Assembly (NCBI GenBank): GCA_900095095.1
Contig: FMBT01000365.1
Span: 148,151 to 212,150 of the forward strand
Source of the DNA: Fragilariopsis cylindrus CCMP1102
Taxonomy: Eukaryota > Bacillariophyta > Bacillariophyceae > Bacillariales > Bacillariaceae
Direction of reading: 5' to 3'
Length of the DNA stretch: 64,000 nt
The number at the start of each line of letters is the position of its first letter. Within the stretch, counting starts at the first letter, position 1. The notes beneath the pieces are model-generated. The model worked only from the letters and a program-made list of their open reading frames with translations, was not told the origin of the DNA and searched no databases. Both the position numbers and the translations under genes were made by a program. Below, one piece after another: positions 1 to 64,000 of the stretch.

Positions 1-2373
1 GAAGAATGGCTGTGTATTACGTGTCGGGATCAAACTCGAGACAACAACAATAACAACAATAAGAAGAAGAAGAAAAAGACACGGACAACAGGGACACGAA
101 AACGAAAACGTAAAGCTTCCCAACAGCATGATGAAGAATTTGCTGCTGCATTTGGTGGTGGTGGTGATGGTACTGCTACTGATGTTGACGATGGTCATAG
201 TGATGCTGCTGCTACTACTACTGGTGCTACAACTGATGCTATTACTGATGGTAGTAGTACACTCCCTCCTGTTGCATCGTCAATGAGTAAAGCACCAAAG
301 AAGAAGAAAGTAACAACAAAAGATAGACATCAATCAAATCTTAGGAGGTTTATGAATCACATACATGGTCGTAATGTAGCTGCAGATAATTTATTTGAGA
401 AAGAACATGTTTGGACAAACGATGAAATGTTTGCTATCATGCCAGATCTTATAGTTGGCTACTGTAAAGTACGTGCTTACGGTGATGCTGATGCCGATAT
501 TGAAACATCTCGTCCTACTTTTTGTCGTTGGGAAACATTACAGGCAGTTAAAAAAGGAATTTCATTTTTTCATCCAGAAAAAGATACTGATTGGAATATA
601 CGTAACAAAACAGGAAATCCTACAAGGTCAGTTGTTGTACGAAACTTAATGAAGAAAGTCAATGATCACGAAATTGCAGGTAATGGAGCCACTTCAAAAG
701 AAAGAGGCCCATTTGTTGAAGACGAATTTGAACAAACAATACATATGCTAGAAGCAAACAATAATTTTGAGGAACGTCTTTTTTCCTCTTCTATTTTTCG
801 CACCCAATATAATCTTGGTGGTCGTGTTGATGATATATCAAAACAAAAGTGTGTGAATATCATTCCAAATAAGGATGTAGCACATAGTAATATATCTATA
901 ATAACAAGACTTCCGTGGAGTAAGAATGTAAAAACAAAAAAACAAGCACCATGGCAGATTTTAATAGGGGCAAGCCATCCATGCTACTGTGTTTTGATTG
1001 GATTGGCTGTTTGGCTTGAATATATGATTATCTACGGCCGTGATGCAGAAAGTGAATTTGTGTACGCATTTCGGGGTAGCAACGATGAAGATGCAATTAA
1101 GCGAAAAGCATCTAGTATAATGGAGCGTGTTTTAAAAGATCCTGCCTTTGTTACTGTATTAGATGAATTAAAAGGAACACATTCAATGCGAAAGTTTGCT
1201 ACTGACATGGCAAAAAAAATGGGAATTGTGAAAGATTGGATTGATCACCGGTTCAGGTGGTTATCGAAACGAATGCAAGATAATTATGCCTCTACTACTA
1301 TCCCGTCCGTTGATGGTCAAGTTGCTGCTGCTTTATGTAAAGATGGTCCGATTCATTATCATTTGAAAGAATATAGTGGTATTAATGATGAATGGGTATG
1401 TGATATAGTTTGTCCAAATATTACAAGAAAATTTGGGAAGCAAGTTGGTAAAGTTTTAGGACGTGCATTATTATGGTCCGTGTTTGATACAGAACAGACA
1501 AATGTTGTACCTAATTTTATGGTAGATCGTATTAAAGAAGAGTACAAGAAAGTGACCACAGAGGAAAAACAGTTAGCAGATGGCGAGAACCCTGTCGCAA
1601 AAGTTCCTTTGTATGTTTCTGGTGATTCAAATGGTAATTTAATTCTAGAACCAATGATCGTTGGAGTAGATGAGGAAGAAAATATAGAAAACGAAACAGA
1701 TAATGAACGTATGGAACGTCTTAGTAATCGATACAATGAAAAGAATTTGAAAGAACGTGCTGTTGTACAACGTAGCAATGGTGAGCAAATGGACCGAATA
1801 AGTTCTAACCAGGCCGCCTTAGATAGAAGGATAAATAGTATTGAGGGAAACAATGAGAGAAGACATGAAGTATTATTGAAACGATTTGATCGGCAAGATA
1901 CTTTACTTCGTTCAGTACTAAAACAACCATACCGTGTACTAGAAAAGGGTGGAAGAAAAAATGGTCTTCCTGATCATGATGGGAGAATATCAAGATTAGC
2001 AGCAGCAAACTCGGCAGTAGAAGCTGCAAGTGAAGCATCACGTTTACTTCCAAAATTAATGGATAATCCACGATGTTTACACACTCTATGGATGGAATAT
2101 GAATTCGGATTGGGAGGAAAGAAAGCAGCTAAATTATTCACGGACAAGGAGAGAGGAGCAGATCGTTCACGTTATTCTAAGCGTCTTATATTTTGGGAGA
2201 AAATTTCTGAGATGGTCCGTGCGGGATGGACTAGTACTGCTGCTATTAATACAGTTATTAATCATTATGGTACGAACTTGTCTGTCTCCAAAGTTATATT
2301 GAAAATGCAGAAGGACAGAGGAGGGAAAAGTAGGAAGAGTACGTATCCTGCTGTATTAAATCTTCCTTCTTAA
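1..2373 (+). CDS. Crypton-type tyrosine recombinase with C-terminal GCR1_C-like domain (5' end outside window)
   Basis: The first ATG of the long frame is at 283 (696 aa), but the same frame is open back to base 1, so the true start lies left of the window. The extra N-terminus is Asn/Lys-rich, then basic, then Ala/Asp/Thr-rich, and PKKKKV follows the 283 Met like a nuclear localisation signal. Counting from 283, a tyrosine-recombinase core is visible: Arg181 in LGGRVDD, His300-x-x-Arg303 in HSMRKF, and the candidate nucleophile Tyr335 in QDNYAST. A predicted helical linker (about 440-550) leads to residues 587-680, which match the GCR1_C pattern (LWMEYEFG, ERG, YSKR, AINTVINHYG, LSVSKVILKM). 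YR plus GCR1_C is the known layout of Crypton transposons, which move by site-specific recombination of a circular intermediate. The frame has no break, so it may be recent or domesticated. Left and right element ends were not found. Confidence 0.8.
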   Translation, partial: EEWLCITCRDQTRDNNNNNNKKKKKKTRTTGTRKRKRKASQQHDEEFAAAFGGGGDGTATDVDDGHSDAAATTTGATTDAITDGSSTLPPVASSMSKAPKKKKVTTKDRHQSNLRRFMNHIHGRNVAADNLFEKEHVWTNDEMFAIMPDLIVGYCKVRAYGDADADIETSRPTFCRWETLQAVKKGISFFHPEKDTDWNIRNKTGNPTRSVVVRNLMKKVNDHEIAGNGATSKERGPFVEDEFEQTIHMLEANNNFEERLFSSSIFRTQYNLGGRVDDISKQKCVNIIPNKDVAHSNISIITRLPWSKNVKTKKQAPWQILIGASHPCYCVLIGLAVWLEYMIIYGRDAESEFVYAFRGSNDEDAIKRKASSIMERVLKDPAFVTVLDELKGTHSMRKFATDMAKKMGIVKDWIDHRFRWLSKRMQDNYASTTIPSVDGQVAAALCKDGPIHYHLKEYSGINDEWVCDIVCPNITRKFGKQVGKVLGRALLWSVFDTEQTNVVPNFMVDRIKEEYKKVTTEEKQLADGENPVAKVPLYVSGDSNGNLILEPMIVGVDEEENIENETDNERMERLSNRYNEKNLKERAVVQRSNGEQMDRISSNQAALDRRINSIEGNNERRHEVLLKRFDRQDTLLRSVLKQPYRVLEKGGRKNGLPDHDGRISRLAAANSAVEAASEASRLLPKLMDNPRCLHTLWMEYEFGLGGKKAAKLFTDKERGADRSRYSKRLIFWEKISEMVRAGWTSTAAINTVINHYGTNLSVSKVILKMQKDRGGKSRKSTYPAVLNLPS

Positions 2374-2491
2374 GCACTAATTATATATCATTTAATATCA
2401 TAGCTATTAATATATTTATTGTCTTCGTTGATGCTATCTTATCTTGCCATTTTCACTTTTGGTGATGTTGACGACAACAAAAAAGGTTTCG

Positions 2492-2655
2492 TTTCACAGT
2501 TGTTTTACTAGTGTTTACTAGTGTTTCTGCCTTGTTAACTTTTTAAAAAAAACAGGTCAATAATCACTAGTAACTTTTACTTTTTGCAGTGTAATTACTA
2601 GTAAAAATTAGTTTTGATTCACAGTTGTTTTACTAGTGTTTCTGCTTGTTAATTT
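2492..2655. repeat. Duplicated block with five ACTAGT sites downstream of the recombinase
   Basis: A segment beginning TTCACAGTTGTTTTACTAGTG occurs at about 2494 and again, with TTTCTGC following, at about 2619. Five ACTAGT hexamers lie within 131 bp (2507, 2517, 2566, 2597, 2632), partly in inverted orientation. This could be recombinase binding or subterminal sequence of the Crypton, but no second element is available for comparison. Confidence 0.5.
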
Positions 2656-3666
2656 CTCTTAGTGCTTTTTACGTGTTATTTAATTGTGGATCGTACTGTG
2701 GATTTTTTTGTAGGTACAAGTACTGTACTATACTAATAGCTGCTTACTAAGGTACTTGTAGTATGAATGTTCAATCCAATTGTAATTCTCATGGGAAGTT
2801 ACCACAGATACAAAGTACATCACAAAGGGTTGCAAAATTCACAATACATTATTGGGAATTGAAATTTTTACCTGCCTATGACAAGCGAGCCCACCCATGA
2901 TTTTGCTTCACACTTCTTAGAACCATGGCCCAAGATGATGATGATGATGACAAAGAGAAACTGTACACTGATTCCCCATTTATTTTCAGTCACGATTCAC
3001 GTATAGATATTGGAAGTAAGATAATCTAGTAAGCTTACAATTATTATACTTTACCATTGCAAATCCAAGACACATTCCTTATCTATAGTACACTAGATTA
3101 GAAGAAGTTGGCATCATGGCAGAAACTACACCAACCAATCAATTCATTTTTTCATTGAGAACAGATTACTAAGTCATCCATGGTTGTATTCTTAATGAAC
3201 ATATTGCTGGTGCACACCATCCTAAGTTACCAAAAAGTAGTGGTTCAATGTTGGAAGGGGCAGTCAGTGTCAGCACAAAATGAATGCACTCTCATACTCC
3301 CACATCATGTAGCACTTCAACTGCAACTCTAGTTTTTGTCCATTCTTGTAATGTATCTTGGTCATGCCTATTTTTATTGACCATGACATTTAACAAAAGA
3401 ATATTCAGCAACAAAAAGAGGTCTGAGGGTGCGGTGGATGATTGATTCATGATACTACTGTCACACTAACTATATTATAGACACATAACTGCAAGTGGTT
3501 AATGGAACCAATATACAAAATCAACGAGTTTGTTTTAGAGTCAAAGAAGATATTAATCTCGTATAAACATAGTAGTTAACGATCGGTTTTAATATGAATT
3601 GAGAACTATATTACTAGTAGCTACAGGGTAGTCTATGCTGGTAAAAGGAATGATTATTCACACTTT
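2656..3666. other. Intergenic, no gene seen
   Basis: AT-rich DNA with stop codons in all frames and no recognisable RNA gene. It holds a short GAT repeat near 2937. It may include decayed mobile-element sequence. The last part is the 3' flank of the RPSA gene. Confidence 0.5.
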
Positions 3667-4536
3667 TTACCAATCACCGGCACCAGAGGCGGCGGCTGCA
3701 CCAGCTTGTCCACCTTCCCATGATGTTCCGAATGCTCCTTCAGCAGCTGGAGCTTCAAATCCACCGGTAGGGGCAGGAGCATCAGTTGCAGGGGCGGCAT
3801 CAGTTGCTGGAGCAACAGCCATGACATCGTCATAGGTTGGTACAACAGCGGCGGCGGCACTATCTTCAGCCTTTTGGGCTTGTTCTTCTTCACTCTTCTT
3901 TAATTCTTCAACATCACGATGGAAGAAAAGATCAACTGGTACATCCCAATCAGAAGTACGACTGACGGATCCACGTAGACGAAGGATTTCACGTGATAAT
4001 AACCAGTACATTAATCCAATAGAGTATTTACCCTTGTTATTGGCAGGAATGGCAATATCAACGAATTGAAGAGGAGAATCGGAATCACAAAATGCAATAA
4101 CAGGAAGATTCACATATGATGATTCTCTAACAGATTGAGAATCCGTTCGAGGATCGGTAATGACCAAAAGACGTGGTTCACGGAATTGTTTGGTAATTTG
4201 ATTTGTGAATGTACCAGGTGTGAATCGTCCAGCTAAAGCTTGTGCACCAGTGTATTGTGCAAACTTAAGAACAGCACGCATACCGTATGGGCGGGCAGAA
4301 ATTGCGATAACATCTTCAGGATTTTCAATGGCAACAATAACACGGGCAGCTAAGATAAGTTTTTCCCAAGTCTTTCCGATGTTAAGGATGTGTACACCAT
4401 CATTACGACGACGCCAGATATATTCCTCCATGGCAGAATCGGAGTTTCTAGTTCCGGTATGGACACCGGCGGATAACATCATTTGGATGTCCTCCTCCTT
4501 AGGTTGGAGGACAGCAGGGAGTGAGGCGAAGTTCAT
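3667..4536 (-). CDS. RPSA: 40S ribosomal protein SA (uS2)
   Basis: A single-exon frame of 289 aa, the usual length for eukaryotic uS2/RPSA. uS2 is a structural protein of the 40S subunit near the mRNA exit and is needed for 20S pre-rRNA maturation. Conserved segments are visible in order: AGVHTGTRN near the start, [14 protein letters not shown]-like (here [12 protein letters not shown]), the [11 protein letters not shown] block typical of [13 protein letters not shown], and [11 protein letters not shown]. The tail is Ala/Glu/Pro-rich and ends in GAGDW, with another Trp (FGTSWEGG) shortly before, as in other eukaryotic SA proteins. The gene is head to head with bystin (start 5008), so the pair may share one promoter. 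No frame problem is seen. Confidence 0.97.
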
Positions 4537-5007
4537 GGTTAAATTCGTTTGTTGTTGTTTATTGATTACTTTCTGGAAGCGATTGTAACAGTTTGAACGT
4601 AATAGATCTTGCTATCGTTGTTGCTAGACGTTTTCGTTGCTATCGATACAGTTAAAAACACGTGATTTTTTCGTGGCTCTCTCGTTTAGTGTAGTGTACA
4701 AGTCAAGCAGAAAAAAATAGTAAAGAGGAAAATCGGTATTTTACGAGAAACTCGAACCCTAATGGAGATGTTCTAATTTTTCTTAATCTCGTCTGTCATA
4801 CGCACGACAGCCACAATAACCAATCATAAAAAAAAAGCATGTTGTCGTAAAATCGAAACAAACAAGACTTTTTAAACTACAAAAAAAACTTCATTTGTAT
4901 TAAAACATTATTACCGTGCTCTGTGCAATTGTTCTGCTGTCCAGTTGTCGATACGGTATACATACCTTATTGTAGTGTAAAACAAATCTTAAGGAACAAA
5001 AAATAAG
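4537..5007. promoter_or_regulatory. Shared upstream region of RPSA and bystin
   Basis: 471 bp between two divergent ribosome-related genes. It must hold both 5' UTRs and promoters. I see A/T runs but no motif I can name with confidence. Confidence 0.5.
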
Positions 5008-6562
5008 ATGCCGAAAGTAAACAAGAAATTGAGAGCACCAGCACTTGAATCGCAGTTGGTTCGACATGAACCACTCGGTCAAGTGATTGAAGGTGATTCA
5101 CTTCGTGGGAAGTATGCACCGAGTAGTGCCGGCCGTCGTAAGCGACGAAAAGATGAAGCGGGAGATGATGGGGAATACCTCGATGAGAAAACATCAAGAA
5201 AAATTATAGAAATGAGTAGAGAACAACAAATCGAGGATCAAATTGATGAACAACGAGCATGGAATCAAAAGAATAAACGAAATCAACAACAGCAGCATAA
5301 CAATAATAATAAACTTGGCGACGACAGTGACGATGAAGAAGATGCCGAAATTGAAGAAGAATTCAACGACGTAGAGGAAGAGGACGAGTAAGTTCGATTC
5401 AAGTCCGAGTTCGAACTAAATTGTATCCATTATTTTAGGTACAGCTTAGCTACTTAAGTGTACATGGATTTCTTTTCTTTTATCAATATTGTCTTATCAT
5501 CGGATACCTTTTTTCTGTCTCTTTTTCTACTTCAGCTATATCGAAAACGACGAAGGGTTTGTAAATGTTCGCGATGGGGCACTAGGATTATCGGCAGAAG
5601 ATGAGGCAATTGTAGCTGCCATGAATGCTGGGGGAGGTGCTGAAGAACGCAAGACACTTGCTGATATCATTATGGAAAAAATTGCTGAAAAAGAAAGCAG
5701 AGATAGAGGAGAAATGCTGGAAGATGGTGACGATGATGAAGATGAATTACCACAACTGCCTCCTAAAGTTGTCGAAGTTTATACCGATATCGGAAGAATC
5801 CTTGCTCGTTACACTTCTGGAAAGCTACCAAAAGCATTTAAAGTTATCCCATCATTGAGTAACTGGGAACAAGTACTTTATTTGACACGACCAGATCAAT
5901 GGACGCCTCATGCTATGTTTGCAGCCACACGGATCTTTGCTTCGAATTTAAACCCAAAAATGGCACAAAGATTTTACTACCTAGTTTTACTGGATGCCGT
6001 TCGGGCTGATATATACCAGCAAAAAAAGTTGAATTATCATTACTATCTTTCGTTGAAGAAGGCTGTGTACAAACCAGCAGCATTCTTTAAAGGTATACTG
6101 CTACCTTTATGCAAAGAAGACTGTACACTCCGTGAGGCTGCTATTATAGCATCTGTTCTGCAACGAGTTTCTATTCCGGTCCATCATTCGGCGGTTGCTA
6201 TACACAAATTAGCACAAATGAAAGAATACAACGGTGCTGCTTCTATATTCATTAAAACACTTCTGAATAAAAAGTATGCACTTCCCGTACCGGTTATTGT
6301 TTCGCTTGTTCGTCATTTCGCATCCTTCCTCGATGACGATCGTGATTTACCTGTTTTGTGGCATCAGGCTCTGTTAGCATTTTGTCAACGTTACAAGAAC
6401 GAGATTCAAGACCAAGCAAGAGAGTCATTGCGATTGGTAATGAAGAAACATTTCCATTACAAGATTACACCAGAAATTCGTAGAGAATTATTTGGAGCAT
6501 CAGCATGGAAGAATGAACGAGCAGCTGCTTCAACACAAGGTATTGATAAAATGGTCATGTAA
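5008..6562 (+). CDS. BYSL: Bystin (40S pre-ribosome export/maturation factor, Enp1)
   Basis: Two exons, 5008-5387 and 5536-6562. The donor GTAAGT and acceptor TTCAG join in frame (GA|C), giving 468 aa, between human bystin and yeast Enp1 in length. Without splicing the first exon runs into a stop at 5389. The N-terminus is basic, then Gln/Asn-rich and acidic (about 90-127). The bystin domain starts near LPPKVVEVYTDIGRIL and continues through YTSGKLPKAFKVIP, WTPHAMFAATRIFASNL, QRFYYLVLLDAVR and ALLAFCQRYKNEI. Bystin binds pre-40S particles in the nucleolus and is needed for 18S rRNA processing. It is divergent from RPSA, another 40S gene, which suggests co-regulation (inference). Confidence 0.96.
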
Positions 6563-6739
6563 TCAGTAGTAGTGTCTTCTCTTATAATACTATGCTATAT
6601 ATATGATCAGAACGAATCAATGTTTTAGTAATTATAGAATTTATTCTTAATTTAAATAGTACATATATAGTAGAGAACTTTTGTGTTTTCGATCATCTGC
6701 GGCGAAACTGTGTTGATAATATGCTATGTTATTCGACTT

Positions 6740-7402
6740 TTATAGTGCACAGCAATTTTCTAAGATATTCTCTCTAAGTTTTGGGCTTACGCACTTGTCA
6801 TCAAGATAGACATCGCGAAAAGCTTTTCCTAAAGCGTCACTTGGAACATTCCCATACCCCTTTCCATCAACTTTCACCTCAACACCATCATCAGTACAAT
6901 CGAATTCTAGTACCGTCCCCTTCACGGCTGCTCCCTTCCCTGATACACCCTCAAAGATTAGATCCTTTAGCTGTGAAACTTCTGAATCCGAAGAATGTCG
7001 TGGAGAGACACTATCGGCAATTGCCGATGCCATCTTTTCAGCACCTACTTTGAAATTCATCTTCAACACAAATGTCGTTGGGTTTGATGACGCCCCACTT
7101 CGTAGAGCAGCGATGGCCTTTTTGTCCTTTGAATCGGATCTAGAAATCGAAGAGAGGTCTTCTTGAACATTATCTGAACAGTACATTCCAACCGAGTATA
7201 CTTTGATTGGACCCTTTTTCCTGACACCCACACCGAAAAGAGAAAGTCCACTCGATTTACTATCAAACGGAATGCCAGTAGCAGCATCTTTCATTGCTGA
7301 TACTGTGCTGACTAACAGCAACGAACATAGTAGCGCATAACGTTGAATCATCATCATTGCTGTAGTCGAGTTCTTGTTGTTGTTGAGATACAGTAGTTTC
7401 AA
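6740..7402 (-). CDS. Chalcone-isomerase-like fold protein with signal peptide
   Basis: A single-exon frame of up to 220 aa. The first Met (7402) lies inside a 64-bp tandem duplication, so the better start is probably the MMMIQRY cluster at 7357, which begins a hydrophobic signal peptide (LLCSLLLVSTVSA). After it the CHI-like pattern is visible: GIPFDSKSSGLSLFGVGVR, IKVYSVGMY, TTFVLKMNFKVGAEKMASAI and a late GNVPSDALGKAFRDVYLDD. The CHI fold includes true chalcone isomerases, CHI-like proteins and fatty-acid-binding proteins. Algal members generally lack the flavonoid pathway, so a fatty-acid or other ligand-binding role is more likely than isomerisation. The gene is tail to tail with bystin (177 bp gap) and head to head with the acyl-CoA synthetase. 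Confidence 0.75.
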   Translation of the reverse strand: MKLLYLNNNKNSTTAMMMIQRYALLCSLLLVSTVSAMKDAATGIPFDSKSSGLSLFGVGVRKKGPIKVYSVGMYCSDNVQEDLSSISRSDSKDKKAIAALRSGASSNPTTFVLKMNFKVGAEKMASAIADSVSPRHSSDSEVSQLKDLIFEGVSGKGAAVKGTVLEFDCTDDGVEVKVDGKGYGNVPSDALGKAFRDVYLDDKCVSPKLRENILENCCAL

Positions 7403-7491
7403 GAGTTAGTTGTAGAATTATTCTGATAGTCGAGTTCTTGTTGTTGTTGAGATACAATAGTTTCAAGAGTTAGTTGTATAATTATTCTGAT
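7364..7491. repeat. 64-bp tandem duplication, two copies
   Basis: Copies at 7364-7427 and 7428-7491 differ at only two positions. The inner copy supplies the longest-frame start of the CHI-like gene, and the same first 13 residues can be read from the outer copy. It is either a recent duplication in the 5' leader or an assembly artefact. Confidence 0.9.
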
Positions 7492-7973
7492 TTGTGGTGA
7501 TGACAGCTATTGTTTCCACATCATTGTCGAGATTAAAAAAAGATCCAATTTCAAATTGGTGTCAAATACGTACTAAGTGTAGCAAAGTGCAAACGTGGAA
7601 GTTTTAACAATAATTTTGTCCCCAAATATGAATTCGGGGGATATCTAAATTTACCAAAACTTTGATGTCATTCGTTTGTATTTTAATAAGGTATCTTTCT
7701 GTGATTTCTTTTTTCTTCGCTATCACACAAACTATTCTCATTCCTCAATTGTAATGGTCGAATAGCTAACTTGTGATCTTTTCCTTTATTTATGTATCAC
7801 GACCGTTACTGTGTAACTGTTCTGTTCCTAGTTTGCTGTATCACACAAGTTCAACTTTAACCTTCCTTCTTGTTCTTATGAGATCTCATCTGTGCGAGAG
7901 AAAGAGAATCAGACGCAGACACTGACACAGATACTGACAGAGAGATTGACTGCGGCGGAGGCAGGAAAGAATA
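7492..7973. promoter_or_regulatory. Divergent region between CHI-like gene and acyl-CoA synthetase
   Basis: No gene seen. AT-rich, with a purine-rich leader (gagagaaagagaa) shortly before the ATG at 7974. It presumably carries both promoters. Confidence 0.4.
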
Positions 7974-10446
7974 ATGGCGTCTTCCATCTATCGATATGGT
8001 TCTCACACTCTAACTGCAATGAATTCCTGCTGGAAAAGACTAACAATGAAAAATAGTAGCGGACGATGCCAATTTGCCTCTTTCGATCGTTCATCGATTA
8101 AAGGAGAATTTGGTTCATACGCGAAAGAATACGATGCATCAATTAATTCTTCGGAATCTTTTTGGAAGGAAGCAGCTACTGCTCTTCATTGGTTCCAAGA
8201 ACCAAAAATTATCTTACAAAAAGACCCAAACAACTCACACCTGTATGACTGGTTTCCAGATGGGAAAATCAACACGAGCTATAATTGTCTCGACGTTCAT
8301 GTACAGAATGGACGCGGAGATCAAACGGCACTCATCTACGATTCTCCGATGACAGATAAAAAAGAAAAATACACATATTCTGAACTATTAACGAAAGTTT
8401 CTAAATTTGCTGGTGTTTTAAAGACTTTAGGGGTTGAACCAGGTGATCGTGTCGTTTTTTACATGCCTTTGATACCACAAGCCGCCATTGCTATGTTGGC
8501 ATGTGCACGTATTGGTGAGTTTCTTATCTTCCCCTTCTTGCAATTACGTGTATCGCCGGATTGAATATTCTAAAGACAGGGTACAGTATGATCATTCTCA
8601 CAACTTATCTCTAAAATATTTGGATGTGGATGTGAACTCTTTTCAAGGCGCCGTTCATAATGTGGTATTTGGTGGATTTGCCAGTCACGAACTCAGTAGT
8701 CGTATCGATCATTCTACTCCTAAAGTTATCATAACTGCCAGCTGTGGCGTCGAACCAACGCGTATCATACCGTACCATCCAATTCTTGACGATGCGTTGA
8801 AACTATCGAAGCATGAAGTAGAAAGCGTTATTGTTGTCCAACGGCATGATGTTCAAGGATGTACGTTAGGACCACTCGATCTTGATTACGATGAACTAAT
8901 GGCAAATGCAAGCCCAGTGGATGCTATTCCACTTCCATCCAACCATCCGCATTATATTTTATATACATCAGGCAGTACAGGGGCGCCAAAAGGAGTACTT
9001 CGAGACACTGGGGGTAACGCAACAGCTCTTAAGTGGTCGATGGAAAAATTCTACTCAGCGCGCCCTGGTGACGTCTTCTGGACCGCATCAGATATAGGTT
9101 GGATTGTTGGGCATGTAAGTTATGTTACAAGTACGTAGATCTTTTGTTCCTTCGCCTGAAGTTATATATCATATTCTAACAAAAACAATTATCATCTAAG
9201 TCATACCTAGTATACGGGCCTCTTCTTCATGGTTGTACAACCATCATGTACGAAGGCAAGCCCACTGGAACTCCCGACGAAGGAGCCTTTTGGAGGATGA
9301 TTAAGGATTACAAAGTAAAGACTATGTTTACTGCACCTACAGCATTCCGAGCAATAAAACAGGTCGATCCCCAGGGAGACTGCGCGAAAAAGTATAATCT
9401 GAAATCTCTTGAAAATTTATTCTTGGCAGGAGAACACTCTGACCCAGAGACGATTCATTGGTTAGAGCGAGTATTGCCCCATATTTCACCTCCTATTGAT
9501 CACTGGTGGCAAACTGAGCTTGGTTGGCCTGCTGTAGGAAACTCTATAGGACTCGGAAGAGTTCCTGTACGTTATGGGTCTTGCTCTATGCCCGTATGGT
9601 AAGTCTCCATTCGTTATAAATTATTAGTTATAATGTACTTTCTCTCTCTCTCTTCAACTTACATACCGACCCCTTACCAAAATGACAATAATAGTGGATC
9701 CGAAATCTCGGTCTTTGATGACGAGGGAAAGGAATTAGCTAATAATGAACTGGGGAACATGGTAATCAAGACTCCGTTACCACCAGGATCAATGATGACA
9801 CTTTACAATGACGACGAACGTTTTGTAGAAAAATATTTGACAAAATATCCAGGTAGGTGCAAGTTATTTTTGCTTTGCTTTTCAATAACACTTGGTGGAA
9901 GCCACTTTAACAATCCCCCCCCCCCCCCCCCTAAATATCTATCTTCTTTCGTGTATTTATTCAGGTTATTATGACACGGGTGATGCAGCATTTGTCGATG
10001 ACGATGGATATATATCGATTATGGGACGGACAGATGATACGATTAATGTAGCGGGTCATAGACTTAGTACAGGATCAATGGAAAGGATTCTTTTGGAACA
10101 TCCTAGTATTGCCGAATGTGCAGTCATCCCCGTAAAGGACAAAATCAAGGGTCAGCTCCCCTTTGGTTTTGTCGTTTGTAGTAAGGGTACGCATCTTGTT
10201 GAATACGATGAAATTTGTAAGGATCTTGTAAAAATGGTTCGAGACGTATTAGGACCTGTAGCCGCATTCAAAAATGTTACCATAATTGAATGTGGTCTGC
10301 CAAAGACACGATCTGGTAAAATTTTGAGAGGTACAATGTCTAAAATAGCAAATGGTGAATCTTACAAGATCCCACCAACAATAGAAGATGAATCGGTGTT
10401 TGAACGATTGGTACCAGCAATTCTGGACTTGGTCGGGAAAAAGTAG
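7974..10446 (+). CDS. ACSS3: Propionyl/acetyl-CoA synthetase of the PrpE/ACSS3 type
   Basis: Five exons: 7974-8514, 8648-9114, 9201-9598, 9695-9852, 9965-10446. All junctions are GT-AG and in frame, giving 681 aa. The enzyme activates short-chain acids with ATP to acyl-AMP and then acyl-CoA. Visible motifs are the AMP-binding P-loop YTSGSTGAPKG followed by VLRDTGG, SDIGWIVGHSY, YEGKPTGTPD, WWQTELGW, YYDTGDAAF and GRTDDTINVAGHR, and near the end the acetylation/catalytic-Lys motif PKTRSGKILRG. The RDTGG and GTPDEGAFWR forms match propionyl-CoA synthetase and ACSS3 more closely than plain acetyl-CoA synthetase. The basic, Ser-rich N-terminus could be a mitochondrial presequence. The stop is 3 bp from the stop of the convergent sulfotransferase. 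Substrate choice is inferred. Confidence 0.93.
9915..9931 (+). repeat. Poly-C run inside the fourth intron of the acyl-CoA synthetase
   Basis: Seventeen consecutive C, directly upstream of the 3' splice site at 9964. Unusual in this AT-rich DNA. It may act as part of the pyrimidine tract, and its length is uncertain in any assembly. Confidence 0.9.
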
Positions 10447-10449
10447 ACA

Positions 10450-11682
10450 TTATAAGTATCGTTGCAATATATCCCATAGTTCTGACGATGCTAAAGCTTG
10501 AAGTAATTTGATGGCAGCCAATTTCTCCTTCTCAACGTAAAATTCATCATATTGTTTCCCAAGAATAAATTCTGTAGCTGTCCCATCGTTAGCTGGAGAC
10601 AGTAACAGAAAGCTTAACAATCGATTCACATTCTCATCCCAATCTGAAGCATAGTCTTCATAGAATAATGTTAGAACTGGAATCCCTTTCTTTTCTACAA
10701 GTTGGATCGCATGATTATGCCACTTCGTATATGTTATAAATTCGGCATAGCATGGAACATCTTTGGCATAATCTAATAACGTATCATTCAATAAACGGTA
10801 TCGCATCTCTTGTTTAAAGGAACGTTTATCTCTAAATTTACAATACGCATGAAAGCCTTCCTTGGTATTATTAAATAAATCTAATCTTTCTTCGTATTTA
10901 TCACTCTGATTGTTATCTTTTCCTTCGAAGCGTGCCCATCGTCGTTCCTTGAGATGTAATCGTGCAACAATATTATCAAATGGATTGCGTATTAGATGAA
11001 CAGCTCTCTTGGGAATATCTAAAGAATAGGTTGTTTTGACTTTAGTATTGTTGAATATCCTTTTCCCACTGCAACATGCCACTTCGAATGCATCTATCGT
11101 ATCATTGTATTCCTTACTACCAGGAGTATGACAAGCATCACATTCTCCTCCACAATGCGTCTTTGTAAGTATATAGGCTGGTGGTATCGTCCAGGTTGGA
11201 TAACGGAAAAATGGTCCATCAGTAGAGTTTGGAAGGACTGATATACTTGTTTCTTTTGTGCTTTGTTCATGTCCATAATTTGTGGCTGTTGTTGTGTTTG
11301 TATAGTCTTGTATCAAATGATTTGTATATGTTGTTCCACTATTTGGGAATGACATTAACCATGCAACTTCTGGTAATTTCCTATCTCGATAATTTACATT
11401 ATTGACTTCGTCGTTCAAATAATAATTGTTATTGTTATTGTTATTGTTATTATTTATATTAATGTTTGCAGTAGTATTACTAGCAACAGAAACATACATT
11501 TGTAACTTCCCATAAAACGCTAGGATAGAAAATATAGACAATAGTGATATTGCGGAGAGGACGACTCCGTACCTAAACGATAGAGATATATGATGGTGAT
11601 AATTATTCTCCCTCATCATGGCCATTTTGTAATCTTTATCTTTGGCTTCTGAATTATTAACTTCGACTTTTTCTCGGTTCAA
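10450..11682 (-). CDS. Type II membrane sulfotransferase-like protein
   Basis: A single-exon frame of 410 aa. A short cytosolic N-terminus is followed by one membrane segment (about 39-59) and an Asn-rich spacer, then a sulfotransferase fold. The 5'-phosphosulfate loop is visible as SFPNSGTTYTNHL (111-123). The 3'-phosphate site is in AVHLIRNPFDNIVAR (about 227-241). Several Cys and N-glycosylation sequons suggest a Golgi-lumen domain. Such enzymes transfer sulfate from PAPS to carbohydrates or tyrosines, but the acceptor cannot be read from sequence. The stop codon is only 3 bp from that of the acyl-CoA synthetase, so the two mRNAs must overlap at their 3' ends. Upstream it is divergent from the purine gene. 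Confidence 0.82.
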   Translation of the reverse strand: MNREKVEVNNSEAKDKDYKMAMMRENNYHHHISLSFRYGVVLSAISLLSIFSILAFYGKLQMYVSVASNTTANININNNNNNNNNNYYLNDEVNNVNYRDRKLPEVAWLMSFPNSGTTYTNHLIQDYTNTTTATNYGHEQSTKETSISVLPNSTDGPFFRYPTWTIPPAYILTKTHCGGECDACHTPGSKEYNDTIDAFEVACCSGKRIFNNTKVKTTYSLDIPKRAVHLIRNPFDNIVARLHLKERRWARFEGKDNNQSDKYEERLDLFNNTKEGFHAYCKFRDKRSFKQEMRYRLLNDTLLDYAKDVPCYAEFITYTKWHNHAIQLVEKKGIPVLTLFYEDYASDWDENVNRLLSFLLLSPANDGTATEFILGKQYDEFYVEKEKLAAIKLLQALASSELWDILQRYL

Positions 11683-12262
11683 AAAAAAGCAAGAAAGAAA
11701 AAGGAATGTAATGGAAAGTATGTATCATAGGACACCTGTATTGTATGCGTAGCTATGGTTTATCGATGATTTCTCTCAAGCACCACATATGACATAATTA
11801 CTTCATTCGATAGATTGAATACATATAAATGCCTCTATCTTTTTCAATTCGTTTCAATTGATGCTCTTCTTCGAATTACCTTTCCTCAATACAGGCTGTA
11901 GAGCCTTCGGATTAAGCAAACAACAAAATTCATCATTGTTTCATTTTATTTGTTCGAATAGATCGAGCAGTCAAATTCAAAATTTCGCGCGATTAATCAA
12001 TCATGAATTCAGTAACGCATGATGCAAGACGGCAGATGATTTCTAATGCGCGAACGACAAACCTCCACCACGAACAACATAATCCGCGCAAAAAGTTCTA
12101 AATAAATTAACAATGCTGGAATAATCAATCATCCACATCTCGTCCTTGATGTGATGAAATGAAGAATAAATAATGATTTGAAAATACGCAAGAATAACAA
12201 GCGATTACCAATATTCCTCTAGACCCACAAAAATCAATTTTTAAAGTCAGACAACATTCAAA
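11683..12262. promoter_or_regulatory. Divergent region between sulfotransferase and purine-synthesis gene
   Basis: 580 bp, AT-rich, with no coding frame. It contains a short TTTCGCGCGATTAA segment near 11983 but no motif I can assign. It must carry two promoters. Confidence 0.4.
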
Positions 12263-15200
12263 ATGTGTGACATCAATGTTCTTGGTTTCGGAGGAAAAGC
12301 TCCTATCGAGGTGTTGAATTTGCTCTCGAAAGCTCGTCTTGAATATGGAATCGGCGAAATCATTCCAAATCGTTCACAATCGATCCAATCCGCTCTTCTT
12401 CAAGCTCCTCATCGTACATTTTTGAAGGATACCGTCGTGAGCGACACTAAGGCAACATCATCACTCGTTATTTATTGTCTTCCTACAACAGTTACGGAAT
12501 ATATTGGTTTCTCTTCCGAGGCAGATCAAGTCCGATCGAATATTTTATCTGGAGGTAGCGACGTCGTTGTTGTCGTATATGATATTATTAGTAATAAATT
12601 CCTTGGTGGATCAATAGATGATATTTTGGTAGCCATTACAGGAAATGCAGATGCCCAATCTGCGTTTGCAGGAACATCACTAATGGCTCTGTCAAAACTT
12701 GACGCAAAAGCAGTAGAACAAGCAGTCGGTCCTACCAAAAGGAAGGATGTTGTTATCATTGTCGGTTCAGGTGGTCGTGAACATGCATTGGCAGTTGCTT
12801 TAGCCAAGTCACCACTAGTATCTGAGGTATTATGTTGTCCAGGAAATGGCGGAACAGCGTCAGAAGAAAATCCGAAAATTAAAAATAAAGGTGCCAATCA
12901 GTCCAATGATACTGTTATTGCGCTTACCAAAGAGGTCAGTGCTACAATGGTTGTGGTTGGTCCCGAAGCTCCCTTGGTTGATGGATTAGTTGATCAATTA
13001 ACTGTAGAATGTCCTGATGTATTATGTTTTGGACCTACGAAGGCCGCCGCTGAGTTAGAAGCAAGTAAGGCATTCAGTAAGGATTTCCTTAAAGAATGTG
13101 ATATACCAACTGCAAAGTATCGAACCTTCACTGATCCTGCCGAAGCAATCCAATACGTCGAATCGTTGGACGATGATGATAGACAGGTAGTAAAGGCGTC
13201 CGGTCTTGCAGCAGGAAAGGGTGTGTTACTACCAACGACCAAACAGGAGACAGTTGAAGCTGTAAAAGAAATCATGTCAGATAAATCATTCGGTAGCGCT
13301 GGCGATGTTTGTGTAATTGAATCCTTCTTGATCGGACCAGAAGCATCCTGCTTTGCTTTATGTGACGGGAAAACTGCAGTTCTTATGCCCGCCGCACAAG
13401 ACCATAAACGTGCATTAGACAATGACGAGGGTCTAAATACTGGAGGTATGGGTGCATACGCGCCTGCACCTTGTGTGACACCAGACCTACAAAAAGAAAT
13501 TGAAGCTATGTGTATTAAAACGGTTGAAAAAATGGCCGAACGCGGAACTCCCTATGTTGGTCTGTTATACGCTGGTATGATGTAAGTATTTATATTTATA
13601 TCTCGTTTTTTGTAAACAGTTATTGTAAATGAACGATCTTATGTTTTTTTTCCCAATTTTTTCCCTTTTCTAACACCACTCTTACACTGTATGTTTCACT
13701 ATGCATTCATGATCTTGTGTGTGTGTGTGTGTGTGTATGTGTGTGTATATTTGACGACTTAATATTATAGGTTAACTCCCGATGGACCACACGTACTGGA
13801 ATTCAACTGTCGCTTTGGCGACCCAGAAACTCAAGTTGTCCTTCCACTATTGGAAACGGATTTGTACGAGATTATGACAGCTTGCTGTACTGGTACACTA
13901 GATAGTATCGATGTTCGTTTCAAGGAAAATGTTTCAGCTGCCACAGTTGTCTGTGCCGCACAAGGATACCCACTAAAATATCCTAAGGGTATGGAGATCA
14001 ACGGATTAGATGTAACAAATAAGCTTGATGGCGTGAAAGTTTACCATGCTGGAACAAAACTGGATGAAAATTCTGTCACGCGTTGCTCCGGTGGTCGGGT
14101 ATTGGCCGTTACAGGAATTGGATCGGATCTAAAATCTTCTTTGCGGGCAGCATACAAAGGTGTTAATGCTATTTCTTTTATTGACACGGATGGCGCTCCA
14201 CAGATGCACTATAGAACTGACATCGCCAAAAAAGCACTACAAAAGAAGCTACGAATTGGCGTTCTTGGATCTACGCGGGGAACTGCCTTGATTCCGGTCA
14301 TGGAAGCATGTGCATCCGGTGCATTGAATGCTGAAATTGTTGCTGTTATCAGTAACAGTTCAAGTGCTCAAATACTAGAAAAAGGAAAATCTCTCGGAGC
14401 GACCGTAGTGTCAAAGTTTGTCTCGGCCAAGGGTCTATCTCGAGCACAATATGATGCTGAATGCACAGCCGCCCTCGTCGGTGCAGGTGTTGACTACGTT
14501 CTTTTGGTCGGATACATGAGAATTTTGTCTCCTTCATTTTGTAAATTTTGGGCTGGTCGCTGCATCAATGTCCATCCATCTTTGTTACCGAAACATGCTG
14601 GTGGAATGGATCTTCATGTACACCAAGCTGTTATCGACGCAGGGGAAGAAGAAACAGGATGTACAATCCACGAAGTGACAGACGATGTTGACGGTGGACC
14701 CATCATTCTCCAAAAGAAGGTCCTTGTCGGAAAGGATGATACAGCTGAGAGTCTCAAGGCGAAAGTCCAACCATTTGAAGGACCAGCCTTCGTAGAAGCT
14801 ATTGAGGGTTTTATGAAGGGAAAAGTCATTAGTTATGCAGACGCTGGGGTGAGCATCGATGCAGGAAACAATCTGGTAGAGATGATCAAGCCTTTCTGTA
14901 AGGCGACACGTCGCGTAGGTTGTGATGCCGATCTAGGTGGTTTCGGTGGCCTCTTTGACCTTGCCGCAGCAGGTTATGATGCAAAAGAAACTGTTCTGAT
15001 CGGTGCGACAGATGGTGTTGGAACCAAGTTGCGAGTCGCCCAATCAACGAAGAAACACTCTACTGTTGGCATTGATCTTGTAGCTATGTGTGTGAATGAC
15101 CTTATCGTTGCAGGGGGTGAGCCTTTGTTCTTCCTGGATTATTTCGCTACTGGTCACCTAGAAATCACAGAAGCTGCTGAAGTCGTTAAAGGTATTGCAG

Positions 15201-15871
15201 AAGGGTGCAGACAAGCTGGATGCGGACTTATTGGTGGTGAAACAGCAGAAATGCCATCTATGTATGCCCCTGGAGACTACGATCTTGCCGGTTTCAGTGT
15301 AGGAGCCGTTGCAAGAGATCGCATTTTACCACAAGGTATTGGACCTGGTGATGTATTACTTGGTCTAGCTAGTAGTGGAATTCACAGTAATGGATTCAGT
15401 CTTGTTAGAAAATTGATCGAGAAAGAAGGTCTATCTTACGAAAGTCCGTGTCCATGGGATCCTAACGCTGAAACTATCGGGGACTCATTACTCACTCCAA
15501 CTAAGATTTATGTCAAGTCATGTCTTCCTCTACTCAAGGAAGGTATTGTCAAGGGAATGTCTCATATCACTGGTGGGGGTCTCCTAGAAAATCTACCTCG
15601 TAGTCTACCGAAGGGAATCGGGGCAGAGATTACCAACCACCCAAGTCTACCTAGTGTCTTCTCATGGATGAAGAATGTGAGTGGACTTGATGACGCCGGT
15701 ATGCTGACCACTTTCAATTGTGGTATAGGAATGGTCCTTATTGTTGACAAGTCGTGCGCTTCTCAAGCGAAAACAATGTTGCTTGAAGCGGGAGAAGATA
15801 CAGTTTTTGATTTAGGAACTGTAGTAGATTATCCTGAAATTAAAATGATGAGTCCGTTGACATGTAGCTAG
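12263..15871 (+). CDS. GART: Trifunctional purine synthesis protein, order GARS-GART-AIRS, with novel N-terminal domain
   Basis: Two exons, 12263-13581 and 13771-15871, joined in frame (AT|G) to give 1139 aa. Residues 1-160 match nothing I recognise. GARS (purD) starts at about 162 (IIVGSGGREHAL) and includes KASGLAAGKG, NTGGMGAYAP and FNCRFGDPETQ, the last spanning the splice. GART (purN) covers about 597-788 and keeps the catalytic pattern NVHPSLLP and later His/Asp in GCTIHEVTDDVDGGPII. AIRS (purM) covers about 793-1139 (GVGTKLRVA, GGETAEMP, ITGGGLLENLPR). The protein would catalyse steps 2, 3 and 5 of de novo IMP synthesis. In animals the order is GARS-AIRS-GART, so the last two domains are exchanged here. 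No frame break is seen across 3.6 kb. Confidence 0.96.
13716..13748 (+). repeat. (GT)n microsatellite in the purine-gene intron
   Basis: A near-perfect GT dinucleotide run with one A interruption, within the 189-bp intron. It is the only long dinucleotide repeat of this type in the window. Confidence 0.85.
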
Positions 15872-15976
15872 CTAAGAAAAGGCAATGCGTTGTAAGAGAA
15901 GAACTATTAATTTAATAATCACAATTTCATACAAAGTGCGCATATAATATTATACAACTCAACAGGGCATATGCTC

Positions 15977-18571
15977 CTATCTTATAGAATCTTTATCTAT
16001 CCTATTATCTAAGGCAGCACCACTCTCATCGTCTCCATTCCACGCAAATCGATATCGATTTATATCATCGGACATTATACAAGTTGCCTCAGCAAAGGCC
16101 ATCCACTGATCCTTCTCGATTGGACGCCCCTCCAAACTTTATTACGGATACAAGAAAAGAGTGATATATGAGTTTCGAATAAGATTTTTATACATACTAT
16201 TGCAAAACCAGCTTAAATGAACTATACTACGTACCATTGATTTGTAATGATACCAATAACGTCTTTTAATCGATGCAAATGTTTTTCCATCGCATCTGGG
16301 ATGGGGTCTTTTGGCAAAATTCGCACCGAAGGTGGATCGTGTTGATCATTGTCTGTTGCTGTTCCATCAGATCTTGCTACTAAATCGCCTTGATGTTTCT
16401 TTGTTGCTGTTCCATCAGATCTTGCTACCGAACCGTATCTGTTCATATCACGCAGCAGTTTCGTAACCACCACTGGTTCTCCACTCAACACCCGGCGAAT
16501 CTTAGGCAAAACAACACATGTATTTGTAATCATAGCGATTGCTACCATCACGGTTATGTATAGACCAGCAGTTGCGCTTGGGTTGAGCAATGTCGCATTA
16601 GAAATTATAGTGACAAGAAGAAAAACTGCGGAACAAATACCATTAATTATTGAAGAGTTAAATATCTGGTCTCTGTCATTAAACGCCGAAGGAATATTTC
16701 GCGAAACACATGCCACATAAAACGCCAGGCTGAGTTAAAAAGAAGAAGATTAAAATAGTAGTAATGTGAGAATTGTTGTTTTATATTTAAGAAAGAGTGA
16801 GAGAGAGAAAGAGATTTTTTCAAGATTAATTGTGGAGCTAAACTTACAAGTGCATCATAATAAGTAGTATAATTCCTGTGTAGAATACCAAATCGTAGGA
16901 TGTGGAAGATTCACGATAACATACCTGAGAAGCGTATTTACCATTCGGTGCGAGTTGTAATTGTACATGACTATCGTAAGCCACGACACTGAATACTTGC
17001 AACACGATCTGAGGTAAAGACAGGACGAGAACAAGTCGTACTGTGTCCCACCTTGTTGTTTTCGTTCGAATAGTCATCGAGTTACTTCGATCAGCATTAC
17101 AACGAAACGTGATACCATTTTTCTTGCATACTGCACAGCGAGAGAGGGCAACGAAACTAAGCAAATTCATAAGATGTTGTTCTGTTTGTTGCGATGCATT
17201 TGCTAATCTCTTTTGTGCCTCGTTCCTTAACTCATTATTACTAAAACGTTTTCGGCCCAAACGACTGGCAGCCATAAGCGTTGCGTAAACGCGCCACAAT
17301 CGTCCAACCATGATCGATGGTATAATTGTAGCAGGAATTAACAATAAACTATTGAACCTGCAAAATAAATCATTCGTGGGCAACATTGTGCAGGAAAAAA
17401 CAATCACAATAAGAGATGTTGAACTCAACCAGCCCAACGATCCAGCTTGAGCCATTGTCATAACTTCGTGATTTCTATATCGAATAATCAGATAGAGCAT
17501 CCAAATAGTGATACAGCTGCATATTCCAATGATAATTCCTGTATATATTTTTAATGATCTTGTGATATTTTTGGGTTTCGGATGTGAACCAAGATTAAAC
17601 AACCCATTTCCAATCTTATCGGCTATATCAATTCTCATCGCGGTTATGCTACTGTTGTTATCAGAAAAATTGTTGTTGGTATGATGAAGAAGTGTTGTCG
17701 CATGACCAATGAAAAAATAAGAACCTTCAGCTGCAAATTCCATTGTCTTCGCTGCTATATTAAACTCCTTATTGTATTGACAATTAGATCCATTTACTCT
17801 TGAAATGTTGAATGCAACCCATTTTGATACAAATGTATTATTGTTAAAATCTGTTGGTAGGACATATAAAACGGTCTTATTGGGTTCGTAATAAAATTCA
17901 TCCGAAGATGCTTTTTCATAACCACCTGGATAATAACTTGACCACCTTTCTGTGTCAAGAAATGGCTCACAGTACCCTACTTTCCACGCTGCACATATCA
18001 TTATTCGAAACCATGCTTGTATATTATCAGGTTTAATCACTGGGTTGTACGAGGCCTGACATAAGTCAATTGTCAAAGATAATGGAAACGAAACATTTTG
18101 CTTCAAATATAATGTATTGTCTTGTCCATCATTATCACTGATATTATAAATGTAGGGAGAAGTAGGGTCAGTATCGACCTCCAATGTTGTACTGTCCGAG
18201 CAATCTACGAATTGTCCGAAGTTTGTATCTTGTGTATCATTCACAAGAATTTCATTCATCAGCACGATACTGGCAGGATCGTATATATCGTTCGTAGCCA
18301 GTATTCTATCATCATCGTATTCAGATCTCCAGCAAACAGATTGATTGCCTCCAACATCGTACCCTTGGTTTGTTCCAACAATTCTACTATTGTTTGTAAG
18401 CGTCCTACAATCATCATCTGCAATATAACAAACAGCCGGCGGCGAATAGAAAGATGCAATGTTGTTTGTTTCGGAGCAGCACACTTTAGTATGAGATTCA
18501 TGTAAGAAGAATAGTAGGAATACTACGAAGAATACTATACTTGTAGGGCGGCTTGTCTGAAAGACCACCAT
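15977..18571 (-). CDS. Class C GPCR-like (GABA-B type) seven-transmembrane receptor
   Basis: Three exons on the minus strand: 16848-18571, 16235-16729, 15977-16136. Junctions are in frame and give 792 aa. A signal peptide (about 1-25) leads into a roughly 310-residue extracellular part with many Cys and N-glycosylation sequons. Seven hydrophobic segments follow: about 341-363, 378-397, 404-431, 511-532, 560-583, 600-620 and 630-655. The loop after segment 5 reads RNIPSAFND, the class C signature, and segment 3 ends in GRLWRVYATL. The extracellular part is shorter than a Venus-flytrap module and I cannot recognise one. The cytosolic tail carries a duplicated VARSDGTAT motif. The ligand is unknown. 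Divergent from CLPTM1-like and 105 bp from the convergent purine gene. Confidence 0.82.
16355..16428 (-). repeat. Exact 26-bp direct repeat inside the GPCR tail
   Basis: Identical 26-bp copies at 16355-16380 and 16403-16428, 48 bp apart and in frame. They encode the peptide VARSDGTAT twice in the cytosolic tail. Confidence 0.95.
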
Positions 18572-19180
18572 TCTTATCTTTGGAAACGAACAGCTAGTCT
18601 ACTGCTACCGGCGCTAATCGAAGAATAGTTGTGCTATTGAACCAATAGCTATTATGTGTACATTGTACAATGTTCCATCGATCAATGATATACGTGTATA
18701 TGAAAAAAGTAAGATACTTTACTTCGCTTTAGTTTTATGTTCTTTTATGTATTATGTTTTCAAGGTGGCATTAAGAAAATAAAAGAATCAATATAATATC
18801 GTAGCGCGAGCATCATCAGCCATCAGCACGTGCCCTTAAATGCTTAAAAAATAAGCTATAAAATAAGATGTGACGCTAGGTTGTCCTCGATTAGCACTTA
18901 GATAGTTCCTAATTATTATTTTATACGCTTGTCGTTTTTCCGTGAACAATTACATACTCTCGACGTAGGATAATAGTAATCAATCTACCGTACTGTACCG
19001 CGTATCTTTACATCTTCCATCTCTTCACTTTTTTTTGTTTTTTTGTGACGACGACCGAAAAAAAGCAAATGGAAAGTTCGAAACAACGGATAAGAGAAAA
19101 AGCATAACAGTTGCGACGGAAAAGGACAGAAGGAAGGAACGAACGAACGAACAAACGAGCAAACGAGCAAACAGTATATC
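18572..19180. promoter_or_regulatory. Divergent region between GPCR-like gene and CLPTM1-like gene
   Basis: 609 bp without a gene. Just before the ATG at 19181 lies a tetranucleotide-like leader (about 19136-19172, variants of GAACGAAC/AAACGAGC). The rest is AT-rich and unremarkable. Confidence 0.4.
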
Positions 19181-21969
19181 ATGACAGAAATTACCAACAA
19201 TGAGGAGACGACGAAGGAATCCAATTCTAATAAAAGTACATGGGGTGGTATGCTTAGATCGTTTTTTTCGACATCCTCTCTCGCCACTGTATTTATGGTA
19301 GGGTATGTTTTTTTTGCATTATTCAACCTGTAAGTAATAAATGAATCTGCATGGGGTGCATTTGTCTTTATGTAAAAATGATTTTGGAGGTGAAGTTTTT
19401 GTGTGATCACAGCCAACATGCATGCCTCAATTTGCTCACAAATATTATCCATCATAATTTGTAATTGTATCAATTAAATTGAATTGAATCCAAAAAAGTT
19501 ACGGGCTGATGCATCCGTTGACGAAAATTAATCTAGATAAGTACGAACCCGATGACTTTATCCGTCCGCTATGGGATACAGAAACTAAAATGGCAATGAA
19601 AGTGTATCTGAGCATGAAACCAAAATTTGAAGAATCATTTTTATTGTCAGAATTTGAAGCAACGCTACCACCGGATCAATACGAGGAACAAGGACAACCA
19701 GACACGGTTTTATTGTGGAAGGAATACATCAATACCGCGTCTCTTTCCAAAACATTTCTCATATCTAGTCTAGATTGCATTGGTAACGACAACGGTATTT
19801 GTAACACTGACGACGACGTCGACGAAAGCAACGATGCGTCTCTTAAATTTGCTCGAGATTGGTTGGATACCCAAGATAAAGCTAAACTAGATGATGATGG
19901 AAGTATTCTATCAACATCCAATCTGCTGCTGGACAAGGAATAGAATCTACGTCATTACTTTTAACCGCTGGACAAGGTATTTCGAATAAAATAAATTCTC
20001 TATTAGTCTATCTTGGAATTGCAGAGAAAGAAAAGAAGCAGCAGAAGAAATCATCGCCGCTAGTAAGGGTATTCTTGATCGTTCGAATGTATTTTTACCG
20101 AAATCTTCACCAATGTGGAAAAGTCTTATGTCCAATTCAACTATTTACGTACACGTGGTGGTTGTACGAGAACAATACCACGTAGATAAACCGGAAACGA
20201 CATTCAATGAAGCTTCGATGGCATTAGATCAAGCTTCTCGAACGCATTCCTTGTTACTTGGGACAGTCGATTTAGTTAAATACGACGTACCAAATCACTT
20301 GGGTAAGCCCGGTAGAATCCTCTTCCATGATTTATCTTATTTGTTTCGGAAACATATCTTACTGAACGACGAAGTTGCTAAACAGCGACCACCATGGGAT
20401 ATGGCGGTAGCCAAACCAGAATATTACGCCGCTTATGAACATGCACAACAAATGAAAGCAGATGGAAGTGGATACCCATACTGGAAACCAGAAGTTGCTA
20501 TAAAGTATCTTATTGATGAAGATTCGTATCCAATGGATTTGGCCCACGTTTCGGGAATGGTAAGTCATTCATTATATCATATGTTTTTGCATGATCTGAT
20601 CTGATCATGATTGTGTGCGATTTGCTTTTTGTTTTGTTTTACATAGTAATTCACTTATCATCTAATACTAGGTGTTATTATTTGTGTATGGTTGGTGCCT
20701 TAAAATGTCGTATAGGATTTCGTACGCGTGAAAAAGAGCACCTCGCACCCGTCCGGAATTGCCCATATTCCCGCATTACACGTCGACGAAATTGGAATGA
20801 CGAGCGATAAATATATCCCAATTAACGGAACTATTACTAGTCTACCGCTGCATATTTCGTTTGATCGAAGTGACATGGAGGAGGAACAACACCATGGCCG
20901 TGCAAAAACTGCAACAGCAGGAGGGATCAGTCCAGCACGGTGGCGTCTCCTCCAACATCTATCGAAGTCATTAGAATCCCAAAAGGAGTTAGGATTCGAA
21001 CAATCCGATATCGACGATTTACGCCACTTAATTGCCGATACAAATGTGATGCTACTGGGAATTACTCTCCTTGCATCGGCTCTTCATATGCTATTTGAAT
21101 TTTTAACGTTTAAATCTGAAGTTTCCTTTTGGCAGAATAACTCTGATTTGACGGGATTATCCGTTCGCTCGCTCTTTCTTGATATGGTGGGTCAATTTAT
21201 AATCATCCTTTATTTGATCGATCAAGAAACGAGTTTGCTCATAACGGTAACAAGTGGCTTCGGGGTATTAGTTGCCCTTTGGAAATGTCAGAAAGCCGCA
21301 GGATTTGCCATCGTACCTCTTTCTGATGATGATAAGAAAAAGAAATATTCTATCATCAATTTTTTGCCTCGAATATTTGGATATCAATTCAAGGCAACGA
21401 GACTGGAATCATATTCCAAAAAATCTGCTTCTTCCAGCAACGGAGATGGAAATGAAGAGCAAAGTGGCAGCAATAAAACTGTTGAGACTCATACTCCTGA
21501 TCTGCAACTATTAACTATTGAAGCTGACCGAAAGGCGACTAAATTGCTAGGCTCTACTCTACTTCCCTTTGTACTTGCATATACACTTTACTCTTTGATT
21601 ATTCAAGAACACGTTTCGTGGTATTCTTGGCTTGTAACATCTGCCTCGTCGGCTGTATATGCATTTGGTTTTGTCCTAATGACTCCTCAGCTCTTCCTCA
21701 ATTACAAGATGAAGAGTGTTGCACATCTGCCATGGAGAGTCCTGGTATACAAAAGCCTGAATACTTTTATCGACGACCTCTTTTCATTTATTATTCGAAT
21801 GCCTACAATGGCCCGCATAAGTTGCTTTCGAGACGACATTGTTTTCTTCATTTATCTCTATCAACGGTGGCTGTATCCAGTCGATACTTCGCGACCAGTG
21901 GAAGGTGGAGGGGATGCACCTCAGTCTACAGCTAAAACTAATGCAACTGAAACCAAGAAGAACCAATAA
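19181..21969 (+). CDS. CLPTM1: CLPTM1-family membrane protein
   Basis: Exons 19181-19302, 19499 to about 19900, about 20025-20559, and 20716-21969. The family is ER/Golgi multi-pass and includes human CLPTM1 and CLPTM1L. Typical blocks are visible: STIYVHVVV; YPYWKPEVAIKYLIDE; SLPLHISFDR; ALHMLFEFLTFKSEVSFW; DLTGLSVRSLFLD; then in the last exon FVLMTPQLFLNYKMKSVAHLPWR, NTFIDDLFSFIIRMPTM and DDIVFFIYLYQRWLYPVD. The first exon encodes a hydrophobic anchor (SSLATVFMVG). The weak point is the junction after exon 2. The frame that starts at 19509 hits TAG at 19941, while the next conserved block is in another frame, so an extra small intron or an indel lies between about 19890 and 20025. Human members affect GABA-A receptor trafficking; the role here is unknown. 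Confidence 0.9.
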
Positions 21970-22139
21970 ACAAAACTACAATCGAATAAACTAGATCTCA
22001 ACGCATACAAATGTCAAATTCTATTGGGTCTTAATAAATACGACTACCTTAGAATTTATTACTATTCAAATATGGGAAATTAATATCCAAATAGGGGACC
22101 CAAAACAAACCAGATTAGTGTATACACCCAAGATAATCA
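21970..22139. other. Short 3' gap between CLPTM1-like and cyclophilin genes
   Basis: 170 bp between convergent stop codons, AT-rich. Both 3' UTRs must lie here. Confidence 0.5.
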
Positions 22140-24101
22140 TTATCGAAGTTGTCCAGAATCGGCAATCGTAACTGGTTGTTTGTTTATTAAATTAAATTAA
22201 ATTGAAAATCGGTGGACCAAACGAACGTTGTTAGTTAACTGAATTTTAACACATTCTACTTAAAACGACAGCAAAAAGACCAATACAAATTGATAATCCT
22301 CACCTTTTACGCGAGTAGTACCAGAATCGCTTCCTACTAGTTCAATTGCAGAAACTACATTCTGACCGGAGATCACCTAATCGAATTTAACAAAGAGAAA
22401 AGAAAGAGATCGTAAGTCTCTTTTCGTTTCATTTTTTTTAAGTCGTTCAGTTTCGTACTAACAGATTTGACTTGATACGATTGGACTAACTTGACTTACT
22501 TTTCCGAATACAACGTGTTTATCATCTAATATAATGACAGGATATACCAGAGAATTAAAATTAAATATGTATTGAGTGCAGTTTTTGTTGTCGGAGCTTG
22601 ACTCTTAGAAGGAACATATATTTTCGAACTTACCTAGCCAAGCAGTTTCGGCAGTACATAGAAAGACTTTCAAATTAGAAAAACAAAACATAAAATCAAA
22701 CCAGTGAGTAACACTCATCTTCAATGTTCCTTGCGATCAGTGTTCCCATGTAACGCTACCATTTAAAATATCAAGTAGAAAAAGCTTCTACAACAGGATT
22801 TGACAAGATCATCACTTACACTGAGACCCATTAGAATTAGCACCAGCATTCGCCCTTCACGTAACACAGCAAACAAGTATCATACGATATCAGGCAAAGA
22901 ATAATAATGAGTATCAAAACGACTGTTTGTACTAAATAATCGTGGCGAGATTATTGTAGCGTTCTTTTTCTGCTTTTCATTATTTCGTTACCTACATTGA
23001 AAGAATTCCTGTTCTATCCTCCCCGAGCAATATAACAAAGTATGATTGATTCAAAGAGTGTGAGTATATTTGTTATAGTCAATTCCATAAAGAATACGAA
23101 CAAAATAAGGACTTGATTGTTACCAAGTTGCAGTAATCACATACCCTGTATGCTTCAATTTGACTTTTGGAAAAATAGAATGTCATCAGAAGAGATCGAA
23201 GAGAAATTGTGAGTGGAAAATTCACAAACACATTCGCACACACTCAAAACCCAGGATGCAAAATGAGATTACATGTATCAGGGCTTTTATTACCACTGGC
23301 ATTCATACGTACAGTTTTCGTCAGCGAATTTCTCACCGTAAATCTAGCAAAGAAATTAAGATAATCAAAAGGAAAAATATGTCAGAAATAAAACTCATTT
23401 AACTCCAGTTGAATCACACAATGATCTATGGAAGTACTTCAATATTCGACATCACTCACGCTTTCGCCACCTGTTCCATTTCCCCTAAAACCGCAGTAGT
23501 TCATAGCGAAAAAAAAGTAGAATTATATTAAGAAGAAAAGAGCAGCGACACGAACGATCATCGAGATTGAAAAACGTTTTGATGAGATCATGGTCATACT
23601 GTACAAACAATAATAACATTCAAAGTTCCTACACATCTCCTAGATTTTTTCTCCTTGTTTATTTTTCTCTATTTTTACCTCGTAAAGTCGCCACCTTGGC
23701 ACATGAATCCTGGAATGACTGCATATACATGGAAAGAAAATGAACGAATCAAGTCAAACCGTAAAACAAACAAAATGTTGAGCGGGATCGAAGTGTGTCA
23801 TTCTCACAGATGTGTACGCTCAAAGATACACACGCACACATATATACCGAATATATTATACAATGTGCGACATGCTCTTACCCCGATGAAAGCTTGATCC
23901 TTTAAAATGCAATGGCTTTCCACTCTTTCCACTTCCTTTCTCTCCAGTACACAACGCACGAAAGTTTTCAGCTGTCCTTGGGACGACATCGGCACGTAAT
24001 TCCATTTCAATTCTACCTCTTGGGCTCCCACCGATAGAAATATCAAAAAATACAACTGGATTAGAATCACTCATATTGTCGTTGTTATCGTCGTTAGTCA
24101 T
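22140..24101 (-). CDS. Cyclophilin (peptidyl-prolyl cis-trans isomerase) split into 11 exons
   Basis: Minus-strand exons in order: 23882-24101, 23679-23718, 23460-23484, 23313-23343, 23145-23163, 22996-23013, 22820-22854, 22634-22666, 22500-22525, 22304-22376, 22140-22171. All ten introns are GT-AG and every junction keeps frame, giving 183 aa. The joined product is a standard single-domain cyclophilin [80 protein letters not shown], and IADSGQL at the end. Catalytic Arg/Phe ([11 protein letters not shown]), Trp (AWLD) and His (KHVVF) are kept. No obvious targeting signal; the second Met (residue 10) is an alternative start. Eight exons are 18-40 nt. Divergent from the RAD7-like gene, convergent with CLPTM1-like. 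Confidence 0.95.
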
Positions 24102-24470
24102 CCTCTTGTTACAATGATGATGTGTTTTCTTTTTCGATCTATAAATCGTGGTCTGCCGATGTTATGTTTTCTTTCGCTCTCTCGAAAGATTTTCAAATGA
24201 TGATTTTTATTTTGTAAGAAATTCACAAAAAAACCAATCTTAGTTTGCAGGGCCACGCTGAATCGAGTCCCGCATGAATTCAATTTTTCTCTGCGTCACT
24301 TTTTTCGCCATTTCCGCGAATGAGAATGTGAGAATCAGAAAAAAAAAGAATAACAGATACTCCCACCGTTAGCTAAATCCATAATTTTCATTTCTAAACA
24401 ACATCCACTTGAACAAGTATATTGAATATTGAGCACCACCACCACCCAATTACAAACTATCTTCATCATC
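24102..24470. promoter_or_regulatory. Divergent region between cyclophilin and RAD7-like gene
   Basis: 369 bp, A/T-rich with a poly-A run near 24340. No gene, and no named motif found. Confidence 0.4.
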
Positions 24471-26523
24471 ATGCCTCGTCGCAGCAACAGAAATACCAAC
24501 GATGGCGATGGCGATCAAGAACCGGAACAAAAACAACAGGGCAACAGCGTATCACAGGTCGTTCGAGATCGACAACGAGGTATGTGTTGTAGTAAAATGT
24601 ATTAAAAAATACTCTTTCTAATTTTTTGTTCTAGATTATCTGGTACTACGTGTTATAGTATTAGTCATATCCCTGCCTCACATTTTTTTCCTCTTCTTTT
24701 TGACGTTTTGTTTTGTTTTGTATAGCCGTGGCGGAACGTGAGGCAGCTAGGTTCGTTGAAAAATCTTTGAAATCTTTTTATTTGGTAGTGCAATCGATCC
24801 CTTAATTCCTTTCAACGCGTCTCTAATATCTTATCTTATTTTCTTCCTTATGTTTATATACAATAATAGGTTAGCGCGACCTGAGCGTTCAAACCGATCA
24901 GTACTGGCGCATGCAGATAAAAAGTTATCGGCTGTATCCAGTACTCCTTTTGGATTCTTTTCTTCGACCCAAAATAATGACGATGACGATGATGATGATG
25001 ATAATGAGGAAGAATGGTGTGGTCCATTTTCAGTCGCTCGACAAATGATTGCCAAACGAGAAAAAGCGAAACGAAAAAGAGAAGAGGAACTTACGGAGGA
25101 ACAACAAAAAGAACATCATCCACTCGACGGTATCATGGACGAAGTTAACTTAGAACAACAACGCAAGATACACCCATCAATGAAGTGGAAAAGTAACGTT
25201 TCTAGTGGTATGGTAACATCTACATATGCGAAACGCCAAAGACGAGTCGATTTGACTAAAAGTGGGACAAGTCGTATCCCAAAACTATATGAACTCGCCG
25301 TAGAATTTTTGGTAGACAATTTTGACTGTGTTCCTGATACTTTGGGATATATTGACAACGACGTCCGACTTGCAATAGGTAAAGAATTGGTCGGACGGAA
25401 TAAACTTGATGCGACGGCATTTGAAACGTTAATCAATCCAGCTGAAATAATCGAAACATTAGAGATTGTAGATTGCGCGGGCATCCCTCAAGAATCGATG
25501 GCATCAATACTGGCACGTGCAACGTCGTTACGACATCTTTTGTTAACACACGCGGGACGATGCTTTGGACCAAAAGCCATTAGAATGTTACTACCAGAAC
25601 AGAATACTGGTGCACAACTATGTATTCTTTCTATTGCTGGTGCTTATCTATTGGAAGATGAGGATGTAGCGAAACTAATTGAGGCTCATGATTCAACTCT
25701 ACAATCTCTCGCATTTCAATCATGTCCTTTATTGGGAGCGAATTTTGCAAATACGATTCATAGTAATAAGAATTTGTGTGGAAATTTGGTGGAATTTTCC
25801 TTACAAGATATGAAATTTTCAAATGATCATCTCAATATTATAGCAAATTCTAAGGACGTACTAAAAAGTTTAAAAAGTCTAACTCTAAAGTCCATAACTG
25901 GATTGACCGACGAGATTCTTGCGAAATTTTTAGAGATTGTCCACGAATCACTTGAAGAATTGAATATAGCTTTTAATTATACAATGACGGATGCGACTCT
26001 ATCATCGATTCGTAAATACAACCAGAACCTGAAAACCTTAGTATTGGATGGAAATAAAGATTTTACTGCGGCTGGATTAGAAACATTATTCACCCATCCA
26101 CTTGAGGGATTACCACCTCCACCCAAACTTAATTATTTGAAACTAGCATCAATCGATCATGAAGCTGTAACTGACGACTTTTTGAGGTTAGTCACGGCGA
26201 GTTCGTCGTTTAATGGTCGTCACAGCCTTGTAGATATTGACGTTCAAGGAAGCACGTTAGTAACGGATCAGATGCTTGAACAGTTGGTTGAAACATCGGC
26301 GAGAACTTTACAGAATATTAATGTAAGTTATTGTCCACTTATAAGTGACAAGGGATTAGGATACATGGTCTCAAAAATGGGGAATCAATTAACGAAGATC
26401 AAAGTTTGGGGATGTGCTCAACTGACAGATGAATTCTTCGACGGGCACGATCGCGTAAATGATGGTACACTCGAAATAATTGGTGCATGGATGAAGAAGA
26501 GTGGCACAAGCACTTTGCGATGA
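24471..26523 (+). CDS. RAD7: RAD7-like leucine-rich repeat protein
   Basis: Exons 24471-24579, 24726-24750 (25 nt) and 24870-26523, joined in frame to 595 aa. The first exon starts MPRRSNRN; the micro-exon encodes VAEREAA, ending in a split Arg codon. The N-terminus is charged and acidic, then basic with Glu-rich helix. From about residue 190 to the end runs a series of amino-terminal-type LRRs (repeated pattern L..L.L..C..I, e.g. LEIVDCAGI, SLTLKSITGLTDEIL, INVSYCPLISDKGL, IKVWGCAQLTDEF). The entry IPKLYELAVEFLVDNFD and order of repeats fit yeast Rad7, part of the Rad7-Rad16 complex in global-genome nucleotide excision repair. Without Rad16 in view a generic F-box-less LRR protein remains possible. 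The donor after the micro-exon (GTTCGT) is weak. Confidence 0.78.
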
Positions 26524-26734
26524 AATAACGATTATACTATACAATGTACATACCTGTCAACATCGGTTCCTGGCTACTCTTTTATAGAAACGGGATATCA
26601 TACACATTTACAAACAACAACTTAATGATCAGGTATATAATATCTGGTGACCCGGGAGCTAGCAGATATTCGCATTACACAAAGTTTGGAAAATTCTATG
26701 AAACATACAAATTATCTTAGTCTATATTTTGATT

Positions 26735-29371
26735 TTAAAGTTCCTCGTCGTCAGATTCTACTTCTACGTCGTCGGTGATATTTTCGGAGGAAGAATCATT
26801 GGATTCTTCTTCGTCAATCTCCTCCTTTCTTCCTCCTCTTCTACGATGAATGGTACTAGGGTCCATTTTATTACAGCACCTTCGTTAGAGCAACGTGTAG
26901 TCATGAGTTGTTTGCCCAACCAATACAATAATGATTGATATTCCGCGTCTTCTTTTCTTCTTCTCCTATATCTTCCAAATCTTCATCGAGGTCTTCATAG
27001 CTCTCGAAAAATTCTTCCCTCTTACCAAACCAATCTTCTTCGTCTAACTTACCACGATGCGCTACACCCAGACACATGTAAGGTTCCTGAACCCTATTAG
27101 TGGAATTTACCCTTTTTTGCGTGTACAGTGGAATTACAGTGTGGATACTGCCCGCGGGAGCATCCTGGCCATTGCCAAATGATAAATACTGATTCCATCG
27201 TTTAACACAGGGATATACATGGACGGGTCCGCCTGGTTGGTTGTCCAATGATTCGCCATCTAAACACCTTCCAGCTCTAATACCGTCCATCATTGTAAGA
27301 GAACACTTAGGACCGGTTGGCACGAATGATCCTGGCGTGACCGAAACTTCACCAGAGTCACTAGAGATTAATAGATATCGTACACCAAAACAGTTTTTTA
27401 AGAATGTCAGCAAGTTTTTAGGCCAAAAGAAAAACATTACAGAGATATTGCTCTTCTCCACATGCAAATCTACACGTTATAGCACTTACAGCCGTTCTAG
27501 ATTTCCATTTGAACTGCATGGTCCGATCGACCATCGAGTATGATTTTTAACTTCTTCCAGTATAACTGCTCCTGTCTCCCATCCATTGGCTAATGTTGGA
27601 AGACCCAGTCTTGAAAACATGGTACTAATCTCACAGGATTGTAATTGTCACCCAAACCAAGACACAAAGGATGTGAAGTGTTTACAGTGTCAGTTGCAAC
27701 GATTAATACTCCATGGCCCTCTAACTTCATATTGTCTTCGGGTTTCTTTTGGTAGACAGCAAACTTTCGTCAGTGGCATTGGTAGTCGTAACATTACTAA
27801 GTTCTATTTCTTCTTTGTTTCTAATTTCATCAAGAGCATCCTTCACCCTAGAGTCGTAGGAATCAACAAACTTACGAGCGAATAGATCCCCAGAGAGCTC
27901 CAGTACATCCAGATAGTCCAATCCTAACGTTGTTGGCGATCTCCCACAGTGGTTTGGATCAGGCATCATACATTTCCGTTGGTCTCTTTTATCAAGATCT
28001 TGTTCATTTTCCCATTGGTCAAACATTAAATGTAAGAAGTTCCAATTATGATGCTAGGAAAAGGAATAGTAATAAGATATCAAAAAAAGTAAATCATAGT
28101 GAGAATCGAATCGAAAATAAGTAGCTCAAAAGTTGTATATATATATATATGTATTCAATCACCCAAACAACACATGATCGCCGTTCGTACCTTGTTACAA
28201 AAATGAGTATTTCGTAAAACCGTACCAAAGAAATTTTCATCTGCCACAACTGCTTTTGAAATATAGTCTAGATATTGTCGGAGGAAGATTCCTTCCTCTT
28301 CTTGAGGATTGGCCAAATAATGAGCAAAATCCTTACTAATTATAAACCATTGACTGGAAGTGTAAAAGTCGGCATTATTGAGTTCTTTGGTTATAACCGG
28401 CAACCTATGGATACGATGAAGTTGGTCGTCACATTCGACGTAGTAATTCCAGATAGATTCGGCAGGCCTAGCAGGTTTTAGGATTATATGCATAAATTAG
28501 CATCAATGGGATAGTCAGCAAGTGTGTTCCGTATACGTTGGTTGCTAACAACTGGGTACGATGTACTAGCCATATGTACAAAGTGCGTAAATTGTATATC
28601 GTTTTGATCGATGTAATTCAGTATTTGAAGCGTCGCGTTTACCATACTGAAGCCACCCCAATTGACACGGACGCGATGAGGATGATCTAATACAGTAACT
28701 CGATCTCGTTTGCTAGCATATTCTTTAAGTTCTAAATAATTTTCCTCGTATTTTCCGTCGATGTGCACTACAAACATTGTTGTTGGTTCATCGACAGCCT
28801 CAATGATTCGAATCGTCGCTTCTGCACTGTCATGGGCAAGAATACCATAACACAAAACAATTTTGTCTGGTGTAATATATAGAGATCCCTCATTTGTTTC
28901 ATTGCGGGGAGGTGTATAGGATCGATTTTGTACGTGACCCATATGTATCCCTTTGGGTAGATTGTTAAAATCCCATGGATGTTCATCTTCACAGGAAGAA
29001 TCGAATTTCGTACTGGCGAAAGGAAGTGGTGTTTCGGTTGCAATTGCCTTCAAAAAATAACCATAATGTTCTGCGATCAACGCTCTACATTCAGGTGTGG
29101 TAGCTTTTTCAAAAAGTTTTTCAATCCGTCCAGTATTCTTTATATCTGCAGTGATTGCATCGACGACTAATGCTGCCGCTGTTGATGGATCACCCGAGAA
29201 ATCGACATCTGTAAAATCTACAGTAGTTTTTTCTAAGTGTTCTTGATGTTCTGTCAAGGGAACGATTGTTGCTGTTGCTGTTGCTGTCTCATCCTGAGCG
29301 GTCGACGAATGTGACACCAGTATAAAAAATAGCAGAAGAAGTACCTTAGTTAAAGATAGAAGACCTTTCAT
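26735..29371 (-). CDS. GT14 (xylosyl/core-2 GlcNAc-transferase-like) glycosyltransferase with C-terminal ricin-type lectin, frame-broken
   Basis: Read on the minus strand from Met 29371. A signal peptide (LLLLFFILVSHSSTA) leads to a GT14 catalytic domain: KIVLCYGILAHDSAEA, TTMFVVHIDGK, VNWGGFSMVNATL, HFVHMASTSYPV, SSQWFIISKDFAHYL and DLFARKFV. Probable introns are 28054-28190 and 27361-27489. After the catalytic part lie ricin-B-type repeats (LCLGLGDN..VRLVPC; GRCLDGES..VHVYPC; YMCLGV; then a Gly-Lys-Gln-Leu block) and an acidic tail ending at 26735. The frame shifts at about 28495, 27745, 27600, 26925 and 26820, at least the first three at or beside homopolymers. Each piece on both sides is clearly coding, so either the assembly lost bases or the gene decays. 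Golgi role inferred from family. Confidence 0.75.
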
Positions 29372-29767
29372 TCTGGAACTGCTGAATCAACCAAAAACCC
29401 GTCTTGACTGTATATTGTACACGGTAGCCGTGCTAACAGCGCCGTCGCAGTTCTCTAGTACCGCCCGACGTCCAAGGTACGATAAGTTCTCCGTATCTAG
29501 CTCTATGTAAGCGAGAGCAGTCTGGAGGGATCGAAGATGATCGGAATAGAAAGTTAGCTATGTGTTTTGATTATAATGTATTGTCATTGTTGGCATCGAT
29601 GAAAGCAGTAGCCTTTGTTTGACTTTATTTTGTTGTGAATTTCTAAATTTCAAATCATAATTTGTTCCAGTGAATCCCGCGTGATTTATTTGATTTTGAA
29701 TTTTGAATTTATACTGTACTTACCCTACTAAGGTTACCGTAAGTAAGTTACTGTCATCCAAAATAAA
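29372..29767. promoter_or_regulatory. Divergent region between GT14 gene and sulfotransferase-like gene
   Basis: 396 bp, no gene and no recognisable motif. Confidence 0.4.
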
Positions 29768-31346
29768 ATGCTCACATCGGATCGACAACAAACCATAATA
29801 CATAATACCAAAAACGACAAAGGGAAGAGAAGAGTGGACGACGGCGCAAAGATTTCTGCTGAATATAAGTATACATCGACTAAAGCAATGGGTAAGACTT
29901 CCGCCTCTCGAAGAGGAAAAAAGGATGCCAATAATGATTCGAACAAGAAGATCAACGATAATGATGGCAATGATGAAACAACGCCAAAATCACCTCTAGA
30001 AGAATTACTACAGTTGGATGATTATTGGATTATTCTAAAAAATCATCGAACCAAAATTTATTGGATATTAGTACTTGTTGGAATACCATACGCATTGAAT
30101 CTGATATGGAAAAAATTGATATTACAACATCCACAGATTATTCTATTATTGCCATTGAATATGAATATTGTTAGACCATCCGTCGTACGACGAGATGATC
30201 CTCGTCAAGTATTAATCTTGGGTAGTATGATGTCATATTCTGATTCTGATAATAATAATAATATGACATGTCGAAACAATTTCATAATGAATTTCATGGT
30301 TGATAGAAATTGGATATGAAAATTCCGATACATCATGGAATTTTGTACGTGATGGATCCATTTTGGATACATGGCATACGATATTTCGATAATAATAGAA
30401 TGATGAAAATGACAATGACTTATCCGTAAATTATGTCGTTTAAAATATGCATTAACATATGAAAGTCGTGACCGATACGGATTTGCGGAACCATCAATAT
30501 TTGGGAATGAAACAAATCAATGTTCCATTTTGAATCCTGATTCACGTCGATGCGAATTACCTGCTTGTGAAAAAACATTAAAAAAAGAATATGGTTGTGC
30601 TACTGCTACTGCTACTACTAAGTCATCATCATCATCATCTTCTTCTTCTTGTGATATGATGATGCCATTCCAAACAACTTTATTACAAACTCGTCAACCT
30701 TGGGCTATTGTACGATCATTAGTATACAAATATTGTTGGAGGAGTACCACGAGTTCAAGTTCTTCTTCAACAAGAATAACATTGAAGTAGGACCAGTACA
30801 AGATAATATGCCATCATCATTATCGTCATTGTTTGAAGTATTAGGTTTGATTCCTCCTACTCCTGACAATGATGACAATGATAAAGACAAGAACGAAAAC
30901 GACAAGAATAATCATAATCATAATCATCATTGTGTAAATCAATTTATTGATTATGTGTCTGGATATTACAATACAATTTTAGATAACAGCAATGCTAATA
31001 ACGATTACGATTACGATACGACTGAGACCAAGACTAAGACTACTACCGGCTTAAAAAGTGGAATCACGATGTATAAAATCGAAGATGCATCACCGTGTGA
31101 TGTAGCAAAGATGGCAGGATTATATGATCCAATTACAACAGTATATAAACCAAATCATGAAATTGTAGCAAATAAATGTCGTTCGGAATAAAAGATAATG
31201 ACAAAGATACTGAAGTGATGAAGAAAGACGAAACAAAAAAGATTATCTCCGTAAAACGAGATTTAATACCTTATACTACACCAGAACATATAACAAAGAT
31301 GAAGGAATTATTTATTAGTTTGAATTATGAATACAATGAAGAATAA
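29768..31346 (+). CDS. Diatom-type membrane sulfotransferase-like protein, multiply frame-broken
   Basis: The first frame (29768-30319) has a basic N-terminus, one membrane segment (IYWILVLVGIPYALNLIW) and the start of a domain (RQVLILGSMMS). Coding then continues in other frames: GYENSDTSWNFVRDGS near 30310-30350, RDRYGFAEPSIFG with CELPACEKTLKKEYGC near 30470-30600, RQPWAIVRSLVYKYC near 30690, FNKNNIEVGP from about 30765, YKIEDASPCDVAKMAGLYD near 31075, and a last piece to 31346. The order of conserved blocks resembles an expanded diatom family with a sulfotransferase-like P-loop and Cys-rich inserts. I know it only as uncharacterised. Breaks at about 30295, 30395, 30425, 30740 and 31190 are needed to join it. 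Pseudogene or assembly error cannot be separated here. Confidence 0.55.
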
Positions 31347-31482
31347 AGACTAAGATTGAATTAATTAAAACAAATAAAAACTATTTGCCTTCGTTGCAGT
31401 AAACTAGTTTAATTGAAGGGCCGTCTGGTAGTCATCGATACTTTATCCCCCCAATAGTCTATTTAATTTCCACTCGCTGCAT

Positions 31483-32508
31483 TCAGGTGGCTGGTGGTCC
31501 ATTTGTTGCGGCGGTTGCAGAAGTTTTCACATTTCCCAATAGTTTGTGATCAAGCGTAGCCATTACTAATTCCCCACTGAATTGTTCCCCCTCGGTCTTG
31601 GCTACAATTGGTTTCCCTCCCCAAAAGAATTGCATCGAGACTTGAAGCTCTTGATCTACAACTGCTTGCGAGCAATATTGTAGGAATGCTTTCAGTTCCT
31701 TGAGTGTAAATACCAAGACCACTTGCTCCTTCAAGTCTTCTGGAGGTGCAACATTTTCATTTTCATTTTCGTCAGCATGTCCAACATAATTGACGTCAAC
31801 TAAATCATCGTAGCTGACACTGGTTTCAGTTTTCAAAGATGCATTTAATTGACTTCGATTCAAACTCGATGTTGCTTCATCAGGAAGGTCGTCATGCGCA
31901 AAAGATACACTGGATACTAAACGATGAGTCTCATTGACCAATATAGCGATTTCAACAGACCGTTTCAGAGGTTCCAGCATAGTTGATAATATGTTCGGTT
32001 GAATAATCAATTCCGATGCATTATCAGTTGATGTCACCGCCGCAACTCCCGCTGCGCTGGAATATCCCACCTTATGTGTTACACGGACTATAGAGCCGCC
32101 AAGCTTCTGTATCTGAAATTCGAAGGCTAAGTGATCGCCGATTGTCGTAATATGCAAGTTCAAAACTTCCTTTCGTTGACGAATAACAGCTGCCATTGCC
32201 TTAATTGCAATTCGAACGGTCCACCGTTCATCATCATTATTGTTTGTCGACGCATCATTTATCTTTCGTTTTCTTCTGCTGGATTTTGTTTGTGGTCGCT
32301 TCATGGACGTGGGGGCAGAGCTACATCGAGAGAAAAAAGTCGGCTCGAAGTGAAAACTACCAAATACAGATTTGGAATCATTCAGTGAACGAATACTACA
32401 ACCCTCGATCGGGTCGAAGTCGATATAAATTTCCTTGCCGATTCGCGATAAACATCCAATAGCGGCGCAGAACGGTCGTATGGAATGTCCAGGGATAATA
32501 CAGTCCAT
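31483..32508 (-). CDS. RAD9: RAD9, subunit of the 9-1-1 checkpoint clamp
   Basis: A single-exon frame of 341 aa. The start MDCIIPGHSIRPFCAAIGCLSRIG parallels RAD9A (initial Met, then a sheet-helix and SLSRIG). Further family features are IYIDFDPIEGCSIRSLNDSKS, FHFEPTFFSR, the centre VRIAIKAMAAVIRQ, and the end FTLKELKAFLQYC..., with SGELVMATLD. RAD9 is one of three PCNA-like subunits loaded at damaged DNA to activate ATR signalling. The protein lacks the long phosphorylated C-terminal tail of animal RAD9, ending about 15 residues after the PCNA-like core. An insert with basic KSSRRKRK near residue 76 could be a nuclear localisation signal. Stop is 136 bp from the end of the convergent neighbour. 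Confidence 0.88.
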   Translation of the reverse strand: MDCIIPGHSIRPFCAAIGCLSRIGKEIYIDFDPIEGCSIRSLNDSKSVFGSFHFEPTFFSRCSSAPTSMKRPQTKSSRRKRKINDASTNNNDDERWTVRIAIKAMAAVIRQRKEVLNLHITTIGDHLAFEFQIQKLGGSIVRVTHKVGYSSAAGVAAVTSTDNASELIIQPNILSTMLEPLKRSVEIAILVNETHRLVSSVSFAHDDLPDEATSSLNRSQLNASLKTETSVSYDDLVDVNYVGHADENENENVAPPEDLKEQVVLVFTLKELKAFLQYCSQAVVDQELQVSMQFFWGGKPIVAKTEGEQFSGELVMATLDHKLLGNVKTSATAATNGPPAT

Positions 32509-34470
32509 GGTAAATGTCTCTTATTGTGAAATCAATAATGAATGTTACGTTCCGGAAACAATAGTGTCATTGTTGTTACTATGTTTTTATTTTTATTTGA
32601 GAATTACCGTACCGTACAATGGCGCGGGCGGTAGGGACGTCCGGGAAACCTGTGAATTTACTACTTAAATTGTTGCTATATATTATTTGTTTGTATTTTT
32701 AGTCTCAACATTAGCACGGTATACCTACCTGTACTGTACTAGCATGACTTAGCATTTTCAAAGATCCTCTGGAGTAGTTTAAAAGTCTTATTTGACAAGT
32801 ACATATAATGCTTAAGAAATCAATACAACAACAGCCACAACAAAGAGTTTGATTTTGGAAGCAAAGAACATAATATACACACTGCTACATTCATTTATTG
32901 TGTCAACGATTCCTTCCTTGGGGCTACTACAACACACAGCAAGATAAGATGCATATAGCCACACAGTAGATTAGTTGTCTATATTATTTTCAGCATATAT
33001 ATTCATAATATGTATAAACACCAAGTTGTTGAGTAGTGTAACAACAACAAGTCTCAATTTGATAGTCATTTTTGTGTGTCTTCTAAATAATGTGACGATG
33101 ATGGCTGGTATTAAACTAGACTATCAAAGATGAGACTGAATAAATATAACAACAATATAAGAGAATACTACTGTGCTTTGTTTGGGATGCAGAAAAACAG
33201 CTCATCAAATGAAGCAAAGATTGCTGGGCATTGCTCAAGGTTTCATCATTGTTGTTATGTTGACTGCTTGCTTTTGTTTAATTGATGTGGAATAACAATA
33301 TAATAGCCAACACCACTACCAAATTGAAGAAGAAAAAATTACTGTTCTCAGCATGAGACTTTTACACATGCTGGACTAACTGCTTGGAAAATTCTTCAAG
33401 ATCAATCAATGAAAATTAATCAATCACTATGAGCCAGTTTGCTTACTAGCTTTTGCCTCATAAAACATTGCTATTGATTGATTCATCAAACAGTCCCAGG
33501 GTAAAGAAATCGGTTTTGTATGCATGTATTGATTGGGTACTTTTGAGTCTGCAAAGATTGTTGGACCAATAAGATCAAGCACTGACTTCCTTCCTAGGTC
33601 TATCTTTTATAAATTATGAATTTGAATTCAAAAAATAAACATTCTAGTATTGTACTTAAAGTACATGAGATAGCATTCGTAACGTTATTTCCCTGAAATA
33701 TAACGGCGGGAAGTGAAAGGGAGTTACCTAAAAAACGTCACTTAAGCGATTGCCGTATGGATCAGTTCTTGTATGATCACGAAATTTGGCCGTTGCGATA
33801 GTGGGAATTACAAAAGAACCCCGTTGTGTGTCACTATGGCGTGGTGACACGTGCTACCCGGCACTAAACCGGGAGTTACAAAAAAAAACAATTTATTGTA
33901 CGATAGTGGTGTGAAGTCTCCGTGTTACTAAATGTGCATCAGTTTCGTTAAGTGAAAGTTAACAACAAACGTACTAGAGCTAAATTTTGGATTCGCCTAT
34001 ATTATACCATTCGCGGCTTCGCCAGCAAGGTTTTCCTTCACTATTAGCTTGGCTTGTTTTCGTTCACTTGACTTGACTTGTTGTCGGTTGTCGTTCTCTT
34101 TCGTGAAGTAGAGTATAAACTGTAACAACGCACCTCGGTACCATCATAGCTACTAAGTAAAGAGATATTCAATTGATTGTTTCTTTTCGTCTGTTGAGAA
34201 AGTACAAGTACCGTGTTGCCGTTTTTGGAAATCAACTAACTGACTCACTCATCAATGCACAACCGAAGAATTGCTATTAACCAGAAATGTATTAAGAGAA
34301 TCCGTAATAATATGCACACAACTTCTTGTTTGAGTTAAGAATTACCAACGTACATACCATAATACAAGCAAATACAGTAGTACCGAAATACAAAAGCATT
34401 TGCATTGTTCATGGAAGTACCTTGAAATATACTATATCATATTATATTAAGTTAAGTTATATTCTACTAA
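32509..34470. other. Long intergenic region, no protein gene seen
   Basis: Almost 2 kb with stops in all frames. Up to about 33,650 it is plain AT-rich DNA. Around 33,690-33,930 the composition changes, with repeated GGGAGTTAC/GGGAATTAC words and two hairpins, described separately. The right end is the upstream region of the phosphoesterase gene. Confidence 0.5.
33828..33873. ncRNA. Two adjacent perfect hairpins, possible structured RNA
   Basis: Stem 1: GTGTCAC (33828-33834) with GTGACAC (33844-33850), 9-nt loop. Stem 2: CCCGG (33857-33861) with CCGGG (33869-33873), 7-nt loop. They are flanked by GGGAATTACAAAA (about 33803) and GGGAGTTACAAAA (about 33871). Transcription is not shown. A mobile-element end is equally possible. 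Confidence 0.3.
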
Positions 34471-36335
34471 TTGAATACGCATCGTATCGACTACCGTATA
34501 ATGGTCTTCTCTTTATGGATCCCATATACCGATACGCAAGAAGATGAGTCTGATAGAAGTATTTCATCTGAGGCTGCTATTATTAATAGTGTTGAAAATA
34601 ACAATGGTAATGGTAATGGTAATGGTAATGGTAATGAAAATGAAAATGAAAATGGTGACAATAACCATGGAAGAATACACGGTAAAAAACAACCCAAGAA
34701 TAATTCGTTTTCGAAGTTAAGAAAAAGTTGCAACGAGAATAAACATGTTAGTAATAATACGAATACATCGCTGACAAAAATACGAACAAGTGATGTCAAT
34801 AAAAATAATAATAGAAAACATATAAACGATATGAATACTAATTCATTCACTAGTTTACCATCAAGCGTCCAAGAGATTGAACACAATAAATCGGTCGACA
34901 ATTGCTGGAAAAGTAATACTGATGCATTAGAAAAATATTGGAGAAATTGTTCAAACAAGAAACGGATGATATAATTTTATCTGTCGGATTTATAATCTTA
35001 CTTATTATTGTTACTATTGGCGTAAGTGTTGGTACTACGACGTCGAGAAGAAATAATAATAACAACTCACCGTCATCATCATCATCATCAACAACGCAAA
35101 AGAAGGTGGTCCCTTCGACTTTTCTGGTGTCGACGTTGACGGCAGTGGTGGTTCTTCTTTGAATACCACAATACTAACTGGAATACCGTCCATACAAAGT
35201 TCTGTCGCCCCTTCTGAGCAGAACTCGATATCACCATCGACATCCAAACCAACCCAATCTGCACCTCCCTCCGGACTACCGTCAGATTATCCGTCTCTTG
35301 AACCATCCTCAAAACCATCAGAATCTTATGTACCATCCATTCCTCCAAGTAACAATCCATCCGATATTGCATCGTCAAGTCCAACATATACACCAACGGA
35401 ACCGGTTCAGCCTGTAGCTAGACCACCGATACTACCATTTGGTAATATTACTGAAGAAAATGTCGATTCATTACAACCTTTTGTGTGATTGCTGATGTTC
35501 CGTATACACAACTCGAACTCGATGAACTTCCGAATCAAATCGCAACACAAATGGAGGGGTGTGAATTTTTAGTCATTTAGGTGATATATTTATAGGTGAT
35601 ACTGAATGTAACATTGAGGACTACATTATCATCCAGGATGTAATGCTTCAGTCACACGTACCAGCATTTGTTGTTCCTGGTGATAATGAATGGAATGATT
35701 GTCAACGTCCAAATATTGAAATCGGATGGGATCATTGGACGGATCATTTTTTAGAATTTGAAGATAATTGGAATCATACATTTTCAGTTATGCGTCAACC
35801 AGATTATGAAGAGAATTTTTATTTCATTCATAAGCGGACATTATTTTTTGGACTTAATATAGTTGCTGGTCGTGTCCATGATGAAACTGAATGGAAGACA
35901 CGATTAAAATCAGAATTCCTTTGGGTGAAAGATATAATGGAATTAAATCTTGTAGATATGGAAACTGCAGATGGTGTTATACTAATGGCACATGCACATC
36001 CCTCAGAAGATCATCAAGAGTTCTTTAATGCATTTCGTATGTACATTAAAAATGACTTAGAGAACAAGTTTCCTGTTTTATACCTACATGGTGACGGTCA
36101 TAACTTTTTAAATACACACAACTATCATAATCAGCCAAACTTCCTTCGTATCCAACACGAGGGTGGAACGAACGAACCAGTATTGAAGATTATGGCTGGT
36201 CCACAACGAATAGGACCACGAACAAATGCATATAACGCATTCCAGTATGATCGACAATTGGAACTTATAAATAATAAGAATCCTAATAATAACAACAATA
36301 GTAACAACAATAATAATAATCAGAAAGGGAATTGA
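34471..36335 (+). CDS. Extracellular metallophosphoesterase with transmembrane anchor and Ser/Pro stalk, frame-broken
   Basis: A cytosolic Asn-rich N-terminus (from 34471 or 34501) leads into one membrane segment (SVGFIILLIIVTIGVSV, about 34980-35030). A Ser/Pro stalk follows with repeated PSxxPS units (SLEPSSKPSESYVPSIPPS), a common diatom cell-surface feature. The catalytic part from about 35,477 resembles calcineurin-like phosphoesterases: IADVPYT, HLGDIFIGDTEC, VVPGDNEWNDC, GLNIVAGRVHD, MAHAHP and YLHGDGH carry the expected metal ligands (Asp, Asn, His). It ends in an Asn-rich tail. Frame breaks at about 34,950, 35,095, 35,475 and 35,572 separate otherwise clearly coding pieces. The substrate is unknown, and an ecto-phosphatase role is inferred. 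Confidence 0.72.
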
Positions 36336-36861
36336 AAGTTGAGATTGAAAATTGCAAGTTGCAAGTTGAAATAAATATAGTACGTTCAGACATAAATGTT
36401 AAGCATTATTCTATATAGCATGGTCTCTTATCAAGGTCATCGCATAATAATGAATCTGAGCGCACCATCATATTGTAAAGGTGTTAATCATACGCTACCG
36501 GTACTAACTTACTGTAATTCTTATAATTTGATTATTATAACTACAAAAGGACTGCAAAATGATAATTTTATCAGTTATATATATAATATCTGGTTATTGT
36601 TCGTTTCATAGAATATGATAGGTAAAATCAATATGAATTTACAACGGAAGGAAATGAGTTCTAGGATGATATGATAGTAGTAAGACTCTTGAAGTACAGT
36701 AATCTACTGTACATTGTATAGTAGAAATAAAACTATATTTCAGTCTGACCATCGTACGAAAGACTCAGTTTCTTCTAAAATAAAAAGCGTATAAATTTAA
36801 ATATAAAATTGATCTCATATAAGGGAAACAATCGCGTAATGCTCACAATGGTATAGAATCG

Positions 36862-36938
<77 letters not shown>

Positions 36939-36971
36939 ATCATCCTCAAGCAACAACCTTAAGCAACTACA
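36336..36971. other. Intergenic, 5' flank of the UXT-like gene
   Basis: 636 bp without a coding frame. It holds short AAGTTG-type repeats just after 36335 and a long TCA repeat just before the next start codon. Confidence 0.45.
36861..36944 (+). repeat. (TCA)n/(TCATCG)n microsatellite in the UXT-like 5' leader
   Basis: About 84 bp of trinucleotide repeat, first pure TCA, then alternating TCATCG. It ends 27 bp before the ATG at 36972 and probably lies in the 5' UTR. Confidence 0.95.
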
Positions 36972-37517
36972 ATGAGCAGCTCATCGGAAATTGACCTACA
37001 GGATCAGCTTTCATATTATTTACGTTTCGTAGAAACTATTCTAAAACCAAAACTTGAAAAGGCAGAGATAGCAGCGAACATCGTTCGAGAAGAGATTACA
37101 AACTATGAAGAATTAGTAACACGTATGAAAGCCACAAAAAAGACGTTGTTGACGTCGACGACGACGACGACAGCGACCAAAAAAGACGACGTTTCAGGAA
37201 CGAATAATAATAATAATATTATGGTTGATATAGGTCATAACGCAATATATTGTAATGCTACAGTAAAAGATTTAAATAAGATATTTGTACATGTTGGAAT
37301 GGGTTTTCATGTCGAATTAAATACAACAGAAGCATCGGAGTTTGCAACGAAAAGAATAGTTTTTCTACGAGCAACACCATTAAAAGAAAAAGAAGTTGAA
37401 ATTATTGAAATAAAAGATCATATCCAATCTGCTACAATAATTCTTGATCAATTATATACAGAAATGAAGAAAGGAGAGACACGATTTGACGATAACGGGA
37501 ATAATTTGAATGTATAA
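36972..37517 (+). CDS. UXT: UXT/prefoldin-alpha-like protein
   Basis: A single-exon frame of 181 aa. Two helices flank a small beta domain: YYLRFVETILKPKLEKAEIAA with EEITNYEELVTRM at the N-side, then VDIGHNAIYCNATV, KIFVHVGMGFHVELNTTEASEF, and a C-terminal helix. This matches UXT (ART-27), where VDLGCNFFVDTVV and VALGYGFFLELTLAEAL occupy the same places. UXT is a prefoldin-like subunit of the R2TP/URI chaperone complex. A Thr/Asn-rich insert (about 60-85) lengthens the first coiled coil. It is one of two genes in the window on the same strand as the gene before it. Confidence 0.83.
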   Translation: MSSSSEIDLQDQLSYYLRFVETILKPKLEKAEIAANIVREEITNYEELVTRMKATKKTLLTSTTTTTATKKDDVSGTNNNNNIMVDIGHNAIYCNATVKDLNKIFVHVGMGFHVELNTTEASEFATKRIVFLRATPLKEKEVEIIEIKDHIQSATIILDQLYTEMKKGETRFDDNGNNLNV

Positions 37518-37957
37518 TGCATATAATATTAATTCATTCATTATAATAATTTATATACAGTACAGTACTGATCATGATATATTTTCTTTCAATTTCGCTC
37601 CTCTATCCTGCTTCTTTTGATGCAGTCATACGCAATACGTCACACAACACACATATTTCCTCGGGAGTCTGATTATTATTTCTATTCCCATTATTTGCAT
37701 GTCTACACCATTTATTCGTCAGTGCCGATGTTACTCTTCTACTGTACAAGTAATATACAACACTCATTATTGATAACAACGAAAAATGAATATACAGTAT
37801 ATCATTATATATAATGAAATAACCATTTTTTCACTATATACGAGTTTTGTAGTGCATTTACTTTTATATATACTATGAGCTGCTCGCGAACTAATAATTG
37901 TTTTATAAGCTATTAAAAAATAATAGTGCAGTTTGTTCCCACATCATTTCTCCTGTC
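37518..37957. other. Intergenic, AT-rich 3' gap
   Basis: 440 bp between convergent stops. Nothing recognisable beyond TATA-rich runs. Confidence 0.45.
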
Positions 37958-40568
37958 TTATTCTTTATTCCGTTGTATTATTTCAAGGTAACGAATTAAT
38001 CGAATGGATGACAATCCGATGACTAATATTGCATAATCTATTTGATCCCATGAATTATAATACGTAGCTATCATGATTTGGATAGACCAACTAATAACGC
38101 CCAATGGTGAAGATAAAATATTCTTTCGTATTAGAGACATCATAAATGCTGTTGTTAGCCGACTAGAACCACTCACACCAATGATTGTACCGAATTGAGA
38201 GGAAAATCCATCGGCTAGGAATAATACAGGTAGAACGAATCTTAGTACCCTTAAAATGTGACAACAAATCTGCTCATCTCGTGGACGAGTGACATCATCT
38301 TGTTGTCGCTGCTGCTGCTGCTGCTGTGTTGTGTTGTTGCGTTGAATCTTGTTGAGTGATTATTTCAGTACTAGAATCTACTTCGGACGTAATATCTTTG
38401 CTGCTTAAGGTATTGTTGGTGGATGCTGGTAATATTGTAGACAAAGCCGTAGTATAAAGTTTACCGATGAGATAGTAAATCGAAACATCATTTTGATGCA
38501 ACGTGCCGGCCTTGACCTGATGACAAAGAGGAAAAACTGTCAACAAAGTAATCATATGAGGTGTCCAGTGAGGAAGATTGATCCAATCCATAAGTAGAGA
38601 GCACATCATTGGCATTAGGTAGAATACTAAATAACATATTGTTACATTGAATTCCTCCAACGCTTCAAGGACACTACATTTCCACATTAGAATTGCGAAC
38701 GAACCAGCAATCATAATGGCCTTTGCTATCGTCTCGAAAATTTTGAGTGACATTTTTAGGAGTTGTATCGTTAAGACCTTAAATACCTCTTCAACATCTT
38801 TCAGCCAGATTGAAATTTTATGAAATTCTTGTGATAAGCTCGTAATTTGTTGAGAGGATATCTCATATACTTTTCTGACCGTAAGAAAGAAAGATGAACT
38901 TCTTATTCCCAATAATATCAAATTAATTCCATCAGAAGTAGCCTTTGAAAGGTATTGTACAATCGAACGTAGAAAGACTATCAATCTCTGCCAGCTAGAA
39001 TGTATAATTCGATCAGCAGCACGGTGATGACACTTCTTCTTATTAGGCTGGTCTGGAGGAGGGCATACCGGTATACTTGTTTGTTTTTGTCCTTCGAAAG
39101 ACACATCAATACTTATAGTCGGACTTATGGATTGTCCATCATCATCATCATTATCATCACCAATTATTTCTTTACCATCACTACTACTACTACCCATGAC
39201 ATCCACAATTTGAGATACATGAGCTTGATCTGTATCGTAGCCAACACCTTCATTATGACGTGGATTGTTGTCACTCGTCGTATGAGATATAATATCTGGA
39301 TTATCTACATCACTAGATGTACTTAGGGATGAAGCGTTGGATTCTCCAGCAAGACTTCCACATATACTCATGGGGATATCATTATCTATCGTCGTATCCT
39401 CTTCTTCATGTTGGTCATCATCATCATTATCATCGTCGTCGTCATCATAATCGTCTTCAAGATCGATTAATTTACACGATGATGTTGATGATTCTTTCGT
39501 TCCAATCGTAATCGGCGACATAAGTTCTTCTGGAACACTATACGTCGCAGGTGTAGCATCAGATGAATCGTCATTATCATTTAAATGACTTAATATGGTG
39601 TTGTGAGATTTATTTATTTGTTGTTGTTGTTGTTGTTGTTGTTGTGTAGTACTAGTAGTAAAATCGTTGTTATCTATTATTAAAGCACGGATTTCTGAAG
39701 AATTTTCTACTGATTTTAGCCGCTCTACAGATTTTGGAATTGTTTTCTGACATCGACGGATTATTGGACGTTTAATGATAGGATCGTGTAGATTATTTGT
39801 TGTTCTCAACCGTGATGATGATTTATTATTATCTGAAGTAGTGGAGGATCCTATTGTTGTGTTTTTGTTGTTGTTGTAGATTTGGTTATTATTTGTTGCT
39901 TTCTGGGTTTTGTCTTTGTTCGTAACATTGGTATTATCACTGTAATCAATATTAGTGGACTCGTCTTGAAAACCTGGAGGAGGTCGTATGGATTTCTTGT
40001 CTTTTATATCATTGTTGTCGTTGTCGTTGTCGCTGTCGAACATTACCTCCTGCTTGTGGTAAAAAAGAGAATTTTCGATACTCGCTCCAACGGCACCTTC
40101 TCCCTGACGATGTTGAAATTGTTGGCCGTAAAGATCAACATCAACATCAACATCAATATCAACGACGCGATTATCACCTCCGTCATCGTTGTCATTCCTT
40201 AAATCGATTCTATGAACATCACTATTTGTATTTGTAAGCGATAGAGGTGAGGACATGAATTGTTCCTCCAACACTGTAGACTCCGTTACTTGTACAGTAG
40301 TAGTAGTAGTAGTAGTAGTATTCGTTTCCCATGGATTACTAGGAACAGGACTTAAAGGGTTACGGTTTGCTGTTTCGGTAGCAGACGCAGATATAGAATG
40401 ACGAAGCAAAGTTTGATGATGTTTGTCATCGTTATCGTTATCGTCGTCGTCAATGTTATCATTCTTTATATCATTATTATTATTATCATTATTATTCTCG
40501 GTCGCAAAAAGACCACCCGGTAAAAAGAAAGAATCAACAAGAGCGGAATCATCTTTGTCATCATTCAT
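37958..40568 (-). CDS. Unknown multi-pass membrane protein with long acidic low-complexity N-terminus, one frame break
   Basis: I do not recognise this family. From Met 40568 the first 520 residues are Asn/Asp/Ser-rich with a polyQ run and no clear domain. A hydrophobic C-terminal half begins near LIVFLRSIVQYLS, with candidate membrane helices at LILLGIRSSSFFLTV, IAKAIMIAGSFAILMWK, ICYLVFYLMPMMCSLLM and MITLLTVFPLC. The frame stops at 38295, but coding continues in the next frame (DDVTRPRDEQICCHILRVLRFVLPVLFLADG, then helices to the stop at 37958). The switch falls in a CAG/GCA trinucleotide run at about 38,320-38,345, so a length error there is likely. The tail (WSIQIMIATYYN, YAILVIGLSSIRLIRYLE) looks like a final membrane hairpin. 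Confidence 0.6.
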
Positions 40569-41277
40569 CGTTAATTCTGGAACAATAAGAGCTAGCTCAA
40601 AGAATCGATTTCCATTGGATTTGAGCGTTCTGCTTCAGTCCCTTCTTTATAGTTGACAAAATCGTTCGTTTGTCCCTTCTCTATTAAAATGCATGTGTAT
40701 GAGCCCTGGAAGGAACTCGGTATGCATTGACGTATCCTTGTCTATTGTCTATAAGTAAGTATGTAGTATATCAGACTACGATTGTCTACTTCTTACAAGA
40801 ATTGAACCGAAGATTTGTATCGAGTATTACTTTCAACTACTTCAATACATTTTATGTTCTCGGGAGATGATAAATACTAGTAATTCTGGCATGTGCTCTG
40901 ATTGTTGTGCCCTAATAAAAATAGAAGATCATACAGAGATTCTTTGGGGACCCCATGTTAATTTGTTTAGTCACGACCAAGATATAGACAGAATTAGCGT
41001 CAATCGAATACGATCTATAAAATCCTTACAAAAGATAAGAATCGATGAAAAAAGAGCAAGATGACAATGCCAAACATTTATACCGGGAGCAGCAAAAGAT
41101 AAGAATCGACGAGTAGATTAAAGATGCACACAGCAGCAGTAATATAACTTATTCAAACCAAAACGAACCATAATACCTTGAAATAAAGTCCAATAATCCA
41201 ATTATCGTAAACATTTAATACTAAGTTATTTGAATTTAGTTGTTTTTGTTTGTAAAACGAATAATAACGATAACAAC

Positions 41278-41302
<25 letters not shown>
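40569..41302. promoter_or_regulatory. Divergent region between the membrane protein and the 442-aa protein
   Basis: 734 bp without a supported gene. The phrase AAAAGATAAGAATCGA occurs twice (about 41,031 and 41,094). A GTTTGT/AATAAT-rich leader precedes the ATG at 41303. Confidence 0.4.
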
Positions 41303-41308
<6 letters not shown>

Positions 41309-42631
41309 GATGTTCCAGATGATTTGCTTCTCGCATTTTTCACCGATGCTACTTCCCGTCTTCTTGATCTCGATGCTGAGAATTTAATGACGGCGACGAC
41401 GACGATTACCGACTGCCGTCGTTGTGTTTTGGATCAACAACGAACCGTCTTAAAAGAAACGACGGAAATATACCAACAAAAGCAGAAGCAGCAACAACAC
41501 ATTGATGTCGATCAAGTTCAAGATCGTCTTAGTGGGTTGAAACACGAACCAAATCTTTCTAATGAATTGATAGTAGCAATGGAAAGTATGAATAATGCAG
41601 CAAGAATTGCTATATGTAAATTGATTTTATATAACGAACACGAATACGAATACGAGCAACAACATTCTTGTTGTCATGTTGAAGGAGAGGAGGAGTTAGA
41701 AGAGACTATACCTTTAAAAACAATACCATCGGCAACACAAAGAAAGCTACAAGATGAAGGTCGGTTGGATCGGACAAAGTTGATGGAATATGTTGGATTA
41801 TGTCAAGCATCACTCAAACTAGAATGTGTTGTGAAACTTTTGAATGGCGAGACGAAATCACTTTTTGAAAAAAGAAAATCGAACAACAACGACACTAATA
41901 ACAAGAATATTAGAAATGAAATTTCCAGTATGATGTTTCCACAAAATCGTCTTGAATATGTTCAACAGTTACTTGCTAAATCTATGGGATGGGATCCTGT
42001 TTATGTTACGTCCGAATTACGTCAAATCCTTGTTGAAAAGAAGAAAAATGATGATGGATACTACAACAAAGAAGTATTCATACTTTTTCAACAATTGGTA
42101 GAACAAATGACGGTTGCAATACAATCGGCATCAATTCATATACAATATAGTCAGGAAGCAAAGTTAATGAATGATCTTGATAAAGGGGGGAATACTAGAG
42201 TAGTATCGGTACAACATTCTGAATTTGATATCTTATCTGATGGAACTAAAACATCATCAAAGAATAATGCACCAGAACAATTTTCACAAGAAGAACGTAA
42301 TGATGATTTTCCTTTAATCAATAATATAAATGATGAAGAAAAGAAACGGCAATTACGATTAGCGACGGAGGCTGCTATGTTACAGCAAACAATATTAGGT
42401 GAATTGTTTAATATGGATGAACATGAACGAAATAATAAATTAAAAGAGGCTGCAGAAATTAGTAAAGAATTTATGGAACAAGTCTTGGCGTTATCACCTG
42501 GATCGGAACGTATTGATTTCTTACGTGGTGTTGATCCAATCACATCACGACAGTTAGCAATACATAAATTATGGACAGGTATGGTACAAGCTAATGGTGG
42601 TCAACAACCTCAAATGGCAACCAAGAACTAG
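41303..42631 (+). CDS. Conserved-looking protein of unknown function
   Basis: The open frame begins at 41240, but the first 21 residues are Ile/Thr-rich from an AAT repeat, so the Met at 41303 (MSDVPDDLLLAFF) is the likely start (442 aa). It is almost entirely predicted helical, with Gln-, Glu- and Asn-rich inserts. Distinctive blocks are DEGRLDRTKLMEYVGLCQASLKL, RLEYVQQLLAKSMGWDP, MLQQTILGELFNMDEHER and EQVLALSPGSERIDFLRGVDP near the end. No membrane segment or signal peptide is seen. I cannot assign a family. The frame is unbroken despite many simple repeats. Divergent from the unknown membrane protein. Confidence 0.7.
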
Positions 42632-43219
42632 GTAAATAAATAAGATAGACTATAGCAGTAATAGTAGTAGTAACAATAATAATAATAATTTCAAAGAGAT
42701 GTCCAACAAATTAGCCCGAAAATAATGATGGTACTACTTTTTATTGTCAAGATGATATTATGTATAGGACTATTCAATAAAATCCTTTTTTTCCTTCTCA
42801 CGAAAGAAATGTTATTTCAAAAGACAAGAAGATTCGAGTCGTACCGTAAACCATTGTTGACGAAAACCAAACCAAAACAATAAACTAGTTCGTCACACAA
42901 AATGATCGATTTTTTTTGTGATGGCGTACATGAACCGATTGTGAATTTCATACAGTATGCTATTCCAGCTGCTTCATTCAGTAGCATTTCATTTGTCGTC
43001 TCTTTTCTTTCTTTCTCTGATTCGTAAAAGCCCATTGGTGGACGAAATTCGTTGTTTTCCGGGCTGCTTTCTCTCTCGTACCATAACATAACATTATTTT
43101 TACAATGATTCTCCGTAAGATGATATGTTATATCTCTCATTCCCCTGTAATGTCGAATAATGGGAAAGCCAAAGCCAAGCCAAAATCAGAGGAGAAGACT
43201 CTTGACTGGCTTTTCTCAC
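42632..43219. other. Convergent intergenic region
   Basis: 588 bp between the 442-aa gene and EIF1AD. It contains AATAATAAT runs and one 107-codon minus frame (42817-43140) that I do not trust as a gene. Confidence 0.4.
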
Positions 43220-44038
43220 TTACTCACCTCCACCTTCTTCTTCGTCACTACTAGCGTCATAATCCCCATCTGAATTTTCATCAATTTCTAGTCGTGCAAT
43301 TCGATTCGTATTGACGAATAAATCATCGTCATTTAAATCATCCTCGTACATTTCATTATAGACAATACCATCCTCGTCGTCGTTGTCACCTCCGCCGCCG
43401 CCGCCGTCGTTATTGTGTTGTTGTTGTTGTTGTTGGTCGTCATTATGTGCTGTATCATCTATTCGATCAACATTATTATTTGTACCGTTTATGTCATTTT
43501 CTACTGTATTTCTATTGTTTCTCGTATCAGTATCCACTTCAAAGAATTCTGGATCATTCTCGGGCCATAATTTCTTGGATCGTAAATGCTTTACTTGATC
43601 TTTATAAAGAATATGTGAAATAATAAATCTTATACCAGTTTCTTTTTCTTCATCTGCTACATTGTTGTTATCATTGGACTTGGAATCAACAGCAACACTA
43701 TCTTGATTATCTTTTTGTTCTTCCTCCTTCTTCGCATTATCATTATTTTCATTATTATCGTTATCTTCATCATTATTAACCTCATCGTTGTCATCGAATC
43801 CTGTTTCAACAATCACATAATCATTTCGTTTTACCCATACTAGTTTATGGAATTTGGTTGGTAAAATTGCGAGTACTTTTGTTGATGCTGTTCCTGCTAA
43901 TATAATATCAAATTGATTCCCACCTCGTGTAGCAACAACCTTTGCAATACGTTCATATGATTTTGGTTCTGGTAAATCGTATAGTACTTTATCGGTCAAA
44001 TGTTTTCTATAATGTGTCCTCCGTCCAAGTCCTGCCAT
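43220..44038 (-). CDS. EIF1AD: EIF1A-domain protein (EIF1AD)
   Basis: A single-exon frame of 272 aa. The N-terminal ~95 residues form an S1/eIF1A-like OB fold: RRTHYRKHLTDKVLYDLPEP, IAKVVATRGGNQFDIILAG, LAILPTKFHKLVWVKRNDYVIVE. A long acidic insert splits this from FIISHILYKDQVKHLRSKKLWPE. The C-terminus keeps DDLFVNTNR, nearly identical to the DLFVNTNRR motif of human EIF1AD, inside an otherwise acidic low-complexity tail. Human EIF1AD (165 aa) takes part in late cytoplasmic 40S maturation, where the tail motif is important. The extra length here is Asn/Asp-rich insertion. It is head to head with TPT1. Confidence 0.88.
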   Translation of the reverse strand: MAGLGRRTHYRKHLTDKVLYDLPEPKSYERIAKVVATRGGNQFDIILAGTASTKVLAILPTKFHKLVWVKRNDYVIVETGFDDNDEVNNDEDNDNNENNDNAKKEEEQKDNQDSVAVDSKSNDNNNVADEEKETGIRFIISHILYKDQVKHLRSKKLWPENDPEFFEVDTDTRNNRNTVENDINGTNNNVDRIDDTAHNDDQQQQQQHNNDGGGGGGDNDDEDGIVYNEMYEDDLNDDDLFVNTNRIARLEIDENSDGDYDASSDEEEGGGE

Positions 44039-44400
44039 ATTTTTATATATAGATTTGCTTTCGTAAATGGATGAATCTTGGTTATTTGCTGCTTTCTTTG
44101 GCGACAGTGTTGGGGTTTTATCTTTCGTCGTCTATATAATATACTTGTTTAGTTGTTGTGAAGTACAAATGCACAAGGATTATTGAGTACAGTAATGAGG
44201 AGTAATAATAGATCTCGAAGATCATCGTCAAAAACTAGAGTAAAATCGACAAAAGTACAACGTGAAACTACTAACAAATGGGTGGCGTAAAAATGGTGAA
44301 CGGACGAAGCAGGGATGGAGGGCTGGGGGAAACTAAATTATTTTGTAAGTTTTGCGATTATTCAATTTTATCTTGACGACGGCAAAAAAACGCACAAACA
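44039..44400. promoter_or_regulatory. Divergent region between EIF1AD and TPT1
   Basis: 362 bp, no gene and no recognisable motif. Confidence 0.4.
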
Positions 44401-44429
44401 ATGAATCGACGATGGAGTAAGAGAAAGGA

Positions 44430-44460
44430 TAGAGAGAGAGAGAGAGAGAGAGAGAAAGAG
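44430..44460 (+). repeat. (GA)n run near the TPT1 5' end
   Basis: About 30 bp of AG/GA repeat. It can be read as Arg-Glu repeats from an ATG at 44401, but is more likely 5' UTR, with the start at 44512. Confidence 0.85.
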
Positions 44461-44511
44461 GTCTGTACCACCACTATCTTTAGTAGTCGGGTATCTATTC
44501 ATCTTTCTAAG

Positions 44512-45510
44512 ATGAACGAACAAAACGAAGACATTGTTCATGATGCTCGTCCATCTTCATCTACAAGTAGTATGAACAATGATGATGTCAAGAAAAATAA
44601 TGCTAATATTTCTTCCAATAATAATAATAATAATAATGGGAAACCGAGAAAGAACAATCGCAATAAGCGAAACAAGAATGGTAAGAATGGTGACAATGGT
44701 GGCGGTGGTGGGTGCTGGCTATAAATAATAATAGGAAATTATCTCATACGTTATCATGGGCACTACGACATTCTGCTATCGATATCGGATTGACTATTTT
44801 AGATGATGGATATGTACCAGTCCAAGAAATTCTTGATTCAACACATCCAAGATTAAAAGGAGTAACTAGTATAGAAAATATTCGTAACGTCGTTGAAACA
44901 AGTGATAAGCAACGATTTAAATTATTTGAACGACCAAGATATTTGTTTTATCCAATTAATAACGATGCTAACGAGAATAATAATGATGGTGAAAGCAATA
45001 ATGATACGACGACGGTAGTAAAGACAATTCTATGTATACGAGCAAATCAAGGACAAGTATTAAACTAATTAATCCAGAAAAACTTCTAACTAAACTTACA
45101 ACCGATGAATTGCGGACCTTACCATGTATAGTACATGGTACATATTTAGAAGCATGGGAATCTATAAAAAAAGAACAAAATGAGGGGGTGGTTGTGGTGG
45201 TCTTAAAAAAATGAAACGTACACATATCCATTTTGCATCAGGTCTACCAGATGATACAGGTGTTATTTCAGGGATGAGAAAAAATTGCAACACATATATT
45301 TACATTGACGCTATAAAATGGCGCTGCTGCTGCTACTAGTACAGATGGAGGGCGTATTGATTTCTTTACGAGTGATAATGGAGTACTACTTACAGATGGA
45401 ATTGACAATACTGGGATTCTACCAATCGAATACTTTTCACACGTAACAGATACATCAGGCAAAACTTACTGGACAATCGAGATCGAGATACAGACGACAA
45501 TGATGTTTAA
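44512..45510 (+). CDS. TPT1: tRNA 2'-phosphotransferase (TPT1/KptA family), frame-broken
   Basis: TPT1 removes the 2'-phosphate left at the splice site of ligated tRNA, using NAD+. The N-terminus (start 44512, MNEQNED) is Asn/Lys/Gly-rich. The catalytic domain begins near 44,730: KLSHTLSWALRHSAIDIGLTI with DGYVPVQEIL carries the first conserved Arg-His. ILCIRANQGQ follows at about 45,030-45,055, then INPEKL, VHGTYLEAWESIKKE, MKRTHIHFASGLPDD and VISGMRKN, all in family order, with GRIDFFTSDNGVLLTDG near the end. The frame changes at about 44,715, 45,058, 45,186 (a G run) and 45,316. The full set of motifs argues for a functional gene with base errors in the assembly. The exact stop (about 45,510) is uncertain. 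Confidence 0.82.
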
Positions 45511-45602
45511 AAAATAACAACTAACAATATCATGATATGTAATATTTCTTGTAACTACTACACGTATGCGGATCAATCTTTATTTCAAATATATATTATT
45601 TA

Positions 45603-47694
45603 TTATAGTTCATCTTCGTCATCGTAGTAGTCTTCATCTTCATCGTATTCATATTGTTCCTCATCAAACTCCTCTACATCATCGTCAACATCATCTTCTT
45701 CTTCGATTTCTCCTTCATCATTAGCAGGAGGGGCGTCTTCCGTGTCCGCACTTCTTCCTCAGCTTTATCGCTAGTGGTCTCCTTATCTTCTTCGGCTGAT
45801 GCATCTTTCTTTTCCTCATCCTCATCCTCGTCCTCTTCTACTTCGGCACTGTCATCTATTTCGCCTAACTTCATTCCCTTTTGAAGTAGATCTGGGGATA
45901 CTGATGCACCCATTCGTGATGGCAAAAATAGACCAAAAGCATCCAGTTTCGGAGTCGTTTGCTTCACCATTGAACGTGTCTGAGGTAACAGCACCTCACT
46001 GTAAAATTCACACCATTGCTTGATCAGAACAGGATCTGCCCCCTTCAGATCGGCATCGTTCTTAAGTGCTCTATTCAATGCGGTGGCTACTGCAGTGGTC
46101 AAACCAAGAAGATCTGAAGCGACTCGTTCGACTGCTAATGCTGTGTTTTCGTTTGCTTCGCCATTCTTGAGGACACATGCAACACCAGTTTTTAACAAAA
46201 GTTTTGCAGCATCAAGATGATCTGACCTTAGTGATGTCGACGTGATCGGCTTTGGTGCTGCTTTCTTTTTCTTATCTGCGGATGGTGGAGCAGCAATTTC
46301 GTCAAACATACCTCCGAAGCACTGAGCTCGAAGCAACACGTAGTGAGCGTATCGGCCCATGAATGCGCGAAATTTAGCCGATTCTGGTTTATCATCCCCG
46401 GCTTGTAACAACTTGGAACTAAAGAATTTGCCTTTTCGTTTTGGATCACGTGTGCGACGGAGTTCCCGAACTCGTGCCTAATTTTATTTTGTGTAAGTGC
46501 ATGTGGTTTGATAGAAAGCAAATATACAACGATAAATCACGCCAATTCGGAGAGCTAATGTGAGAGACAATCAATCTAACAAAAAACCTGATCGAAACGA
46601 CGACTGAAAAATCCGATCACGAAGAAATTGTGTAATTTACACACATAATAAATACACAGCAAGAAAGTGAAAAGAAAATTGTTGAACAAATGAACGTACC
46701 TTCAACGCTGGAGCATGGTCTGGTGAACCATCTGCTGAGAATCGATGAAGAATGTAAAGTGCCTTAATGGTGGTACGCCAATCTTTTTCAGCCATCTTTG
46801 CCCAAAGCTTACGAAGAACTGCATCGTAAATGTCATATCGTCCACTAATTTGATACGTAACTCCAACTAACCGTTCGGCATGCTTACCCTTTACAGGAGT
46901 ATCGTCTGGTCGGGTGGCCTTTAACATAACTTGTTCGAGCTCTGAACTAGTTAATCCCTTCACTTCACGAAATAGGTTTGATGACAGACCGGATGTTGTT
47001 TCTCTCGCCACACTCAATGATTTAAATGCGGCTTCCTTAACAGATCCAGGATCAGGCATGGAGCTTCGAATGGCTGTTAAGCCTCGAGTAAATGTGGAGG
47101 GTTGTTGTCGTTGTCTGGAGTAAGGAACAACTCGACCACCAGGCCGTCCTCTCCTAGGTGGTGGACCACCACGACCCCGTCGAGGTGGACTTCTTCCACC
47201 ACCACCACCACTACGCCGTGGAGGAGGATAATCCTCTTCTTCATCGTCATATCTACTACTACTATTTCTACTGCTACTACGACTTTTACGCGACGCTGAT
47301 TTCCTAGGAGCTGGACCCCTGCCTCTACTACCGGACGATTTCGGTGGTAATGATGATTTACGAGCTCGTGATGGTGTAGGTCTAGAAGTTCTTGGACGAT
47401 AATCCTCTTCGTCATCATCTTCTTCACTATCGATTTCGGCTTCATATTCATCTTCTTCACTATCGATTGGATCTTCTAAGCCAAGATCATCATCCTCATC
47501 CTCGTCGTCGTAGATTTCACTTCGTCGTTTTGAAACAGGAGGTCGTTTGTTACTAGATGATGACGGACGTGACGATCTATTAGGACCCCGACGATTCGAA
47601 GCCGCTGCTGATCGTGGTGACTTCTTTGCAGAATATTTTCTACCCCGGCGATGATTGCTATCACTAGCAAAAGTGCGATTGTATAGGACCTCAT
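45603..47694 (-). CDS. ANTH/AP180-like domain protein with Arg/Ser-rich N-terminus
   Basis: Two main exons: about 47,690-46,700 and 46,477-45,603 (intron 46478-46699, GTACGT...TAG, phase 0). The N-terminal ~210 residues are Ser/Arg/Pro- and Glu/Asp-rich. The ANTH-like region reads VMLKATRPDDTPVKGKHAERLVG, IYDAVLRKLWAKMAEKDWRTTIKALYILHRFS, FMGRYAHYVLLRAQCFGG, in the order of AP180/CALM clathrin adaptors that bind phosphoinositides. An acidic tail ends at 45603 after a probable frame shift near 45,760. The N-terminal reading frame has no Met of its own. A Met (47694, MRSYTIALLL) exists in another frame, so the true start needs an indel or upstream exon. Divergent from AK6. Confidence 0.7.
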
Positions 47695-48250
47695 GATATG
47701 TATTCGTTTTGCTTTCCGAAAATTATTTCAAGATAACAATATTGGGGGTACTTTTAATTTGTACGAGTAGCCGAAGATCAAGCAATAGATTGATTTACAG
47801 TATTGTTTTCTTTTCAAGCAATAAATTATCTCCTGTCGCCGTTGTTAGCAAGCCTTGTACTGTAGTCTATAACTCCGATGCGTATGAATGGTGATGTATT
47901 TGTTGATGGCTGTTGTACTATTTCAATAAAGGAGGATACAGCTAGTACGTACAGTAAAGCAAGTTTCAGTAAGCATCTACTAGAATGTCGTTGGATGTCG
48001 TTGTCAACGGATTATTCGAATTCAAGGTTCCACGCGTTGTTAAAGAAATTTGGGGGAGATTTACTGGTATTCGGGCAGTTTTTTATTCCCGCGTGAATAA
48101 GCACGACAGTTTCCACGCCAATCATGATTGATAAAATTCAAAAATACACGAATTACAATACAAACTTGAAAACATCATCCAGTACCATCACTACGAATTG
48201 ACCATTATTGTTGGATCCTCCTTCAGCAAGTCATCCAACGACGAAACACC
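47695..48250. promoter_or_regulatory. Divergent region between ANTH gene and AK6
   Basis: 556 bp. It contains a 72-codon plus frame at 47878-48096 that is probably chance. No other signal. Confidence 0.4.
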
Positions 48251-49014
48251 ATGAGTGAAGATGGCCCGAAGAGAACACGTCCTTTCGTGTTAATAACCGG
48301 GACTCCCGGTACTGGAAAGACCAGTACAGCTTCTTTAATAGCGGTGCGTGAGGATTAATATGGTTAAATAGGATGATGCATAGCATTATTCTTAACGATA
48401 TGACGGGGGAATTTTGTTGACAAATTCAATCCACAAACAAATAATACATTCGACTGAAGCTGATTCGATTTATTTTCTTTCTTCCTTCATTCTTTCCTGT
48501 CGTCTTGTTCTATTATTGATTTTTTTCTTCCTCTTCTTCTTCTCAGGAACGTACCGGTATGAAGCATGTAAATGTAGGGGATCTGATTAAGGAACATAAG
48601 TGTCACGAGGGTAGGGACGAAGACTTGGATACGAACATTTTAGACGAAGACAAGCTACTTGATGCCATGGAGGTTATACTCGACAAAGCTGCAGAAGATG
48701 GTCAGGGAATTGTAGCTGATTTTCATGTTTGTGAAATTTTCCCCGAAAGATGGTTTGATTTGATAATCTGCCTTCGAACATCAACTGATGTGCTCTTTGA
48801 TCGATTAACTGCAAGAGGATATAATGAAAAGAAACGATCAGAAAATATGGAAGCAGAGATCATGCAAGTTATATTAGACGAGGCCCGTGAATCATATGCG
48901 CAAGAGATTGTACATGAATGTCCATCCAATACAATCAAAGACATGGAAACTAATGTGACTAGGGTTGAACAATGGGGAAAACAGTGGATAAAAGACAAGG
49001 ACAAAGAGGACTAG
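48251..49014 (+). CDS. AK6: Adenylate kinase isoenzyme 6 (CINAP/Fap7)
   Basis: Exons 48251-48343 and 48547-49014, joined at phase 0 to give 186 aa, close to human AK6 (172) and Fap7 (197). The first exon holds the P-loop GTPGTGKTST. The second has the lid and base-binding parts typical of this family: MKHVNVGDLIKEHKCHEG, LDEDKLLDAMEVIL, GIVADFHVCEIFPERWFDLIICLRT (the HxxE/PERWFD signature of AK6) and TARGYNEKKRSENMEAEI. AK6 is a nuclear ATPase/adenylate kinase needed for 18S rRNA 3'-end processing in 40S maturation. Together with RPSA, bystin and EIF1AD it makes four 40S-related genes in this window. Intact. Confidence 0.95.
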
Positions 49015-49163
49015 ACTAATACCGAAATGCATCTTTCGTGATCAGCCAAAAGCATATTCAATATAAATACTGTAATCACGTGATTATGATAAATTTAAAT
49101 TGATAGTATATTCGTTTTCAACACAAGGGTTCAATCTTGATATAACTTTTACAATTTATTATT

Positions 49164-52100
49164 TTAGCTGAAGTCCTTTACTAGAGGATATAGTTCCTTA
49201 ACAAAAAGTATCCACTTCTCAACGGATGCGGATGCATCACTCCCAAAACCTTTAAGATATCCGAGAGCGACACGACAAGAATCGACATTCAATTCTCGCA
49301 TATCCAATCCTCCGTCAATAATCACGGATGCCGCTTTAGCTTCAGACTCTGACTTAGTGGTCACTAGGCTTTTTGCAATAACAGCTCGTAGAGGTAACGG
49401 CGTGGATGGATTTGAGCGTGCCTGTGCTGCAAGTTCCATAACAAAGTCTGTGACAGATTTTCCACCTAATAGTTTGGAACATTCTTCCGTAACTACGTTC
49501 TTCACCGCACCCGACATTTGAAAGGAGGGAATCTTCACCGCAAAATCAACTATCCGTAAAATGTACTCAGCGCTATTTGAGTCGAGCTCTTTCAATCTAA
49601 AAAGTGCCTGAAGAGCCAATAACACTTTGTTCCTTCGAATGGCAACATCGTATTGAAGTTCCCATGTACACATACGTTTTGGACAATGTTTTGATAAAAT
49701 TGCAGAATACTTTCTGGCCTCCTCCAATGGGTCGGCCTTCAGTAACTCTTTTCCATCAGGATCTTCCTCAATAAGAGACAACTTTTCATCGTGTTGACCT
49801 CCTCCTCCTCCTCCGTTCTCGGCTGACTCCTTGTGCTTCTTCTTTTTTTCCGCTTCTTTCTTTTCTGCCTGGACCCGCTTCTTTCGAGCAATAGCTTTTG
49901 CCTTCTTTTTTTGCGCCGCTGTCATTGTCGAATAATCTGGTTCTTCATTTTCTTTTAGAATTGAAGGGTCGTCATGAACATTCAAGTATATTCGAATCGT
50001 ACCCGCTGCAGCTGTGAAATAATAGTCTTCGCCCCATAAGTTGTCTTCAAATTTAAGCACATCTGTGTAAGCCCTCAATGTTACCTTCCTAATACAATAC
50101 GAATGAAAGTCAAATTGATCCTCATGGAAGTCATCGAAATGTTTTATAACAGCAGCTGCAAGAGGATAAAATTATGTTTGGAAATAATAGTGAGGAACGA
50201 CACATGGAATTAAAAAATAGAATCACATTTTTTGTTTAATTTGATACAAACATGAGGCATATTTTCCTTCTCCTTTTGTAGCACTTACAATACTTTTTAA
50301 GGGCCTTTCCCCATTCTTTCTTGCCAGCAAAACATGCACCAAGACCCAGTTCATACCATGAACATTGCATTTCGTATAAATTAACTTCTGGGTTGCCCTC
50401 GTGCTTTGTAAACATAGAGATCCGGTCAAGAGCCTTATCTTCCATTCCTGCTTCGAGCATGTATTTTGTCGTTTGGTTATTAATGTATCGATCCTGACGA
50501 TCTAAATCACGACCGTGATCGATGACTTCTACTGCTCCCTTGATATCGCCAGCCGCCTTAACAAGTCTCGCTTTGAGCTCATACGCATCGACTGCAGTCG
50601 GAGTGTGCTCTAAAGATTTGTCCAAGCATGCAATACCTTCATTATATTCCGCACCTAATTCATGAAGACCAGCTCTAAGATACAACGTCCATAGTTCCGT
50701 AGAGGGTGGTTCCTCAACTTGATCCTCAGATAATAACTTGTTACTAGATTGGAGAGTTGAAAGATATTCATCGACCATATCGACAATTAATTTGTACTTT
50801 GGATGTTGCTTGACATCTATCGGATCGGTTGCAATTTCGTACTTGCCATTCTTTTCTAAAAGAAGAAAAGAACTTAATTCACGGCAAAGGGATGGTACAC
50901 CCTTCACAAGCCCTTTTCGAATGAAAATATCTAATGAGTTACGGAAGCGATCGCCGTCTACTAAATTCATCGGTATCCTCGTTGCGGCGGTAGATTTTGG
51001 GTACGTTGGATAGATTTCCGTCTCGTATGCATCCAACAGTATCTTCTTTTGTTCATCTGTCAAGGATATCATCGTAGGCAATGTTCGTGTCCCAGAAAGT
51101 TTTAATGCATCTTCCAATATATCATTATCAAGTTCCAAAATTGTACACATGTACATGGAATGAATTTTATAATTTTCAGTCAGTCCCCGTTCAAATACAT
51201 CCATTATCGTTTTCTTCGCTTCCGTGTATTGACCGAGTTTGTATTGGTACGTTGCTCGGGAAACAAATAACGAAGTTTGATCGACAACAACATTCTGACA
51301 TTCCGATAAATGATCAAGTGCCTCCTCATAATTATCTGGAATCTCAGCTAAAATTCGATTCCTGTACAATGCTAGTTCACTTGCTTCAAAGCCACGAGAT
51401 TTTTCAGAACAACCCTCTGGGAGGGTTTCTAGGTAAATATCAATAACAGAAATTGCACCCCGTAAATCTCCCGTCAAGTGTTTAGCAAGTGCAAATGCTA
51501 ACCAATTAATTTTACCATTCGATTTCAAATTTAAAATATTATGACGCGTTATAACAAATCCAGGTAGGTCACGCATTTGAATTTGTAGCATACTCAAATC
51601 ACGAAGAATTTGTAAATTATCATTATCAATACGTAATGCCTGTTTGTAGGCTTTGATTGCCTCATTGTAGTTCCGATCCGATCTATGTAATAAACCGTAA
51701 ACGTGCCAACAAACATGGGACCTGTTTTGTCGTTAAAAAACATATACAAATAAAAATGCGTTAGAATAAGATAAAGTGTAGAATGGCTTACATTCAATTA
51801 CAAAATGTCACGAGCCGAAAAACCATCATTCATAATCTGTCTCTCCTACAATATTAATAGTATTGTCTAATCTCTTCTTATAAATCTGAAAAAAACTAAA
51901 TTCTTACCTCATATCATGCATCAATCCCTGTTTAACTAATGCATGTGCATCATCTCTTTTTGACATACTATTCAAAATAAGTCCCTTCATTGCTAATGTT
52001 TCTCCATGATTTGGATATTTCTTTAATATTGCATCGGATTGCTTGATTGCCTTCTTGTATTGTTTTTGTTCATAATGTTTCACAACATTCTTAAACAAAT

Positions 52101-52179
52101 CACTTTCCTTTTTTGGTAGGGGTCGTCCTTGTCCAGCTTGTGGATTGGCATCAACAATGGCGGAATTGGAAGGCGCCAT
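49164..52179 (-). CDS. NAA15: NatA auxiliary subunit NAA15 (TPR protein)
   Basis: Three exons: 51908-52179, 50289-51721, 49164-50155. Both junctions keep frame, giving 898 aa (human NAA15: 866). Exon 1 starts MAPSNSAIVDAN and has the typical KKESDLFKNVVKHYEQKQYKKAIK. The exon 1/2 junction makes RSHVCWHVYGLLHRSDRNYNE, almost as in human. TPR helices fill the middle (e.g. YKLGQYTEAKKTIMDVFERG, LYLRAGLHELGAEYNEGIACL). The C-terminal third has DQFDFHSYCIRKVTLRAYTDVL, then a Lys/Glu-rich helix (MTAAQKKKAKAIARKKR) and the HCPKRMCTWELQYDVAIRRNK block. NAA15 anchors the catalytic subunit NAA10 to the ribosome for co-translational N-terminal acetylation. Intact across 3 kb. Confidence 0.96.
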
Positions 52180-52757
52180 TATTTATTAATTTGTCTTTGT
52201 TTTGTTTTTGCGCTGCTGATCTTCTTTCTTCACAAAAAAAATGTACAGTATGTCTTCCCGCCTTTTTTTCTGAGGAAGCTGTATGTTGCCGAAATATTAA
52301 CAAATCGGTCTAGACAGATAATTTTTATATAAAGTCTACTCGCTCACCGTGCACTAGACACTATTACGATCTCTGTATTTCCTTGCAATTCTGAGGATAC
52401 CAAACGTAGTTAATAATACACTCTGTAGCAGATACAATGGTTGTCGCGATACTAGTAAGATTGGTCACTACTGTAATTCGACAACAAACAATTAAATAAT
52501 AGTAAGATGTTGATGGTCGTTTTGAGCTTTGCTTTTGGGCCACGCAATACAGACGAGGATCTCTACTCTCGCGATTCTCAAAAAATATTATTTTGAGTCT
52601 AATTAGTCAAATGATTTCGCAGTTGAGTTTTGTTTTGTGACATTCAAGACACAGAACACATTCCATCAAACAACAAACAACAAAGAATACGACAACAACA
52701 ACAACAACAACGACAATCAATCAGAAGTAACATAAAATAAATCTTACCACAAGCAAG
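52180..52757. promoter_or_regulatory. Divergent region between NAA15 and the LYR gene
   Basis: 578 bp. It carries a CAACAA repeat (about 52,695-52,715) in the probable 5' UTR of the LYR gene. No gene. Confidence 0.45.
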
Positions 52758-53018
52758 ATGTCAACTCCAGCAACACGATCAAAGACATTATTTCTATATC
52801 GAAAATTAATGAGAAGTGCAATGAAGATGCCAACACCGAATCGACAAAATTTTGTCATCCGAAAAACACGGACAGAATTTAAGGCATCAATATTATTAAC
52901 TGATCCAGATGAAATTAATGAGGCAATACGATTAGCTGATACGAATCTTGATACTGTATTAGTACAAGCAGAACATTTAACAAAATTAAAAAATGATCCA
53001 AATTATGATGAGATATAA
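52758..53018 (+). CDS. Small LYR-motif protein
   Basis: A single-exon frame of 86 aa. A Leu-Tyr-Arg motif stands at residues 13-15 (TLFLYRKLMRSAM) in the first helix, followed by NRQNFVIRKTRTEFKAS with the conserved Arg and Phe, and a last helix (LDTVLVQAEHLTKL). This is the Complex1_LYR layout: small basic proteins of the mitochondrial matrix that bind acyl-ACP and assist Fe-S or respiratory complex assembly. It resembles LYRM4/ISD11 in length and in the early Arg/Phe spacing, but the exact member is not clear. Low isoelectric tail DPNYDEI. Intact, divergent from NAA15. Confidence 0.8.
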   Translation: MSTPATRSKTLFLYRKLMRSAMKMPTPNRQNFVIRKTRTEFKASILLTDPDEINEAIRLADTNLDTVLVQAEHLTKLKNDPNYDEI

Positions 53019-53789
53019 TATAACATATCATAATAATAATAATATTATACTTGTATGATATAAAAGTAAGTGATTGAAAGCGGAGGAGGGCAGGGTGGGT
53101 ATTGGAGAGTGGTGTGTGAAAATAAATATATTGAGAAATATAGACGATAGGAATGATCGATGCTTTTTATGAATTTTTGGTTTTGGAAAATGGTTAGGTA
53201 TAATATATAGAAGGTATTATTTGAACACGAAATGATACTATTCTTCTGATACGTTGTGCGTCAGTCAATCTTATTTTCCCCAAGTATAGACTGCTCCAAG
53301 GAAGTAGATAAAAAAAAAGATGCGGGCTTCAAAAAAAAGTGATCGTTACTGCAGAAGAAGAACAAAACAAACTCCGAAACTGTTCATGACATTCAAACGT
53401 AAATAATGTTCATTTATCATTTTGACCAGTTCCCTGCACTCACGCACGGCGACACAACGAATTAAACCTGGAATAGTATTGATGTATCTAATATTTAGAT
53501 CCAGATTATATAGTACCTACATATTTCGATAAAATATATTCATGCACTTATTATCGTTATTCTACGAGGATTAGTATTTTATATACATTGCAGTATGTTA
53601 TTTCTAGCTGTAATTAGCATGTGTGTTTTGTGTTTTGACAATCAAAGGTAGTATAATTAGTGCTTGTACGCAGACGCATTATATATTCACAATTAATTGA
53701 ATTGCGTTTCTATTCTATAATACAGTACAACTAATAATGTATGAGTACACGCCATACATTTTCATTTTTCACCACAGATTTCTTCTCTC
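53019..53789. other. Convergent intergenic region
   Basis: 771 bp, AT-rich. Nothing recognised. Confidence 0.45.
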
Positions 53790-55525
53790 TCAAATTGAAA
53801 ATGGACAATGTATGTCTTTTCCTTTAACTTTTTCTTCAAGACCCTCACCACCATAGCTTGTGAGGGGAGATATTTCACATATACTATCCAGATCACCCGT
53901 TAGGTTCCCTCCCGCTTCGATGACCCATTTTTGGGCCTGCTTCGAAATATACTGACGAGCAGTATCCGGACTGAGAGCAAAGTGCGAAGTGAATGAAATT
54001 TTGACAATGAGGGAGAATATTGAAAAGCAACAATGATAGAATCGGTTAGAAATCAATTAACCAAATTGGAGAATGAAATGTTCTTAGCAGAACAGGCCTC
54101 CATCACTTACCTATCGGAAGGAGAACCTGGAGCGTTCTTTACTGGAGCAAACTCTTGCTCGCGTATCGTATCCAGCACTGCCATTCGTTCCGACAATGGA
54201 AAGATATCAAAAATGAATGATTCGAGTTTGATTCCATTGTTCGTTTCAGGTTTGATGGTTGATTGTGTCGCTTCGTCGTAGTATGGGATCTTTTTTCGTG
54301 CAATATGGTATAGATTTCCTAGACTGGGCATGACTTTATCCCGAAGAAAATCCAGCGTGTAAAAGTGATTACAAATATTCCCAGCACCAAAAAGTAATCG
54401 ACCATCTAAGTCAGTTCGTTCTGCATCGTCGGTAGTAATTTCAGAATATTCGACTACACAGGACATGCCATCCTTTTCCGCAATTACACCAACCTTTTCG
54501 TGTGGTCCATTTTTCCATACCACCTTATTCCCACAATCGGAATCTTTCATAATACAGTAGCCGATGAATGCAGGGTCTGCAATCTTTGTTAATGCATTGT
54601 CAATACTGAATACGTGTAGGTACTTAATCCCTCTATTTGACATATCATCGAACATTCCAGAGTTTTGCAATGATGGGTAGATACCACCGTTCCTTTATTT
54701 ATAAAGATGAAATAATAGTAAAATCATGGGCGTGTATTGCTTGTGGTGTGAGATTTACTGGTCAATCGATGGAAAAGGTGATTAAAAAAATGAATCTTGT
54801 ATTTTCTTTTTTAATCGAATCAACCTCTACTACAAATTTATTGATTTAATATAAATATAGAAGACTTACCCATCTGGAGCCATGGCTATTTCACTATTAG
54901 TTTCCATGATCATTTTTCCTTCGTTTGTCATACAAGGTAACATTCCTTGTTGGAAAAATTTGACGTTATTTTCTGATAATCCAAAATAATCGTTTTCTTT
55001 GAAGAAATTGACCGTTTGTTCGTGGTTGATCGGAGACGTCATAATATAAAATGGACAAGAACAAGCAGGTGTCGCCGAATCGTCAATGGAATTAGAAGCG
55101 ACCTGTTGAAGCCTTTTGAGGCGTTCTGCTAGTAGTTGAAATAATGTGCGACCGCTAGGAAGACCGATATCATACATCCCTTTAGGTCCAGCAAAACCTA
55201 GTCGAGTTCCTTGACCACCAGCAAGAACAAGAGCTGCAACTTCACCACGGGAAATTGCTTCAATTCCTTTTCGATATGCTAACGTAGATTCATTCTTGTT
55301 GTCGGTCAACCTCCCGACAGATTTAGAAAAGGGTGTAACTTTCCCATCCTCTTTCTGGTCAGCAAGAGCTGATTCAAGTAAACTCGATAATTCTTCTACT
55401 TTAATGGAATCAAGCTGTTTCAGGAAGATCTCCTTTGCGTCTGTAGAAAGTGCATCTAGGTGTCGGACGACATGCTCTTGGCCGGCGACTTCATACCTAG
55501 ATATCACTTGAGATTCGTCCACCAT
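53790..55525 (-). CDS. UAP1: UDP-N-acetylglucosamine pyrophosphorylase
   Basis: Three exons: 54870-55525, 54111-54692, 53790-53970, all in-frame GT-AG junctions, giving 472 aa. The nucleotide-binding signature AALVLAGGQGTRLGFAGPKGMYDIGLPSG is split into obvious parts: LAGGQGTRLG and PKGMYDIG. Other blocks: FYIMTSPINHE, MAPDGNGGIYPSL, HVFSIDNALTKIADPAFIG, CVVEYSEI, NICNHFYTLDFL and, in the last exon, SPDTARQYIS. The enzyme makes UDP-GlcNAc from UTP and GlcNAc-1-P in the cytosol, feeding chitin, N-glycan and GPI synthesis. Some diatoms make chitin, so the supply role may be important. Its neighbour GT14 gene could use UDP sugars (inference). Intact. Confidence 0.96.
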
Positions 55526-57380
55526 GGTTTAATATAAATTTTGATGATATCGGTAGGCAATTATTTGGCGTGATGATGATGTGAAGTACTTATTGTGAAG
55601 GGTGAAGGAAAGCGAAATTTGACTTGTTTTAATCGCGGCATTTCGAATCGAAGTATCCTCGTGACTTGATGAGGCTACGGGAATTCTAAAGATTCAAGAT
55701 TCAAATATGGTACAGTACTATGTTATTGTAGAAGTAGTACAAGTACTATGAATCGAATCAATCAATCTGCTCAGACCTAACAAAAAGATACTACTAGTAC
55801 ACTAATTAATATTGTAGCTAATGAGAGAAATTACCATATCATGAATTAAGATTAATTACAGTTTCCTTGCAGCTTGTTGGCTCCATTTATTAGACATAGT
55901 AGAAAATAGACTCACTCCATCATTGGGAACATTCATAGATTTTCAACATGGCATGCTGTTGATTTTGCAAAATAATTACTATCAAACATGTTCATCACTT
56001 TTCTTCAAGTAAAATTGATTTCTTGCAAGTAATCACAACAGGAAATACTATAAAACTAACAGGCTTTTTATCTTATAGTATGCTGAGAGGTACTATCTAA
56101 TATTATAGTGTGATATTTCACTCAGCCTCATTGACACATTTTACCACTCAATGATGATGACTGTAATGACTGTAATGCATGTAATTCATGTAATGTATGT
56201 TATGCATGCAATTCATGCAATGCATGCCAATGTGCTTCCTCTAATTTGTAAACAATTCATCTAATTGTATACAACATACTAAAGCAACGCGGGAGCTTTT
56301 AAGTAACAAGTTATATTCTGTGGGTACAGTAGGATGGGGCGTACCGTATCGTATTATTATTAGAATTCAACCATATCCAGTCAAAATCCCACGAGGTCCC
56401 CACTAAGTCACGAGAGGTCGGGTTTAGAGCATCACGTTAAATAAAAGAAGAACTACTGTTTTTTAATTCCAATCCACAGAACCACAATTCAACTGTAGTG
56501 CTATTTTTTTAATTATTGAACGGGATTTTACGACGGGGTAAAAAGTCGTACGTCATCAAAAAAAAACCATTGGAATGTACTTTACTAGTGGTGTCAATAG
56601 TTCTTCTATTTCCGTATCAATAAGTACAAAAATAATAGAAGGCAATAACGTCAGAAATATACTTAGGATCCTCATGCCTATTGGCTTCGGTGCTGTACCA
56701 CAAAAATTACGTATCACCCCTCGTTATACCCCGACATTTCCCAGTAAGCACGTGTAGGTAAATTCGCACATACGCTTGTACAGTTATTCATATACTGTAC
56801 AAGAGCGGAACCGTAAGTTACTGTACGCTGAAAAATTAGCTACTGTAGTCTGTGTAAAAGTATTTTGGATAAGGGTGCGTGTACGGATGTCGTTACACAA
56901 ATGCAATTACTGTGCTGAGTTGTTTTGTGTAATGATACACAGGTAACATCAACATGTACGGGATGACACATTACATAAGAAACATTCAATTGAAGCAAAG
57001 ACAAGTCCTACTGACTAATACGGTAGGCTCAACCAACAAAAGAAAGACATTACAGTAGATAACAGCCAACTACTGTAGCAAGAGGTTACCGAATTTAGTT
57101 ACCGTAGCTAGTAGTTTATAACCTTTGATTAAAAACAAAGTACCATTAACACAAAAAAATTACAAAAAGCGAGCAACAACAACAACAACAATAATAACAA
57201 CAACAAAAACTAACGATACCAGTTCAGCACCGTAGCAAACAATATAGACGGAACAGTTAATTCGTAGGGCAGCGGCTTAAAAAGTAAATTATCTGTCTTA
57301 TCTTGGCGAGGCGAGAGAGACAGGTATACGATTCAACTAACTAAGACTAGGATACATATAAATATATAAAATAATAGCCG
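55526..57380. other. Long intergenic region, upstream of UAP1 and the LRR gene
   Basis: 1.85 kb without a supported gene. It contains a TGTAATGCATG-type minisatellite (56,155-56,230), several TACTGTA/TACAGTA words (e.g. near 55,706, 56,761-56,826, 57,045-57,120), and an AACAACAAC leader just before the LRR gene. Confidence 0.5.
56155..56230. repeat. Degenerate TGTAATGCATG minisatellite
   Basis: About seven imperfect repeats of a 10-11 bp unit (variants of TGTAATGCATG, TGTAATTCATG, TGCAATTCATG). The unit is nearly palindromic (ATGCAT). Confidence 0.75.
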
Positions 57381-60300
57381 ATGAGCGAAGCGTGCATGGT
57401 GGAAATCCACCATCGTCATCAGATCAGAACGAGAAACAACGAGGGAGGAGGAGGTAGATCTAGTAGAAGACCGAGAGAACCTGGTACATCAGATGATGAC
57501 GCCCCTCGTCTACCCATCGGGATGGAAATCTCAAATAATAGCAACAACGGCGATAGCGATAACAATAACGGTATGCTGAACAATGAGGAGGAGGAGGATG
57601 ATGACCACAGTAATAACAATAACAACCATCACTATAAGATGGAAGTAGATGATTCATCTTCTCTCTCACACTCAATTCAACAAGACGTTTCTTCCGGTCA
57701 GTCTTCATCGTCATCCTCATGTCAACAACAACAGCAGCCTCAACAATCGCAACAAAATACTAATCACACGAATCACCCAAGACGGAATTCCCCTTCCCCG
57801 AAACAAGTAACAGATGATAGTTGTGAAAGTGAAGATACGGAAAAGGAAAAAAGAAATGATGATGCAGATACTGATGATTCAATGCGGCATCCACAACATC
57901 ATCAACAGCAACAACAACATCATCCACAACAAGATGAAGTTAATTATAATGGGAAGAACGCAGTACAAGTAGTTCACAACACTGCTACTTGTACCAGAAG
58001 GAATAATGATGACAACAACAATGTTTACTCTCATGGAGAACAACTCCAGCAACAACACCAGCAACAACCATCATCACGTGGCATGAAACGAGCTGGACCT
58101 GTAATGGAGGAGGAGGAAGGAGGAGGGTGATAGAAGCAGTGACCAACAACAACAGTCTTCTTCCGCTGTAACACAATCCTCCGATAAGAATCATCGATCG
58201 CCTACCCTTCCACAACATGAACGAATACAGCACGTTGAAGCGGCTGATATTAGTTATCGTTGTACACCTGCATGTATTAGATTAAGAGAGATGCTTGTGT
58301 CACGGCTATCAATAATTGCTCCGGCTGGTAGAATACAAGTTGTAAGTTTATTTGTTGCGTTTGTATGTACGTCTGTTTTTGTTTCGTTTTGATGCTAAAT
58401 GCTAGATGGAATCCCTTTAGGCTTACACATTAATCTTACTATTATTATCGTTATCATTATCTTTGTGTGTTTAGATCGATCTTTCAAAAAGAGGACTAGG
58501 AGAAGTTGATGCAGAACTGATTTGTAATACACTCCGAAGCAACCCGCAGATCGCGGTTTTGAAATTAGGTTACAATAACTTTGGTGATAAAGGGACTAGT
58601 ATGATAGCCTCCGGATGTGCCCAAGAAGGGAGACATCATCAAAATTTAACAGTTTTGGACTTAGGTTTCAATAGTGTAGGCGATGCGGGGTGTACGGCTC
58701 TTAGTTTACATATGGTGGCAGGAAATCATACACTTCGAAATCTTTTCTTATCTGGGAATCATATCGAACAGAAGGGTGCTATGGCACTTGCTAGTGCGAT
58801 ACTGCATGGTTGTAGTCTATCACGGCTCAATCTTTCCGCGAATAATTTAGGTGCAGATGGGATCAATGTTATAGCTCAATCAATAAGAGAGGCAGAATCG
58901 AGAGTCGAGCAACTACTTCAGAGACAGGGTGGTATCAAATTAGGATATAACATAAACCTGTAACCATTGAAGAATTGAATGTTGACAATGTATTCATGTT
59001 GTCAAAAGGCTTCGAAGCATTGTCTACCATGGTAATGACAAATTTCAACCTAAAGAACATTTCTTTGGCCAACAATGACCTTCATGACAGTGATTTGGCT
59101 TTATTGTCCCAATCACTCACTCAGAACAAGAAAATACCTGTAAAGTCTCTAGTCCTTTCCTTCAACAAAATTACGTGTGTCGGTGTGGAATGTTTAATGA
59201 ATGCTGTTTGGGGATCACCAACCTTAAAGGAAATCAAACTCGACAACAACCAGATGCAAGATCGTGGGGCACAACTTTGCTCTGTAGTTCTTGGTTCCAT
59301 TCGACTGGAGGTGCTTGATGTTAGCTTTAATAAAATATCGACTGTGGGAGTTAAGGCAATCATGAAGAGTCTTTCGGATAATGATTCTCTCAAACGGTTA
59401 GCACTCTGTGGTATTCCAATGGATCAAAATGCATCCAAGGCTGTATCATATGCCCTAGCATACAATCAGTCACTTCAACGATTGAATATTGATAGTTGTA
59501 GTGTAGGATATTCTGGACAACGACATATCGTTGCCGGTATCGTATCAAATCAATATACAAAACTGCAAGTTTTGACGGGATTTCCTCTTGCACGTAAGTT
59601 CAATATACGTATATATCTATCGATATCTTTGATTATTCAGATAATATTCTCTTTCTTCAACTTATATAAACTCACATCTTTTTCCATCGCCAAACTTACT
59701 ATAATTTTTGCTTCCAACAGCGATCATTATGACATTGGGACTGCCACAATTACCTGAGGAATGGGGAAATGATAGAGTCTTAAGCTTTGTTAGATTTATG
59801 TGGTCACATTGGAAATTAACAAAGACTGTAGAACCATCCAAAGAAGTTGATAAAGCAAAAGACCTATCAAGAGGACCCGCTCCTCCCTCGATGGTTGCTT
59901 CATCAGCAAAACGTGCATTCGGGTCTCTAAGCAAATCGGAGGAAGCAAGGATCGCTTTTCAGAACGAACTTCAGAACCAATTGATGACAACCCGATTATT
60001 GCTCCTGGTACGTCGATTCTTGTACGATCCCAGTCGGGAAATAATTTACAGGTTCCGACATGGGGGGAACAACAACTAAAAGAAGTTGCGGCAACAGCGG
60101 AGGCTGATTATGCACAACAAGCTGAATCGTGGTCTTCTTCTGAAATGGAGTCCATAGATCGATCAAACTACACGGGATCATCAGTGAGCTTATATAATCA
60201 AAATACAACGGCTATTGATTTCGAGCGACGAAATAGAAATTTAAGTTGGCTACGATCCCATCTTCAAACCCTAACAGAGGTTGGAAACCTTGCTTTCGAT

Positions 60301-60810
60301 GACGCTGACCTATGGCAACTTCATCAGTATTACATGTCCCCGGCTTACAATGCAGACACAGATGATGAAGACCATGTTGAAGAGGAAACAAACGAAGGTG
60401 AACAAACAGATTCAACGAAAACTCCACCTCCGACTCCTGCTCCTTCTGAATCAGAAAAACCAAGTATTGGTCGATCAATATCATTCCGAACTCTTGGAAA
60501 AGCTATTGAAGATACCGCTGTTCAAGTTAAACGTCCGAACAAAAGAAGTCCCTCGGAGGAAGAATTAAAACTTGAAGCGCGTGGTGTCAAACGTGCTAAG
60601 AATTCTACGCCACGAATCGCATATTACCCACGGGTCAAAGAACAACTCGAAGCCAAACCTTCCGCCCACACTCTCGCTTTGCTGAGACAACTAAAATATA
60701 TCGAGAGTGTCATGCTTGAAGGGAAGAATATTTACACCCTCAGAGATCAGGAAGATGATAGCTTTCCCAATGCAACTGATGTTGAAATGGTTTTGCTTGA
60801 TCTACTTTGA
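57381..60810 (+). CDS. LRR protein with Gln/His-rich N-terminus, frame-broken
   Basis: The N-terminus (57381 to about 58,340) is low-complexity: Gly/Arg, Asn/Asp, and polyQ/His stretches. A ribonuclease-inhibitor-type LRR array follows, from 58,475 (IDLSKRGLGEVDAEL) with repeats such as LKLGYNNFGDKG, LDLGFNSVGDAG, LNLSANNLGADG, and, after a frame change near 58,955, ISLANNDLHDSD, LVLSFNKITCVG, IKLDNNQMQDRG and VLDVSFNKISTVG. Introns are about 58,341-58,474 and 59,595-59,720. The C-terminal part (from about 59,990, again in a new frame) is unique: SWLRSHLQTLTEVGNLAF, SRSISFRTLGKAIEDTA-like, and HTLALLRQLKYIES near the end. Breaks at about 58,125, 58,955 and 59,980. I do not recognise the C-terminal domain; a scaffold role is guesswork. 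Confidence 0.72.
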
Positions 60811-61263
60811 GATGCTTTGCAAAACATCAAAGACGCGCAATTATTCATTCTTCTGAACATTAATAAAATATATCTGTAAATAAAATATATTTTTAACTGT
60901 TTCCCTTCTCCTGTTAACATATCGACAAATAGTGAAGATTAGTGATAGTTTGAATTCAAATAACCAGAGCAGTTATAGATAACAGAGCCAAGCAAAAAAA
61001 ATCTAACTAGAAACTACAGACAGTGTGTTATAAATTAATTTTGTGATAAATGGAAAAAAGGAACTAACTTAGCGTTGAATTTTCCACGTAGTCTTTACGT
61101 CCACACAAACTATTCAGCGATGTTGTTCGTTGTGAATTTGTGAATTTTCATACCGTATCTCTCAGACAACACCAAGAAGACTCTTTCTCGTTAGTCATTA
61201 CCATTACATTACATACTATACAATAGCTTTTTTTAATCAAAATAATAATAACAATAAGTCAAT
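60811..61263. other. Intergenic, AT-rich
   Basis: 453 bp between two same-strand genes. Nothing recognised beyond AT-rich runs and likely polyadenylation signals (AATAAA) near 60,865-60,885. Confidence 0.45.
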
Positions 61264-61874
61264 ATGGTTATGGAACGTACATACATTATGATCAGTAAGT
61301 AGAAACTTGTGCATCGACATAAAGGCAGGATCGTAGATGGCGTACAGTAATGCTGTGGTGCAAAGACTGAATGATATGAATTCCGTCCTCACCGTATTAA
61401 TCTTCTCGCCTCTTCCTAATCTCGCGTTTTACTTACCCCTAAACTACAATAGAGCCTGATGGCGTCCAACGTGGATTAACTGGTGAAATCATCAAACGAT
61501 TTGAACAAAAGGGATACAAGCTTGTTGCCATGAAGCTTACCAAACCATCCAAGGAACACATGGAAAACCATTACGCTGACTTGGCCAACAAGAAGTTTTT
61601 CCCTGGTCTAATTGAGTACATGACATCTGGTCCAGTTTGTGCCATGGTTTGGGAAGGAAAGAATGCTGTCCTAGAAGGACGTAAGATGTTGGGTGCTACC
61701 ATGCCAAGTGACTCTGCTATGGGTACTATCCGAGGTGACTTCTGTATCGAAGTTGGAAGAAATATCTGCCACGGAAGTGACGCTGTCGAATCCGCCAATC
61801 ACGAAATCGGTATGTGGTTCCCTGAAGGTGTCTGTGAGTGGACTCGTTGCGACGAGAAAAGTCTTTACGAATAA
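61264..61874 (+). CDS. NDK: Nucleoside diphosphate kinase
   Basis: Exons 61264-61294 (31 nt) and 61453-61874, joined in frame (A|AG), giving 150 aa, the family's usual length. Exon 1 encodes [10 protein letters not shown]; exon 2 begins KPDGVQRGL. All family markers are present: [22 protein letters not shown], the catalytic-His loop [12 protein letters not shown], and the C-terminal [13 protein letters not shown]. The enzyme equalises NTP pools through a phospho-His intermediate and makes GTP, UTP and CTP from ATP. It sits on the same strand as the LRR gene before it, the second exception to strand alternation. The last 45 bases of the CDS are repeated downstream within a tandem duplication. 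Confidence 0.97.
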
Positions 61875-62136
61875 GTCTTAGAACGTTCGTGATACGGGTG
61901 TACTTGTCAATGATGTCTAGAAAGATAATATATTATAGAGAAATTTCATCGAAAAAATGTCGTGTTGCCATGGTTTTTTGTAATGTCTGTGAGTGGACTC
62001 GTTGCGACGAGAAAGTCTTACGAATAAATCTTAGAACGTTCGTGATACGGGTGTACTTGTCAATGATGTCTAGAAAGATAATATATTATAGAGAAATTTC
62101 ATCGAAAAATGTCGTGTTGCTATGGTTTTTGTACCA
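61831..62136 (+). repeat. 155-bp tandem duplication at the NDK 3' end
   Basis: Copy 1 is 61831-61985 and includes the end of NDK; copy 2 is 61986-62136. Differences are four homopolymer runs each one base shorter in copy 2 (AAAA/AAA, TTT/TT, AAAAAA/AAAAA, TTTTTT/TTTTT) and two substitutions. The C-terminal NDK codons in copy 2 are therefore shifted out of frame. Confidence 0.92.
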
Positions 62137-62168
62137 TTCTAGAATATAGTCTTTTATAAATTGAATTG

Positions 62169-64000
62169 TTATTGCTCAGAATCTGGAACTCGTACACACA
62201 CATACACCGAATCATGATGACCGTGCATAATTCTGAGAGTATCATCTGTATATATTATATCACAAAATACTGACCCATGTCCTCCAATCGGTCTTTTCAA
62301 ATCAAATCGGAGGGTACCATCTTCTTCGAGTTTTTCATGTATGTGTGCACCTAGAAGCAATCTTGCAGCTAAACTGTTTGCATATTCTTGTAGATCACGA
62401 TTTGGTGCAGAGGATTGGTCGAATATTTTCTTCCATTCATCTATATCCATTTCCTCATCTTGAACCTCAAACGATCCACCTGAAAACCATATAGAGAGCC
62501 GATTCGGTATGTTCGGATCTGGTATGCTATAACCTTGTGTAGTTAGTATACCACGAATTGGCTTGGGTACAACATAGCAATCAGTATCAGATTTATCTCT
62601 GCTATTACCTTTCAGATCTTGACCAGGTTCGATTGTAACAGCAACAGCAATACTATGATGTAATTATCGACCGTAGAGATAAAGTACACGCAGACACACG
62701 AATCGTAAGTGAGTAAAGGATGTGAATTCCAACAGAAGATGCACGTTACTTTAAGATCTTTATTACTCGAATCAAATCGAGTCGAATCGAATCCAAACTT
62801 ACTCATATGTTTGCAGTCTGCATTCCCCTTTTCTTATATCCTGCATCAGACTTCGAGGTACGTGCAGCGGCCTACCGGGATTACTTGGATCAATCGACTG
62901 TATGTGATTGAACGACGCTTGAAAGGAACATGTTAAGTCAGCAGGTTTGAACATATCAAAACTTATACGACCTAAAGAATATCTATTCTCTCCTTTTTCA
63001 TTTTTCCCTTTGCATTCTGTGTAGGCCGGTTTAGATATTGTTAACCAATTGCCTTCTAGTTCATTTAGATTTAGATCCTTTAATCCGTTTTGATTGAAAT
63101 GGTTTTCGAGTAATTGTTGGCTATATAGTACAGTATATATAATATAGGAGTATATATATAGTATATAGATATAGATAAGATTTGATTTGAAAGAAGATAA
63201 AACAAGATGCTTCGTTAGATAAAGATCATCGAATAGTTATGTTGATTTCTTATTCCGGTACATTGTAGGAAGAATCGATCAACAATGATACGTTATTCTT
63301 GTTGTATCTATCATATCATAAAGTCATACAAAAACTTACCATTTCAAAAACTCTGGAGTATCAACACAACCACCAGATAATCGCAAATCTTCAATCAATC
63401 TCATCTTTACCATTTCGATATTGACTTTTGCAGTTGATGGCAAAGGGAAAATTTGTTATAAGAGGGGGCCCTGTAAACAAACAACCATCAGTACTACTGA
63501 TGATGCTTTGAGCTGATCCATTTTTCGATGAAATATCGTCATATTTGTAGTCTTCGTTCGAGATACTGACAATTCCAACAGCATCAGAGGATGCTAAGTC
63601 GCGACGATTTCCAGTAGTATGTTCAATCACGTTTTTAGCTGTAGTGTTTAGCTTACTACAAGGTTTGATTTCTTCGCTGCCCCCTCTCCCATACGGTTTG
63701 GTTATTTATTGCTGACGATGACTCGTCGTCTTCTGTGTTGTTGTTTATTCTTACTCTAGGGGAAGCTGCTGTGTTCTTGACCCACCATTTATTGTACACA
63801 TCCTGAGCCTCAACAGCTGCAGTATCGGCTAGCTTAGGTTCAATACCATGTAAAAAACATTCGCTATAGAATAGGGCAGAAGTATGGGCTCGTTTTCTTT
63901 CGGTTCGATCGAAGGGAGCTATGGGTTTTCTAAGAAGTGGAGCAACAGCATGGTCGTGCGTGACTCGTTGAAGTGACAATTCAGGCTGTTGCTCTTCGTC
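62169..64000 (-). CDS. Uncharacterised protein of a family known to me only from diatoms, 5' end outside window
   Basis: The reading frame is open at base 64,000, so the start lies to the right. Pieces on the minus strand: 64,000 to about 63,690 (HTSALFYSECFLHGIEPK, AAVEAQDVYNKWWV), then about 63,690-63,345 (VIEHTTGNRRDLASSDAVGIVSI; KVNIEMVKMRLIEDLRLSGGC), an exon to about 62,805 (NELEGNWLTISKPAYTECKG, YSLGRISFDMFKPADLTCS), and the last from about 62,655 to 62,169 (IAVAVTIEPGQDL; MDIDEWKKIFDQ; RFDLKRPIGGHGSVFCDIIY; LRIMHGHHDSVYVCVR). Frame changes are needed near 63,685 (a G run) and 63,450. The LEGxWLT and YSLGRxSFDMF blocks are familiar from diatom hypothetical proteins. The beta-rich fold suggests lipocalin/fibrillin-like binding, but that is a guess. 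Confidence 0.55.

Follow-up and report, generated by a model that had tools for sequence, protein, structure and literature searches.

A cyclophilin gene cut into micro-exons in a diatom, and a likely new intron in a sulfate permease gene copied antisense from one of its segments

The window, a stretch of 64,000 nucleotides from contig FMBT01000365.1 of the diatom Fragilariopsis cylindrus CCMP1102, contains 42 stop-to-stop frames of at least 150 amino acids, the longest of 779 amino acids. A cyclophilin gene is located at positions 24101-22140 on the minus strand. It consists of 11 exons with 552 nt of coding sequence, that is, 183 codons and the stop codon. All of the ten introns have GT-AG ends, and their lengths range from 108 to 194 nt. 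A convergent gene of the CLPTM1 family lies on the plus strand, with 170 nt between the two stop codons. The features are as follows (C followed by a number denotes a contig of the genome, or the gene on it).

20716..21969, plus strand: last long frame of the CLPTM1-family gene, convergent with the cyclophilin gene
23882..24101, minus strand: exon 1, 220 nt, ATG at 24101
23719..23881, minus strand: intron 1, 163 nt, phase 1, codon 73; site common to C253/C760
23679..23718, minus strand: exon 2, 40 nt
23485..23678, minus strand: intron 2, 194 nt, phase 2
23460..23484, minus strand: exon 3, 25 nt
23344..23459, minus strand: intron 3, 116 nt, phase 0
23313..23343, minus strand: exon 4, 31 nt
23164..23312, minus strand: intron 4, 149 nt, phase 1
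23145..23163, minus strand: exon 5, 19 nt
23014..23144, minus strand: intron 5, 131 nt, phase 2
22996..23013, minus strand: exon 6, 18 nt
22855..22995, minus strand: intron 6, 141 nt, phase 2
22820..22854, minus strand: exon 7, 35 nt
22667..22819, minus strand: intron 7, 153 nt, phase 1, codon 129; site common to C648/C401 and C29
22634..22666, minus strand: exon 8, 33 nt
22526..22633, minus strand: intron 8, 108 nt, phase 1, codon 140; site common to C299
22500..22525, minus strand: exon 9, 26 nt
22377..22499, minus strand: intron 9, 123 nt, phase 0
22304..22376, minus strand: exon 10, 73 nt
22172..22303, minus strand: intron 10, 132 nt, phase 1
22140..22171, minus strand: exon 11, 32 nt, stop codon ends at 22140

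The gene model was checked with a purpose-written splice-aware protein-to-DNA aligner, with paralogues and a solved structure as queries. The solved cyclophilin 4jjm_A gave the same ten introns and no extra one. The same ten were obtained with the paralogue C253, a weaker control since the C253 model was itself built with the window protein, and with the intronless paralogue C378, which added one spurious 33-nt skip. The scores were 544-647 on the minus strand, as against 31-40 on the opposite strand. The original prediction of an 11-exon cyclophilin gene with ten introns, an exactly kept frame and this series of internal exons was borne out in all these points by the realignment.

The window protein matches the PF00160 profile with an E-value of 2.9e-45 (154.8 bits; cut-off 21.7), and the domain is full-length (residues 18-178; profile positions 1-156 of 159). 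Its best match among solved structures is 4jjm_A (query residues 13-182 aligned; E-value 3.4e-87). The KSGKPLH loop is common to the window protein and the cytosolic cyclophilins represented by 4jjm_A. In this alignment the stretches that carry catalytic and ligand residues, including WLDxKH, are kept. These stretches, which splicing had been predicted to restore, thus appear intact. Judged from its sequence, the gene encodes a peptidyl-prolyl isomerase of the cytosolic cyclophilin type and is under coding constraint.

The micro-exons had been regarded as real coding units, and the distribution of mismatches agrees with this. Over exons 2-9 (75 codons), the mismatches at the first, second and third codon positions were 10, 10 and 42 to C253, and 10, 6 and 39 to C378. 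Since the mismatches lie mostly at third positions, the micro-exons seem to be under coding constraint. It is in gene anatomy that the window gene differs from the cytosolic cyclophilins: ten introns in 0.552 kb correspond to 18 introns per kb of coding sequence. Values of 6-7 introns per kb are given for intron-rich lineages (PMC3174169), and averages of 0.79 and 1.52 introns per gene for two diatoms (PMC3145265).

Several other segments of the window are repeated elsewhere in the genome. A coding piece of the CLPTM1-family gene (165 nt within 20843-21010) has an 86% copy at C679:759799-759963 and at C37:719-883, in which the protein match extends over only 42 residues (76%); this is possibly another copied segment. 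The 205 nt at 61984-62188 are repeated at C809:4564-4770 with 93% identity. A repeated element at 2200-2730 takes most of the 59 matches listed and is found at four places in C464 with a spacing of about 3.84 kb. The region 59554-63900 overlaps the start of C182 (1-4376) at 99%, and the two are probably adjoining contigs or a second haplotype.

The genome that was searched comprises 67.9 Mb in 818 contigs. It contains 77 matches to PF00160, and many of the cyclophilin matches are in contig pairs; silicon transporters are also plentiful, as fits a diatom (27 matches to PF03842). A second copy of the window cyclophilin locus was not found in the whole-genome search, and there was no match to the window cyclophilin in the viral contigs. 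Two other cyclophilin genes are similarly rich in introns. C80 has at least eight introns, with internal exons of 20, 21, 33, 64, 17, 72 and 18 nt, where the first donor site was adjusted by eye. Its N-terminus contains AAFAPATR, and this AAFAP-type leader looks to us like a diatom plastid-targeting signal, which would suggest plastid import. C253 and its presumed allele C760 have six introns, and their exons are as short as 9 and 15 nt. The exons of this pair differ by one substitution in 519 aligned bases with no gaps, as against 31 substitutions in 828 (3.7%) and 36 gap columns in the introns; this means that the tiny exons have been kept. The C378/C812 cyclophilin is intronless, with an open frame of 208 amino acids, and other cyclophilin loci have few or no domain introns.

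A genome search with 22140-23881 at E-values up to 5 gave only one ectopic match; it should be mentioned that scoring in this search is confined to the best candidates and that very common words are passed over, which could let an abundant or very old family escape. The whole gene, at E-values up to 0.001, gave the same single ectopic match apart from paralogue exons. The match is between 22411-22541 of the window and C549:38593-38722 (92%; E-value 1e-44). The segment that seems to have been copied is the following.

22412..22540, plus strand (antisense to the cyclophilin gene): donor block, 129 nt, GTAAGT...TACTAAC (22456)...CAG

The donor block covers exon 9 completely, together with the adjoining end of intron 8 and the greater part of intron 9, in reversed orientation. 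In C549 the corresponding bases (38594-38721, minus strand) form an apparent 128-nt intron of a sulfate permease (SulP) gene, which has a PF00916 domain and a STAS domain. The copied sequence runs flush from GT to AG, and GTAAGT, TACTAAC and CAG are all present in the putative intron. TACTAAC is the branch-point consensus. Donor and insert differ by seven substitutions and three gap columns in 130 positions (7 of 127 aligned sites, 5.5%).

The SulP region of C515 is 97% identical to that of C549 over 1771 aligned bases. At about position 71229 it has no insert, and the residues LRSSAW are uninterrupted; the insert in C549 splits the same residues in phase 1. The SulP paralogue C635/C145 (46% identical protein) is also without an intron at this site, which polarises the change as a gain. 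Exon 9 fixes the direction of copying as from cyclophilin to SulP: it is coding and matches solved cyclophilins (KHVVFG, inside the copied block, is common to 4jjm_A), and it is the part that shows the most decay in the copy. The SulP insertion is likely to be a new intron caught together with its source, and it would be spliced out of the transcript. C515 and C549 are assumed from their 97% identity to be haplotypes, and a recent duplication is another possibility. Two differences in the length of T runs shift the frame of C549 relative to C515; they are either sequencing errors or signs that this copy is decaying, in which case splicing would be of no consequence. The divergence between donor and copy (5.5%) may be compared with that between the SulP contigs (3.0%) and between the introns of C253 and C760 (3.7%). 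By these values the copying and the separation of the contig pairs are of a similar order of age, with the copying perhaps the older.

The part of the insert derived from exon 9 has substitutions at 4 of 25 sites, as against 3 of 102 in the intron-derived part (Fisher p 0.028). This faster change of the former coding part raises the possibility of selection against exon signals. An intronic structured RNA behind the ectopic copy was considered and dropped, as no Rfam match was found in 21900-24300 at E-values up to 1. In nine contig pairs (30,099 aligned bases, some of them overlapping), there were ten other indels of at least 30 nt; none had GT-AG ends as aligned, and MAFFT shifts such ends, as it does in the SulP insert.

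Related introns were also found within C253. Introns 76.1 and 116.1 match in the same orientation with 88% identity over 77 nt (E-value 1e-24); along their full length they agree at 77 of 106 aligned bases, with 20 gap columns. The local score was 109, whereas 1000 mononucleotide shuffles gave no score above 30, and a GTT repeat is part of the match. The pair is present in both C253 and C760. Site 76.1 is common to C80, and site 116.1 is not, which suggests that 116.1 is the copy.

For the copying step of the SulP insertion, templated break repair primed by microhomology is favoured over reverse splicing. The empty site of C515 and the donor, compared by eye, share one G at the right junction and TCGTA across the left, a microhomology that is partly forced by the requirement for GT and whose first base is C, not T, in C549. 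If C515 represents the ancestral state, the insert is flanked by GTA at either end. Eight substitutions fall within the 50 nt that follow the insertion (binomial p 1.3e-4, post hoc), and the densest 50 nt contain nine (scan p 0.002). Such a cluster is what error-prone synthesis would leave.

The insertion might instead be a transposed intron. On this view an antisense transcript of the cyclophilin locus would have been spliced at 22412-22540, and the intron inserted by reverse splicing into the mRNA of SulP; reverse transcription and recombination would then have carried it into the gene. The flush GT and AG ends of the copied block fit this route, as does the fact that GTAAGT and TACTAAC each occur once on the plus strand of the gene region, in both cases within the block. 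The CLPTM1-family gene ends only 170 nt away, and read-through from it could transcribe the donor block in antisense. The related intron pair of C253 is also as predicted by transposition; both of these are modelled introns, whereas the SulP donor is not an intron in the sense direction. The two strands of the window together hold only two cases of GTAAGT with an AG at 129 nt, and the flush ends therefore call for an explanation. However, selection for a spliceable insert explains them under either route, and selection for harmless splicing would likewise leave only flush inserts. Moreover, the match between the donor and the empty site extends to two bases ahead of the GT, and the substitutions are clustered beside the insert, as break repair predicts. 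We consider transposition possible for the SulP insertion, although not probable. Reverse splicing may have acted above all in the C253 intron pair.

Intron sites were then compared among the cyclophilin genes. A total of 49 cyclophilin loci, covering part of the 77 PF00160 matches, were modelled, and the sites were compared in 12 genes. Second copies, genes without domain introns and models scoring below 250, which are unreliable, were left out, as were C674, in which the one domain intron (48 nt) falls within an open frame, the introns before codon 45, and one intron at codon 53 of C436. The window gene, C80 and C253/C760 together have 24 introns at 22 distinct sites, which fall within about 135 codons. 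Only two pairs of sites are shared exactly among these three genes (p 0.078). With so many distinct sites, most introns of the three shredded genes were probably gained after duplication of the cyclophilin genes. Repeated gain is a simpler explanation than one ancestor with all 22 sites, in which the mean exon length would have been below 20 nt.

Over all 12 genes, nine site pairs are shared exactly, compared with 1.8 expected (0 of 1000 simulations reached this number). The window sites at codons 73, 129 and 140 recur exactly in other cyclophilin genes. It follows from this excess that some of the sites are either ancient or hot spots for insertion, and at least three of the ten window introns may be such. 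In addition, introns of 6 of the 12 genes lie within 7 nt of one another at codons 115-117, near the LSMAN motif (p 0.003). They occupy five different exact sites, which might reflect either sliding or an insertion hot spot.

These data bear on a second alternative, namely that an intron-rich ancestral cyclophilin gene existed, whose introns were kept in the window gene and lost in differing combinations by its paralogues. The excess of shared pairs among the 12 genes is in its favour, and so is the recurrence of site 129 in C29 and of site 140 in C299, though these paralogues are only 54% and 47% identical to the window cyclophilin (C299 is presumably PPIH-like). Mass loss of introns is also possible: in a tree of 15 rows, C80 with its eight introns is sister to the intronless C378 (support 96/95), and this sister pair agrees equally well with mass loss by retroposition and with gain. 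The same tree gives the window gene no firm placement. On the other side, 22 sites would have to be fitted into about 135 codons of one ancestral gene, exact sharing among the three intron-rich paralogues is not clearly above chance, and copying of sequence into apparent introns is directly seen in the SulP insertion and the C253 pair. Retention from such an ancestor thus seems rather unlikely as the main source of the window introns. Local gain, on the basis of the site comparison and the observed copying, is the likelier reading. The original prediction of local intron gain is accordingly kept for most of the introns, with the reservation that at least three of the ten sites may be old.

Splicing-dependent regulation of the gene had also been put forward. 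Micro-exons are described as regulated in other systems, and those of the window gene might serve regulated splicing of cyclophilin in the same way. However, of the 9 internal exons only two (18 and 33 nt) have a length divisible by three and could be skipped without loss of frame, the other 7 not, and retention of any of the ten introns leads to a stop codon within at most 15 codons. This is the pattern of constitutive splicing and not that of regulated cassettes with exons that can be skipped in frame. The proposal is not upheld by these features, and we regard it as very unlikely.

An intron-inserting element had been suggested as well, and a family of introner-like mobile elements would be expected to leave many near-identical copies in introns of unrelated genes. 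No such copies were found. Several introns of similar length lie in one gene, and two introns of C253 are related, which could point to such a family. The ten window introns, however, show no significant likeness to one another (best E-value 0.06), and the genome contains the single ectopic match described above. Further copies of the C253 introns were not found in the genome apart from GTT/TTC simple repeats, nor were any of the C80 introns. When 36 introns from nine cyclophilin genes and the SulP insert were compared, 11 weak pairs had E-values below 0.05 besides the C253 pair and the matches of SulP to window introns 8 and 9, all over 14-39 nt. The best was window intron 2 with an intron of C706 (E-value 8e-4; 33 nt at 82%); others joined an intron of C184 to one of C648 (E-value 0.001) and, over 16 nt, window intron 1 to the SulP insert. 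A placement of the introns by such a family is highly improbable: these comparisons largely refute a recent introner family and with it a repeated mobile element, and an old, decayed family may be considered possible.

On the sequence evidence, it is practically untenable that the window gene is a pseudogene or misread, since in spite of the intronless paralogue C378/C812 its 552-nt frame is open, all ten introns have GT-AG ends, the mismatches are biased to third positions and three queries gave the same ten introns.

The reading that we prefer, local gain after duplication by sporadic copying of short segments and with no repeated introner, seems reasonably probable. The coding sequence of the window gene would have been broken by spliceosomal introns, mostly gained locally after the cyclophilin genes had duplicated. 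Short existing pieces of about 110-130 nt would have been copied sporadically into genes, and the copying step would be templated break repair primed by microhomology. A copied piece would be kept when a donor site starts it and an acceptor site ends it, so that splicing removes it harmlessly. We infer that the ten window introns arose by such copying. No traceable donor for any of them was found in the genome searches. Footprints of staggered breaks were also sought at the window introns and rejected: flanking direct repeats are at chance level in all ten.

This proposal may be compared with known cases of intron gain. In Daphnia pulex, new introns show allelic presence and absence and were attributed to double-strand-break repair (Li et al. 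2014, PMC4202315). The SulP insertion is similar in that it is found in one of two presumed alleles, C549, and is absent from the other, C515. Most sources of the Daphnia introns stayed unknown in that report, and the few candidates were mitochondrial DNA, an rRNA gene, intron-like elements and doubtful foreign sequence; in contrast, the donor here is a nuclear protein-coding gene, copied with an exon and in antisense. Gained introns of Drosophila were tested against nuclear and mitochondrial sequence, and one was the reverse complement of a mitochondrial segment (PMC3296678). The E-values of the mitochondrial matches were weak (0.032 in the figure), and intron transposition was not found in the account given there. 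The SulP insert is likewise inverted, but its donor is nuclear and the match has an E-value of 1e-44.

The introners of Micromonas and fungi (PMC3488318) also provide new introns from copied sequence. Unlike them, the present case consists of one copy of one block and one intron pair, with no multi-copy family. With regard to intron transposition by reverse splicing (Yenerall and Zhou 2012, PMC3443670), the C253/C760 pair resembles an intragenic move, and the SulP insert has the flush GT-AG ends; the SulP donor, however, is in the sense direction an intron-exon-intron segment and not an intron. For Thalassiosira, widespread gain with many unique intron positions was inferred genome-wide (Roy and Penny 2007, cited in PMC3145265 and PMC3488318), whereas one gene family and a traced donor are concerned here. 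According to a review, none of the mechanisms proposed accounts for many introns, even among those gained recently, and as of 2012 the evidence for break repair consisted of introns resembling mitochondrial, not nuclear, DNA (PMC3443670). In the parts consulted of the open-access literature on micro-exons, intron gain, introners and cyclophilins, no account was found of a diatom intron that had been copied out of a nuclear protein-coding gene.

The origin of new spliceosomal introns is a question of long standing. In this diatom, one genome holds an apparently new intron, its empty counterpart and a nuclear donor in which the coding exon is still legible. Together with the contig pairs, the three cyclophilin genes cut at 22 sites make the origin of introns testable in one organism. 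We tentatively propose that new introns are now being made in this diatom by the copying of short stretches of ordinary nuclear genes, even of antisense exons, and that transcribed housekeeping genes may serve both as recipients, shredded by repeated hits, and as donors. If true, this would be a long-sought ordinary source of introns outside the introner families.
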